From: Bacteroidaceae bacterium
GTDB lineage: Bacteria > Bacteroidota > Bacteroidia > Bacteroidales > Bacteroidaceae
Direction: 5' to 3'
Length of the DNA stretch: 42,791 nt
Assembly: GCA_024688885.1 (NCBI GenBank)
Contig: JAILDV010000056.1
Coordinates: 1 to 42,791 of the forward strand
Under the pieces are notes generated by a model that worked only from the letters and a program-made list of their open reading frames with translations, did no database searches and was not told the origin of the DNA. The position numbers and the translations under genes were made by a program. Shown one piece after another: positions 1-42,791 of this stretch (positions are counted from its first letter, which is position 1; each line of letters starts with the position of its first letter).

Positions 1-15
1 TTGTCTTTGTTCATC

Positions 16-45
16 TTGCAGCCATTCAATTTGGCTGCAAAGGTA
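16..45 (-). promoter_or_regulatory. Leftward promoter with overlapping inverted repeat
   Basis: Read on the minus strand, TACCTTTG at 45-38 matches the Bacteroidota -7 box and points out of the window to the left. A perfect 9-bp inverted repeat (TTGCAGCCA at 16-24, TGGCTGCAA at 32-40, 7-nt loop) overlaps the box and the expected start point, so it could be an operator or a 5' hairpin. The gene it would drive is outside the window. Confidence 0.45.
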
Positions 46-86
46 CAAATTCAAATCCGTGCACCCTTAAAACTACTCGTAAATGA

Positions 87-260
87 CTTAATTTCAGCGA
101 TTTCAAAGAACGATTAGTCCACTTTAACGGGACAGTAGTGACAAATTATGATGAAGAATTAGATGTCATGCCATATATCAAGAATCCCCAAGAACTGACC
201 ATCTGGTCTAATGAATATTTCTTGCAATTGGCAGAGAGAATTGTGTGGAAGCAAGAATAA
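87..260 (+). pseudogene. Remnant of a coding region, 57 codons without a start
   Basis: A reading frame runs from just after a TGA at 84-86 to a TAA at 258-260 and encodes a plausible protein tail (includes KERLVHF, NYDEELDV, TIWSNEYF, AERIVW). The first in-frame ATG is at 168, leaving only 30 codons. No family is recognised. The composition looks protein-like, with mixed acidic, aromatic and hydrophobic residues, so I read it as the 3' end of a gene whose start was lost. It lies upstream of the mutA promoter and has no visible promoter of its own. Confidence 0.4.
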
Positions 261-315
261 GAAAAGTACAATTCTTTCGTTTCTTACAAGGAAAAAACAA
301 AAATTCCCTTTTTCC

Positions 316-347
316 TTTGTGGCATACATAAAAAATGTGTAACTTTG
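316..347 (+). promoter_or_regulatory. Promoter of mutA
   Basis: A TTTG box at 316-319 and TAACTTTG at 340-347 are 20 bp apart, matching the Bacteroidota primary sigma consensus. Transcription should begin near 354, giving a leader of about 80 nt before the ATG at 433. No Shine-Dalgarno sequence is visible. Confidence 0.7.
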
Positions 348-432
348 TGCACTTTTTCACGCACACACCTATATGTGCGTGTTGAGGAGTATTGATGTGA
401 AAACACTAACAACACTTTTTAATTGATATTTT

Positions 433-2298
433 ATGGCTAACATGAAAGAAAAACTCTTCTCGGAGTTTCAGGCACCCACCACGCAGGAGTGGTTGGACAA
501 GATTGAGGTGGACCTCAAGGGTGCGGACTTCCAGAAGAAGTTGGTTTGGAGAACCAACGAAGGCTTCAACGTACAGCCTTTCTACCGCCGCGAGGACTTG
601 AAGGACCTCAAGGCTGTCGATTCTCTGCCAGGTGAATTCCCATTCATCCGTGGCAACAAAAAAGACAACAACCTTTGGTTCGTGCGTCAGGACATTGATG
701 TTGCTGATGCTAAGGCTGCCAACGAAAAGGCACTCGACATTCTGAACAAGGGTGTGGATTCTCTTGGTTTCAAGATTTCAGGCAAGGACATCAGCAAGGA
801 ATTCATCGCTACCCTGCTCGACGGCATCCTGCCTCAGTATGTGGAGCTGAACTTCAAGACTTGTCAGCGTCACTGTGTGGAACTCGCTCAGATTCTCGTG
901 GAGTACTTCAAGGAGAAGAACTACCCATTGGCAGACCTGAAGGGTTCCATCAATTTTGACCCTATCTCGAAGATTCTCTGCAAGGGCAAGGATGTATCTG
1001 CTGTGCTTGAGAGTGCAAAGACCCTCATTGAAGCATTGGCTGAACTGCCAGGCTACAAGTGCATCAACGTCAACTCTGTAGCACTGAACAATGCAGGTGC
1101 CTACATCTATCAGGAGTTGGGTTATGCTTTGGCTTGGGGTGCTGAATACATGAACATCCTCACCGAGGCTGGTGTGGATGCAACAGAGGCAGCCAAGCGC
1201 ATCAAGTTCAACATGGGCGTGAGCGACAACTACTTCATGGAGATTGCAAAATTCCGTGCTGCCCGTATGCTTTGGGCACAGATTGTGAAGCAGTATGAGC
1301 CTAAGTGCGACTGCGCTTGCCAGATGCACGTGTGCGCCTTCACTTCGGAGTACAACCAGACGTTGTTCGACTCTTATGTGAATCTGCTCCGCTCTCAGAC
1401 AGAGACGATGTCGGCAGCCATTGCGAACGTCGATTCCATCGTCGTTACTCCATTCGACAAACCCTACGAGACTCCAACAGACTTTGCCGAGCGCATTGCC
1501 CGCAACCAGCAGCTCCTGCTGAAGGAAGAGGCTCACTTCGACAAACTCGTCGATGTGGCTGGCGGTTCTTACACCATAGAGCACCTCACCGACGCCATCG
1601 CCAAGGAAGGTTGGAAACTCTTCCTCGAAGTGGAGAACGCAGGTGGTTTCTTGGCAGAGGCATTGAAGGGCAACATCGTGAATGCCGTGAACGCATCGAA
1701 CGACAAGCGTCATGCTGATGCTGCCAAGCGTAAGGAGTTCATCCTCGGAACCAACCAGTTCCCGAACTTCACCGAGACTTCTGAAGGCAAGACTCCACAG
1801 GAGGGTTGCTGCAAGTGCGGCGGTCACGAGGCTGGCGAACTGCCCGCTCTCAACAAGAGCCGTCTGGCTTCTGAGTTCGAGACTCTCCGTCTTGCTACCG
1901 AAAAAGCCAAGAAGCAGCCAATCGCCTTTATGCTCACCATCGGTAACCTCGCCATGCGTCAGGCTCGTGCACAGTTCTCTTGCAACTTCCTCGCTGCTGC
2001 TGGCTACAAGGTGATTGACAACCTTGGTTTCAAGACCGTGGAAGAAGGTGTGGATGCTGCCCTCAAGGCAAATGCTGACATCGTGGTCATCTGTTCTTCT
2101 GACGATGAGTATGCAGAATATGCTATCCCAGCATTCAAGTACCTCAACGGTCGTGCCATGTACGTCGTTGCCGGTGCTCCAGCATGCTCGGAAGACCTCA
2201 AGGCCGCTGGCATCGAGAACTTTATCCATGTACGTGTGAATCAACTCGAAACGCTCAAGGAGTACAATGAAAAATTAAAAGTGAATAGTGAAAAGTGA
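433..2298 (+). CDS. mutA: Methylmalonyl-CoA mutase small (beta) subunit
   Basis: The 621-residue protein is the non-catalytic subunit of adenosylcobalamin-dependent methylmalonyl-CoA mutase, which interconverts succinyl-CoA and (R)-methylmalonyl-CoA in propionate formation. The N-terminal two thirds are the mutase TIM barrel (for example NMGVSDNYFMEIAKFRAARMLWA). Residues from about 490 form a cobalamin-binding-like fold without the DxHxxG motif, as expected for the small subunit. A Cys-rich linker (CCKCGG, around residue 458) is present. mutB follows 104 bp downstream. The last codons (KVNSEK and the stop) are made from a heptamer array that continues into the intergenic hairpin, so the native C terminus has probably been altered. 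Confidence 0.93.
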   Translation: MANMKEKLFSEFQAPTTQEWLDKIEVDLKGADFQKKLVWRTNEGFNVQPFYRREDLKDLKAVDSLPGEFPFIRGNKKDNNLWFVRQDIDVADAKAANEKALDILNKGVDSLGFKISGKDISKEFIATLLDGILPQYVELNFKTCQRHCVELAQILVEYFKEKNYPLADLKGSINFDPISKILCKGKDVSAVLESAKTLIEALAELPGYKCINVNSVALNNAGAYIYQELGYALAWGAEYMNILTEAGVDATEAAKRIKFNMGVSDNYFMEIAKFRAARMLWAQIVKQYEPKCDCACQMHVCAFTSEYNQTLFDSYVNLLRSQTETMSAAIANVDSIVVTPFDKPYETPTDFAERIARNQQLLLKEEAHFDKLVDVAGGSYTIEHLTDAIAKEGWKLFLEVENAGGFLAEALKGNIVNAVNASNDKRHADAAKRKEFILGTNQFPNFTETSEGKTPQEGCCKCGGHEAGELPALNKSRLASEFETLRLATEKAKKQPIAFMLTIGNLAMRQARAQFSCNFLAAAGYKVIDNLGFKTVEEGVDAALKANADIVVICSSDDEYAEYAIPAFKYLNGRAMYVVAGAPACSEDLKAAGIENFIHVRVNQLETLKEYNEKLKVNSEK

Positions 2299-2387
2299 AA
2301 AATCTAAATTACCCATCAATTCGGGATGTTAGCGTCCTGTTTGTTTAAGATACTTAGATTTTTCATTATTCACTTTTCACTATTCAC
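2266..2387. repeat. Inverted pair of heptamer arrays between mutA and mutB
   Basis: The left array (2266-2307) has units such as AGTGAAT and AGTGAAA in register; the right array (2353-2387) is its reverse complement (ATTCACT, TTTCACT). The arms pair over 28 bp with one extra heptad in the right arm, around a 45-nt loop. The left array contains the last codons and the TGA (2296-2298) of mutA. It could fold in mRNA and separate the expression of the two subunits. Confidence 0.8.
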
Positions 2388-2402
2388 TTAAAAATTTTTG
2401 TC

Positions 2403-4565
2403 ATGAGAAAAAATTTTAACAACATAGACATTTATGCTGGCATTCAGGAGAAAAATGGTCAGCAGTGGCAGAAAGAGAATGGCATCAGCGCAAGTTGGAG
2501 AACTCCTGAGCAGATTGACATTCAGCCCGTTTATACAAAGGAAGACCTCGAAGGCATGGAGCACCTCGACTTCACTGCCGGTATTCCTCCTTATCTCCGT
2601 GGTCCTTACTCCATGATGTATCCCTTCCGTCCTTGGACCATCCGTCAGTATGCAGGTTTCTCTACGGCAGAAGAGTCTAATGCCTTCTATCGCCGCAACC
2701 TCGCTTCTGGCCAGAAGGGACTTTCAGTGGCATTTGACCTCCCAACTCACCGTGGTTACGACCCAGACAATGCTCGTGTAGTCGGTGATGTAGGTAAGGC
2801 TGGTGTGAGCATCTGTTCTCTGGAGAACATGAAGGTGCTCTTCGCTGGCATTCCATTGAACAAGATGTCTGTCTCCATGACCATGAACGGTGGCGTGCTC
2901 CCTATCCTCGCCTTCTACATCAACGCGGGTCTGGAACAGGGTGCGAAGCTCGAAGAGATGGCAGGTACAATCCAGAACGACATCTTGAAGGAGTTCATGG
3001 TGCGTAACACTTATATTTACCCACCAGCATTCTCCATGAAGATTATCGCCGACATCTTCGAATACACTTCTCAGAAGATGCCTAAGTTCAACTCCATCTC
3101 CATTTCTGGCTACCACATGCAGGAAGCAGGTGCTACAGCCGACATCGAATTGGCTTACACGCTTGCCGACGGTATGGACTACCTCCGCACAGGTGTGAAC
3201 GCTGGCATCGACGTGGATGCCTTCGCTCCTCGCCTCTCATTCTTCTGGGCTATCGGCATGAACCACTTCATGGAAATCGCCAAGATGCGTGCAGGTCGTC
3301 TGCTGTGGGCTAAGATTGTGAAGAGCTTTGGTGCCAAGAATCCGAAGTCACTCGCCCTCCGTACTCACTCTCAGACTTCAGGTTGGTCACTCACTGAGCA
3401 AGACCCATTCAACAACGTGGGCCGTACTTGTATCGAGGCAATGGCAGCTGTGCTGGGTCACACTCAGTCACTCCACACCAACGCTCTTGACGAGGCTATC
3501 GCTCTGCCAACAGACTTCTCAGCCCGTATCGCCCGTAACACACAGATCTACATTCAGAACGAGACGAAGGTGTGCAAGCAGATTGACCCATGGGCAGGTT
3601 CTTACTACGTAGAGACGCTAACCAACGAGTTGGTTCATAAGGCTTGGGAACACATTCAGGAAATCGAGAAGCTCGGTGGTATGGCGAAGGCAATCGAGAC
3701 AGGTCTTCCAAAGATGCGTATTGAGGAAGCAGCAGCACGTACTCAGGCACGTATCGACTCTGGCACTCAGACTATCGTCGGTACCAACAAGTATCGTCTT
3801 GACCACGAAGACCCACTCGACATCCTCGAAGTGGACAACACCGCTGTACGTCTGCAACAGGAGGCTGCCCTCAAGGAACTCAAAGCCAACCGTGACGAAG
3901 CCGCTTGTCAGGCTGCTCTTGCAGAAATCACCAAGTGTGTGCAGGAGTTCAAGGATGGCAAGAAGAGCGAGAACAACCTCCTCGACCTCGCTGTGAAGGC
4001 AGCAGGTCTGCGTTGTACACTCGGCGAAATCTCCGACGCTTGCGAAGCAGTCGTGGGTCGTTATAAAGCAATCATTAGAACCATCAGCAACGTGTATAGT
4101 TCAGAATCTAAAGGCGACCAGGCATTCAAGGATGCTTGTGCTGCCACCGAGAAATTTGCACAGGCCAATGGTCGTCGTCCTCGCATCATGATTGCCAAGA
4201 TGGGACAGGACGGTCACGACCGTGGTGCCAAGGTAGTGGCAACAGGTTATGCCGACTGCGGTATGGACGTGGATATGGGTCCTCTCTTCCAGACACCAGC
4301 CGAGTCTGCTCGTCAGGCAGTGGAGAACGACGTCGATGTACTTGGTGTTTCTTCTCTTGCTGCAGGTCACAAGACACTTGTGCCACAGGTAATCGAAGAA
4401 CTGAAGAAACTTGGACGTGAAGACATCCTCGTCATTGCCGGCGGAGTCATCCCTGCACAGGACTACGACTTCCTCTACAAGGCAGGTGTTGCAGCCATCT
4501 TCGGTCCTGGCACCAACGTGGCAAAGGCTTGCTGTGAAATCATGAAGATCTTGAACGAAGAGTAA
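2403..4565 (+). CDS. mutB: Methylmalonyl-CoA mutase large (alpha) subunit
   Basis: The 720-residue catalytic subunit has the usual length. The N-terminal barrel binds substrate ([17 protein letters not shown] near residue 80; [10 protein letters not shown] near 114). The C-terminal cobalamin domain starts near residue 590 and carries GQDGHDRG, with His605 as the lower axial cobalt ligand (DxHxxG), and later GGVIP. It forms a heterodimer with MutA in the cytoplasm. It probably shares the mutA promoter, since no separate -7 box is seen in the gap. A terminator follows at 4584. Confidence 0.96.
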
Positions 4566-4583
4566 ATTAAAATATACGCCAAG

Positions 4584-4618
4584 AAAGCGGTGCACCCAAT
4601 TGGATGCGCCGCTTTTTG
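4584..4618 (+). terminator. Rho-independent terminator after mutB
   Basis: AAAGCGG at 4584-4590 pairs with CCGCTTT at 4609-4615. The stem extends inward by a T-G pair and GCA/TGC, and a T run follows. Confidence 0.75.
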
Positions 4619-4683
4619 TTTACACTTTTCGTTAAACTATCTTAATAGTGGTTGAAGCTATTTTTTATATGAAATATCATGAC

Positions 4684-4691
4684 TATCTTTG
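4684..4691 (+). promoter_or_regulatory. Promoter -7 box of the rubrerythrin fusion gene
   Basis: TATCTTTG fits the -7 consensus. The -33 region (around 4661-4664) is only T-rich. The start point would be near 4698, which puts the longer upstream ATG (4648) outside the transcript and favours ATG 4741 over 4705. Confidence 0.5.
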
Positions 4692-4740
4692 TGGCGAGAT
4701 TAGCATGAACACAATCATCAACCTAAAAACTAATCAGCCT

Positions 4741-5916
4741 ATGAGTAATCCTCTTTTCAACATCCAATATGGATTGTTTGTCATCACGACCAAAGATGAT
4801 GACCGTGACAATGGTTGCATCAGCAACACGGTAGCACAAGTGACGGCACAGCCGAACCGCATCTCTGTCGCCCTCAACAAGAGCAATTTCACCACAGAAC
4901 TTATCCAAAAGTCAGGACGCTTTACGGCTTCCATCCTTAGCGAAGCTGCCGACTTTGAGATCTTCAAGCATTTTGGTTTCCAAAGTGGACGCACCGTGAA
5001 CAAGTTCGCCGACTTTACAGATTGTCGCCGTGTCAGCAATGGCACCTTCGCCATCACGCGTGGCACTAACGCATTCATCTCTGCTGATGTGGAACAAGCC
5101 ATTGACCTCGGCACACACATGCTGTTCATCGGACTTGTCACCGAGATGGAAACACTCTCCGACACACCTTCTGCCACCTACAACTATTACCAAGCCAACA
5201 TCAAACCCAAGCCTCAACCAGCAGGAAAGACGGAAGATGGCAAGACCATTTGGCGTTGCAGCATCTGTGGCTACGAATATGTGGGAGAAGAATTGCCAGA
5301 AGACTTCATTTGCCCCATCTGCAAACATCCCGCTTCCGACTTTGTGAAGGTGGCCGCAGAGAAGGCTGAAGCGCCTGCCTCCAACAAATATGCCGGCACT
5401 AAGACCGAGAAGAATCTGGAAGCGGCTTTTGCTGGCGAGTCAATGGCACGAAACAAATACACCTACTTCGCCTCTGTCGCCAAGAAGAATGGCTATGAGC
5501 AGATAGCCGCCCTCTTCCTCAAGACCGCTGAGAATGAGAAAGAACATGCAAAACTGTGGTACAAACATCTGGGTGGGGTTGGCACCACTGCAGAGAATCT
5601 GCTCCATGCAGCAGAAGGCGAAAACTACGAATGGACAGACATGTACGACACCTTTGCCCGTGAAGCTGATGAAGAAGGCTTCCATGAGTTGGCAGAGCAG
5701 TTCCGAGGTGTGGCAGCCATCGAGAAGCATCACGAGGAACGCTATCGTGCCCTGTTACACAATGTCGAGGCAGCCGAAGTGTTCAAGAAGAGCGGTGTAA
5801 GTGTGTGGGAATGCCGCAACTGCGGTCACATCGTTGTCGGCACCTCTGCTCCCGATGTATGCCCCGTTTGTTTCCATCCTCAGGCATACTTCGAAATCAA
5901 TGCCGAGAATTATTAG
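4741..5916 (+). CDS. Flavin reductase-rubredoxin-rubrerythrin-rubredoxin fusion
   Basis: The 391-residue protein has four modules. Residues 1-160 are a flavin reductase-like FMN domain ([18 protein letters not shown]). Residues 173-204 are a rubredoxin knuckle pair ([15 protein letters not shown]). About 218-350 is a ferritin-like diiron rubrerythrin domain (ExxxR.KY and ENEKEH motifs, then a second EKHHEERY helix). Residues 358-385 are a second rubredoxin (CRNCGH, CPVCFHP). The first two modules resemble high-molecular-weight rubredoxin (Hrb) of anaerobes. The inferred role is NAD(P)H-driven reduction of peroxide or O2 with all electron carriers on one chain. The in-frame ATGs at 4648 and 4705 lie before or at the predicted transcript start, so 4741 is preferred. 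sodB follows 31 bp downstream. Confidence 0.9.
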
Positions 5917-5947
5917 TTGTAAGTTTCATTCATCAACACAAGAAAAT

Positions 5948-6544
5948 ATGGGAAAATTTGCTTTGATGACTCTGCCGTATGAAATGGATGCGTTGGAGCC
6001 CGTGATTAGCAAGCAGACGCTGGAGTTTCATCATGGAAAGCATCTGGCGGCTTACGTGAATAACCTCAATGGTCTGTTGGATGGGAGTGGGTTTGAAGAC
6101 GCAACACTCGAAGAGATTGTTTGCAAGGCTACAGGAGGTATTCTGAACAATGCCGGACAGATTCTCAACCACGAACTGTACTTCGGACAATTCTGTGGAA
6201 AGCCTGCAAAGGCAGCACCAACAGGACCTTTGGCAAATGCCATTGCCAATGCTTTTGGCTCGTTCGAGGCATTCAAGGATGAGTTTCAGAAGAAAGGTGC
6301 CACACTCTTCGGAAGCGGCTGGGTATGGCTCTCAGCAGACAGAGCAGGTCAACTCTTCATCACGCAGGAGGCAAATGCTGCCAACCCTGTACAAAAGGGC
6401 TTGACTCCTCTACTCACTTTCGATGTGTGGGAACACGCCTACTATCTCGACTATCAGAATCGCCGTCCCGACCACCTCGCTGCTCTTTGGAGCATCGTCA
6501 ATTGGGAAGAGGTGGAACTGAGATACGGAAAAGCAAGGATGTGA
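5948..6544 (+). CDS. sodB: Superoxide dismutase (Fe/Mn family)
   Basis: The 198-residue protein converts superoxide to hydrogen peroxide and O2. Motifs include LEFHHGKHLAAYV (His28 as likely first metal ligand), the second ligand helix around NHELYFGQF, GSGWVWL, and DVWEHAYYLDYQN with the last two ligands. The frame is open upstream to 5801, inside the preceding gene, but homology begins at the ATG at 5948. The gene sits directly behind the rubrerythrin fusion, which could remove the peroxide produced, so the pair forms an oxygen-defence unit. A weak -7-like TAAGTTTC lies at 5920. Confidence 0.93.
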   Translation: MGKFALMTLPYEMDALEPVISKQTLEFHHGKHLAAYVNNLNGLLDGSGFEDATLEEIVCKATGGILNNAGQILNHELYFGQFCGKPAKAAPTGPLANAIANAFGSFEAFKDEFQKKGATLFGSGWVWLSADRAGQLFITQEANAANPVQKGLTPLLTFDVWEHAYYLDYQNRRPDHLAALWSIVNWEEVELRYGKARM

Positions 6545-6561
6545 ATTTCTTTATCAAAAAA

Positions 6562-6598
6562 AATGTGCCCGACAAGTTTCTCTTGTGTCGGGCACATT
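6562..6598. terminator. Bidirectional terminator between sodB and the PAP2/VanX gene
   Basis: A perfect 13-bp stem (6562-6574 with 6586-6598) around an 11-nt loop lies between convergent genes, with an A run to its left and an AT-rich stretch to its right. Confidence 0.85.
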
Positions 6599-6638
6599 AT
6601 ATATTTAAAGGGTACTACTTCTGAAATAAAGAAAACAA

Positions 6639-8711
6639 TTACTTGAGACGTTTCACAGGGAAGGTGAAGTAGGTGTCAGGATAAGGCTCGTTCTCAAGGG
6701 TGAAGTGCCACCATTCGGTGGACAGTGGCTTGAAGCCGTGACGGAGCATTGCCTGACGGAGCACCATGCGATTGTAGAACTGTACGGATGTGAGGCTGTC
6801 ACTGGGCGTATAATCAAGCGTAGCCGGATTGCCACAGAAGTCTGGATGGCTCTCGTGACCGAACCAATCGAAGGTACCACCCATATCGAGTTCCTTCTCC
6901 GTCTTCATGTCGAAGAGGGTCAAATCGACAGTTGAGCCACGAGTGTGACCACTCCGCTCTGCAATATAGCCCTGTGGGAATAGCACATGCTTGTCGAGGT
7001 CAGGATAGAAGTAAGGCTTCATCAGTGTGTCGTTCACATCGGCACCCCATCGCATGAAGTGGTCAACGGCACATTGTGGGCGGTAAGCATCGTAGATTTT
7101 CAGTCGGTAACCCAGTTCCTTGAGGTCATCACTCACCGCACGAAGACTATCTGCTGCACGTCGGGTGAGCAATGCGGTGGGTTCTTCGTAGCCATCAATA
7201 CGAGTGCCAACAAAGTTGTAAGTGCTGTAATAGCGAATATCGAGAATAGCATCAGGCACTGCATCCGTCAGATTGACAAAACCTTCCGAGGAATTGGGCG
7301 ACACATTCATCACAGGTGCAGACGCCTTGTCCTTCATCTTGTCATATTCCTTCTTGGCCGCAAGCATCAGTTTCTGAAACTCTGCATCGTTGTGCAAACG
7401 TGCATACGTGTAAGCAGCAGCCATACGTCCTGCCTGCACATCGCTGGCATGATGAAAACCCAAGATGGCACGGCTTCGTCCATATTCAAAACCACGTTCC
7501 AAGATGGCATTCTGGCAATTCGGCATCACCTCCACCAAAGTGAGAGCAACACCCCACCCTAAGATGGAATGAGCAGACGGATAACTGGATGATGTGGAAT
7601 AATGTTCATTCTGTTCGGGTATGGCAGAACTTTCAGCAAATCTGACAAAAGGACGTGTTCGGAAACCTGTCGATTTCACTTGCGTGGCTGTATTACACAA
7701 TTCATCAAAGGTTTTCTTCACCAATGCAGCAATGGCAGGAGTTTCCTTCTCACTCAATGTCAAACCCACACATGTTGTATAGCAGTCGAGAAAATCCTTC
7801 ACCTCACATGCAGCATCCGTCAACGCCTGTTTCCCACGACTTGTGCCACGCTCCTGCTTGGCTTGCCAATAATAAATCACATCGCCAAAGTAGCGGTAAG
7901 AAGCCGTATCAATGGGTGCATCCAACACCTTCTCGCCTTTGGGATAGCCCACTTCCATCTTCTTTGACTTGATGCCCTTGATGCGTCGGTACTCCTCACG
8001 TGCCTCCTCCAAATCTTCTTGATATTCGGGCGAAGTGTGCATCCGTGCAAAAGCGGCTGAAGCTGCCAAACGTCCAGCATCCACATCACTCTGCCAATGA
8101 GCACCTACAATGATTCGACTCTGTCCATATTCATAACCTCTGCGCAGAATGGTGTCCTGTAATTCAGGAGCGACCTCCGCCATAGCTAATGCAGAGCCCC
8201 ATCCAAATGCCGTATGACCAGATGGGTAGGAACCATTGCGGCGCAAGTCTCTCTCGTTATCAAACTGACTGGACACATGCTCGTTCATGCGGGCAAAAGG
8301 ACGTACACGCATATAACGTCTTTTCGCCATACTGGTGGCTTGGTTACTTGTCTCGCCCGTACGTTTGATAAACCGGTAGATGGCAGGAGTTGCCGTCTTA
8401 CTGATGGTCATGCCCATCGCCTCGCTGAACACCGTCGCCAAACGATCAGCACCATACAGCGACTCCCAACTTGCCTGCTGTCCACGAGGTGTGTTGCGGA
8501 TAGACTTGCCCCACAGAAACTGCTGGAAATCATCCACAAACAGCAAACTTGCCGTATCGGGCGGTGCCGGCAGATAGACGCATGGATTAGGCAATCCAAA
8601 TATGTTGAAATAAGCAGAATCCTTCTTCTTATTTTCTGTCTGAGCATTCACGCTCACGATACCGCACAAAAACAAGATGGCGGCTATTATCCCCAATGTT
8701 TTCTGTCTCAT
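6639..8711 (-). CDS. Secreted PAP2-PAP2-VanX triple-domain protein
   Basis: The 690-residue protein has a signal peptide (about 1-23) and no later membrane segment. Two class A/PAP2 acid phosphatase domains follow. The first (about 110-235) has the full set: K-x6-RP, PSGH near residue 162, and SR-x5-H-x3-D. The second (about 330-445) also has K-x6-RP and SR-x5-H-x3-D, with PSAH in place of PSGH. The C-terminal 200 residues match VanX-type D-Ala-D-Ala dipeptidase (peptidase M15D): SGHTRGSTVD near 589 (zinc ligands His and Asp) and EWWHF near 667 (catalytic Glu and third ligand). It should act in the periplasm, dephosphorylating a lipid or nucleotide and cleaving D-Ala-D-Ala dipeptide. The combination suggests cell-wall or undecaprenyl phosphate recycling, but substrates are unknown. 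Confidence 0.9.
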   Translation of the reverse strand: MRQKTLGIIAAILFLCGIVSVNAQTENKKKDSAYFNIFGLPNPCVYLPAPPDTASLLFVDDFQQFLWGKSIRNTPRGQQASWESLYGADRLATVFSEAMGMTISKTATPAIYRFIKRTGETSNQATSMAKRRYMRVRPFARMNEHVSSQFDNERDLRRNGSYPSGHTAFGWGSALAMAEVAPELQDTILRRGYEYGQSRIIVGAHWQSDVDAGRLAASAAFARMHTSPEYQEDLEEAREEYRRIKGIKSKKMEVGYPKGEKVLDAPIDTASYRYFGDVIYYWQAKQERGTSRGKQALTDAACEVKDFLDCYTTCVGLTLSEKETPAIAALVKKTFDELCNTATQVKSTGFRTRPFVRFAESSAIPEQNEHYSTSSSYPSAHSILGWGVALTLVEVMPNCQNAILERGFEYGRSRAILGFHHASDVQAGRMAAAYTYARLHNDAEFQKLMLAAKKEYDKMKDKASAPVMNVSPNSSEGFVNLTDAVPDAILDIRYYSTYNFVGTRIDGYEEPTALLTRRAADSLRAVSDDLKELGYRLKIYDAYRPQCAVDHFMRWGADVNDTLMKPYFYPDLDKHVLFPQGYIAERSGHTRGSTVDLTLFDMKTEKELDMGGTFDWFGHESHPDFCGNPATLDYTPSDSLTSVQFYNRMVLRQAMLRHGFKPLSTEWWHFTLENEPYPDTYFTFPVKRLK

Positions 8712-8740
8712 TGTTCTTTTGAATATTTCATAATTGGATG

Positions 8741-8748
8741 CAAAAATA
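8741..8748 (-). promoter_or_regulatory. Promoter -7 box of the PAP2/VanX gene
   Basis: On the minus strand this reads TATTTTTG followed by CA, 30 bp ahead of the ATG at 8711. No clear TTTG is seen at the expected -33 distance. It is divergent from and close to the promoter of the next gene. Confidence 0.5.
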
Positions 8749-8755
8749 ATAAAAA

Positions 8756-8788
8756 GTTGGGAGATGTCCTAACTTTTCTCTATCTTTG
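8756..8788 (+). promoter_or_regulatory. Promoter of the secreted protein at 8824
   Basis: GTTG at 8756-8759 and TATCTTTG at 8781-8788 are 21 bp apart. The start point near 8795 supports ATG 8824 (or 8809). Confidence 0.65.
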
Positions 8789-8823
8789 CACACATCAATC
8801 TGAAAAGAATGTTTCAAACCATC

Positions 8824-9690
8824 ATGAACAGAATCATTACAATAAGCATCGCATTAGCGATGACTGTTGGCATCCTTCACGCCAACAACCTTCCCAAACC
8901 CAACAAGAAACAACGGAAAGCAGACATTCAACGGCTCATAGACATGAGAGACCATCCCGTGCATAATCCGATGATAGCGCTCTTGCAAGATGGCGACCAA
9001 TGTTTCGACTACTGCATGGATGCCTACTACCGTTCGGAGGAACAGTATGCCAAAGACACCTCAGCTGTTCGAGAAACTTACCGCCAGAATGACTGGATAA
9101 TGAGCATGTGTCATACACTCACCGAAAAAGAAGTGGCGAAATACCATCTGGAATGGTTTCCCATGCTGATGGACAAGGCAGAAAGAGAGATGAGCATCAC
9201 CAACAACCGTTTCAAGGAAGTCACCCAATTCTGCGACAAGATCTATGCTATGCGCCGACAGGCAGCCGCACAGACAATGCCCACAGGAAAAATCAAGCAT
9301 CTCATCTATGAAGAGTATGGTTCTTCACGCCCCAACCCTGTGTATTATGAGATAAAGATAGATCCATCCACGGGCAAGGTCATGTTGTATGGTCCCGAAA
9401 ACCGTCACCTTGACGAAGCAGAGAAGCGTCCACAAACCACACTCTCGGAAGACGTGCTCAACACCATCAGACAAATGATGGAAGAGCACAAAATCTACCA
9501 GGAACCTTCCAGTTTCTACCGTCCCATACTTACGGGTGTTCCACCTGTCACAGGTGGTCCTCCATCATGGCATTTCACGTGTGAGCTGGAAGGCGGCAAA
9601 GTGAGCACCAGCGGTGAACAAATGAGTCCTCCTCGTGGTTGCACGACCATTGCAAACTATCTAAGCACATTCCTGAAGAATCACGAATGA
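8824..9690 (+). CDS. Secreted protein of unknown function
   Basis: This is a 288-residue protein from ATG 8824; an in-frame ATG at 8809 adds five residues before the signal peptide (IITISIALAMTVGILHANN). The mature part is helical at first, with many charged residues and two Met-rich stretches (MDKAEREMSI, DKIYAMRRQAAAQ), then a beta-rich C-terminal third from about residue 160 (IKHLIYEEYGSS, YYEIKIDPSTGKVMLYG). A Pro/Gly-rich segment (GVPPVTGGPP) comes near the end. I recognise no family. It is transcribed divergently from the PAP2/VanX gene and may be exported to the periplasm. Confidence 0.75.
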   Translation: MNRIITISIALAMTVGILHANNLPKPNKKQRKADIQRLIDMRDHPVHNPMIALLQDGDQCFDYCMDAYYRSEEQYAKDTSAVRETYRQNDWIMSMCHTLTEKEVAKYHLEWFPMLMDKAEREMSITNNRFKEVTQFCDKIYAMRRQAAAQTMPTGKIKHLIYEEYGSSRPNPVYYEIKIDPSTGKVMLYGPENRHLDEAEKRPQTTLSEDVLNTIRQMMEEHKIYQEPSSFYRPILTGVPPVTGGPPSWHFTCELEGGKVSTSGEQMSPPRGCTTIANYLSTFLKNHE

Positions 9691-9702
9691 CATCCGTTTG
9701 AT

Positions 9703-9816
9703 TAGTTGAGAGTTGACAGTTGAGAGTTGAGAGTTGGTAGGCAACTTTTCATTGTCTCATTCTTTCATTCTCTCATTTTATAGAGTGCCAGCTTAACTAC
9801 TTAACTATTTCAGAAA
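9703..9816. repeat. Three adjacent short-period tandem arrays
   Basis: At 9703-9737 five heptads follow each other (TAGTTGA, GAGTTGA, CAGTTGA, GAGTTGA, GAGTTGG). They are followed by an 8-bp-period stretch of CATTCTTT/CATTCTCT type (about 9750-9780) and by TTAACTAC/TTAACTAT (about 9793-9808). The first array is the reverse complement of the TCAACTG/TCAACTC heptads found at and inside trpF. No protein-coding signal is present in this gap. Confidence 0.75.
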
Positions 9817-9858
9817 CTTGAAATCTATAAAATACAGACATCTTTACAAAGCATAAGT

Positions 9859-11220
9859 ATGAAAGCTTTTAGTCATTTTATCGGAATCATGGTGATGACT
9901 TGCATCCCATTAGCAGCAAACGCACAGTTTATGTTCGGAGGCGGAAATCGTGTAAACATGGACAGTCTCCGCAGAATCACAGCAACCGATTATGCCGACA
10001 TGCTGACCAAAGTAGGAGTTGGACAACCCCGTGAGGGTCGGCAACCTAATAGTCAGGACGAGAGTAAACATCCCAATTATGATGAGTTGACGGCCAACCC
10101 CTACCCTTTCTATCCAGACGCATTGGTAACAGAAAGTGGCAAGAGAGTGACCAACGCAAAGATGTGGTATAAGGTGCGACGTCCTGAATTGGTGAAATTG
10201 TTTGAGGACAATGTCTATGGACGTATCCCTGACAATGTACCCAATGTGAAATGGGAAGTCACGAATGAGGAGAAGAAGGATTTCGCAGGAACACCCGTAG
10301 TCGTCCGCTATCTCAAAGGCGTGGTGGACAACTCCAACTATCCATCCATCAAGGTGGAGATTCAAGCCAATGTGGTATATCCTGACAATGGAAAGCGAAA
10401 CATTCCCGTCATCATAGAGTTCGGCTTCGGAGGTGGCGACCCCACCCGCACTCGTGCCGGTTCTGTGTCATGGCAACAGATGGTGATTGAACGTGGTTGG
10501 GCTGCTGCCACCATCAATCCTTCATCCATACAGGCAGATGCAGGTCATGGTCTTACCAACGGCATTATTGGTCTGTGCAACAAGGGGCAATTCCGCAAGC
10601 CTACCGATTGGGGAGCACTCCGTGCATGGGGATGGGGATTGTCGCGCCTCCTTGATTACTTGGAGACCGACGCAACTTTCGATGCGACAAAGTGCGCCAT
10701 CGAAGGTGTGTCACGATACGGCAAAGCATCACTCGTGGCTATGGCTTTCGAAGAACGCATTGCAGCTGGATTCATCGCTTCTTCAGGTAAGGCTGGTGCA
10801 GCAGGATGGCGTCGTGACTGTGGCGAGAGCATCGGAAACATCGTTTCCAGTGAGGAATACCACTGGGTATGCGGTAACTTGATCAAGTACGGTACTGACC
10901 CGTTGACGGAGAACGACATACCTGTTGATCAGCATGAACTCATTGCACTCTGCGCACCACGAGCCTGCTTCATCTCCACAGGCAGTTGGAATGGTGACAA
11001 ATGGCAAGATGTAGTAGGCTCGTTCATCTCGGCTTCAAAGGCATCACCCGTATATGAGCTGTTTGGTTACAAAGGTGTAGGAACAGACCTCTTCCCTGGA
11101 ATGGACAATGGGTTGATGGAAGGGCGCCTCACCTACCGTCAGCACCACGGTGGTCATGAAGCTGGACCTAACTGGCCTTTCTTCTTGGACTTTTTTGAAC
11201 GTGAAGTGGTCAGAAAATAA
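9859..11220 (+). CDS. Glucuronoyl methylesterase, CE15 family, secreted
   Basis: The 453-residue protein has a signal peptide ending near residue 22 (LAANAQ) and an alpha/beta-hydrolase fold. The nucleophile elbow is GVSRYGK with Ser285, typical of carbohydrate esterase family 15. The acidic residue probably lies in the following segments, and a C-terminal HHGGHEAG supplies the likely catalytic His433. CE15 enzymes cut the ester between 4-O-methyl-glucuronic acid of glucuronoxylan and lignin alcohols. The downstream arabinofuranosidase fits a role in arabinoglucuronoxylan use. The older label acetyl xylan esterase is possible but the motif favours CE15. Confidence 0.82.
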   Translation: MKAFSHFIGIMVMTCIPLAANAQFMFGGGNRVNMDSLRRITATDYADMLTKVGVGQPREGRQPNSQDESKHPNYDELTANPYPFYPDALVTESGKRVTNAKMWYKVRRPELVKLFEDNVYGRIPDNVPNVKWEVTNEEKKDFAGTPVVVRYLKGVVDNSNYPSIKVEIQANVVYPDNGKRNIPVIIEFGFGGGDPTRTRAGSVSWQQMVIERGWAAATINPSSIQADAGHGLTNGIIGLCNKGQFRKPTDWGALRAWGWGLSRLLDYLETDATFDATKCAIEGVSRYGKASLVAMAFEERIAAGFIASSGKAGAAGWRRDCGESIGNIVSSEEYHWVCGNLIKYGTDPLTENDIPVDQHELIALCAPRACFISTGSWNGDKWQDVVGSFISASKASPVYELFGYKGVGTDLFPGMDNGLMEGRLTYRQHHGGHEAGPNWPFFLDFFEREVVRK

Positions 11221-11233
11221 ATTCTTTCAGATA

Positions 11234-11265
11234 ATTGGCTATATGAAGAAAAAGCTGTACTTTTG
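11234..11265 (+). promoter_or_regulatory. Promoter of the GH51 gene
   Basis: ATTG at 11234-11237 and TACTTTTG at 11258-11265 have a 20-bp spacer. The start point is near 11272, about 54 nt before the ATG. Confidence 0.6.
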
Positions 11266-11325
11266 TACGCACTTTTTTACTAAGATACCTTACTATTCAC
11301 TTATTATATAATAAACACAAACTTT

Positions 11326-13512
11326 ATGAACAGAAAAACCTGGATAGTTTCTGCTCTGATGTTCGGTGCGCTGACGCACAGCATGGCTCAGACAGAACAG
11401 CGCCAACTGACCCTTGACGTGAAGGACTTGGGCATCGAAATCAGCCCCACCCTCAGTGGCATCTTCTTCGAGGACATCAACCAGTCGCTCGATGGTGGCA
11501 TTTGTGCCCAGATGATTCAGAACAATTCTTTTCAGGCATACAATGTGCCAGACGGTCCTGCCAACGAGTTCTCGCAGAGCGACACCATTTTCTTCGGATG
11601 GACGGTCGTAAACAAAGGCGGTGCTGTAGGTGAGGCGCATGCCGTGAGTGACCATCCGCTCATCAAGACCTTGGAGCGCAAGTATGGCTATGACCCTAAT
11701 GACAAATATGATGACGAACTCCGCTATGTGCAGTATTGTGTGCGGTTTGACATCCAGTCGGCAGGGAAAGGCTTTGGCATTGCTGCCAACGGTTACGGCA
11801 TCACACCAACTACGCGCGATCGCAATGCCACATACTCCAACAATACCCAACGCCCCTCTCTGGCGGTTGAGACGAATGTGAAATACGACCTCGGACTCTA
11901 TCTGCAAGGTGAGCAATACAAGGGTAAGGTCTGTGTCTGGCTGGAAGACATTGACGGGAAACTCAACTCCAACATTGTGAAGATTTCGAAGTTGCCAAAT
12001 GACTGGAAGAAGTTCAAAGGCTCACTGAAGGCATTGCGTTCGAAAGACAGCCGTCTGGTCATTACGGGTGATGCTGCAGGCACTTTCTATCTCGATTTCG
12101 TCACATTGTTACCAGAGGCATCACACCTGTGGAAAGGTGGTAAAGCAGGACCTTTGCGTAAAGACTTGATGGAGGCACTGGCAAATCTGCATCCTCAATT
12201 CATGCGATTCCCTGGTGGATGTGCATCAGAAGGACCGAACTACTTTGGGCAGGTGTTCTGGAAGAACTCCATCGGAAAACCTGAGGAGCGCATTGGATTC
12301 CGCAACCACTGGGGTTACTGGACATCACAGTATGTAGGATTCTATGAGTATTTCCTGATGGCAGAATCGTTAGGTGCAAGTCCATTGCCCGTCCTCAACA
12401 ATGGCGTGACCTGTCAGTTTGCTGGACATCAATATATCGCTCCACTTGAAACGGAAGCTGACCGCCAGCGATTCCACGACATCTTTGTGAAGGATGCCCT
12501 TGACCTTATCGAGTTCTGCAATGGACCGACCTCCTCACAATGGGGAAAGGTACGTGCGCAGATGGGACACCCTGCCCCATTCAACTTGAAGTATCTGGGT
12601 ATCGGTAACGAGAACCAAGGCAAGGAGTTCTGGGAGCGTTTCGACATCATGTATAAGGCTGTCAAGGCACAATACCCCGACATCATCATCGTCTCTACTG
12701 CAGGTGCTCGCGATGCAGGACGTGAGTTTGACGCTAACTATGCTGAAATTGACACAAAGTATGCTGATACATACGTTGACGAGCACTACTACAAGGGGGA
12801 TGACTGGTTCTTCAGTCAAGGCAACCGATATGCTCCCAATGCCAAACGTGGCGGTCAAGGGCTGACTTACGACCGCAGCAGACCTACACGCGTGTTTGTG
12901 GGAGAGTTTGCCAACAACGGCACCAACAACGCCTACCAATCCACCTTGGCAGAGGCTGCCTACTGGTTGAGTCTGGAACGCAATTCCGACATGGTGGTCA
13001 TGGCTGCCTATGCCCCACTCTTCTGCAAGAAGGGTTACAACAAGTGGAATTCCAATCTTATCTGGTTCGACAACAGAGGTTTGTGGCGCACCACGAACTA
13101 CTACTACCAGCAACTCTTCTCATTAGCAGGTAACAGGGCGTTGAAGTATCACGATGTGATGAACAGCAATGATGCCGACGGAAAGGTCTATACTTCTGCA
13201 ACCATTGACACGAAAACGGGTATGGTATATGTGAAGTTTGTCAATGCCGAGGCGAAGGACAAACAGATAAGTGTCACGCTCAACTCGGACGACACCTATA
13301 CTGCCGAGATGGAATACATGACCTCACACGACACCAGCATCAAGAATCAAGGCGACCAAAACTACTATTCAAGTCATCCCGATGTGGACAGTTCGTTCGG
13401 TTACCATGAAGCCATCACCCCACAAACCCAAACCATTGGAAACGTGAAAGGCTCATTCAACTTTGTAATGCCAGAGAATTCGGTGGGTGTGCTACGATTA
13501 ACGAAGAAATAA
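11326..13512 (+). CDS. Alpha-L-arabinofuranosidase, GH51 family, secreted
   Basis: The 728-residue enzyme has a signal peptide (about 1-21, ending HSMAQ). A beta-sandwich/carbohydrate-binding segment lies in the first 270 residues and a TIM barrel in the middle. The acid/base is Glu429 in GIGNEN and the nucleophile Glu527 in FVGEFANNG, both typical of GH51 retaining enzymes. A C-terminal beta-sandwich domain follows (VKFVNAEAKDKQISVTL). It removes terminal arabinose from arabinoxylan or arabinan. It has its own promoter and is followed 34 bp later by the HAD lipoprotein. Confidence 0.92.
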   Translation: MNRKTWIVSALMFGALTHSMAQTEQRQLTLDVKDLGIEISPTLSGIFFEDINQSLDGGICAQMIQNNSFQAYNVPDGPANEFSQSDTIFFGWTVVNKGGAVGEAHAVSDHPLIKTLERKYGYDPNDKYDDELRYVQYCVRFDIQSAGKGFGIAANGYGITPTTRDRNATYSNNTQRPSLAVETNVKYDLGLYLQGEQYKGKVCVWLEDIDGKLNSNIVKISKLPNDWKKFKGSLKALRSKDSRLVITGDAAGTFYLDFVTLLPEASHLWKGGKAGPLRKDLMEALANLHPQFMRFPGGCASEGPNYFGQVFWKNSIGKPEERIGFRNHWGYWTSQYVGFYEYFLMAESLGASPLPVLNNGVTCQFAGHQYIAPLETEADRQRFHDIFVKDALDLIEFCNGPTSSQWGKVRAQMGHPAPFNLKYLGIGNENQGKEFWERFDIMYKAVKAQYPDIIIVSTAGARDAGREFDANYAEIDTKYADTYVDEHYYKGDDWFFSQGNRYAPNAKRGGQGLTYDRSRPTRVFVGEFANNGTNNAYQSTLAEAAYWLSLERNSDMVVMAAYAPLFCKKGYNKWNSNLIWFDNRGLWRTTNYYYQQLFSLAGNRALKYHDVMNSNDADGKVYTSATIDTKTGMVYVKFVNAEAKDKQISVTLNSDDTYTAEMEYMTSHDTSIKNQGDQNYYSSHPDVDSSFGYHEAITPQTQTIGNVKGSFNFVMPENSVGVLRLTKK

Positions 13513-13546
13513 ACACTCTATACATTTATTATAAAATAAAACAGAC

Positions 13547-14611
13547 ATGAAGAAACATTTATTGATTTTCACTCTTGCACTGATTGCGATTCTTACCAGT
13601 TGCAGCAAGGATGATGATGGAACAAAGGCAAAGAATTACTTCCCATCTTGGAACCAGTGCGAGGCACTGACGGCTTTGCAGGAATATGTCGAAGATGTGA
13701 CAAATCAGAAGTCTGACAACTACATCATTCCAGAGGACCGCATTGCCACCTTCGACATGGACGGTACGTTCGTCGGTGAACTCTACCCCACCTATTTTGA
13801 GTACAACCTGCTCGAATACCGTGCGCTGGACGATGCTGATTACAAGGACAAGGCTCCAGAGGATGTACGCGAGGCGGCACAGGAAATCAGGGATTTTGTA
13901 CGCAACGGCACTGCCTTGCCCTCGCAGTTCGACATGAAGCACGCCCGTGCGGCAGCCAAGGCTTACGCAGGAATGACCATCGCCGAGTTTGATGATTACG
14001 TAAAAGAATATGCCAAACAGACAGCTAACGGATTCAAAGGAATGTCTTACGGCCAAAGCTTTTACAAGCCCATGCTGGAGGTGTTCGAGTATTTGAAAGA
14101 CAAAGGCTTCACCTTTTATGTCGTTTCAGGCTCCGACCGCTTCATCTGCCGCGCTCTCGTTGAACCTATCGGCATCGCGCCAAACAGGGTGATTGGCATG
14201 GATGTGAAACTCGTGTCCAGTAGCCAAGGTGAAGAAGCTGGTGTTAACTATACCATGGGACGGGAAGAGGACATCGTCCGCACCGACGAGTTGATTATCA
14301 AAAACCTGAAGACCAACAAAGTCCTTCAAATATCCCAAGAGATTGGCAAGGTGCCCGTACTGTCGTTCGGCAATAGCGGTGGTGACTGCTCCATGCACAA
14401 CTACTGCCTGAGTAACACGAAGTACCGCACGGCTACCTTCATGCTGATTGCTGACGATGATGCCCGCGACCACGCTAACCCCACGAAAGCCCTGAAGCTG
14501 GGTGAGCAATGGCGCGAGAATGGCTACCACGTCATCTCGATGAAGAATGACTTCAAGACCATCTATGGTCCTGATGTGGAGAAAGTGGACTTCACTTTCC
14601 CATCAGAATAA
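13547..14611 (+). CDS. HAD-superfamily phosphatase-like lipoprotein
   Basis: The 354-residue protein starts with a lipoprotein signal (ILTSC, Cys at residue 20), so it should be anchored in the envelope. The HAD motif I is FDMDGTF with Asp70 as nucleophile and Asp72 as acid. Motif II is the Ser of YVVSGSDRF. The C-terminal metal motif is FGNSGGDCSM. The segment between is helical (cap domain, about 85-180). This resembles phosphoserine phosphatase-like members of the superfamily, but a periplasmic location suggests a scavenging phosphatase. The substrate is not evident. It is probably cotranscribed with the GH51 gene. Confidence 0.82.
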   Translation: MKKHLLIFTLALIAILTSCSKDDDGTKAKNYFPSWNQCEALTALQEYVEDVTNQKSDNYIIPEDRIATFDMDGTFVGELYPTYFEYNLLEYRALDDADYKDKAPEDVREAAQEIRDFVRNGTALPSQFDMKHARAAAKAYAGMTIAEFDDYVKEYAKQTANGFKGMSYGQSFYKPMLEVFEYLKDKGFTFYVVSGSDRFICRALVEPIGIAPNRVIGMDVKLVSSSQGEEAGVNYTMGREEDIVRTDELIIKNLKTNKVLQISQEIGKVPVLSFGNSGGDCSMHNYCLSNTKYRTATFMLIADDDARDHANPTKALKLGEQWRENGYHVISMKNDFKTIYGPDVEKVDFTFPSE

Positions 14612-14620
14612 TAACAACGC

Positions 14621-14664
14621 ATAATAAAGAGGCTGGGGATTGATTTCCTCAGCCTCTTTATTAT
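14621..14664. terminator. Bidirectional terminator between HAD lipoprotein and serA
   Basis: An AATAAAGAGGCTG arm (14623-14635) pairs with CAGCCTCTTTATT (14650-14662), extendable on both sides. It lies between convergent genes with A-rich and T-rich flanks. Confidence 0.85.
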
Positions 14665-14696
14665 TCGTGTAATTCGTTGTTGTATTGTTCGTGGAA

Positions 14697-15617
14697 TTAC
14701 TTGTTCACCTGGAACTTCGTGATGCCATCCTTGATATAGCCGACAATCTGGTTAGCTGCAGCAAGACCTGCGTTGGTATTTGCCTCAGCAGTTTGGGCAC
14801 CCATCTTCTTAGGTGTAGAGAAGTAACGGCCCTCGAACTTAGCGAACTCAGCATCTGCATCTGGCTTGATGTCGGTGATGTACTTGAGATCAGTGCGCTC
14901 AGCGAGGAGTTCGATGAGTTCTGGCTCATTGATGACTTCCTTGCGGGCTGTGTTGATGAGGATACCACCCTTCTTCATGCTGCCAACGAGTGCCTTGTTG
15001 ATGCTCTGCTTGGTCTCTGCAGTGGCAGGGATGTGGAGAGAAACGATATCACAAGTCTCGAAGAGTTCAGCCTGAGAAGCTGCTGCGTGCACACCTGCAG
15101 CCTCGATAGCCTCTGCTGGGCAGTAAGCATCGTATGCAGACACTTCCATACCGAAGCCCTTGGCGATGCGAGCCACGTTGCGACCTACATTACCAAATGC
15201 GAGGATACCCAATTTCTTACCGAGCAGCTCAGAACCAGCCTTGCCGTTGTAAAAGTTACGAACAGTGAACACAAGCAGACCGAGCACCAACTCAGCCACA
15301 GCATTTGCGTTCTGACCAGGAGTGTTCATCACCACCACCTTGTGAGCAGTGGCAGCTTCGAGGTCAACATTGTCGTAACCTGCACCTGCACGAACCACAA
15401 TCTTCAAGTTCTTGGCAGCATCGAGCACTTCTGCATCGATTTTGTCAGAACGGATGATGATGGCATCTACGTCAGCCACAGCGTTCAACAGTTGAGCCTT
15501 CTCTGTATATTTCTCCAAAAGAGCAAGCTCAAAACCTGCACCTTCAATAATCTCTTTGATACCAGCAACCGCAGGAGCAGCAAAAGGCTTCTCAGTTGCA
15601 ATTAAAACTTTTGCCAT
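14697..15617 (-). CDS. serA: D-3-phosphoglycerate dehydrogenase, short lysine type
   Basis: The 306-residue protein catalyses the first step of serine synthesis, NAD-dependent oxidation of 3-phosphoglycerate. It has the D-2-hydroxyacid dehydrogenase fold with the nucleotide-binding loop AFGNVGRN (about 146-153), and lacks the C-terminal ACT domain seen in many SerA proteins. The usual catalytic His in the TPH motif is absent: the segment reads STPKKMGAQT, with Lys270 at that place. This matches the short enzymes known from Bacteroides and Entamoeba, where lysine replaces histidine. serC lies 30 bp upstream in the same direction, making a serC-serA operon. Confidence 0.92.
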   Translation of the reverse strand: MAKVLIATEKPFAAPAVAGIKEIIEGAGFELALLEKYTEKAQLLNAVADVDAIIIRSDKIDAEVLDAAKNLKIVVRAGAGYDNVDLEAATAHKVVVMNTPGQNANAVAELVLGLLVFTVRNFYNGKAGSELLGKKLGILAFGNVGRNVARIAKGFGMEVSAYDAYCPAEAIEAAGVHAAASQAELFETCDIVSLHIPATAETKQSINKALVGSMKKGGILINTARKEVINEPELIELLAERTDLKYITDIKPDADAEFAKFEGRYFSTPKKMGAQTAEANTNAGLAAANQIVGYIKDGITKFQVNK

Positions 15618-15647
15618 TTTTAATTAAGTTGGGAGTTAGGATTAACT

Positions 15648-16715
15648 TTAATGAGCACCTTCAAACTCCTGCATGCACTTCACAAGAGCCTGAACGCCTT
15701 CGATAGACATGGCGTTGTAGCAAGAAGCACGGAAGCCACCAACATCGCGGTGACCCTTCACGCCAACCATACCCTGAGATGTAGCGAACTTGAGGAACTC
15801 GTCCTGCAAATCCTGATACTCTGGCTTCAAGACGAAAGTAATGTTCATGAGAGAGCGGCTGTCTTCCTCAGCAGTACCCACAAAGAGTTTGTTGCGGTCG
15901 ATTTCAGCATATACAATTTCAGCACGCTGCTTTGCCAACTTCTCCATTGCTTCCACACCACCATGAGCCTTCATGTAGCGGAGGTTCATCAATGCTGAGT
16001 AGATAGGCACCACAGGAGGAGTGTTGAACATAGAACCCTTCTTCACGTGAGTGCGGTAGTCGAGCATGGTTGGGATGTGACGAGACACCTTACCGAGAGC
16101 ATCCTCCTTCACGATGACGAAGGTGAGACCTGCCATAGCAAGGTTCTTTTGTGCACCACCATAAATCATGGCATACTTGCTCACATCAACAGGACGACTG
16201 AAGATGTCTGAAGACATGTCGGCAATCAGAGGGATTGGAGAATCGATGTCTTTGCGAAGCTCTGTACCATAAATCGTGTTGTTAGAGGTGATGTGCAGGT
16301 AATCAGCATCTGTTGGAATCTCGAAGTTGCGTGGAATGTAAGTGAAGTTCTTGTCGGCAGAAGATGCCACTTCCACCACTTCACCGAATGCCTTTGCTTC
16401 CTTCTCTGCCTTTGTAGCCCAAACACCAGTGTTCAGGTAGGCAGCCTTCTTCTCGAGGAAGTTGTAGGGAACCATACAGAACTCAAGGCTTGCACCACCA
16501 CCAAGGAAGAGCACGGAGTAACCCTCTGGAATGTTGAGAAGTTCCTTGAAGAGAGCTACTGCCTCGTCAACTACTGGCTGAAAATCCTTTGCGCGGTGGC
16601 TAATCTCCATAAGAGAGAGTCCTGAACCATTGAAATCAAGACAAGCCTGTGCAGTCTGTTCAATCACCTCGCGAGGAAGGATGGAAGGTCCTGCATTGAA
16701 ATTGTACTTTTTCAT
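15648..16715 (-). CDS. serC: Phosphoserine aminotransferase
   Basis: The 355-residue PLP enzyme converts 3-phosphohydroxypyruvate to phosphoserine and takes part in pyridoxine synthesis. It starts with the family signature [13 protein letters not shown] and has [10 protein letters not shown] for phosphate binding. The PLP lysine lies in [13 protein letters not shown] (about residue 192). MSSDIFSRP and [10 protein letters not shown] near the C terminus are also typical. Its length is usual. It is the first gene of the serC-serA unit with a -7 box 57 bp upstream. Confidence 0.96.
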
Positions 16716-16771
16716 TGTTTGTTGTGATTATTAGATATAATGATGTTTCCTTCTTTTTACCAAAATCTTTG

Positions 16772-16806
16772 CAAAGATACTAATAAATCATCAAACGAAT
16801 GGCAAC
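16772..16806 (-). promoter_or_regulatory. Promoter of serC
   Basis: Minus-strand TATCTTTG (16779-16772) followed by CA fits the -7 box. The best -33 candidate is GTTG at 16806-16803, with a rather long 23-bp spacer. Confidence 0.55.
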
Positions 16807-16825
16807 TTGTTTTCATTTTATTTCA

Positions 16826-16871
16826 AAAAAAATGAAAATGGGTGTAAGCCAATATAAATTGGTACACCCAT
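16826..16871 (-). terminator. Terminator after corA
   Basis: ATGGGTGTA (16838-16846) pairs with TACACCCAT (16863-16871). An inner CCAAT/ATTGG stem is separated by a two-base bulge. On the minus strand it is followed by a long U-rich tail (16825-16837). Confidence 0.8.
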
Positions 16872-16890
16872 ATTGCAATTCGGAGAGATG

Positions 16891-17817
16891 TCAGAGCCAT
16901 TTTTTCCTTCTGAACCACCACAATGACACCGCTGTGCTGACCACACAGGCAATGATGGCAATCGGGAAGCCCATCTTCCAGTTTTCCATGCCGTTGATGA
17001 GGTTCATGCCGAACATGGACGTGATGAATGTCGGGAAGAGGATAATCATGTTCAGCGACGTCAAAAGTCGCATCACCGTGTTCATATTATTATTTATAAT
17101 GTTCGCGTAGGTGTCCATCGTCGAATCCAAGATGTTGATATAGATGGCAGTCGTCTCACGTGCCTGATTCATCTCGATGTTCACATCCTCGATGAGTTCA
17201 GCATCCAGTTCATCGACCGGCAGACGGAATTTCAGTTTACTCAACAGCGATTCGTTACCACGAATGGACGTGCCGAAGTATGTGAGCGAATCTTGCAGAC
17301 GGGAAAGATTGACCAAATCCTTGTTGTCGATATGCTTGTCGAGGTCACGTTTCGCCTTCTCAATGATGCTATTCACCTGTTTCAGATATTTCAGATACCA
17401 CACCGAAGCGCTCAAGAAGAGACGGAACACCAAATCCGCCGCATCGGTGAATCCCTCCGCGCGTCGCATCTGATGGTTCACAAAATCGAGCATCATCCGT
17501 GTCTCCTGATTGCAAATGGTGATAATCTTGTCTCCCTTCACGACAATACCCAGAGGGATGGTGGTGTAAGGACTTCTTGAAGAGACGCTCTTCAGGTGAG
17601 GAATACGCAAGATGATCATCAGCCATCCCTCGTCCATGTCATAACGTGCACGCTCATCAGCATCCGAAACGTCATCCATGAAGTAGTCGGGCATACCGAG
17701 TTCCTGTTCCAAGAACTCTCTATCGTCATCCACTGGGCAAGTCACCTGCACCCAGCAGTTTGGCTCCCACGCATCAATATGCTTGATGCCGCCATTAAAA
17801 TTCCAGAATGTTCGCAT
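16891..17817 (-). CDS. corA: CorA-type magnesium/cobalt transporter
   Basis: The 308-residue inner-membrane channel has a cytoplasmic N-terminal alpha/beta domain with a long helix, then two C-terminal membrane helices. The selectivity motif GMN is present (SMFGMNLINGMENW) in the periplasmic loop. The chain ends in a positive tail (WFRRKKWL). The frame is open 20 codons further upstream, but homology begins at MRTFWNFNGG. The predicted promoter at 18009 leaves a leader of about 180 nt containing a hairpin. Confidence 0.9.
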   Translation of the reverse strand: MRTFWNFNGGIKHIDAWEPNCWVQVTCPVDDDREFLEQELGMPDYFMDDVSDADERARYDMDEGWLMIILRIPHLKSVSSRSPYTTIPLGIVVKGDKIITICNQETRMMLDFVNHQMRRAEGFTDAADLVFRLFLSASVWYLKYLKQVNSIIEKAKRDLDKHIDNKDLVNLSRLQDSLTYFGTSIRGNESLLSKLKFRLPVDELDAELIEDVNIEMNQARETTAIYINILDSTMDTYANIINNNMNTVMRLLTSLNMIILFPTFITSMFGMNLINGMENWKMGFPIAIIACVVSTAVSLWWFRRKKWL

Positions 17818-17868
17818 TGTTGTTTCTGAATCTTTGCTTGTTGATGTAAGAACAGTAAAATCGGGGCA

Positions 17869-17903
17869 AAGACTCATTCAACTCCGCGTGAGAGGTGAGT
17901 CTT
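17869..17903 (-). promoter_or_regulatory. Hairpin in the corA leader
   Basis: AAGACTCA and TGAGTCTT (17903-17896 and 17876-17869 on the minus strand) form a perfect 8-bp stem with a possible inner CTC/GAG pairing. It sits about 50 nt ahead of the corA start in the predicted leader. I do not recognise the M-box magnesium riboswitch consensus here. It may be a cis-regulatory element or a chance structure. Confidence 0.35.
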
Positions 17904-18008
17904 ATCCCAGGCAATTCATACTATTCGCCGGATAATCGTCCATAGTTGTCACTATTAGTTTATACTCTCTTTTCTGTTGATTTCATGAAACATGCCAGAA
18001 ATCGGATG

Positions 18009-18040
18009 CAAAGGTACGACTAAGTGAGCATAAAAACAAG
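18009..18040 (-). promoter_or_regulatory. Promoter of corA
   Basis: Minus-strand CTTG (18040-18037) and TACCTTTG (18016-18009) are 20 bp apart. Together with the leader hairpin and the tagaturonate reductase terminator this explains the 353-bp gap between corA and the next gene. Confidence 0.65.
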
Positions 18041-18103
18041 AAAAAAGGCATTTTTTATTGGTTTTTCCGAACGAAAACAATATCATTGAAGCCAATGGCA
18101 TGA

Positions 18104-18144
18104 TAAAAAAGAAAAAGTGCCTGCAATTGAAAAATTACAGGCAC
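18104..18144 (-). terminator. Terminator after tagaturonate reductase
   Basis: The arms 18117-18128 and 18133-18144 form a 12-bp stem with one mismatch and a GAAA-type loop. On the minus strand it is followed by a U-rich run. Confidence 0.8.
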
Positions 18145-18170
18145 ACAATGATTCCTCTTTAACCGCAGTC

Positions 18171-19649
18171 TTACAGAATGGTCTTAACAGCCTCCAACAT
18201 ACCCTTCTCTTGAATCAAGTCAAGGTCTTTCTTGACAAGTTCCGTCAAGCCAGGAACCGTTTGGTTGAGGTTCTCCTTCCAGATGTTTTCAGCAGCAAGA
18301 ACCCCTTCAGCCACTTTCTGTGTGTCACCTGTTGCCCAAAGGTCTTTGAGCAGTTGCATAATTTCAGGTGCATCATTGGGTTCGATAGGTGCGCCGTCAG
18401 CGCGTGTGCCTCCCTTGTAGTAGGTGATGATGGCGGCAAGTCCGAAGACAAGCCCTTGTGGAAGTTCACCCTTACGCCCAAGATACACTTTCACGCCAGG
18501 AAGGTCGCGGGTTTCATATTTCGGGAAAGAGTTGAGCATGATGCTCGTCACCTGATGGTCAACATATGGATTGTTAAAACGCTCCAGCACGTCAGTGGCA
18601 AACTTCTGCAGTTCCTCCATAGGGAGATTCAGCGTCTGCATCAGTTCATCGAACTGCACCTTATGAATGTACTTACCCACCACTTCATGGTTGCAAGCAT
18701 CACGCACAATGTTGATACCACTGAGATATGCCACTGGTGAAAGCACGGTGTGAGGACCATTCAGCAAAGTCACTTTCCTTTCGTGGTAGGGTTTCTCGCT
18801 GGGAGCAATAAGGACATTGAGTCCGGCTTTCTCTGCGGGGAACTCAGCCTTGAGGGCATTGATGTCCATGTTCTCAGGCTTCTCAATCACCCAAAGGTGG
18901 AAAGCTTCACCCTGGACAACAAGATTGTCCGCATAACAAACCTTCTCCTGAATCTCAGCAATCTCCTTTCGTGGGAAACCTGGCACAATGCGGTCAACAA
19001 GCGTTGCACACACATAATTATAATTAGTGAACCACTCCTTGAAAGCTGCATAGTCGGCACCAAAGTCCTTCTTCCACAATTCAATGTATTGGTAAATACA
19101 CTCCTTCAAGTGATGTCCATTCAGGAAAATCAATTCACAAGGCATGATGATCAGTCCCTTGTCAGCAGCACCGTTGAATGTCTTGAAACGGCGATAGAGC
19201 AATTGCGTCAGCTTGCCAGGATAAGAAGAAGCAGGTGCATCGGTCAACTTGCACGCAGGGTCAAAAGCGATACCGGCCTCAGTGGTGTTGGAAATGACAA
19301 AACGAATCTCCGGCTGGTCTGCCAATGCCATGAATGCCTGATTTTGGCTGTAAGGATTAAGAGCACGGCTAATGCAGTCGATGCGTGTGAGAGAATTCAC
19401 CTTCTCTCCGTTCAGACGACCTTGCAGATTAACGTGGTAGAGGCAATCCTGCCCATTGAGCCAATCCACCATACCGTGTTCGATAGGTTGAACCACCACC
19501 ACACTGGAGTTGAAGTCAGTCTTCTGATTCATGTTGTAAACAATCCAGTCCACAAAACAACGGAGGAAATTGCCTTCACCAAACTGGATGATTCTCTCTG
19601 GTGCATGGCTCTTCGGAGCCGTGCGAGCGTTCAATGCTTTGAGTGTCAT
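18171..19649 (-). CDS. uxaB: Tagaturonate reductase (altronate oxidoreductase)
   Basis: The 492-residue NAD-dependent enzyme of the polyol dehydrogenase family reduces tagaturonate to altronate in galacturonate breakdown. The N-terminal nucleotide-binding loop is FGEGNFLRCFVDW (about 22-34). ISNTTEAG (about 118-125) is typical of UxaB. The catalytic K-x4-N-x2-H triad is Lys292, Asn297 and His300 in RKVTLLNGPHT. The other uxa genes are not in the window, so the gene stands alone with its own promoter and terminator. A link to pectin use is inferred. Fructuronate reductase (UxuB) is the main alternative. Confidence 0.88.
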   Translation of the reverse strand: MTLKALNARTAPKSHAPERIIQFGEGNFLRCFVDWIVYNMNQKTDFNSSVVVVQPIEHGMVDWLNGQDCLYHVNLQGRLNGEKVNSLTRIDCISRALNPYSQNQAFMALADQPEIRFVISNTTEAGIAFDPACKLTDAPASSYPGKLTQLLYRRFKTFNGAADKGLIIMPCELIFLNGHHLKECIYQYIELWKKDFGADYAAFKEWFTNYNYVCATLVDRIVPGFPRKEIAEIQEKVCYADNLVVQGEAFHLWVIEKPENMDINALKAEFPAEKAGLNVLIAPSEKPYHERKVTLLNGPHTVLSPVAYLSGINIVRDACNHEVVGKYIHKVQFDELMQTLNLPMEELQKFATDVLERFNNPYVDHQVTSIMLNSFPKYETRDLPGVKVYLGRKGELPQGLVFGLAAIITYYKGGTRADGAPIEPNDAPEIMQLLKDLWATGDTQKVAEGVLAAENIWKENLNQTVPGLTELVKKDLDLIQEKGMLEAVKTIL

Positions 19650-19677
19650 AATAGTTTTTTAGTCGTAAAAAGATGTG

Positions 19678-19708
19678 CAAAGTTACTGCTTTTCTTCGGT
19701 TTTTCAAA
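19678..19708 (-). promoter_or_regulatory. Promoter of uxaB
   Basis: Minus-strand TTTG (19708-19705), a 19-bp spacer and TAACTTTG (19685-19678) match the consensus exactly. Confidence 0.75.
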
Positions 19709-19808
19709 GGTCTTTACATCAGTTTTGCGTTCTTTTTCTCCAAAACGGGGAGCACCTACCTACATTTTGACAAAAAGTCCATTCAAAAAGACAAAAATCC
19801 TATATTTT

Positions 19809-19839
19809 TTTGATATATTAACAAAAAAGACTACCTTTG
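19809..19839 (+). promoter_or_regulatory. Promoter of the TMEM43-family gene
   Basis: TTTG at 19809-19812, a 19-bp spacer and TACCTTTG at 19832-19839 match the consensus exactly. The leader is about 70 nt and holds an 8-bp repeat of the TTTACTAA type near 19876-19891. Confidence 0.8.
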
Positions 19840-19915
19840 CAGCAGATTACTGATTCTATTGTTATTATAATTTCTATTTACTAATTTACTAATCATTCTT
19901 TAAAAGCAAAAGATT

Positions 19916-21247
19916 ATGGCTTACACAGAGAAAACAACTACGGGTTACGGTACCCGTGTGGGCAATTCAATCAAGGCCACCCTCATGGGCTTTGTCATCA
20001 TCATTGGTGCAACTATTCTGCTTTGGTGGAACGAAGGTCGCGCTGTGAAGACAGCAGACATGCTGGAAGATGCACAGGGTGCATGTGTCGAGATGCCTAA
20101 TCCCGACAAGAAGAGTGCCGAGTTTGAAGGTGAACTCGTATGTGCTACCGCTATGGCTAACACTGACGAGGTTTTGACTGATGCACAGTTCGGCATCAGC
20201 GAGAACGCTATCAGCCTCAGCCGCAAGGTGGAATACTTCCAGTGGGTTGAGCACTCTGAATCAAAGAGTGAAGACAAGCTCGGTGGCAAAGAAGAGACTA
20301 CAACCACTTACACTTACTCTCAGGAGTGGGTAAGCAGCCCCGTCAACAGTGGCGAGTTCAAGGATCCTGCTTATCAGGGCAAGAACTACACTTGGACAAC
20401 TGTAGAGGATCAGGACCTTTGGGCAGAGAAGGTTACCTTCGGTGCTTATGTGCTGAACGAGTCTCTCATCCACTCTATCAGTTCTTCTGAGGCTGTTGAG
20501 CTGAACATCAACGAAAACATCTTGGCATCTCAGAACCAGAGCATCGCTGACACTTACGCAAGAATCAAGGGCGTGTCAACCACTGCCGCTCAGACTGAAC
20601 CAGCAGCAACTACAGCTGACAGCGTGAAGACAGCACTCCCCGACTCTATCAAGCAGGACAACAAGGTTGACCTCGAATATGTACACCAGGCAGGCAACGT
20701 GCTCTACTATGGTCGCAGCATGAACGCTCCTGAGATTGGTGACGTACGCATCACTTTCGAGAAGACTGTTCCAGCCAAGGTGACTGTCGTATCTCAGGTT
20801 GAGGGCAACACATTCAAGCCTTTCACTGCTTCCAACAAGAAGAAGTTCCAGACTTTGAGAATGGGTAAGAAGAGCATCGAGGAAATCTTCGAAGAGGAGA
20901 ACGAGAGCAACACCATGTGGACTTGGATTCTCCGTATCGTTGGTATCCTTTTGGTTATCTCTGGTTTCAAGAGCCTCTTCTCATTCCTCGAGACAATCCT
21001 CAAGGTGGTTCCATTCCTCTCCAGCATCTTCGCATTCGGTGTGGGCATCATCTGCACAATCGTGGGTCTTGTTTACTCACTCATCGTCATTGCTCTCGCA
21101 TGGATTTTCTACCGTCCTGTGCTCGGCATCATTCTCTTGCTCATTGCAGGCTTCCTCGTATGGGTATTCGCTTTCAATGGCAAAAAGAAGCTCGCTGAAC
21201 TTGCCAACAAGGGCAAGGCTGCAGCAGCAGAGGCACCAGCAGAGTAA
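19916..21247 (+). CDS. TMEM43 (LUMA) family membrane protein
   Basis: The 443-residue protein has one membrane helix near residues 23-40 followed by WWNEGRAV, the hallmark of the TMEM43 family. A large soluble domain covers about 45-325 (VEYFQWVEHSES is also family-like). It includes a Thr/Ala-rich linker around 220-250. Three or four hydrophobic helices lie between about 335 and 425, and an Ala-rich charged tail ends it. The animal homologue is a nuclear envelope/ER protein. The bacterial role is unknown. A terminator separates it from the lipoprotein genes downstream. Confidence 0.8.
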   Translation: MAYTEKTTTGYGTRVGNSIKATLMGFVIIIGATILLWWNEGRAVKTADMLEDAQGACVEMPNPDKKSAEFEGELVCATAMANTDEVLTDAQFGISENAISLSRKVEYFQWVEHSESKSEDKLGGKEETTTTYTYSQEWVSSPVNSGEFKDPAYQGKNYTWTTVEDQDLWAEKVTFGAYVLNESLIHSISSSEAVELNINENILASQNQSIADTYARIKGVSTTAAQTEPAATTADSVKTALPDSIKQDNKVDLEYVHQAGNVLYYGRSMNAPEIGDVRITFEKTVPAKVTVVSQVEGNTFKPFTASNKKKFQTLRMGKKSIEEIFEEENESNTMWTWILRIVGILLVISGFKSLFSFLETILKVVPFLSSIFAFGVGIICTIVGLVYSLIVIALAWIFYRPVLGIILLLIAGFLVWVFAFNGKKKLAELANKGKAAAAEAPAE

Positions 21248-21268
21248 GCAACAAACAATCTAACATAG

Positions 21269-21306
21269 AAGGTCTGGGTAGCCTAAGGTTATCCAGACCT
21301 TTTTCG
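21269..21306 (+). terminator. Terminator after the TMEM43-family gene
   Basis: AAGGTCTGG (21269-21277) pairs with CCAGACCTT (21293-21301), extended inward by three pairs, and a T run follows. Confidence 0.85.
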
Positions 21307-21335
21307 AAACTAACCCATCAATACAAAACAAAAAG

Positions 21336-21932
21336 ATGAAGAAGAATAACATCTTGATTCTCATGGCTCTCGCAGCATTGAGTTTCACCTCTTGTGGAAA
21401 CAAGACCAATGGTGTCGAAACAGACACCGACTCGCTGACAGCCGACACCACCGTGGCTGCAGCACCTGTTGCCGACATCCACACGGAAGAAGCCATCAGA
21501 GACCAAATCACAGCCTATTACAACGAGCTGAACAATGTGAATGACGGAGGTCTGGACATGACCACCCTCGACTCCATCGCATGCACCAAGAGCCTCCTCG
21601 CTCTCATGGAGCAAGTGGAAGAAAAAAGCATGAAAGCCATTGCACAAGGCAGTGACGAATACTTTGAAGATGAAGGCTACCGCTGGTATCAAGGACTTGG
21701 CACTCCCATCAAAGTGCAGTTCGATGACATCACCGACCCCGAACAAGACCGAGTCGAAGCCTTCCTCACCCTCTCATGGAACGGACAGAAGGGGCAAGTG
21801 CGCCTTCGTCTCACCGTGGAAGACGGACAATGGAAAATCGACGACTTTGCCGACTATGACCTCGACGGCGTAGGTTTCCGCAGAGATATGGAATCATTTT
21901 TAGGAATCAATCTTGACGATCCAGCAGGATGA
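21336..21932 (+). CDS. DUF3828-like lipoprotein, first of three
   Basis: The 198-residue protein has a lipoprotein signal (SFTSC, Cys at residue 20) and then a Thr/Asp-rich linker. The globular part (about 50-198) starts with EEAIRDQITAYYNEL and ends with a beta segment LRLTVEDGQWKIDDF. The overall plan (helix, short Cys-Thr segment, then edG.WkIdd strands) is shared with the next two genes and resembles the DUF3828 family. It is anchored in the envelope; its function is unknown. The stop overlaps the next start by 4 bp. Confidence 0.8.
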   Translation: MKKNNILILMALAALSFTSCGNKTNGVETDTDSLTADTTVAAAPVADIHTEEAIRDQITAYYNELNNVNDGGLDMTTLDSIACTKSLLALMEQVEEKSMKAIAQGSDEYFEDEGYRWYQGLGTPIKVQFDDITDPEQDRVEAFLTLSWNGQKGQVRLRLTVEDGQWKIDDFADYDLDGVGFRRDMESFLGINLDDPAG

Positions 21933-22561
21933 AAAAACTGACATTTATCATCATCGCCGCTATTGGACTTGCTGCTTGTGTCAACAAGACCAATGGCAAC
22001 AGTGACAGCACCGACTCCACAGCAACCGATTCCACCATGGCTAAAACCACATCGTTGACAGCATCCGACGCTGACGAACTGGTGGCAGACGGTGTGGATG
22101 TGGCACCTGCCGACCAATGGACAGAAGAGGCGGTGGCACAGCAAATCAAGACCATCTATGCAGAGGTGAGCCAAACCTATGCACCCAGCAAAGACAGCAT
22201 GGAGAACAATACCGACCTTGACGGAATGTTCTGCACCCAATCATTCAACGAATTGCAGCGTCAGATACGCGTCATCAATGCCAAAAAGCAAGCCGGCAGC
22301 AGACGTTTTGAAAATGAGCAAATACGCTGGACATACGGTATGGACACACCCGTCATTCCCAAGAACATCAAAGTGGAGCTCTTGACGGGCAACATAGCCG
22401 AAGCCACTTTTGAACTCCATTCAGGCGAACAGTGGATGTACACGAAACTCACCCTAGATTGGGAAGACAGCCAGTGGAAAATCCGCTCCTGGAACGAGGT
22501 GGGAGATGACAACAACGACCTCTTCGAAGAGATGTCCAAGTATGTGGAAAAGAACTCATAA
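21929..22561 (+). CDS. DUF3828-like lipoprotein, second of three
   Basis: The 210-residue protein has a lipoprotein signal (GLAAC, Cys at residue 17) and a Ser/Thr/Asp linker. The body starts with EEAVAQQIKTIYAEV, includes MFCTQSFNELQRQ, and ends with LTLDWEDSQWKIRSW. It is paralogous to the genes on both sides, judged from matching positions of FCT/ACT and the WKI strand. Its start overlaps the previous stop (ATGA), so the two are translationally coupled. Confidence 0.8.
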   Translation: MKKLTFIIIAAIGLAACVNKTNGNSDSTDSTATDSTMAKTTSLTASDADELVADGVDVAPADQWTEEAVAQQIKTIYAEVSQTYAPSKDSMENNTDLDGMFCTQSFNELQRQIRVINAKKQAGSRRFENEQIRWTYGMDTPVIPKNIKVELLTGNIAEATFELHSGEQWMYTKLTLDWEDSQWKIRSWNEVGDDNNDLFEEMSKYVEKNS

Positions 22562-22573
22562 AGAAGGAATCAA

Positions 22574-23146
22574 ATGAAAAAGACAATCTTCTGTATGTTA
22601 GGCGCACTCATGGCACTGAGCAGCTGCAACGGCAACAAGTCAGGCAGCGCTGACGGCTCAGACAATGCAGACTCCGTATTCATGCTCGATGGTCCAGGTT
22701 CCGTGTATGTCCCAACAGAGGAAGAAGTGGGGGCAAACGCTGTCGAGACTGTTCAGGAAGTGTACGAAACGGTCAGCGAAGCTTACACCAGCAAGGACTG
22801 GAAAACTGCCACCTCGAAGTTGGACGAACAATTCTGCTCAAAAGACTGGAACACCACGGTGAAGGCTGTCATCGAAAAAGACAACAAGAATTCCGAAGAG
22901 ATGGGTTTCTTCGATGCCGACTACTGGGTGATGGGACAAGACTGGTCAGACGATCTTCACGCCACCGATGTCAAACTCCAAGACATCAATATTGAAGACT
23001 ACCCTTGGCGTGCCACCGTTACACTCAATCTCCACAACTTCAATGTCATTCCTGTTAAGGTTGGCCTCGTCTATGAAGACGGTGAATGGAAGGTGGACGA
23101 ATTGGACGATTGGAAAAAGGGCATGAAAGACTATCTGGCAGAATAA
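22574..23146 (+). CDS. DUF3828-like lipoprotein, third of three
   Basis: The 190-residue protein has a lipoprotein signal (ALSSC, Cys at residue 18). The body has AVETVQEVYETVSEAY, EQFCSKDWNTT and VGLVYEDGEWKVDELDD, in the same order as the two preceding proteins but with little identity. It lies 12 bp after the second gene. The three probably form one transcript that ends at the terminator at 23175. Confidence 0.8.
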   Translation: MKKTIFCMLGALMALSSCNGNKSGSADGSDNADSVFMLDGPGSVYVPTEEEVGANAVETVQEVYETVSEAYTSKDWKTATSKLDEQFCSKDWNTTVKAVIEKDNKNSEEMGFFDADYWVMGQDWSDDLHATDVKLQDINIEDYPWRATVTLNLHNFNVIPVKVGLVYEDGEWKVDELDDWKKGMKDYLAE

Positions 23147-23174
23147 AAGAAATCTCCCACAGTACTTTATACCC

Positions 23175-23206
23175 TCCCCTGCCACCAAAACGGCAGGGGA
23201 TTTTTT
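23175..23206 (+). terminator. Terminator after the lipoprotein trio
   Basis: TCCCCTGCC (23175-23183) pairs perfectly with GGCAGGGGA (23192-23200), followed by six T. It lies just outside the 3' end of tex, which is convergent. Confidence 0.9.
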
Positions 23207-25364
23207 ATTTCATGCTGAGTTGCATTCTGCCGCGCTGCAAGTCGACTCCAATCACACGCACAGTAACATGCTGATGCAGTTGAACTTCTTCTGAGGGGTC
23301 TTTCACGAAATGGTCTGCCAATTCGCTGATGTGGACAAGACCTTTGGTGTGGACACCTACATCGACGAAGCATCCGAAGTTGGTGATGTTGGTGATGATG
23401 CCGGGGAGAATCATGCCAACCCGAACATCTTCCAATTCTTTCACATCTTTGGAGAATTCGAATACGGTCAGTTGCTGACGGGGGTCACGACCGGGTTTAT
23501 CAAGTTCCTGCATGATGTCTTCAAGGGTAGGAAGACCGACTTTGTCTGTCACATATTTATGAATGTCGATGTGGCTGCGCACGTCTTTGTTTGCCATCAG
23601 TTCTGCCACCGAACAATGCTGGTCTTTTGCCATCCGCTCCACAATGGGATAGCTTTCAGGATGCACGGCACTATTGTCCAAAGGTTGTTTTCCTCCACTC
23701 ACACGCAAGAATCCTGCAGCTTGTTCATATGCCTTTGGACCTAATTTCGGCACTTTCAGCAATTCCTTTCGAGAGGCGAAAGCACCGTTCTCTGCTCGGT
23801 AGGTGACAATGTTCTGGGCAATGGCAGGACCTAGACCTGAAATGTATGTGAGCAGGTGCTTGCTGGCGGTGTTCACGTTGACACCCACTTTGTTCACACA
23901 GAGTTCCACGGTCTGGTCGAGCGAGTGTTTCAGCTCTTTCTGGTCCACATCTTTCTGGTACTGCCCCACTCCGATGCTGCTGGGATCTATCTTTACCAAT
24001 TCTGCCAATGGGTCCATCAGACGACGACCTATGCTGACAGCACCACGCACAGTCACATCGTAGTCGGGGAATTCTTCGCGTGCCACCTTCGAGGCTGAGT
24101 AGATGCTGGCACCATCTTCGCTCACCACAAATATCTGAATCTCCTTGGGCAGGCCTAAACCACGCACAAACTCTTCTGTTTCGCGACTGGCGGTTCCATT
24201 GCCGATGGAGATGGCTTCGACCTTATATTGTTTGGTGAGTGTCCACAGTTTGTCGGCAGCGGCACGGCGTTCGTTCTTGGGAGGATGAGGGTAGATGGCT
24301 TCGTTGTGGAGCAGGTTGCCTTCAGCATCAAGACACACCACCTTACAACCTGTGCGGAAGCCCGGATCAAGTGCCAAAACACGTTTCTGGCCTAATGGGG
24401 GCGACATGAGCAACTGTTCAAGGTTCTTGACAAAGATGCGAATGGCTTCTTGGTCAGCACGCTCTTTGGAGAGGTTGGCAAATTCCGTTTCGATACTGGG
24501 CTTGAGCAGGCGTTTGAAGCCGTCTTCGATGGCATTCCAGACGAGTTCGGCACTCTTGCTGGAGTTGCGCAGGAATTGTCTGTCCAACCGGTCAAGGCAT
24601 CGCTCATCGTCACCACTGATACTCACCCTTAGAATGCCTTCAGCCTCACCACGCCGCATGGCCAGCAGACGGTGGGAGGCACACTTGGCAAGTTTCTCTG
24701 AGAAGTCGAAATAGTCACGGAATTTCTGCGCTTTCTGTTCCCATTCCTCTTCTTCCTCCTTATTCTTTGTCTTGGGCTTCACCTTAACAGAGGTGATGAC
24801 AGCATCTTTCCTAAAATTGAAACGCACGATGTTTCTTGCTTCTTCACTTTCACTCACTTGTTCGGCGATGATGTCCTGTGCACCTTGTATGGCTTCCTCG
24901 ACGCTTGCCACACCTTTCTCCTTGCTGACAAACTCTTTGGCTTTCTTGTCGACATCGGCAGAAGGGTTCTGCATCATCAGGAAAGTTGCCAATGGTTCCA
25001 ATCCCTTTTGACGAGCCACCTCAGCACGAGTCTTGCGTTTGGGTTTGAACGGCAGGTATATATCTTCCAGTTCAGTGCTGTCCCATGATGCTTCGATGCG
25101 AGTCTTCAACTCAGCAGTCAGTTTTCCTTGTTCCTCGATGGTGTTCAGAATGGTTTCCTTGCGTTTTGCCAGTTCGTTCAGTTTCTCCAGCTGGTCGCTT
25201 ACACTTGCCACTTGCACCTCGTCAAGCGCGCCTGTCACTTCTTTTCTGTATCGACTGATGAACGGGATGGTACACCCCTCTTCCAATAGTCCAATGGTAC
25301 CTGCAACCTGACGTTCACTGATGCCAGTCGCCTTTGATATGAGTTTTGTGAAAATGGTAGTCAT
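23205..25364 (-). CDS. tex: Tex-type S1 RNA-binding transcription accessory protein
   Basis: The 719-residue protein has the standard Tex layout. The N-terminal helical region is followed by a YqgF/RNase H-like domain starting near residue 328 (LALDPGFRTGCKV). A helix-hairpin-helix region lies around 500-560 (LLTYISGLGPAIAQNIV, LLKVPKLGPKAYEQAAGF). The C-terminal S1 domain covers about 645-719 (GIITNITNFGCFVDVGVH). It binds nucleic acid in the cytoplasm and influences transcription or RNA stability. It is monocistronic. Confidence 0.95.
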   Translation of the reverse strand: MTTIFTKLISKATGISERQVAGTIGLLEEGCTIPFISRYRKEVTGALDEVQVASVSDQLEKLNELAKRKETILNTIEEQGKLTAELKTRIEASWDSTELEDIYLPFKPKRKTRAEVARQKGLEPLATFLMMQNPSADVDKKAKEFVSKEKGVASVEEAIQGAQDIIAEQVSESEEARNIVRFNFRKDAVITSVKVKPKTKNKEEEEEWEQKAQKFRDYFDFSEKLAKCASHRLLAMRRGEAEGILRVSISGDDERCLDRLDRQFLRNSSKSAELVWNAIEDGFKRLLKPSIETEFANLSKERADQEAIRIFVKNLEQLLMSPPLGQKRVLALDPGFRTGCKVVCLDAEGNLLHNEAIYPHPPKNERRAAADKLWTLTKQYKVEAISIGNGTASRETEEFVRGLGLPKEIQIFVVSEDGASIYSASKVAREEFPDYDVTVRGAVSIGRRLMDPLAELVKIDPSSIGVGQYQKDVDQKELKHSLDQTVELCVNKVGVNVNTASKHLLTYISGLGPAIAQNIVTYRAENGAFASRKELLKVPKLGPKAYEQAAGFLRVSGGKQPLDNSAVHPESYPIVERMAKDQHCSVAELMANKDVRSHIDIHKYVTDKVGLPTLEDIMQELDKPGRDPRQQLTVFEFSKDVKELEDVRVGMILPGIITNITNFGCFVDVGVHTKGLVHISELADHFVKDPSEEVQLHQHVTVRVIGVDLQRGRMQLSMK

Positions 25365-25387
25365 GAAAGATTTAATGATTTTATATT

Positions 25388-25505
25388 TAGGAGTTAAGGA
25401 GTTAAAGCCAAATGTTATCTTGGTGGGAACTCCTCATGTACAAGGTATCGGCTTAACTCCTTAGCGGAGCGATAACTCCTTAACTCCTTTAATTCCTAAT
25501 TCCTA
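25388..25505. repeat. Inverted short-period arrays between tex and the lipoprotein operon
   Basis: AGGAGTTA units (25389-25406) face TAACTCCT units (25455-25490), which continue into TAATTCC heptads (25490-25505). The arms can form a long hairpin around a loop of about 50-65 nt. The region touches the stop codon of the lipoprotein gene at 25503 and may serve as its terminator. Confidence 0.7.
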
Positions 25506-26600
25506 ATTTTGATTCTTCTTTCTCCCCCTATACACAAAAGTACCGATGGCTATGAGAAGTATGAGGAGCGTGACAACATAAGCCCAAATATTCGTGACAC
25601 GGGAGGTGGCGCTGATGGTGTAGTCACCAGGAATGAGACGTTCGCCTGTGAGGGGATAATAGATGATGCCATCCTTAAGAACGCCTGTACCTGGATTCAC
25701 CACTTCGCCGGGCATTGATAGCGAGTATGACACCGAGAACCAGAATATGTTCAGTTGGTGGGCAAGCTCCTCGCTCAGTCCTTTCCCGAGGGGATGTTCT
25801 TCATCGAAGAAAGGCGCATAGGCGTTGGAATGGAAGAATTTCTCGAACTCTTCTTTAGGATCCACATTGGCAATATCCTGTCCATCCTTCAAGAGCGCGA
25901 TGGGGAGCGAATCGTGCAATGCCACGAACTGTTCCTTGCTCACAGGAGGATTCTGGATGGAGTCATAGTGCTGCACCATGTAGTCAAAGCACATCTTGAA
26001 GAGATTGTCATTGATCCATCGTGTCACGAACGGTTCCATCTTGCTGATTTTCTCCGAAGCCTGTCCCCCGCTGAGCCCCTCAATCAGGTTGGGCTGACCA
26101 GTGAACCAGTAGCTGACCACATCCTTGTCGGCATAGTCGGTGGGTGAAAGCTTGAAGGTGTCAGCCACGGTATAGAAAGTCTCCGTGTAGGTGTATTCCG
26201 TGTAGAACCAGCGGAAATGCTTCTCAAGATTGGCATTCGATTTCAGACGCGCGCCATTCAGTTGCAGAGGGGTGTATTGACACATCTCCTTCACATCCTT
26301 AAATTCACGGTATTCAAGCGTAGTGGTCACCGTATCGTTCTCGCCGATGTCGGTGTGAGAACCCATAAAGCCCTCCATGTTGACACATTCCGGAACGGGA
26401 GCCAACGGGGCAGACGTGCTGTCCTTGCCCCACAGGGAATCTCTTTCTTCTTGCGGCATCACATGGCGATAAATGACTTCGCGCTTACAAGTGCCGTCCT
26501 CGTGAATGGTTGTGTGCAATCTGACATCCTGCTTTTCACAGGAGAAGAAGAATGCCACCGATGCCAATAGCATCCAATATGAACTAATTGTAGTTTTCAT
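25503..26600 (-). CDS. Lipoprotein with C-terminal membrane helix, sigma-operon member
   Basis: The 365-residue protein has a lipoprotein-type signal (FFFSC, Cys at residue 21). The mature part starts with a beta segment (VRLHTTIHEDGTCKREVIYRH). A mixed middle with many aromatic residues follows, and a short strand-rich part (LIPGDYTISATS) lies before a membrane helix near residues 340-358 and a basic tail (RGRKKNQN). It therefore has both a lipid anchor and a helix. I recognise no family. It overlaps the anti-sigma gene by 17 bp and is the last gene of the sigma operon. Confidence 0.75.
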   Translation of the reverse strand: MKTTISSYWMLLASVAFFFSCEKQDVRLHTTIHEDGTCKREVIYRHVMPQEERDSLWGKDSTSAPLAPVPECVNMEGFMGSHTDIGENDTVTTTLEYREFKDVKEMCQYTPLQLNGARLKSNANLEKHFRWFYTEYTYTETFYTVADTFKLSPTDYADKDVVSYWFTGQPNLIEGLSGGQASEKISKMEPFVTRWINDNLFKMCFDYMVQHYDSIQNPPVSKEQFVALHDSLPIALLKDGQDIANVDPKEEFEKFFHSNAYAPFFDEEHPLGKGLSEELAHQLNIFWFSVSYSLSMPGEVVNPGTGVLKDGIIYYPLTGERLIPGDYTISATSRVTNIWAYVVTLLILLIAIGTFVYRGRKKNQN

Positions 26601-26973
26601 ACATCATCATTTTTAATTGTGTGTAACTAATAGGTTTTGGTTGACTTGCCTCTAAGTAGCGTGTGTACATGTTCTCGAGCGTGCTGCTTCGTGGAAAGTC
26701 TGTTGTATAGGCATGGGCACGTGGTGCCTCTGTCTTCGTGGGTTGGTTGACATAGATGAATAGTCCTATGAGCAGGATGGCTGCCGCAGAGGTGACGGTG
26801 CGCAGCACCCTCAGGATGAGGTGTGGCTTGGCGCTCTCTGGCTCCTCGCTCCTTGTCTCCTGCCCTTCCCTGTCAGGAAGGTTTGCCATGATGCTTTCCA
26901 GCATTTCATCAGGATTCTCCAATTCCGGCTGCTGTCCTTTCAATCTGTCAAGTATGTCATCTATTTGTGTCAT
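26584..26973 (-). CDS. Probable anti-sigma factor (single-pass membrane protein)
   Basis: The 129-residue protein has an acidic N-terminal cytoplasmic part (DDILDRLKG, PDEMLESIMANLPD) without a clear zinc-binding anti-sigma motif. One membrane helix lies around 60-78 (SAAAILLIGLFIYV) and a short outer part of about 50 residues follows. The role is inferred from its place directly after an ECF sigma gene (17-bp overlap) and from its topology. Family identity is not established. Confidence 0.6.
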   Translation of the reverse strand: MTQIDDILDRLKGQQPELENPDEMLESIMANLPDREGQETRSEEPESAKPHLILRVLRTVTSAAAILLIGLFIYVNQPTKTEAPRAHAYTTDFPRSSTLENMYTRYLEASQPKPISYTQLKMMMYENYN

Positions 26974-27517
26974 ATCCTAATTGTTTTAATCGTTCTCGTA
27001 TTGTTTGCCGAGCCACATACAGGTTACTCTTCACCTGTTTGGCATCCAAGCCTGTTATCTCTTCCACTTCTGATGAGGAGAGCCCTTCCAGATGGCAGAG
27101 CGTGAACACCATCCGCTGCTTCTCCCCCAACCCTTCTGCCAGCATCCTCACTATCGACACCCACTCTTTGTTTTCCAACGCCCTGTGCGTATCAGTATCG
27201 GAAGCATACCGTCGGAACACCAACTCATCGTCTGGCATAGAAACCACTTGTTGCATGCGTTTCAACCTGTCCAAACACAGGCGTGTGGCAATCGTGTAAA
27301 TCCATGTGGTGAAGTTCTTTTGGGTGTCATACTCTCCCATTCGCTGCCACACACGGATGAAGGTTTCCTGTACCATATCCCTCGCCTCTTCCTCATCGCA
27401 CAGCAGTTTCAACGACAACGAAAACACCATCCGCTGATACGTCTGCACCACTCCACGAAAAGCAGCCTTCTCGCCTTGCTGGCACCTGACCACTATGTCT
27501 TCTGCTATCTGAATCAT
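26957..27517 (-). CDS. ECF-type RNA polymerase sigma factor
   Basis: The 186-residue sigma-70-family protein has region 2 at about 20-90 (CDEEEARDMVQETFIRVW, FTTWIYTIATRLCLDRLK) and region 4 at about 125-180 (EGLSSSEVEEITGLDAKQV, a helix-turn-helix). The open frame extends 16 codons upstream, but homologues begin at MIQIAEDIV, so 27517 is preferred. The next two genes overlap it and each other by 17 bp, so the three are translationally coupled. The sigma target genes are unknown; an autoregulated operon is likely. Confidence 0.92.
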   Translation of the reverse strand: MIQIAEDIVVRCQQGEKAAFRGVVQTYQRMVFSLSLKLLCDEEEARDMVQETFIRVWQRMGEYDTQKNFTTWIYTIATRLCLDRLKRMQQVVSMPDDELVFRRYASDTDTHRALENKEWVSIVRMLAEGLGEKQRMVFTLCHLEGLSSSEVEEITGLDAKQVKSNLYVARQTIRERLKQLGYDTNR

Positions 27518-27595
27518 TTGCTGTGTCTCTTTGCCTATTATACGATTGAAAATAGAAAAGGTCAAATGGAATATTGATTTTTTTCGTCAGGATAC

Positions 27596-27633
27596 AAAAA
27601 CAGGGAGAAAGCGTGTACCTTCTCCCTGTTTTT
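27596..27633. terminator. Strong hairpin terminator upstream of the sigma gene
   Basis: A perfect 14-bp stem (27596-27609 with 27620-27633) with A and T runs on both sides works in either direction. It insulates the sigma operon from the tRNA-Thr transcript. Confidence 0.85.
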
Positions 27634-27692
27634 CTCTTGTCGGCTTTCATTCCTTTTTTCATCCGAAAACAGTTTTCAATGAAAACGGAATA

Positions 27693-27717
27693 AAATTCTT
27701 GAGCCTCTTGTCGGATT
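27693..27717 (-). repeat. Second copy of the tRNA-Thr 3' end
   Basis: 25 bp here are identical to 27808-27832 and cover the last 16 bases of tRNA-Thr plus 9 bp of its downstream flank. The copies are in the same orientation and 115 bp apart. Such a displaced tRNA 3' fragment is typical of an attachment site left by an integrated element, although nothing mobile remains between the copies. Confidence 0.75.
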
Positions 27718-27726
27718 AAATATCCG

Positions 27727-27750
27727 AAAAACCTGCCGATGGCAGGCTTT
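27727..27750 (-). terminator. Terminator of the sRNA/tRNA-Thr transcript
   Basis: CCTGCC (27732-27737) pairs with GGCAGG (27741-27746) around a 3-nt loop. On the minus strand a T run follows (27731-27727). Confidence 0.65.
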
Positions 27751-27816
27751 CAAGGCTTTCATCTTTCGCTGTCAATTGAAAGTGAACTTTCATTGCCATC
27801 TCAGATGAAATTCTTG

Positions 27817-27890
27817 AGCCTCTTGTCGGATTCGAACCAACGACCCCGAGATTACAAATCACGTGCTCTGGCCAACTGAGCTAAAGAGGC
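27817..27890 (-). tRNA. tRNA-Thr (anticodon TGT)
   Basis: The 74-nt gene folds as a full cloverleaf: acceptor GCCTCTT with AAGAGGC, D-arm TAGCTCAGTTGG, anticodon loop TTTGTAA with TGT, T-loop TTCGAAT. The CCA end is not encoded. It begins 4 nt after the structured small RNA at 27895-27991 and probably shares its transcript. Confidence 0.95.
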
Positions 27891-27894
27891 GGGT

Positions 27895-27991
27895 GGGTAA
27901 GCTGACTACATCGCGCCGCTACAACCGAGTACCCTTGCTGCGGTCAAGCCCTGGGGGAATTCCAAGGGAGCTGGCCGTATAGGACTTACCC
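27895..27991 (-). ncRNA. Structured small RNA, possibly SRP (4.5S) RNA
   Basis: A 97-nt stretch is closed by a perfect 7-bp stem (GGGTAAG/CTTACCC). Inside, CTATA/TGTAG, GCC/GGC and CCCTTG/CAAGGG can extend it as a rod. It has a Bacteroidota promoter 23 bp upstream and is followed by tRNA-Thr. The 3' half resembles E. coli 4.5S RNA (GCAGC, AAGG, then GATGTAG), and ffh lies 0.8 kb away, which suggests ffs. Against this, the universal GGAA-tetraloop apical domain is not placed convincingly. Strand is inferred from the promoter. It contains no credible ORF. Confidence 0.5.
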
Positions 27992-28013
27992 ATGTTTTTT
28001 TGTTTAGCGGGTG

Positions 28014-28046
28014 CAAAGGTAGTACTTTTAATTGATAATTGACAAT
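28014..28046 (-). promoter_or_regulatory. Promoter of the small RNA/tRNA-Thr transcript
   Basis: Minus-strand ATTG (28046-28043) and TACCTTTG (28021-28014) are 21 bp apart. The ATTG lies inside a heptamer array. Confidence 0.65.
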
Positions 28047-28160
28047 TGATAATTAAGATTTTTTCTGTTTCAAGCGATTTTTTTTGTTTTTCGTATCTGA
28101 TTCACACTTTTCTCCGTTTCGGAAGTCAATTATCAATTGTCAATTATCAATTATCAATTT
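28030..28160. repeat. Inverted pair of heptamer arrays between tRNA-Thr and the DedA gene
   Basis: Left array: AATTGAT, AATTGAC, AATTGAT, AATTAAG (28030-28057). Right array: TCAATTA, TCAATTG, TCAATTA, TCAATTA, TCAATTT (28126-28160). They are reverse complements of each other around a 68-nt loop. The gap lies between divergent transcripts, so both -33 regions fall in or next to the arrays. Confidence 0.85.
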
Positions 28161-28167
28161 TTTTTCG

Positions 28168-28175
28168 TACCTTTG
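28168..28175 (+). promoter_or_regulatory. Promoter -7 box close to the DedA start codon
   Basis: TACCTTTG followed by CA ends only 8 bp before the ATG at 28184. The usual start point would fall at or just before the ATG, implying a leaderless or nearly leaderless mRNA. No good -33 box is seen. Confidence 0.5.
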
Positions 28176-28183
28176 CACCCATT

Positions 28184-28819
28184 ATGGAAGAAATCATCCT
28201 CAATCTCACAAACGGAGCACTCGACAACTTGAACTATGGATGGGTCATTCTGTTTATGGCCATAGAAAGTTCATTCATTCCTTTCCCATCTGAAGTGGTG
28301 ATGATACCTGCAGCATACATGGCAGCAGAAACAGGCGAAATGACATACCCAATGATCATCCTGTGCGGCACACTTGGCGCCTTGATTGGTGCGTTAGTGA
28401 ATTATGGACTCGCCTACTCTTTGGGCCGTCCGATTGTATATGCATTTGCCAACAGCAGGTTCGGACACATGTGCCTGATTGATGCAACAAAGGTGGAGAA
28501 GGCTGAGGCGTACTTTGACAAGCGGGGTGCCATCTCCACGCTGATTGGCAGAATGATTCCTGCCATCCGTCAGCTCATCAGCATCCCTGCAGGTCTGGCA
28601 AAGATGAACCTGTTGTCGTTCTGCCTCTACACCTGTCTGGGTGCAGGTCTTTGGAACAGCATCCTCGTAGGTATTGGTGCGGCTTTCCATTCGACCATGC
28701 CGAAGCAAGAACTCATCGACATCATCGCCCACTACTCACACATCATTGGCATCGCTGCCATCGTGATTGTGCTGGCAATTATTGCCTATTTAATATATAA
28801 AGGAATAAAGAAACCATAA
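28184..28819 (+). CDS. DedA-family membrane protein
   Basis: The 211-residue inner-membrane protein belongs to the DedA/VTT group, whose members include undecaprenyl phosphate and phospholipid flippases. Typical motifs are FIPFPSEVVMIPAAY (about 28-42), GALVNYGLAYSLGR, and FIGRMIPAIRQLISIPAG-like ISTLIGRMIPAIRQ (about 108-121). Four to five hydrophobic segments are visible. The open frame reaches back to 28046 through the heptamer array, but the promoter and homology support ATG 28184. ffh follows after 3 bp. Confidence 0.88.
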   Translation: MEEIILNLTNGALDNLNYGWVILFMAIESSFIPFPSEVVMIPAAYMAAETGEMTYPMIILCGTLGALIGALVNYGLAYSLGRPIVYAFANSRFGHMCLIDATKVEKAEAYFDKRGAISTLIGRMIPAIRQLISIPAGLAKMNLLSFCLYTCLGAGLWNSILVGIGAAFHSTMPKQELIDIIAHYSHIIGIAAIVIVLAIIAYLIYKGIKKP

Positions 28820-28822
28820 GAT

Positions 28823-30157
28823 ATGTTTGAAAATTTGAGCGAGAGACTGGAACGGTCTTTCAAGATACTGAAGGGTGAAGGCAAAATCACCGAAATAAAT
28901 GTAGCGGAAACGCTGAAAGATGTGCGTAAGGCACTCTTGGAGGCAGACGTAAACTACAAGGTTGCCAAGACCTTTACCGATACGGTGAAGCAGAAAGCAT
29001 TGGGTCAGAATGTGCTGACTGCCGTGAAGCCTGGTCAGATGATGGTCAAGATTGTGCACGACGAGTTGGCTGAACTGATGGGTGGTCAAGCCACCGACCT
29101 GAACTTGACGGGACATCCTACAATCATATTGATGGCAGGTTTGAATGGTGCCGGTAAGACGACCATGTCGGGTAAGCTGGCGCTACGTCTGAAGACTCAA
29201 AATCACAAGAAGCCACTCTTGGCTGCCTGCGACACATTCCGTCCTGCAGCCATGGAGCAGTTGCGCGTGCTGGCTGAGCAGGTGGAAGTGCCTTGCTATC
29301 TGGAGGAAGGTGCCACCGACCCCATCGCTGTGGCAAAGAATGCCATTCAGGAGGCTAAGGCGAAGGGCTATGATGTAGTGATTGTCGATACTGCCGGTCG
29401 TCAATCCATTGATGAGGAACTGATGCAGCAGATTGAGCAGATTAAGGCTGCTGTCAATCCGAATGAGACCCTGCTCGTGGTGGATGCCATGACTGGTCAA
29501 GACGCTGTCAACACAGCCAAGATGTTCAACGAAAGATTGGAGATTGACGGTGTCATCCTCACCAAACTGGACGGTGACACCCGTGGTGGTGCTGCCCTCT
29601 CCATCCGGACAGTGGTGGACAAGCCCATCAAGTTTGTGGGTACGGGCGAAAAGATGGAGGCGCTCGATGTGTTCCATCCCGAACGTATGGCAGACCGCAT
29701 CCTCGGCATGGGCGACATCGTGTCGTTCGTGGAACGTGCCCAGCAGCAGTTCGACGAGGAGGAAGCAAAGCGTTTGGAGAAGAAGATTGCGAAGAACAAA
29801 TTCGACTATAACGATTTCCTTGGACAAATTGGTCAAATCAAGAAGATGGGTAACATCAAGGATTTGGCTTCGATGATTCCAGGTGTGGGTAAGGCACTGA
29901 AAGATGTGGACATCGACGACAATGCGTTCAAGTCTGTTGAAGCCATGATTGGTTCGATGACTCCTTATGAGAGAGAACACCCTGAATGCATCAACATGTC
30001 GCGCAAACAACGTATTGCAAAGGGTGCTGGTGTCTCCATTGACGAGGTGAACCGCATCACGAAGCAGTTCGAGCAGATGCGCAAGATGATGCGTCAGATG
30101 ACCAGCCCCAAGATGGCTCAAGCGATGGCGCAGATGCAACGAATGAGAAAATTCTAA
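28823..30157 (+). CDS. ffh: Signal recognition particle protein Ffh
   Basis: The 444-residue GTPase binds signal sequences and SRP RNA to target membrane proteins. The N domain is at about 1-85. The G domain has GLNGAGKTT (about 106-114), DTAGRQ and [10 protein letters not shown]. The M domain (about 300-444) ends in a Met-rich segment ([17 protein letters not shown]). It starts 3 bp after the DedA gene and precedes folD by 23 bp, so the three genes probably form one transcript. Confidence 0.97.
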
Positions 30158-30180
30158 CACATTATATTCTACAAAACAAC

Positions 30181-31059
30181 ATGCAACTGATAGACGGAAA
30201 AGCAACAGCGGCAGCCATCAAGGCTGAAATCGCGGAAGAAGTGAAAAGGATTGTGGATGCAGGAGGTAAGCGTCCTCATCTTGCCGCCATACTTGTCGGA
30301 CACGACGGAGGCAGTGAGACCTACGTAAAGAACAAGGTGCTGGCATGTGAAGCTTGCGGCTTCACCTCCACCCTGCTTCGCTTTGAAGACGACATCACTG
30401 AAGAGTTCCTTCTCCAGCAGGTGGAAAAACTCAACAAGGATGCCGATGTGGACGGTTTTATTGTGCAGCTCCCACTTCCGAAGCACATCTCCGAGCAGAA
30501 AATCATCGAAGCTATTGACTACCGCAAGGACGTGGATGGTTTCCATCCCATCAACGTGGGACGTATGGCTATCGGACTTCCCTGCTACATCTCCGCCACC
30601 CCACTGGGCATTGTCACCTTGCTGAAACGCTACAACATCGAGACCAGCGGAAAGAAATGCGTCATCCTCGGACGTTCCAACATCGTTGGCAAACCCATGG
30701 CGCAACTGATGATGCAGAAGCAGTATGGAGACGCCACCGTCACTGTTTGCCACAGCCGTTCGAAGACGCTGAAAGAAGAATGCCGTCAAGCTGACATCAT
30801 CATCGCAGCCATTGGCAAGCCTAACTTCGTGACAGAAGACATGGTGAAGGAAGGTGCTGTCATTGTTGATGTGGGCACCACTCGTGTTCCAGATGCCACT
30901 CGCAAATCTGGTTTCCGTCTCAATGGTGACGTTGATTTTGAGCACGTCGCTCCCAAGTGTTCCTTCATCACACCCGTACCTGGCGGCGTAGGTCCCATGA
31001 CCATCTGTTCCCTGATGAAGAACACCCTCAGCGCTGGTCGCAAAGAATTCTACAAATAG
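30181..31059 (+). CDS. folD: Methylenetetrahydrofolate dehydrogenase/cyclohydrolase
   Basis: The 292-residue bifunctional enzyme interconverts methylene-, methenyl- and formyl-tetrahydrofolate. The catalytic Tyr and Lys lie in [12 protein letters not shown] (about 42-53). Other motifs are [21 protein letters not shown], the dinucleotide-binding [11 protein letters not shown] (about 162-172) and [11 protein letters not shown] near the C terminus. It lies in the DedA-ffh-folD unit and is followed by a large terminator. Confidence 0.97.
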
Positions 31060-31103
31060 GCTTTTTGCCTGCTTGCAGGAGTTCCACAAGGACATAAATA
31101 CAG

Positions 31104-31151
31104 AAAAAAACGAGGAAAAGTGAGGTTAACCCTCAATTTTCTTCGTTTTTT
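31104..31151 (+). terminator. Terminator after folD
   Basis: A long hairpin (about 31104-31125 with 31131-31151) has a 5-bp GC-rich tip and A/T-rich lower stem with two mismatches, ending in a T run. Confidence 0.8.
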
Positions 31152-31153
31152 AT

Positions 31154-31184
31154 TTTGTCATTCCCGAAAAACTTCCTACCTTTG
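31154..31184 (+). promoter_or_regulatory. Promoter of tRNA-His
   Basis: TTTG at 31154-31157, a 19-bp spacer and TACCTTTG at 31177-31184 match the consensus exactly; the tRNA begins 29 bp later. Confidence 0.8.
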
Positions 31185-31212
31185 CACTCGCAAAAGGGAA
31201 ATGACCCTACAT

Positions 31213-31287
31213 GGTGGATGTAGTTCAGTTGGTTAGAGCGTCAGATTGTGGTTCTGAATGTCGTGGGTTCGAGTCCCACCCTCCACC
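31213..31287 (+). tRNA. tRNA-His (anticodon GTG)
   Basis: The 75-nt gene includes the extra G-1 (31213) opposite discriminator C73 (31287), the identity mark of tRNA-His. The anticodon loop is TTGTGGT and the T-loop TTCGAGT. One T-C mismatch lies in the acceptor stem. CCA is not encoded. Confidence 0.95.
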
Positions 31288-31291
31288 CTCC

Positions 31292-31329
31292 AAAAATCCT
31301 TGAAAGCCAAATGGTTTTCAAGGATTTTT
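31292..31329. terminator. Terminator after tRNA-His
   Basis: AAAAATCCTTGAAA (31292-31305) pairs with TTTCAAGGATTTTT (31316-31329), with a smaller CCA/TGG pairing in the loop. It also ends the convergent metallo-beta-lactamase-fold gene. Confidence 0.9.
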
Positions 31330-31338
31330 CTTTTCTTA

Positions 31339-32181
31339 TTATTTCATTCCTGACTGACTACTGAAGTTGATACGCACACCCTTGTCGTCAACCATCATGT
31401 CCATTCCTCCGTTATTACCGTTGCTGAGAGTCGGCTTGCGTTCACCGTCCAGTATTTCGCGGCACATGTTCTTGATGTCGGTGACCCGCTGGAGCGTTTC
31501 CAGATTGTCACCACTGTAATGACCAGGAAAGAGGAAATGGATGTCATTCTTCTTCATATAGCGCTCAATCCTCTCAGCTGTGTACATCTCAGTCGAAAGG
31601 TTGGTGAACACCAGCAAATTAGTCGAGCCGAAAGCATCACCACTGAATCCATAATGTTTTGACTTATCAAAAAAAGTTGTGCTTCCAGCTGTATGACCAG
31701 GGGTAAAGATGACCTCTATCTCACGTCCGCCAAGGTTGATCACCTCGCCATCGTTCAGATACTTGATTTGTCCCTTGTAATTGCGCATGTTATTCGGAAC
31801 GATAGGCATGTCACCTGCATTCAGATAAACCTCTGGGAAAGGCCCAACCCCACCCACATGATCACCATGGGCATGGGTTAACACCATGATGACAGGCTTG
31901 GAAGTGATCTTTGCAACTATCTTGTCCAGTTCAGGTATGCGTGTCCCGGCATCAATCAGAAGCGCACGTTCATCACCCTCAACGAGGTAGAGTGACTCAT
32001 TATAAACTCTATGTCCGTTTCCTATCCATGTATGCTCGTCAAGTTGGCGGAACACCACCTCGTCATCTTGATGAACCACTTTGCCACGAAGGTCACGACT
32101 ATTAATCTCAGTTCCCTGTGCCCCAGCCATGTAGGGCATCATGCAAAACAGATAGGTTACAAATAAAATGTCAAGTTTCAT
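31339..32181 (-). CDS. Secreted metallo-beta-lactamase-fold hydrolase
   Basis: The 280-residue protein has a signal peptide (about 1-21, ending MAGAQ). The zinc-binding motif THAHGDH (about 101-107) is followed by FTPGHTAGST (third-ligand His), SGDAFGS (bridging Asp) and FPGHYSGD (last His). This is a dinuclear metal hydrolase fold of the glyoxalase II/lactonase/lactamase type. The final 30 residues are Gly/Asn-rich and probably flexible. The substrate is unknown; lactamase activity should not be assumed. It has its own promoter. Confidence 0.88.
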   Translation of the reverse strand: MKLDILFVTYLFCMMPYMAGAQGTEINSRDLRGKVVHQDDEVVFRQLDEHTWIGNGHRVYNESLYLVEGDERALLIDAGTRIPELDKIVAKITSKPVIMVLTHAHGDHVGGVGPFPEVYLNAGDMPIVPNNMRNYKGQIKYLNDGEVINLGGREIEVIFTPGHTAGSTTFFDKSKHYGFSGDAFGSTNLLVFTNLSTEMYTAERIERYMKKNDIHFLFPGHYSGDNLETLQRVTDIKNMCREILDGERKPTLSNGNNGGMDMMVDDKGVRINFSSQSGMK

Positions 32182-32224
32182 GTTTCTAAATGTTTGTGAT
32201 TAACTTCTTTCGTCATTTTGTGCG

Positions 32225-32256
32225 CAAAAATAGTGATTTTTCTTTGTTATTACAAA
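32225..32256 (-). promoter_or_regulatory. Promoter of the metallo-beta-lactamase-fold gene
   Basis: Minus-strand TTTG (32256-32253), a 20-bp spacer and TATTTTTG (32232-32225) fit the consensus. Confidence 0.7.
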
Positions 32257-32634
32257 AAATCATTGTAAAACATACGAGGAAGCACATCCAAGTTAAAATA
32301 GACGTGCTTTTTGTATTTCACAGATGCTTCTAACTCTTCTTCGCAAACATTTATGATGCTACTGCGTAAGCAATTAGAAGGCTTGCCCACACCAAATATA
32401 ATTTGAAACTTTGAATTTAAAATTTGAAAGTTTCAAATTTATTTTTGAAAGTTTCAAAATTTTTTTTGCAACTTTCAAAATAAAACGCGATACGGCAACA
32501 CGACAAATTGGATACGTAAGAGTCACGAAAATGGCTGTAGAAGACACACGGCCATACGAATATAATACTGACACCCGTAAAGCTCACAAGTTTTACGGGT
32601 GTCTATTTATAACTCACACGCCTCTGTCACACGT
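32257..32634. other. Non-coding gap with AT-rich repeats and two hairpins
   Basis: No convincing gene is present. A hairpin of AAGCAC/GTGCTT type lies at about 32280-32315. An AT-rich repeat occupies 32400-32486 (separate entry). A perfect 12-bp hairpin at 32570-32603 lies just beyond the stop of the convergent minus gene and may be its terminator, although its tail is only moderately T-rich. The stretch 32487-32569 shows nothing recognisable. Confidence 0.55.
32400..32486. repeat. AT-rich heptad array with internal palindromes
   Basis: The sequence can be cut into 7-mers from 32400 (AATTTGA, AACTTTG, AATTTAA, AATTTGA, AAGTTTC and so on). TTTGAAAGTTTCAAA-type palindromes occur twice. No gene boundary explains it. 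Confidence 0.6.
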
Positions 32635-33411
32635 TCACTTCTTCCTCGCTGGTGCAGGTGTATTAACAACGTTGTATTCGTACAAGCTATCGTTATAATC
32701 CACCACGAAAAGCTTCTCAACGTTGCCTTTCTTCTGGAGCTCCATATACTCCACTTTGTACACCATTGGAATCTTGCTGTACTGCTTGCCGGTTTTCTTG
32801 TCAAGCATGAAGAGGAACTTCTTCTCGCTTGTGAAGCCATAGGAACAGAAGACATATTTATCGTCGAGGATGAAGATATCGTTGCTCACCAGATAGTCAG
32901 TTTCCCACACGATGCGCTTGTCCTTAATGCTGTAGCTGTACAGTTTACTACCCTTTCCATCAATTTGCTCCGCATAACTGGGGCATGCCATATTGAAGAG
33001 GATGCACTGGTTATCGCTGTCCCAACGCACATCCTGCACCTCGCAGTAGTGGTTGTCTGTCACATAGCCAAGATTCACGGTCTCCACGGGCTGCTTGTCG
33101 TGATTGTAGAGCACCACCACAAAGTCATACTCGTCGGCACTTGTGGGGAGTCGATAGAAGGCAAGCCATCCCATGTCGATGGGTTCTGCTATGAAGAGTT
33201 CCTTGTCTTCCACAGCTGACACCTTAGGCAGATCTTCACATTGCACATCCTCACGCAGACGATACATGAAACCGTTAGGTTTGTTCTTGGAAGAAAGCAT
33301 CGACTTGTCCCAATTCGTTCCATACCCCTTAAATGCGACCAATCGCTGGGCATTCATCGTGGAGCATGCCACCAATGCCATCAGGCAGAGAATCATTTTT
33401 TTCATTGTCAT
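32635..33411 (-). CDS. Secreted protein of unknown function, possible beta-propeller-like
   Basis: The protein is 258 residues from ATG 33411 (ATG 33405 gives MKKMILCL directly). A signal peptide ends near STMNAQ. The mature part is rich in beta strands with recurring aspartate-aromatic patterns (VVVLYNHDKQPVETV, LYSYSIKDKRIVWETDY, FLFMLDKKTGKQYSKI, LFVVDYNDSLYEYNV), as in propeller or WD-like folds. I recognise no named family. The frame is open 12 more codons upstream, but those lie before a normal signal peptide. A -7-like TACATTTG is at 33457-33450 on the minus strand. Confidence 0.75.
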   Translation of the reverse strand: MTMKKMILCLMALVACSTMNAQRLVAFKGYGTNWDKSMLSSKNKPNGFMYRLREDVQCEDLPKVSAVEDKELFIAEPIDMGWLAFYRLPTSADEYDFVVVLYNHDKQPVETVNLGYVTDNHYCEVQDVRWDSDNQCILFNMACPSYAEQIDGKGSKLYSYSIKDKRIVWETDYLVSNDIFILDDKYVFCSYGFTSEKKFLFMLDKKTGKQYSKIPMVYKVEYMELQKKGNVEKLFVVDYNDSLYEYNVVNTPAPARKK

Positions 33412-33590
33412 ACTATTTTTAATGGTTAGGTTATTTATCAAACACAAGGCAAATGTAAGGATTTTAGTTGAGAGAACGGCACAGTTCCAACTATTTTTAT
33501 AAGAAAAATGAGTTTTTATTGGTAAGACAGGGGTATAAATCAGTTTCTATGGCAAAATTAAGAAAAATAGTAATTTTTTTATGAAATTGT

Positions 33591-33621
33591 TTTGTGATTT
33601 CAAAGAAAAGCATTTACTTTG
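33591..33621 (+). promoter_or_regulatory. Promoter of the trp operon
   Basis: TTTG at 33591-33594, a 19-bp spacer and TTACTTTG at 33614-33621 (one mismatch in the TA pair). The start point near 33628 gives a leader that begins 20 nt before the leader peptide. Confidence 0.65.
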
Positions 33622-33647
33622 CACTCGAATTACAAATTCAAAAGAAC

Positions 33648-33707
33648 ATGACACATACGTTTAACGCATATTGGTGGTGGCGTAACTTGGGATTCAAAAA
33701 ATCGTAA
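33648..33707 (+). CDS. trpL: trp leader peptide with three tandem Trp codons
   Basis: This 19-residue ORF (MTHTFNAYWWWRNLGFKKS) has TGG-TGG-TGG at 33672-33680. It lies between the trp promoter and the attenuator. It senses charged tRNA-Trp: ribosome stalling at the Trp codons should decide which leader hairpin forms. The arrangement corresponds to the Bacteroidota trp leader motif known as Bacteroid-trp. Confidence 0.85.
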   Translation: MTHTFNAYWWWRNLGFKKS

Positions 33708-33790
33708 GTCCAATGGTCACGCCCCTATGCAAAGACAAACATAAAGCATAGTACAAAAGAGCCTGTCGTACTTACGATAGGCTCTTTTCT
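33702..33790 (+). promoter_or_regulatory. trp attenuator: terminator and competing antiterminator
   Basis: The terminator stem pairs 33755-33764 with 33779-33788, extended by a G-T pair and TCG/CGA, and ends in a T run. The antiterminator pairs TCGTAAGT (33702-33709, which contains the leader stop codon) with ACTTACGA (33770-33777), a perfect 8-bp match that breaks the terminator. An intermediate hairpin CTATGC/GCATAG lies at 33725-33751. A ribosome that reads to the stop codon would cover 33702-33709 and permit termination; stalling at Trp codons would free it. Confidence 0.85.
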
Positions 33791-33850
33791 TTTGAAACAG
33801 CTCAATCACAAAATAAACAGCAAATCGTAAATCATAAAAATATAAAGTAT

Positions 33851-35047
33851 ATGGTGACATACCAAGTAGATGAAAATGGTTTCTACGGACAGTTCGGAGG
33901 AGCCTACATTCCAGAGATTCTCTACAAGACAGTGGAGGATTTGAAAAAAGCTTACCTCCCCATCTTGGAGAGTGAGGAGTTCAAGCGCAAGTATCACGCC
34001 TTGCTGAAAGACTATGTTGGACGCCCTTCTCCACTCTATTTTGCCAAGCGCATGAGTGAGAAGTATGGTTGTCAGCTCTATCTCAAGCGTGAAGACCTCA
34101 ACCACACGGGTGCCCACAAAATCAACAATGCCCTCGGTCAGATTCTCCTTGCTAAGAAGATGGGCAAGAAGCGTATCATTGCCGAGACTGGTGCAGGTCA
34201 GCACGGTGTGGCAACAGCCACCGCTTGTGCACTGATGGACATGCCCTGCACAGTGTATCAAGGAGCCCTCGATGTGCAGCGTCAGCACGTTAACGTGGAG
34301 CGCATGAAGATGTTGGGAGCTACGGTGGTGCCTGTAGAGAGCGGCAACAAGACGCTCAAAGATGCCACCAACGAAGCCATTCGCGACTGGTGCTGTCATC
34401 CTGCCGACACATTTTATATTATAGGCTCAACGGTAGGCCCTCATCCTTATCCCGACATGGTGGCACGTCTGCAATCAGTCATTTCAGAGGAAATCAAATG
34501 GCAGTTGCAGGAGAAGATTGGACGTGATTATCCTGACTACCTGATGGCTTGTGTGGGTGGAGGTTCCAATGCAGCCGGCACCATCTATCATTACATTGAC
34601 GATGAGCGTGTGAAGATTATCTTGGGAGAAGCTGGAGGACTTGGCATCGATTCTGGTCAGACAGCTGCCAGCATGCAAGTGGGCACCGTAGGCATTCTTC
34701 ACGGAAGCCGCATCAAGCTAATGCAGACGGAAGACGGACAAATCATTGAGCCATACAGCATCTCTGCAGGTCTTGACTATCCAGGCACAGGTCCCATTCA
34801 CTGCAACCTTTACGAAACAGGTCGTGCACAGGTGCTTCCTGCCAACGATGACGAGGCGCTCCGTGCTGCTTTCGAACTGACTCGTATGGAAGGCATCATC
34901 CCCGCCCTTGAAAGCGCTCATGCCTTGGCATTGTTGCCCAAAGTGAAAGATCAGTTTACAAAAGACACCGTAGTGGTGTTGACTGTAAGCGGAAGAGGAG
35001 ACAAAGACTTGGACACCTATCTCAAACATCAGACAGCGGTGCTCTAA
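33851..35047 (+). CDS. trpB: Tryptophan synthase beta subunit
   Basis: The 398-residue PLP enzyme joins indole and serine to form tryptophan, in an alpha2beta2 complex with TrpA. The PLP lysine is Lys90 in HTGAHKINN. Other motifs are AETGAGQHGVA (about 115-125), GGGSNAAG for PLP phosphate, and the C-terminal LSGRGD-like VSGRGDKD. It is the first gene after the attenuator; trpB in first position is usual in Bacteroidota. Confidence 0.97.
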   Translation: MVTYQVDENGFYGQFGGAYIPEILYKTVEDLKKAYLPILESEEFKRKYHALLKDYVGRPSPLYFAKRMSEKYGCQLYLKREDLNHTGAHKINNALGQILLAKKMGKKRIIAETGAGQHGVATATACALMDMPCTVYQGALDVQRQHVNVERMKMLGATVVPVESGNKTLKDATNEAIRDWCCHPADTFYIIGSTVGPHPYPDMVARLQSVISEEIKWQLQEKIGRDYPDYLMACVGGGSNAAGTIYHYIDDERVKIILGEAGGLGIDSGQTAASMQVGTVGILHGSRIKLMQTEDGQIIEPYSISAGLDYPGTGPIHCNLYETGRAQVLPANDDEALRAAFELTRMEGIIPALESAHALALLPKVKDQFTKDTVVVLTVSGRGDKDLDTYLKHQTAVL

Positions 35048-35097
35048 ATGAGAAATGAGTCACAATTAACAGCTATAGCTACAACACAACAAGCAAT

Positions 35098-36495
35098 ATG
35101 AAATACAACTATCATACCGTCTCGAAAAAAATTCTTGGTGACCTCAACACCCCCGTGAGCGTCTATCTGCGAGTGCGCGATGCTTATCCTCAGAGTGCAT
35201 TGATGGAGAGTTCCGACTATCATGACGGCAAGAACTCCCGTTCTTTCATCTGTGTACACCCCATTGGCAGTGTGTCTGTGGAGCACGGCGTGGGCGTGAT
35301 GAGATTCCCGAATGGAGAGGAGACACGCAAACCCCTCACCAACGAATACGATACCGCCACGTTGATTAACGAGTTTCTGCAAAGTTTCGACATCACAGGC
35401 AAAGACAAGAGTGACTGCGGCATCTTTGGCTACACGACGTTCAATGCCGTACGCTACTTTGAGCACATCGATGTGAAGGATGAGACACAAGAACAGAATG
35501 ATGCGCCCGATTTACAATACATCCTCTACAAGGACTATATCGTGTTTGACCACTTCAAGAACGAGCTGAAACTCATCGAGCTCCTTGAAGAGGACGAGGA
35601 AGATGACCTCGACCAACTGGAACACGACGTGAACAACCGTCCCTATCAGAAGTATGGATTCAAGCCTGTAGGCGACTACTGGTCCACACTGACAGACGAC
35701 GAGCACCGTGAGAACATCCGCAAGGGCATCAAGCATTGTCTGCGTGGCGATGTGTTCCAGATTGTGCTCTCACGCCGCTTCAAGCAGAAGTTCGAGGGTG
35801 ATGACTTCAAACTCTATCGTGCCTTGCGCAGCATCAACCCCTCCCCCTATCTCTTCTACATGGACTTCGGTGGTTTCCGCATCTTCGGCAGCAGCCCTGA
35901 AACGCACTGCCGCATTGAAGGGGGACGTGCTTACATTGACCCCATTGCAGGTACCACGAAACGAACGGGCGACGAGGAACAAGACCGCCAGAATGCACTC
36001 TATCTGAAAAACGACCCGAAGGAGAATGCAGAGCACGTGATGCTGGTGGATCTGGCACGCAACGATTTGAGCCGCAACTGCCACGATGTGAAGGTGGACT
36101 TCTACAAGGATATGCAGTTCTATAGTCACGTGATTCATTTGGTGTCACGCGTAAGTGGAGAGTTGAACGAGGGAGCCGACCCTGTGAAAGCCTTCATCGA
36201 CACTTTCCCTGCCGGCACCCTTTCCGGTGCGCCAAAAGTGAGAGCCATGCAACTCATCTCTGAATATGAGCCACACAACCGTGGTGCTTATGGTGGCTGT
36301 GTAGGAAACATCGGATTTGACGGAAGCCTCAACCAAGCCATCACCATCCGCACCTTCGTGAGCCGTAACAACGAATTGTGGTTCCAAGCAGGTGGCGGCA
36401 TTGTGGCAAAGAGCAATGTGGAATATGAGCTGCAGGAAGTGAACAACAAACTGGGCGCATTGAGAAAGGCTATTGAAATCGCTGAAAAACTATAA
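35098..36495 (+). CDS. trpE: Anthranilate synthase component I
   Basis: The 465-residue chorismate-utilising enzyme forms anthranilate with TrpG. The N-terminal SALMESSDYHDGKNSRSF holds the site for feedback binding of tryptophan (the LLES-type motif). The catalytic C-terminal half has IVLSRRF, DPIAGTTKRTGD, LVDLARNDLSR and PAGTLSGAPKVRAM. An acidic insert (EEDEEDDLDQLE, around 162-173) is longer than in enterobacteria. Confidence 0.96.
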   Translation: MKYNYHTVSKKILGDLNTPVSVYLRVRDAYPQSALMESSDYHDGKNSRSFICVHPIGSVSVEHGVGVMRFPNGEETRKPLTNEYDTATLINEFLQSFDITGKDKSDCGIFGYTTFNAVRYFEHIDVKDETQEQNDAPDLQYILYKDYIVFDHFKNELKLIELLEEDEEDDLDQLEHDVNNRPYQKYGFKPVGDYWSTLTDDEHRENIRKGIKHCLRGDVFQIVLSRRFKQKFEGDDFKLYRALRSINPSPYLFYMDFGGFRIFGSSPETHCRIEGGRAYIDPIAGTTKRTGDEEQDRQNALYLKNDPKENAEHVMLVDLARNDLSRNCHDVKVDFYKDMQFYSHVIHLVSRVSGELNEGADPVKAFIDTFPAGTLSGAPKVRAMQLISEYEPHNRGAYGGCVGNIGFDGSLNQAITIRTFVSRNNELWFQAGGGIVAKSNVEYELQEVNNKLGALRKAIEIAEKL

Positions 36496-36499
36496 TGTT

Positions 36500-37063
36500 A
36501 TGAAGATAGTAATTATAGATAACTATGACTCGTTTACATACAATCTGAGTCATCTCGTCAAGGAACTGGGTGCAGAAGTGACGGTGTATCGCAACGACCA
36601 GTTCCAGATGGAGCAGCTGGAGGAATTTGACAAAATCATCCTCTCACCAGGCCCTGGCATTCCATGTGAGGCAGGATTGCTGCTCGATGTCATCAAGACA
36701 TACGCAGGCAAGAAACCCATTCTGGGTGTGTGTCTCGGTCATCAAGCCATCGGAGAGAGTTTCGGTGGACACCTGACCAACCTGAGTGAAGTGTATCACG
36801 GTGTGGCAACACCCACAACCATCACCCAGAAGGATTACCTCTTTGAGGGATTGCCCGAACAAATTGAGGTGGGACGCTATCACTCTTGGGTGGTTGACAC
36901 CCAAGGACTCCCCGCTTGTCTCGAAGTGACAAGCGTGTCGGATGAAGGTTTCATCATGTCGCTCAGACACAAGGAATATGACATCCGAGGCATCCAGTAC
37001 CACCCTGAAAGTGTACTGACAAAAGACGGTAAAACAATCATCAGCAACTGGTTAAAACATTAA
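36500..37063 (+). CDS. trpG: Anthranilate synthase component II (glutamine amidotransferase)
   Basis: The 187-residue class I amidotransferase supplies ammonia to TrpE. The nucleophile Cys lies in GVCLGHQAIGE (about 79-89), and the His/Glu pair in IQYHPESVLT near the C terminus. It starts with KIVIIDNYDSFTYNL. The frame opens at 36473 inside trpE, but the family starts at ATG 36500, 4 bp after the trpE stop. Confidence 0.96.
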   Translation: MKIVIIDNYDSFTYNLSHLVKELGAEVTVYRNDQFQMEQLEEFDKIILSPGPGIPCEAGLLLDVIKTYAGKKPILGVCLGHQAIGESFGGHLTNLSEVYHGVATPTTITQKDYLFEGLPEQIEVGRYHSWVVDTQGLPACLEVTSVSDEGFIMSLRHKEYDIRGIQYHPESVLTKDGKTIISNWLKH

Positions 37064-37070
37064 GCACAAT

Positions 37071-38066
37071 ATGAAACAGTATCTTTTACAACTCATTGAC
37101 GGGCAAACTCTTTCACAGGAAGACACCCACCAAATCATGCTCAACATCGTTGAGGAAAAGTATAACGTACAGCAGATTGCAGCCTTGTTCATGGCAATGC
37201 AGACACGCGGCGTGACAGTCGATGAACTGCTCGGTTTCCGTCAAGGACTGCTTGAGACAGGCAAGTATCTGGACTTCACAGAGTACAACACGCTCGACAT
37301 CGTGGGAACAGGTGGCGACGGCAAGAACACGTTCAACATCTCCACTTGCTCAGCCTTTGTCATTGCTGGTGCTGGCTATCAGGTGACCAAGCACGGCAAT
37401 GGTGGCTCTTCATCCGTGAGCGGTGCCAGCAATGTGCTGCAAGGTCATGGCGTGAAATTCACTGACGACATCAACCAGCTGAAACGTTCACTCGAAGAGG
37501 CAGGCATCTGCTACTTCCACGCTCCCCTCTTCGCCTACGGCATGAAGTTTGTAGGTCCCACACGCAAGGCATTGGGCATCCCTACATGTTTCAACTTGCT
37601 CGGTCCTCTCGTCAACCCCTGCCATCCTAAGAACTCTCTGCACGGCACAGCCAACCAGGCACAGCTCCGTCTCTATACAAATGTACACCAGAAGATTGGC
37701 GACAACTTCGGTGTCATCACCTCCTACGATGGCTGTGACGAGATTTCACTGACCAGCGGTTTCAAGATTTGCACCAACAACTTCGAGAAAGTGCTCACCC
37801 CTGTCGATTTAGGTCTGAAATATATCGAGCAGAGTGACATCTATGGTGGTGAGACACCTGAAGAAGCCATGAAGATATTCGATGCTGTGTTGGAAGGCAC
37901 ATCCACTGAGGCACAGAAGAATGTGGTCATTGCCAACTCTGCCTGTGGCATCAGCGTGATGGACAAGAACCTCTCCATGGCAGACTCCGTGGCTGTGGCT
38001 CGTGAATCGCTGGAAAGCGGCAAGGCATTGAAGGCATTCAAGAAATTCGTGGAAATCAACTCCTGA
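37071..38066 (+). CDS. trpD: Anthranilate phosphoribosyltransferase
   Basis: The 331-residue enzyme transfers phosphoribose from PRPP to anthranilate. GTGGDGKNTFNIST (about 81-94) binds PRPP, and KHGNGGSSSVSGASN (about 107-121) is the second signature. FAYGMKFVGPTRKALGIPT and FNLLGPLVNP are typical. The protein is free-standing, not fused to TrpG as in enterobacteria. Confidence 0.97.
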   Translation: MKQYLLQLIDGQTLSQEDTHQIMLNIVEEKYNVQQIAALFMAMQTRGVTVDELLGFRQGLLETGKYLDFTEYNTLDIVGTGGDGKNTFNISTCSAFVIAGAGYQVTKHGNGGSSSVSGASNVLQGHGVKFTDDINQLKRSLEEAGICYFHAPLFAYGMKFVGPTRKALGIPTCFNLLGPLVNPCHPKNSLHGTANQAQLRLYTNVHQKIGDNFGVITSYDGCDEISLTSGFKICTNNFEKVLTPVDLGLKYIEQSDIYGGETPEEAMKIFDAVLEGTSTEAQKNVVIANSACGISVMDKNLSMADSVAVARESLESGKALKAFKKFVEINS

Positions 38067-38074
38067 CAATCAGC

Positions 38075-38878
38075 ATGGCTAAAGACATATTAGAAGAGAT
38101 TGTAGCTCACAAGCGCATCGAGATAGAACAGCAGAAAGCCATCATCGCACCTGCCATATTATACAGCAGTGTGGATACCCTGATGGCAGAAGGCAGCGGC
38201 AAACATCGCTCCATGCGTGAGAGTCTTGCCAACAGTGCCTCAGGCATCATTGCGGAGTTCAAGCGCAAAAGCCCCTCCAAAGGCTGGATCAAGGAAGAGG
38301 GCAAGCCAGACATCATTCCTGCCTCCTACAGTCAGAATGGTGCCAGCGCCATCTCCATCCTCACCGACGAGAAATACTTTGGTGGCAGCCTGAGATACCT
38401 CCGCACCGCTCGTCCTACAGTCACATGCCCCATCCTGCGCAAAGACTTCATCGTGGATGAGTACCAGCTCTATCAAGCCAAGATGGTGGGTGCCGACGCC
38501 GTGCTGCTCATCGCTGCTGACTTGACCAAGGAAGAGTGCAGGACACTTGCAAAGAAAGCACACGAACTGGAACTTGAAACCCTGCTCGAAGTGCATTCCG
38601 AGTCAGAATTAGAGTATGTGGGTGAGAACATCGACATGGTGGGCGTGAACAACCGCAATCTTGGCACCTTCCACACCGATGTGGCAAACTCCTATCGTCT
38701 CGCTTCACTCCTTCCCAAGGACTACCTCCTTGTCAGCGAAAGCGGTATCAGCAATCCGCAAACCGTGCGTGAACTGCGCGAAGCAGGTTTCCGAGGCTTC
38801 CTCATTGGTGAGACCTTCATGAAGACCGAAGACCCAGGAGCAGCCCTCAAGGAATTCATCACCCAAGTCACCCAATAA
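38075..38878 (+). CDS. trpC: Indole-3-glycerol phosphate synthase
   Basis: The 267-residue TIM-barrel enzyme closes the indole ring. IIAEFKRKSPSKGWI (about 65-79) contains the catalytic Lys and phosphate site. LRKDFIVDEYQLYQ has the second catalytic Lys, and VGVNNRNLGTF and VSESGI follow. It is separate from TrpF, unlike the TrpC-TrpF fusion of enterobacteria. Confidence 0.97.
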   Translation: MAKDILEEIVAHKRIEIEQQKAIIAPAILYSSVDTLMAEGSGKHRSMRESLANSASGIIAEFKRKSPSKGWIKEEGKPDIIPASYSQNGASAISILTDEKYFGGSLRYLRTARPTVTCPILRKDFIVDEYQLYQAKMVGADAVLLIAADLTKEECRTLAKKAHELELETLLEVHSESELEYVGENIDMVGVNNRNLGTFHTDVANSYRLASLLPKDYLLVSESGISNPQTVRELREAGFRGFLIGETFMKTEDPGAALKEFITQVTQ

Positions 38879-38881
38879 CTG

Positions 38882-38910
38882 TCAATTTTCAACTGTCAAC
38901 TGTCATGATT
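38882..38910. repeat. Heptamer array surrounding the trpF start codon
   Basis: TCAATTT, TCAACTG, TCAACTG and TCATGAT are contiguous 7-mers (38882-38909). The trpF ATG (38905-38907) is inside the last unit. The TCAACTG unit also occurs inside trpF at 39416-39443. Confidence 0.85.
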
Positions 38911-39534
38911 ATCAAAGTATGTGGCATGCGCGATGCCGACAACATCCGTCAGGTGGATGACCTCGGCAATGTCGATTGGATGGGATTCATTTTCTATCCC
39001 CCCTCATCGCGCCATGTCAGCGAAGTGCCAGATTATCTGCCCCGACATTGCAAGCGGGTGGGCGTGTTCGTCAATGCCACACCAGAAGAAATACAGCAAC
39101 GACAAGAGGCATTCGGCTTCGACATCATCCAGCTGCACGGTCATGAGACACCCGACTTCTGCAAGGCACTTCCCCACCATCTGAAAGCAGGAACAAAACT
39201 CATCAAGATGGTGCAGATTGCCTCACAAAAGGACTTGGAGGACACATCGCAGTATGAAGGGTTGGTGGATTATTTCCTTTTCGAGACCAAATGCGAGGGT
39301 TATGGAGGCAGTGGCAAGCAGTTCGACTGGGAAATCCTGCGGCACTACAAGGGGAAGACGCCCTTCCTCATCACGGGCGGCATAGGTCCCGACGATGCCG
39401 AACGCATCAAAGCCCTCAACTCTCAACTCTCAACTGTCAACTTCATCGGCATTGACCTCAACTCACGATTTGAGACAGTTCCAGCCCTCAAGGACCCCAC
39501 TCTCCTCCACGACTTTCTTGAAATCGTCAAATAA
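38905..39534 (+). CDS. trpF: Phosphoribosylanthranilate isomerase with internal heptad array
   Basis: The 209-residue TIM-barrel enzyme performs the Amadori rearrangement before indole ring closure. KVCGMRDADN (about 3-12) contains the catalytic Cys. LHGHETPDF and TGGIGPDDAERI are family motifs, and GIDLNSRFE carries the catalytic Asp. Between AERI and GIDLNS the protein reads LNSQLSTVNF, encoded by four tandem heptads (39416-39443), about four residues longer than usual. The position is a surface turn ahead of the last strand, so activity is probably kept. The start codon itself lies in the same repeat family. Confidence 0.93.
   Translation: MIIKVCGMRDADNIRQVDDLGNVDWMGFIFYPPSSRHVSEVPDYLPRHCKRVGVFVNATPEEIQQRQEAFGFDIIQLHGHETPDFCKALPHHLKAGTKLIKMVQIASQKDLEDTSQYEGLVDYFLFETKCEGYGGSGKQFDWEILRHYKGKTPFLITGGIGPDDAERIKALNSQLSTVNFIGIDLNSRFETVPALKDPTLLHDFLEIVK
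39416..39443. repeat. Four tandem heptads inside trpF
   Basis: TCAACTC, TCAACTC, TCAACTG and TCAACTT follow each other exactly in register within the coding sequence. The total of 28 bp is not a multiple of three, but the reading frame is intact across it. Confidence 0.9.
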
Positions 39535-39583
39535 TTCAATCTGAAATAAATAGTAAATTGTCAATCGTAAAATTGTAAATGAT

Positions 39584-40432
39584 ATGGTGAACAGAATCAA
39601 TCAACTTTTCGCCACTAAGAGCGAGAAAATCCTCTCTATCTACTTCTGTGCCGGACATCCCACGCTGGAAGGCACCGCACAGACCATCAGGACGTTAGAG
39701 AAGAAAGGTGTGGACATGATTGAAGTGGGCATTCCCTTCTCCGACCCTATGGCAGACGGTCCCGTCATTCAGGATGCTGCCACCAAGGCACTGCGCAACG
39801 GAATGACACTGAAGAAACTCTTCTCGCAACTGGAAGAACTACACAGAAGCCCCCTCCTAACCTCCCCCAAAGGGGAGGAAAACCATCCGGACAGCAAATC
39901 ATCCCCCCTTGGGGGGACAGGAGGGGGGCTCCCATTGATTTTGATGGGCTATCTCAACCCCATCATGCAGTTCGGCTTTGACGCGTTCTGCCGGCGCTGT
40001 GTAGAGGTGGGCATTGACGGTGTCATCATTCCCGACCTTCCCTTCAAGGACTATCAGGAAGAATACAAGCCCGTTGCCGACAAGTACGACATCCGCATCA
40101 TCATGCTCATCACTCCCGAGACAAGTGACGAGCGCATCCGCTTCATTGACGACAACACCGACGGCTTCATCTACATGGTCAGCTCAGCAGCCATCACAGG
40201 TGCGCAGAAAGAGTTCGGCGATGCCAAGCAAGCCTACTTCTCACGCATCAACGCCATGAACCTCAAGCACCCCCGCATGATTGGTTTCGGCATCAGCAAC
40301 AAGCAAACCCTCGAAGCAGCCCAAGCCAATGCTGCAGGTGCCATCATCGGCTCCAAGTTCGTCAGCCTCATGGAAGAGACAGGTGATGCCGAAACAGCGA
40401 TGGATCAGCTGTTGGAAGCATTAAAGAAGTAA
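39584..40432 (+). CDS. trpA: Tryptophan synthase alpha subunit with in-frame palindromic insertion
   Basis: The 282-residue TIM-barrel enzyme splits indole glycerol phosphate and passes indole to TrpB. The acid Glu lies in VDMIEVGIPFSDPMADGP (about 43-60) together with the loop Asp. MGYLNPI, GVIIPDLPF and GFGISN near the C terminus complete the family pattern. The usual length is about 250-265 residues. The extra residues, about 89-115 (SPLLTSPKGEENHPD, then KSSPLGGTGGG), are encoded by a palindromic element at 39848-39930, between helix 2 and strand 3. The frame is intact and the gene ends a complete trp operon, so a working enzyme with a surface loop is likely. Confidence 0.93.
   Translation: MVNRINQLFATKSEKILSIYFCAGHPTLEGTAQTIRTLEKKGVDMIEVGIPFSDPMADGPVIQDAATKALRNGMTLKKLFSQLEELHRSPLLTSPKGEENHPDSKSSPLGGTGGGLPLILMGYLNPIMQFGFDAFCRRCVEVGIDGVIIPDLPFKDYQEEYKPVADKYDIRIIMLITPETSDERIRFIDDNTDGFIYMVSSAAITGAQKEFGDAKQAYFSRINAMNLKHPRMIGFGISNKQTLEAAQANAAGAIIGSKFVSLMEETGDAETAMDQLLEALKK
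39848..39930. repeat. GC-rich palindromic element inserted in trpA
   Basis: Outer arms AGCCCCCTCCT (39848-39858) and AGGAGGGGGGCT (39919-39930) pair with one bulged G. Each half contains its own hairpin: CCTCCCC/GGGGAGG (39861-39867, 39872-39878) and TCCCCCC/GGGGGGA (39902-39908, 39911-39917). The base composition differs sharply from the gene around it. Confidence 0.9.
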
Positions 40433-40449
40433 GACCAAATAGAGAGTGT

Positions 40450-40545
40450 TTCCCTATGTGCGCACCGTGCGCATCACATTTTGCGCACCCAGCGCATAAT
40501 ATTACGGGCACTCAGCGCATGTTATTTCGCGCTGGGTGCCCGTCT
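40450..40545 (+). terminator. GCGCA-repeat region with alternative hairpins after trpA
   Basis: GCGCA(C/T) units recur five times between 40459 and 40520. ACGGGCAC-T-CAGCGC (40504-40518) pairs with 40529-40543 over 15 bp and can end the trp transcript. GCACCCAGCGC (40485-40495) is a perfect 11-bp rival for the same right arm (40529-40539). The T-rich tail is weak. The rest of the gap up to the next promoter shows nothing recognisable. Confidence 0.6.
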
Positions 40546-40653
40546 TTGTAGGTAAAGGCACAATTATTTTATCAATATCAGAGTCTTACAAAAAAGAAAA
40601 CGCAGAAGAGAGGTGACATTCTTTTGCAGCATTAACAAAAAACTTGTCATTTT

Positions 40654-40685
40654 CTTGTTTGTGCGTTCGCTTAATCGTAACTTTG
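40654..40685 (+). promoter_or_regulatory. Promoter of the FecR/BspA-like gene
   Basis: CTTG at 40654-40657 and TAACTTTG at 40678-40685 are 20 bp apart. The leader is about 45 nt. Confidence 0.7.
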
Positions 40686-40735
40686 TACCAGAAATGACAA
40701 TTGAAAGAAACTAATCACATCATACCCATACGACT

Positions 40736-42385
40736 ATGAAAGGAATTCAAAGTATTATCATGACCCTCGTTCTGCTGATGGTGGCAGGGACAGCAGGAGC
40801 ACAGAGTGAATTTAAGAGAACCATCACCCGTCAGGGGCAGACCATTGAATACTCTATCAGTGGGGTGCAGGTGACGAAGGAGGAACAGCCTCTCTACACG
40901 GGAAATACACCAGAGCAGGGTAATTATATGCAGAATTATGAGGGAACGGTGGAGTCAGGAAAGACCATCACCGTCAAATGCAGACAGGTGAAGGGCAATA
41001 AAGTCCCCATCATCTACTTTGACATCAGATATTACGATAGGCCCAGCATGAGTGGCGCTCCACTTACGAATGAGTCCATGCGTACAGACAAAGAGAAGGC
41101 GATCAGCAGCCGTGTCCCCAAAAGGAAATATGGCGAAGTGAACATCTACTATCTGGGTGATACTGGTGACTGGATAACGGTGACGTGGAACCTTGACATT
41201 GATGCGACACCTGTGCCTGTGTCTGTGCCTACACCTGTAGTACGTACACCTGAGCCGGAAAAGGGACCTTGTGAAAAGATAGACAGCCATATTCGATTTA
41301 ATGATTTCTATGGGGAGGTGAAGATACGTTGTAATTTTGAGGAGGATGATTCTTACGAGTTTGTGGATTTGGATACCGAGGTTTACGAACACGACAGAAT
41401 CAAGACGGAGGAGGAGTCTGGTGCCATCTTGGGACTGGAGGACATGAGCACCTATGTTATCAAACCTGAGAGTATCATCATCATCGAAACGGATACTGGT
41501 GAGCAGTCCAAAATTGTAATGCTCCTGGGCAGCATGTGGGCTAACATCAAGAAGCTGGCCCAAGGGAAAACCCTGGACGTGGATATGGCTCAGTGTGTTT
41601 GTGGTATCGAAGGCACGATTGTGGCATTTGAGGAGAGGGGTGGAAAGTCGAACATCTACCTGTTTGCTGGTGCGGTGACGGTGACGAGCAAGAAGGGTTC
41701 GAACAGGGTGAGGCTGACGCCAGGACAGACATCGTCAGTGGGCAGCAACGGTAAGGTGGCTGTGCAGGAGTTCGACATTGAGAAGGGTGCCAAGAAGTTC
41801 GGCATCTCCATGGACGACATCCGTAATCACTATTCGAACGCTGGCACGACTGGCAATGTGGGACTTGTCTTCACGGAGGACAAACTGAACTACAAGATTC
41901 TGAGTGGTAACACAGTTGAACTGACGAACGAACTGAAAGGCAGCTACAGCGGTCACGTAAAAATTCCAAGCGTGGTGAAGCACAGTGGCGTGACCTATCA
42001 GGTGGTGGGCATCGGCAAGCGGGCATTCGCTGACCAGACGAAGATGAAGTCGGTGGAGATTCCAGCCAGCGTAACGAGCATCGGTGAGGATGCCTTCTAC
42101 AACACGGGACTGGCTTCGGTGGTAGTGCCGGGTAACAATGCCAACATACAGCGACACGCTTTCCGCAACTGCCGCGTTCTCACCACAGCCATCATCAGTG
42201 GCAAGAATGCGTATTGCCATCCCGAAGCTTTCGCTGACTGCAACTACCTGCAGGATTTGCGTATAGAGTCTCCTTCGTCAACACCAACGACGAACCGTTC
42301 CACGCAGACGACCACCACAACACCACAAGGTGGAGTGAAAGTATCATCGCCCGGCAAGTATTCTTTCACCCTCCCCACTAAATGA
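40736..42385 (+). CDS. Secreted FecR-like/BspA-type leucine-rich repeat protein
   Basis: The 549-residue protein has a signal peptide (about 1-22, ending GTAGAQ). An N-terminal beta domain (about 25-160) is of unknown family. A Pro/Val-rich linker follows (about 160-175). The middle (about 200-340) resembles a FecR domain: a DRIKTEEESGAILGL start, a CGIEGTIVAFEE strand, and LFAGAVTVTSKKG with LTPGQTSSV. The C-terminal part (about 380-515) resembles BspA-type leucine-rich repeats (KRAFADQTKMKSVEIPASV, GEDAFYNTGLASVVVPG). A Ser/Thr-rich tail ends it. No membrane helix or sorting motif is seen. The role is unknown; surface binding or sensing is possible. Confidence 0.82.
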   Translation: MKGIQSIIMTLVLLMVAGTAGAQSEFKRTITRQGQTIEYSISGVQVTKEEQPLYTGNTPEQGNYMQNYEGTVESGKTITVKCRQVKGNKVPIIYFDIRYYDRPSMSGAPLTNESMRTDKEKAISSRVPKRKYGEVNIYYLGDTGDWITVTWNLDIDATPVPVSVPTPVVRTPEPEKGPCEKIDSHIRFNDFYGEVKIRCNFEEDDSYEFVDLDTEVYEHDRIKTEEESGAILGLEDMSTYVIKPESIIIIETDTGEQSKIVMLLGSMWANIKKLAQGKTLDVDMAQCVCGIEGTIVAFEERGGKSNIYLFAGAVTVTSKKGSNRVRLTPGQTSSVGSNGKVAVQEFDIEKGAKKFGISMDDIRNHYSNAGTTGNVGLVFTEDKLNYKILSGNTVELTNELKGSYSGHVKIPSVVKHSGVTYQVVGIGKRAFADQTKMKSVEIPASVTSIGEDAFYNTGLASVVVPGNNANIQRHAFRNCRVLTTAIISGKNAYCHPEAFADCNYLQDLRIESPSSTPTTNRSTQTTTTTPQGGVKVSSPGKYSFTLPTK

Positions 42386-42618
42386 ATCAAAGGCAAGAGA
42401 AGGATGACGTAACTGTTCCTGTTATTCTCAAAAGTGCAGCAACAATTTTCAGAGTGCAGATTCTTGTGCTTCCCTAAAAAAAGTTGAATGGATTTTACCT
42501 TATCCCTGCCATTGGTTGAATGTCTTATTGCTTAACCCTGGCGGGACTTGAACAATGTGTATTGTGTCAGTATTTCAAAGAACGATTGGAGAGATTTGAG
42601 GGTTTAGAGTTTAGAGAT
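42382..42618 (+). pseudogene. Decayed reading frame downstream of the FecR/BspA-like gene
   Basis: One reading frame starts with an ATG overlapping the previous stop and runs 31 codons to TAA (42475), then continues past two in-frame stops with protein-like segments (KKLNGFYLIPAIG, then CLTLAGLEQCVLCQYFKERL) to about 42618. No family is recognised. It could be a decayed gene, or a non-coding repeat that happens to be open. It contains the 15-mer TTTCAAAGAACGATT (42573-42587), also found at 101-115. Confidence 0.3.
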
Positions 42619-42685
42619 TAGGGTTTAGAGATTAGGGTTTAGAGATTAGGGTTTAGAGTTTAGAGTTTAGGGTTCAGAGTTTCGG
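42602..42685. repeat. Twelve tandem heptads near the right edge
   Basis: GTTTAGA and GATTAGG units alternate in exact 7-bp register: twelve units, 84 bp, the last two degenerate. No gene overlaps it. Confidence 0.9.
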
Positions 42686-42717
42686 AGTCTTTGCGGTGCG
42701 CGCTTCCGCTTGCCTTT

Positions 42718-42747
42718 CTCTCCCATTCGGGTGAGTTGGAGGGGGCT
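42718..42747. repeat. Probable half-copy of the trpA palindromic element
   Basis: A hairpin CTCTCCC/GGGTGAG (one T-T mismatch) is followed by TTGGAGGGGGCT, which parallels the right half of the trpA element (hairpin, then CAGGAGGGGGGCT). Confidence 0.55.
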
Positions 42748-42766
42748 CCTTCAACTGAATCCGATG

Positions 42767-42774
42767 CAAAGTTA
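42767..42774 (-). promoter_or_regulatory. Leftward -7 box without a matching gene
   Basis: Minus-strand TAACTTTG followed by CA fits the -7 box. The -33 region lies outside or at the window edge. No minus-strand gene lies between it and the convergent CDS ending at 42385, so it would transcribe repeats only. Confidence 0.35.
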
Positions 42775-42791
42775 CGACATAACAAAGGCTG

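Follow-up and report, generated by a model that had tools for sequence, protein, structure and literature searches.

An 83-bp palindromic element lies in frame inside trpA, the gene for the tryptophan synthase alpha chain, and is probably a copy of a (recently) mobile palindromic repeat family that enters genes and intergenic DNA alike and is tolerated here as a loop of the TrpA protein. The window, that is, the whole stretch of 42,791 nucleotides that was analysed, carries a trp operon at its end, with trpA within it. The features concerned are as follows, with positions counted in the window.

39584 to 40432, + strand: trpA, tryptophan synthase alpha chain, 282 aa, with the element in frame (TIGR00262, 216.4 bits against a cut-off of 102.35)
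39848 to 39930, + strand: 83-bp palindromic element, two inverted REP-like halves, translated as TrpA residues 89-116
39848 to 39857, + strand: left outer arm AGCCCCCTCC, read directly
39861 to 39878, + strand: left hairpin CCTCCCC-CAAA-GGGGAGG, read directly, with the peptide T-S-P-K-G-E-E
39883 to 39894, + strand: core CCATCCGGACAG, with a family consensus of about CCRTCCGGAYGG
39902 to 39917, + strand: right hairpin TCCCCCC-TT-GGGGGGA, read directly, with the peptide S-P-L-G-G
39920 to 39930, + strand: right outer arm GGAGGGGGGCT, read directly

Direct reading of the sequence confirmed the original prediction of a palindromic element in trpA that leaves the frame open and consists of outer arms and two hairpins, one per half. 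The outer arms AGCCCCCTCC and GGAGGGGGGCT pair with each other, leaving one C in surplus, and form terminal inverted repeats, which are a trait of MITEs. Folded as single-stranded DNA, the element gives a z of -2.35, and 4 of 200 shuffles fold equally well. CGTC is present in the core of some copies only, and no clear terminal GTAG or CGTC tag was seen. A match to CCATCCGGACAG at window positions 29601-29612 was rejected as a second copy, as it sits in an ordinary 444-aa ORF, which by its reading we take to be ffh.

The host protein is represented once in its own genome. The search with TrpA gave one full-length match, and the other three matches were to the element alone. The element spans codons 89-116 (S89 to L116), while the net gain is only 24 codons with respect to the 257-aa orthologs; an addition of about 27 residues, as had been proposed, describes the length of the element but is slightly high for what the protein has gained. 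The loop region measures 165 nt here versus 93 nt in the congeners with a 257-aa TrpA, and it follows from this gain that part of the ancestral TrpA loop was replaced. An AlphaFold2 model (53 sequences; mean pLDDT 89.6), which agrees with solved TrpA chains, places the insert between helix 76-84 and strand 118-121, that is, in a loop between a helix and a strand, as anticipated. With residues 94-112 below a pLDDT of 50, the insert is modelled as a disordered loop. The helix-to-strand loop of such a barrel faces away from the active site. Outside the insert, dN/dS was 0.05-0.15 in all 15 pairs of the six element-bearing TrpAs, values that point to purifying selection on the element-bearing protein. 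The full-length TrpA with its insert is presumably made and active; it would keep its function in spite of a floppy loop about 28 residues long.

The element is by no means restricted to trpA. When it was searched by blastn, with 10-bp flanks, against its own 3.03-Mb genome, 67 matches were obtained, many of which represent the two strands of a single palindrome. With an HMM built from six copies, 42 clusters (43 with tighter merging) were resolved in the window and 25 fetched stretches, 23 of which were chosen around blastn matches. Eleven clusters are non-coding, four have one coding side, and 27 are intragenic, with coding-like flanks on both sides. The intragenic ones are spread over 23 coding-like ORFs, so that this is a repeat family with in-frame copies in many genes, several of which encode core enzymes. 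Random placements in the same stretches, judged by the same classifier, were intragenic in 374 of 600 cases (62%). The element is thus intragenic as often as random placements, and the family is not excluded from genes. Gene calls for the hosts come from ORFs and codon usage. Those over the NCBIfam cut-off include leuS (three copies), alaS, ileS, pyrG, murF-alr (two copies), RNase HII (rnhB) and aspartokinase-homoserine dehydrogenase; argC (a partial ORF) and an argE/dapE-type protein have NCBIfam matches under the cut-off, and Pfam adds a GH95 glycosidase. The tRNA synthetases and CTP synthase are essential. Single hairpin monomers and inverted dimers are both present in this genome, and the family may be described as two inverted REP-like hairpin units that would flank a CCRTCCGGAYGG core. 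On one 9.1-kb contig (G000:C15, L147), eight element clusters were seen, one ORF there being argC; several non-coding monomers on this contig have a common GGTGTTGG-type tail.

The relatives provide both full and empty sites. In trpA, 30 genus loci were compared, the own one included, these being the best 30 of the 35 genus genomes with a TrpA match. Five carry the element (L031, L032, L043, L044, L045), one has a remnant-like short insert (L035), four have heptamer-type inserts (L036-L039), five have a few extra residues, and 15 have no insert; a uniform loop of equal length is, therefore, not what the relatives share. In a wider sample of TrpA loci, the insert was found in L061 and L069 only, among 71 read of the 80 fetched, and one unparsed row shows no insert. 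The first TrpA reading left out 18 minus-strand loci; L031-L070 were read on both strands, with 39 of 40 parsed. Similarly, 30 loci each were compared for leuS and pyrG, out of 40 and 41 genomes with a match among 45. Three sites in leuS are full in some relatives and empty in others. In pyrG, two loci carry the element family, three a second palindrome sharing the core, one a third palindrome and one a heptamer-type insert, while 23 have none. The element itself matches in 24 of the 45 genus genomes (E 0.001), and in 31 of 251 sampled family genomes, belonging to 8 of 30 genera (E 1e-6, with at most three candidates per genome scored). From the full and empty sites we infer that the element is mobile, which lends support to the earlier idea of a mobile repeat that can be translated as a protein loop. 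By eye, bases of the target seem to be lost on insertion, with about 13 residues replaced at leuS site 3, for instance. Target-site duplication, a trait of MITEs, was not seen by eye at trpA, the three leuS sites or pyrG.

The genomes are fragmented drafts, and two of the carriers (L061 and L069) are metagenome-derived assemblies. It could, therefore, be argued that assembly or binning had put the repeats into genes. The insert is, however, also present in trpA of G002, G011, G014, G025 and G068 (G000 being the own genome of the window and the other G numbers those of relatives), which rules out an error of a single assembly. Sites are filled near-identically in separate genomes with the frame open and are empty in others, and we regard such an artefact as extremely improbable.

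The loops that receive the element also hold other repeats. The heptamer-type inserts in the trpA loop of L036-L039 are TCAACTG-like and about 12 residues long. The pyrG loop of L228, L229, L231, L232 and L233 has at least three other repeat kinds, one of which shares a CCATCCGGACGG core, and the leuS site 3 loop of L201, L202 and L203 has palindromic inserts of further, other sequence.

Within genes, the copies are read in a preferred phase. The phase S-P-x-G is used by 16 of 19 intragenic own copies, where 9.2 are expected from random open frames (P 0.0007); these copies are 64-130 nt long, the phase was assigned by hand, and not all of them are independent. Three copies in the set measure 67-68 nt; in one of them a half has decayed, and the others are shorter or single units. 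At least two host-strand frames are open in 17 of the 19 copies. A hand count of strict-pattern hairpins gave 34 of 39 read in the same phase. This strong bias, together with a 39-nt difference inside the trpA element that retains the frame (G011, G014 and G025 being longer than G000, G002 and G068), could be taken to mean that the translated peptide is an adaptive loop with a regulatory or interaction role, recruited and kept for protein function. Yet the same loop in trpA, pyrG and leuS holds unrelated repeats or nothing elsewhere, the segment is disordered in the model, and the functions of the hosts are unrelated, all of which makes a selected peptide very unlikely. As copies of a mobile repeat, the inserts in genes would instead survive if the length of the gene changes by a net multiple of three, if the loop is tolerant and if the hydrophilic phase S-P-K/Q/L-G-E/G is read.

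The divergence of shared elements was compared with that of their hosts. Among the matches listed from chosen genomes, 128 cross-species pairs have a common site; 77 of these have similar elements (<15% nucleotide difference), and in the other 51 the element is a different or an older one. A set of 58 pairs at 21 sites was selected for an element difference below 15% and a host fourfold difference of at least 25%. In this set, fourfold differences amount to 57 of 962 (6%) in the elements versus 4678 of 11345 (41%) in the rest of the hosts, a contrast that is inflated by the selection for element similarity, which affects the flank gradient less. The shared-site pairs have genomes in common and are not independent, and 3 of the 21 sites are within 25 residues of the ORF start, where they may precede the true start and hence be untranslated. 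In the flanks, fourfold divergence rises from 12% at codons 1-3 to 19% at codons 4-8 and 29% at codons 9-13, and is about 40% thereafter.

Several controls bear on this gradient. When one pair per site was taken, the flank at codons 4-13 gave 38 of 149, and only 1 of 200 random-position controls was as low (mean 0.39). In 43 control pairs with different elements at one site, the same three bins gave 37, 43 and 39%. Non-carrier pairs at five sites showed no dip at codons 4-13. They were low at codons 1-3 in two of the five sites, namely leuS site 3 (1 of 5) and pyrG (51 of 171). Non-carrier controls are few at trpA (7 loci) and at leuS site 3 (6 loci), where the automatic split put most empty loci among the carriers. 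At the level of sequence, then, divergence in many orthologous copies is far below that of the genes that host them, and identity in the flanks falls off over a short distance.

The low divergence of the elements and the gradient over about 40 bp of flank suggest that the element spread from species to species in very short tracts. The simplest account would be that the element and short flanks were exchanged between species later than the species split. Near-identical whole genes between species also occur, with fourfold differences of 2% in a U32 peptidase (G000 and G003) and 6% in GH95 (G000 and G025). Concerted evolution among the copies was not supported: in 14 of 15 cases, the ortholog is closer than the best detected paralog of the own genome, the exception being one of two near-identical leuS copies.

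A different explanation is that the inserts are old and vertically inherited, their DNA being preserved by selection on the DNA or RNA itself, as a hairpin, by protein binding or through a nucleoid or mRNA role. The low divergence affects all positions of the shared elements, and in an alignment of 26 copies the arms, hairpins and core are strongly conserved, with a consensus fold of 17 pairs. Furthermore, the flanks look ordinary past about 40 bp and the median first mismatch comes after only 12-14 nt, versus 6.9 expected, which leaves room for nucleotide constraint on the element. However, a constraint of this kind sits poorly with the paralogs: of 15 own copies with an ortholog, 11 differ by more than 10% from their best own-genome paralog, whereas 14 have an ortholog that is 94-100% like them. 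The trpA element of G068 (L061) differs by 16-22% from the other trpA elements, presence is patchy, and the identity reaches into the flanks. No compensatory double changes were found in the element hairpins, covariation support does not go beyond sequence identity, and an Rfam search with the element gave three weak matches, far under the gathering score. Taken with these points, long-standing inheritance under constraint is unlikely.

As to how a mobile repeat would move in this manner, it is a tentative proposal, somewhat less likely than not, that its spread is lateral and homing-like: the element, with about 25 bp of flank on either side, would enter the corresponding loop of the corresponding gene in another species, in many cases one for a core enzyme, through homology-directed exchange that involves very short tracts and no transposase of its own. 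The homologous tracts exchanged would each comprise the element and very roughly 25 bp on either side, a figure that is a rough reading of the gradient. A possible route is the annealing of hairpin-protected single-stranded fragments. At its first insertions, the element would displace some bases of the target and likewise need no transposase. Short-patch double illegitimate recombination is a route considered for insertion; a search of open-licence PMC papers gave none that uses this phrase.

The two inverted hairpin monomers, and the single monomers elsewhere in the genome, are also what would be expected of an ordinary RAYT-type REP/BIME moved by an IS200/IS605-like HUH transposase, a possibility compatible with the main reading of a mobile repeat family. 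Y1_Tnp (PF01797) is well over the cut-off in G015, G065, G061 and G067, all of which bear the element, and in the own genome a 388-aa HUH-like protein with a DHLHGI motif (G000:C49:58129-59292, L166) has a weak Y1_Tnp match and no Pfam family at E 1e-5. Nevertheless, no clear RAYT-type transposase was found in the own genome or in eight other element-rich genomes, some of which are incomplete: Y1_Tnp is absent, under the cut-off or marginal in G000, G002, G003 (marginal, at 29.9 bits), G011, G013, G014, G025, G036 and G068, which have 8 to 30 element matches each. It is strong in G004, G024 and G019, none of which has an element match. The 388-aa protein was rejected as the mobiliser, since it has matches in 37 of the 45 genus genomes regardless of the element, and no element copies were found in the 8-kb stretch around it. 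On this evidence, movement by such a transposase is quite unlikely. A second weak Y1_Tnp match (L142, L167) was rejected as a transposase; by eye, this ORF is presumably cytidylate-kinase-like.

The closest known parallel is the Rickettsia palindromic element (RPE), and the likeness drawn to it by the original prediction holds as one of behaviour. RPEs are palindromic and occur between genes and in frame in unrelated metabolic genes (PMC10969869, PMC3733652). The first of these papers, a 2024 review, gives them as about 150 bp long, with 44 integrations in R. conorii and nearly half of RPEs in ORFs, and calls an RPE-like process in other prokaryotes conceivable (PMC10969869). The element described here shares both locations: 27 of its 42 clusters are intragenic, with in-frame copies in ORFs, and 11 are non-coding. 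In contrast, it belongs to another phylum, is about 83 bp long and is likened to RPEs by behaviour, not by sequence; here, moreover, several repeat families use one loop, and there is evidence for spread between species at orthologous sites.

REPs are hairpin monomers, often arranged as inverted dimers (BIMEs), and are known within genes of other bacteria, more than half of the intragenic ones being dimers or groups that encode 20 to 30 residues (PMC3733652). The same paper describes a CGTC superfamily, found in Bacteroidetes too, which apparently has no dedicated transposase (PMC3733652). The present element resembles REPs and BIMEs in its short hairpin monomers and inverted dimers. However, GTAG and CGTC REPs are mostly intergenic, whereas here 27 of 42 clusters are intragenic, about the random fraction (374 of 600). 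BrickBuilt of Porphyromonas gingivalis, a MITE, is reported to be strictly intergenic (PMC10969869). Like it, the element is short, inverted-repeat, mobile-like DNA in Bacteroidota; unlike it, the element also lies in genes, and no target duplication was seen.

Among the open-licence PMC matches listed, no earlier report of an in-frame palindromic repeat family in Bacteroidales was found. In the papers cited above, accounts of translated palindromic repeats concern chiefly Rickettsia, with intragenic REPs in some other bacteria. Here, one Bacteroidales genus has them in enzymes that include tRNA synthetases, CTP synthase and those of amino acid metabolism, and dozens of its genomes provide both full and empty sites; thus, the path from selfish DNA to protein loop, the kinds of loop that tolerate it and the manner of its spread become open to testing. 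If upheld in an unselected sample, a dip in divergence that extends no further than the element and about 40 bp of its flanks would point to the exchange of unusually short tracts. Such loops are also to be expected by annotation and structure pipelines.

Heptamer repeats of a different kind are present in the window as well. One of them lies in trpF:

39415 to 39442, + strand: different repeat, (CTCAACT)x4, in frame in trpF, adding about 4 codons

An insert like it was seen in 3 of 26 parsed TrpF rows (G000, G025 and G014), TrpF having been parsed in 26 of 40 loci, with two rows from one genome. A further heptamer array, of GTTTAGA in 11.6 copies, occupies window positions 42602-42682.
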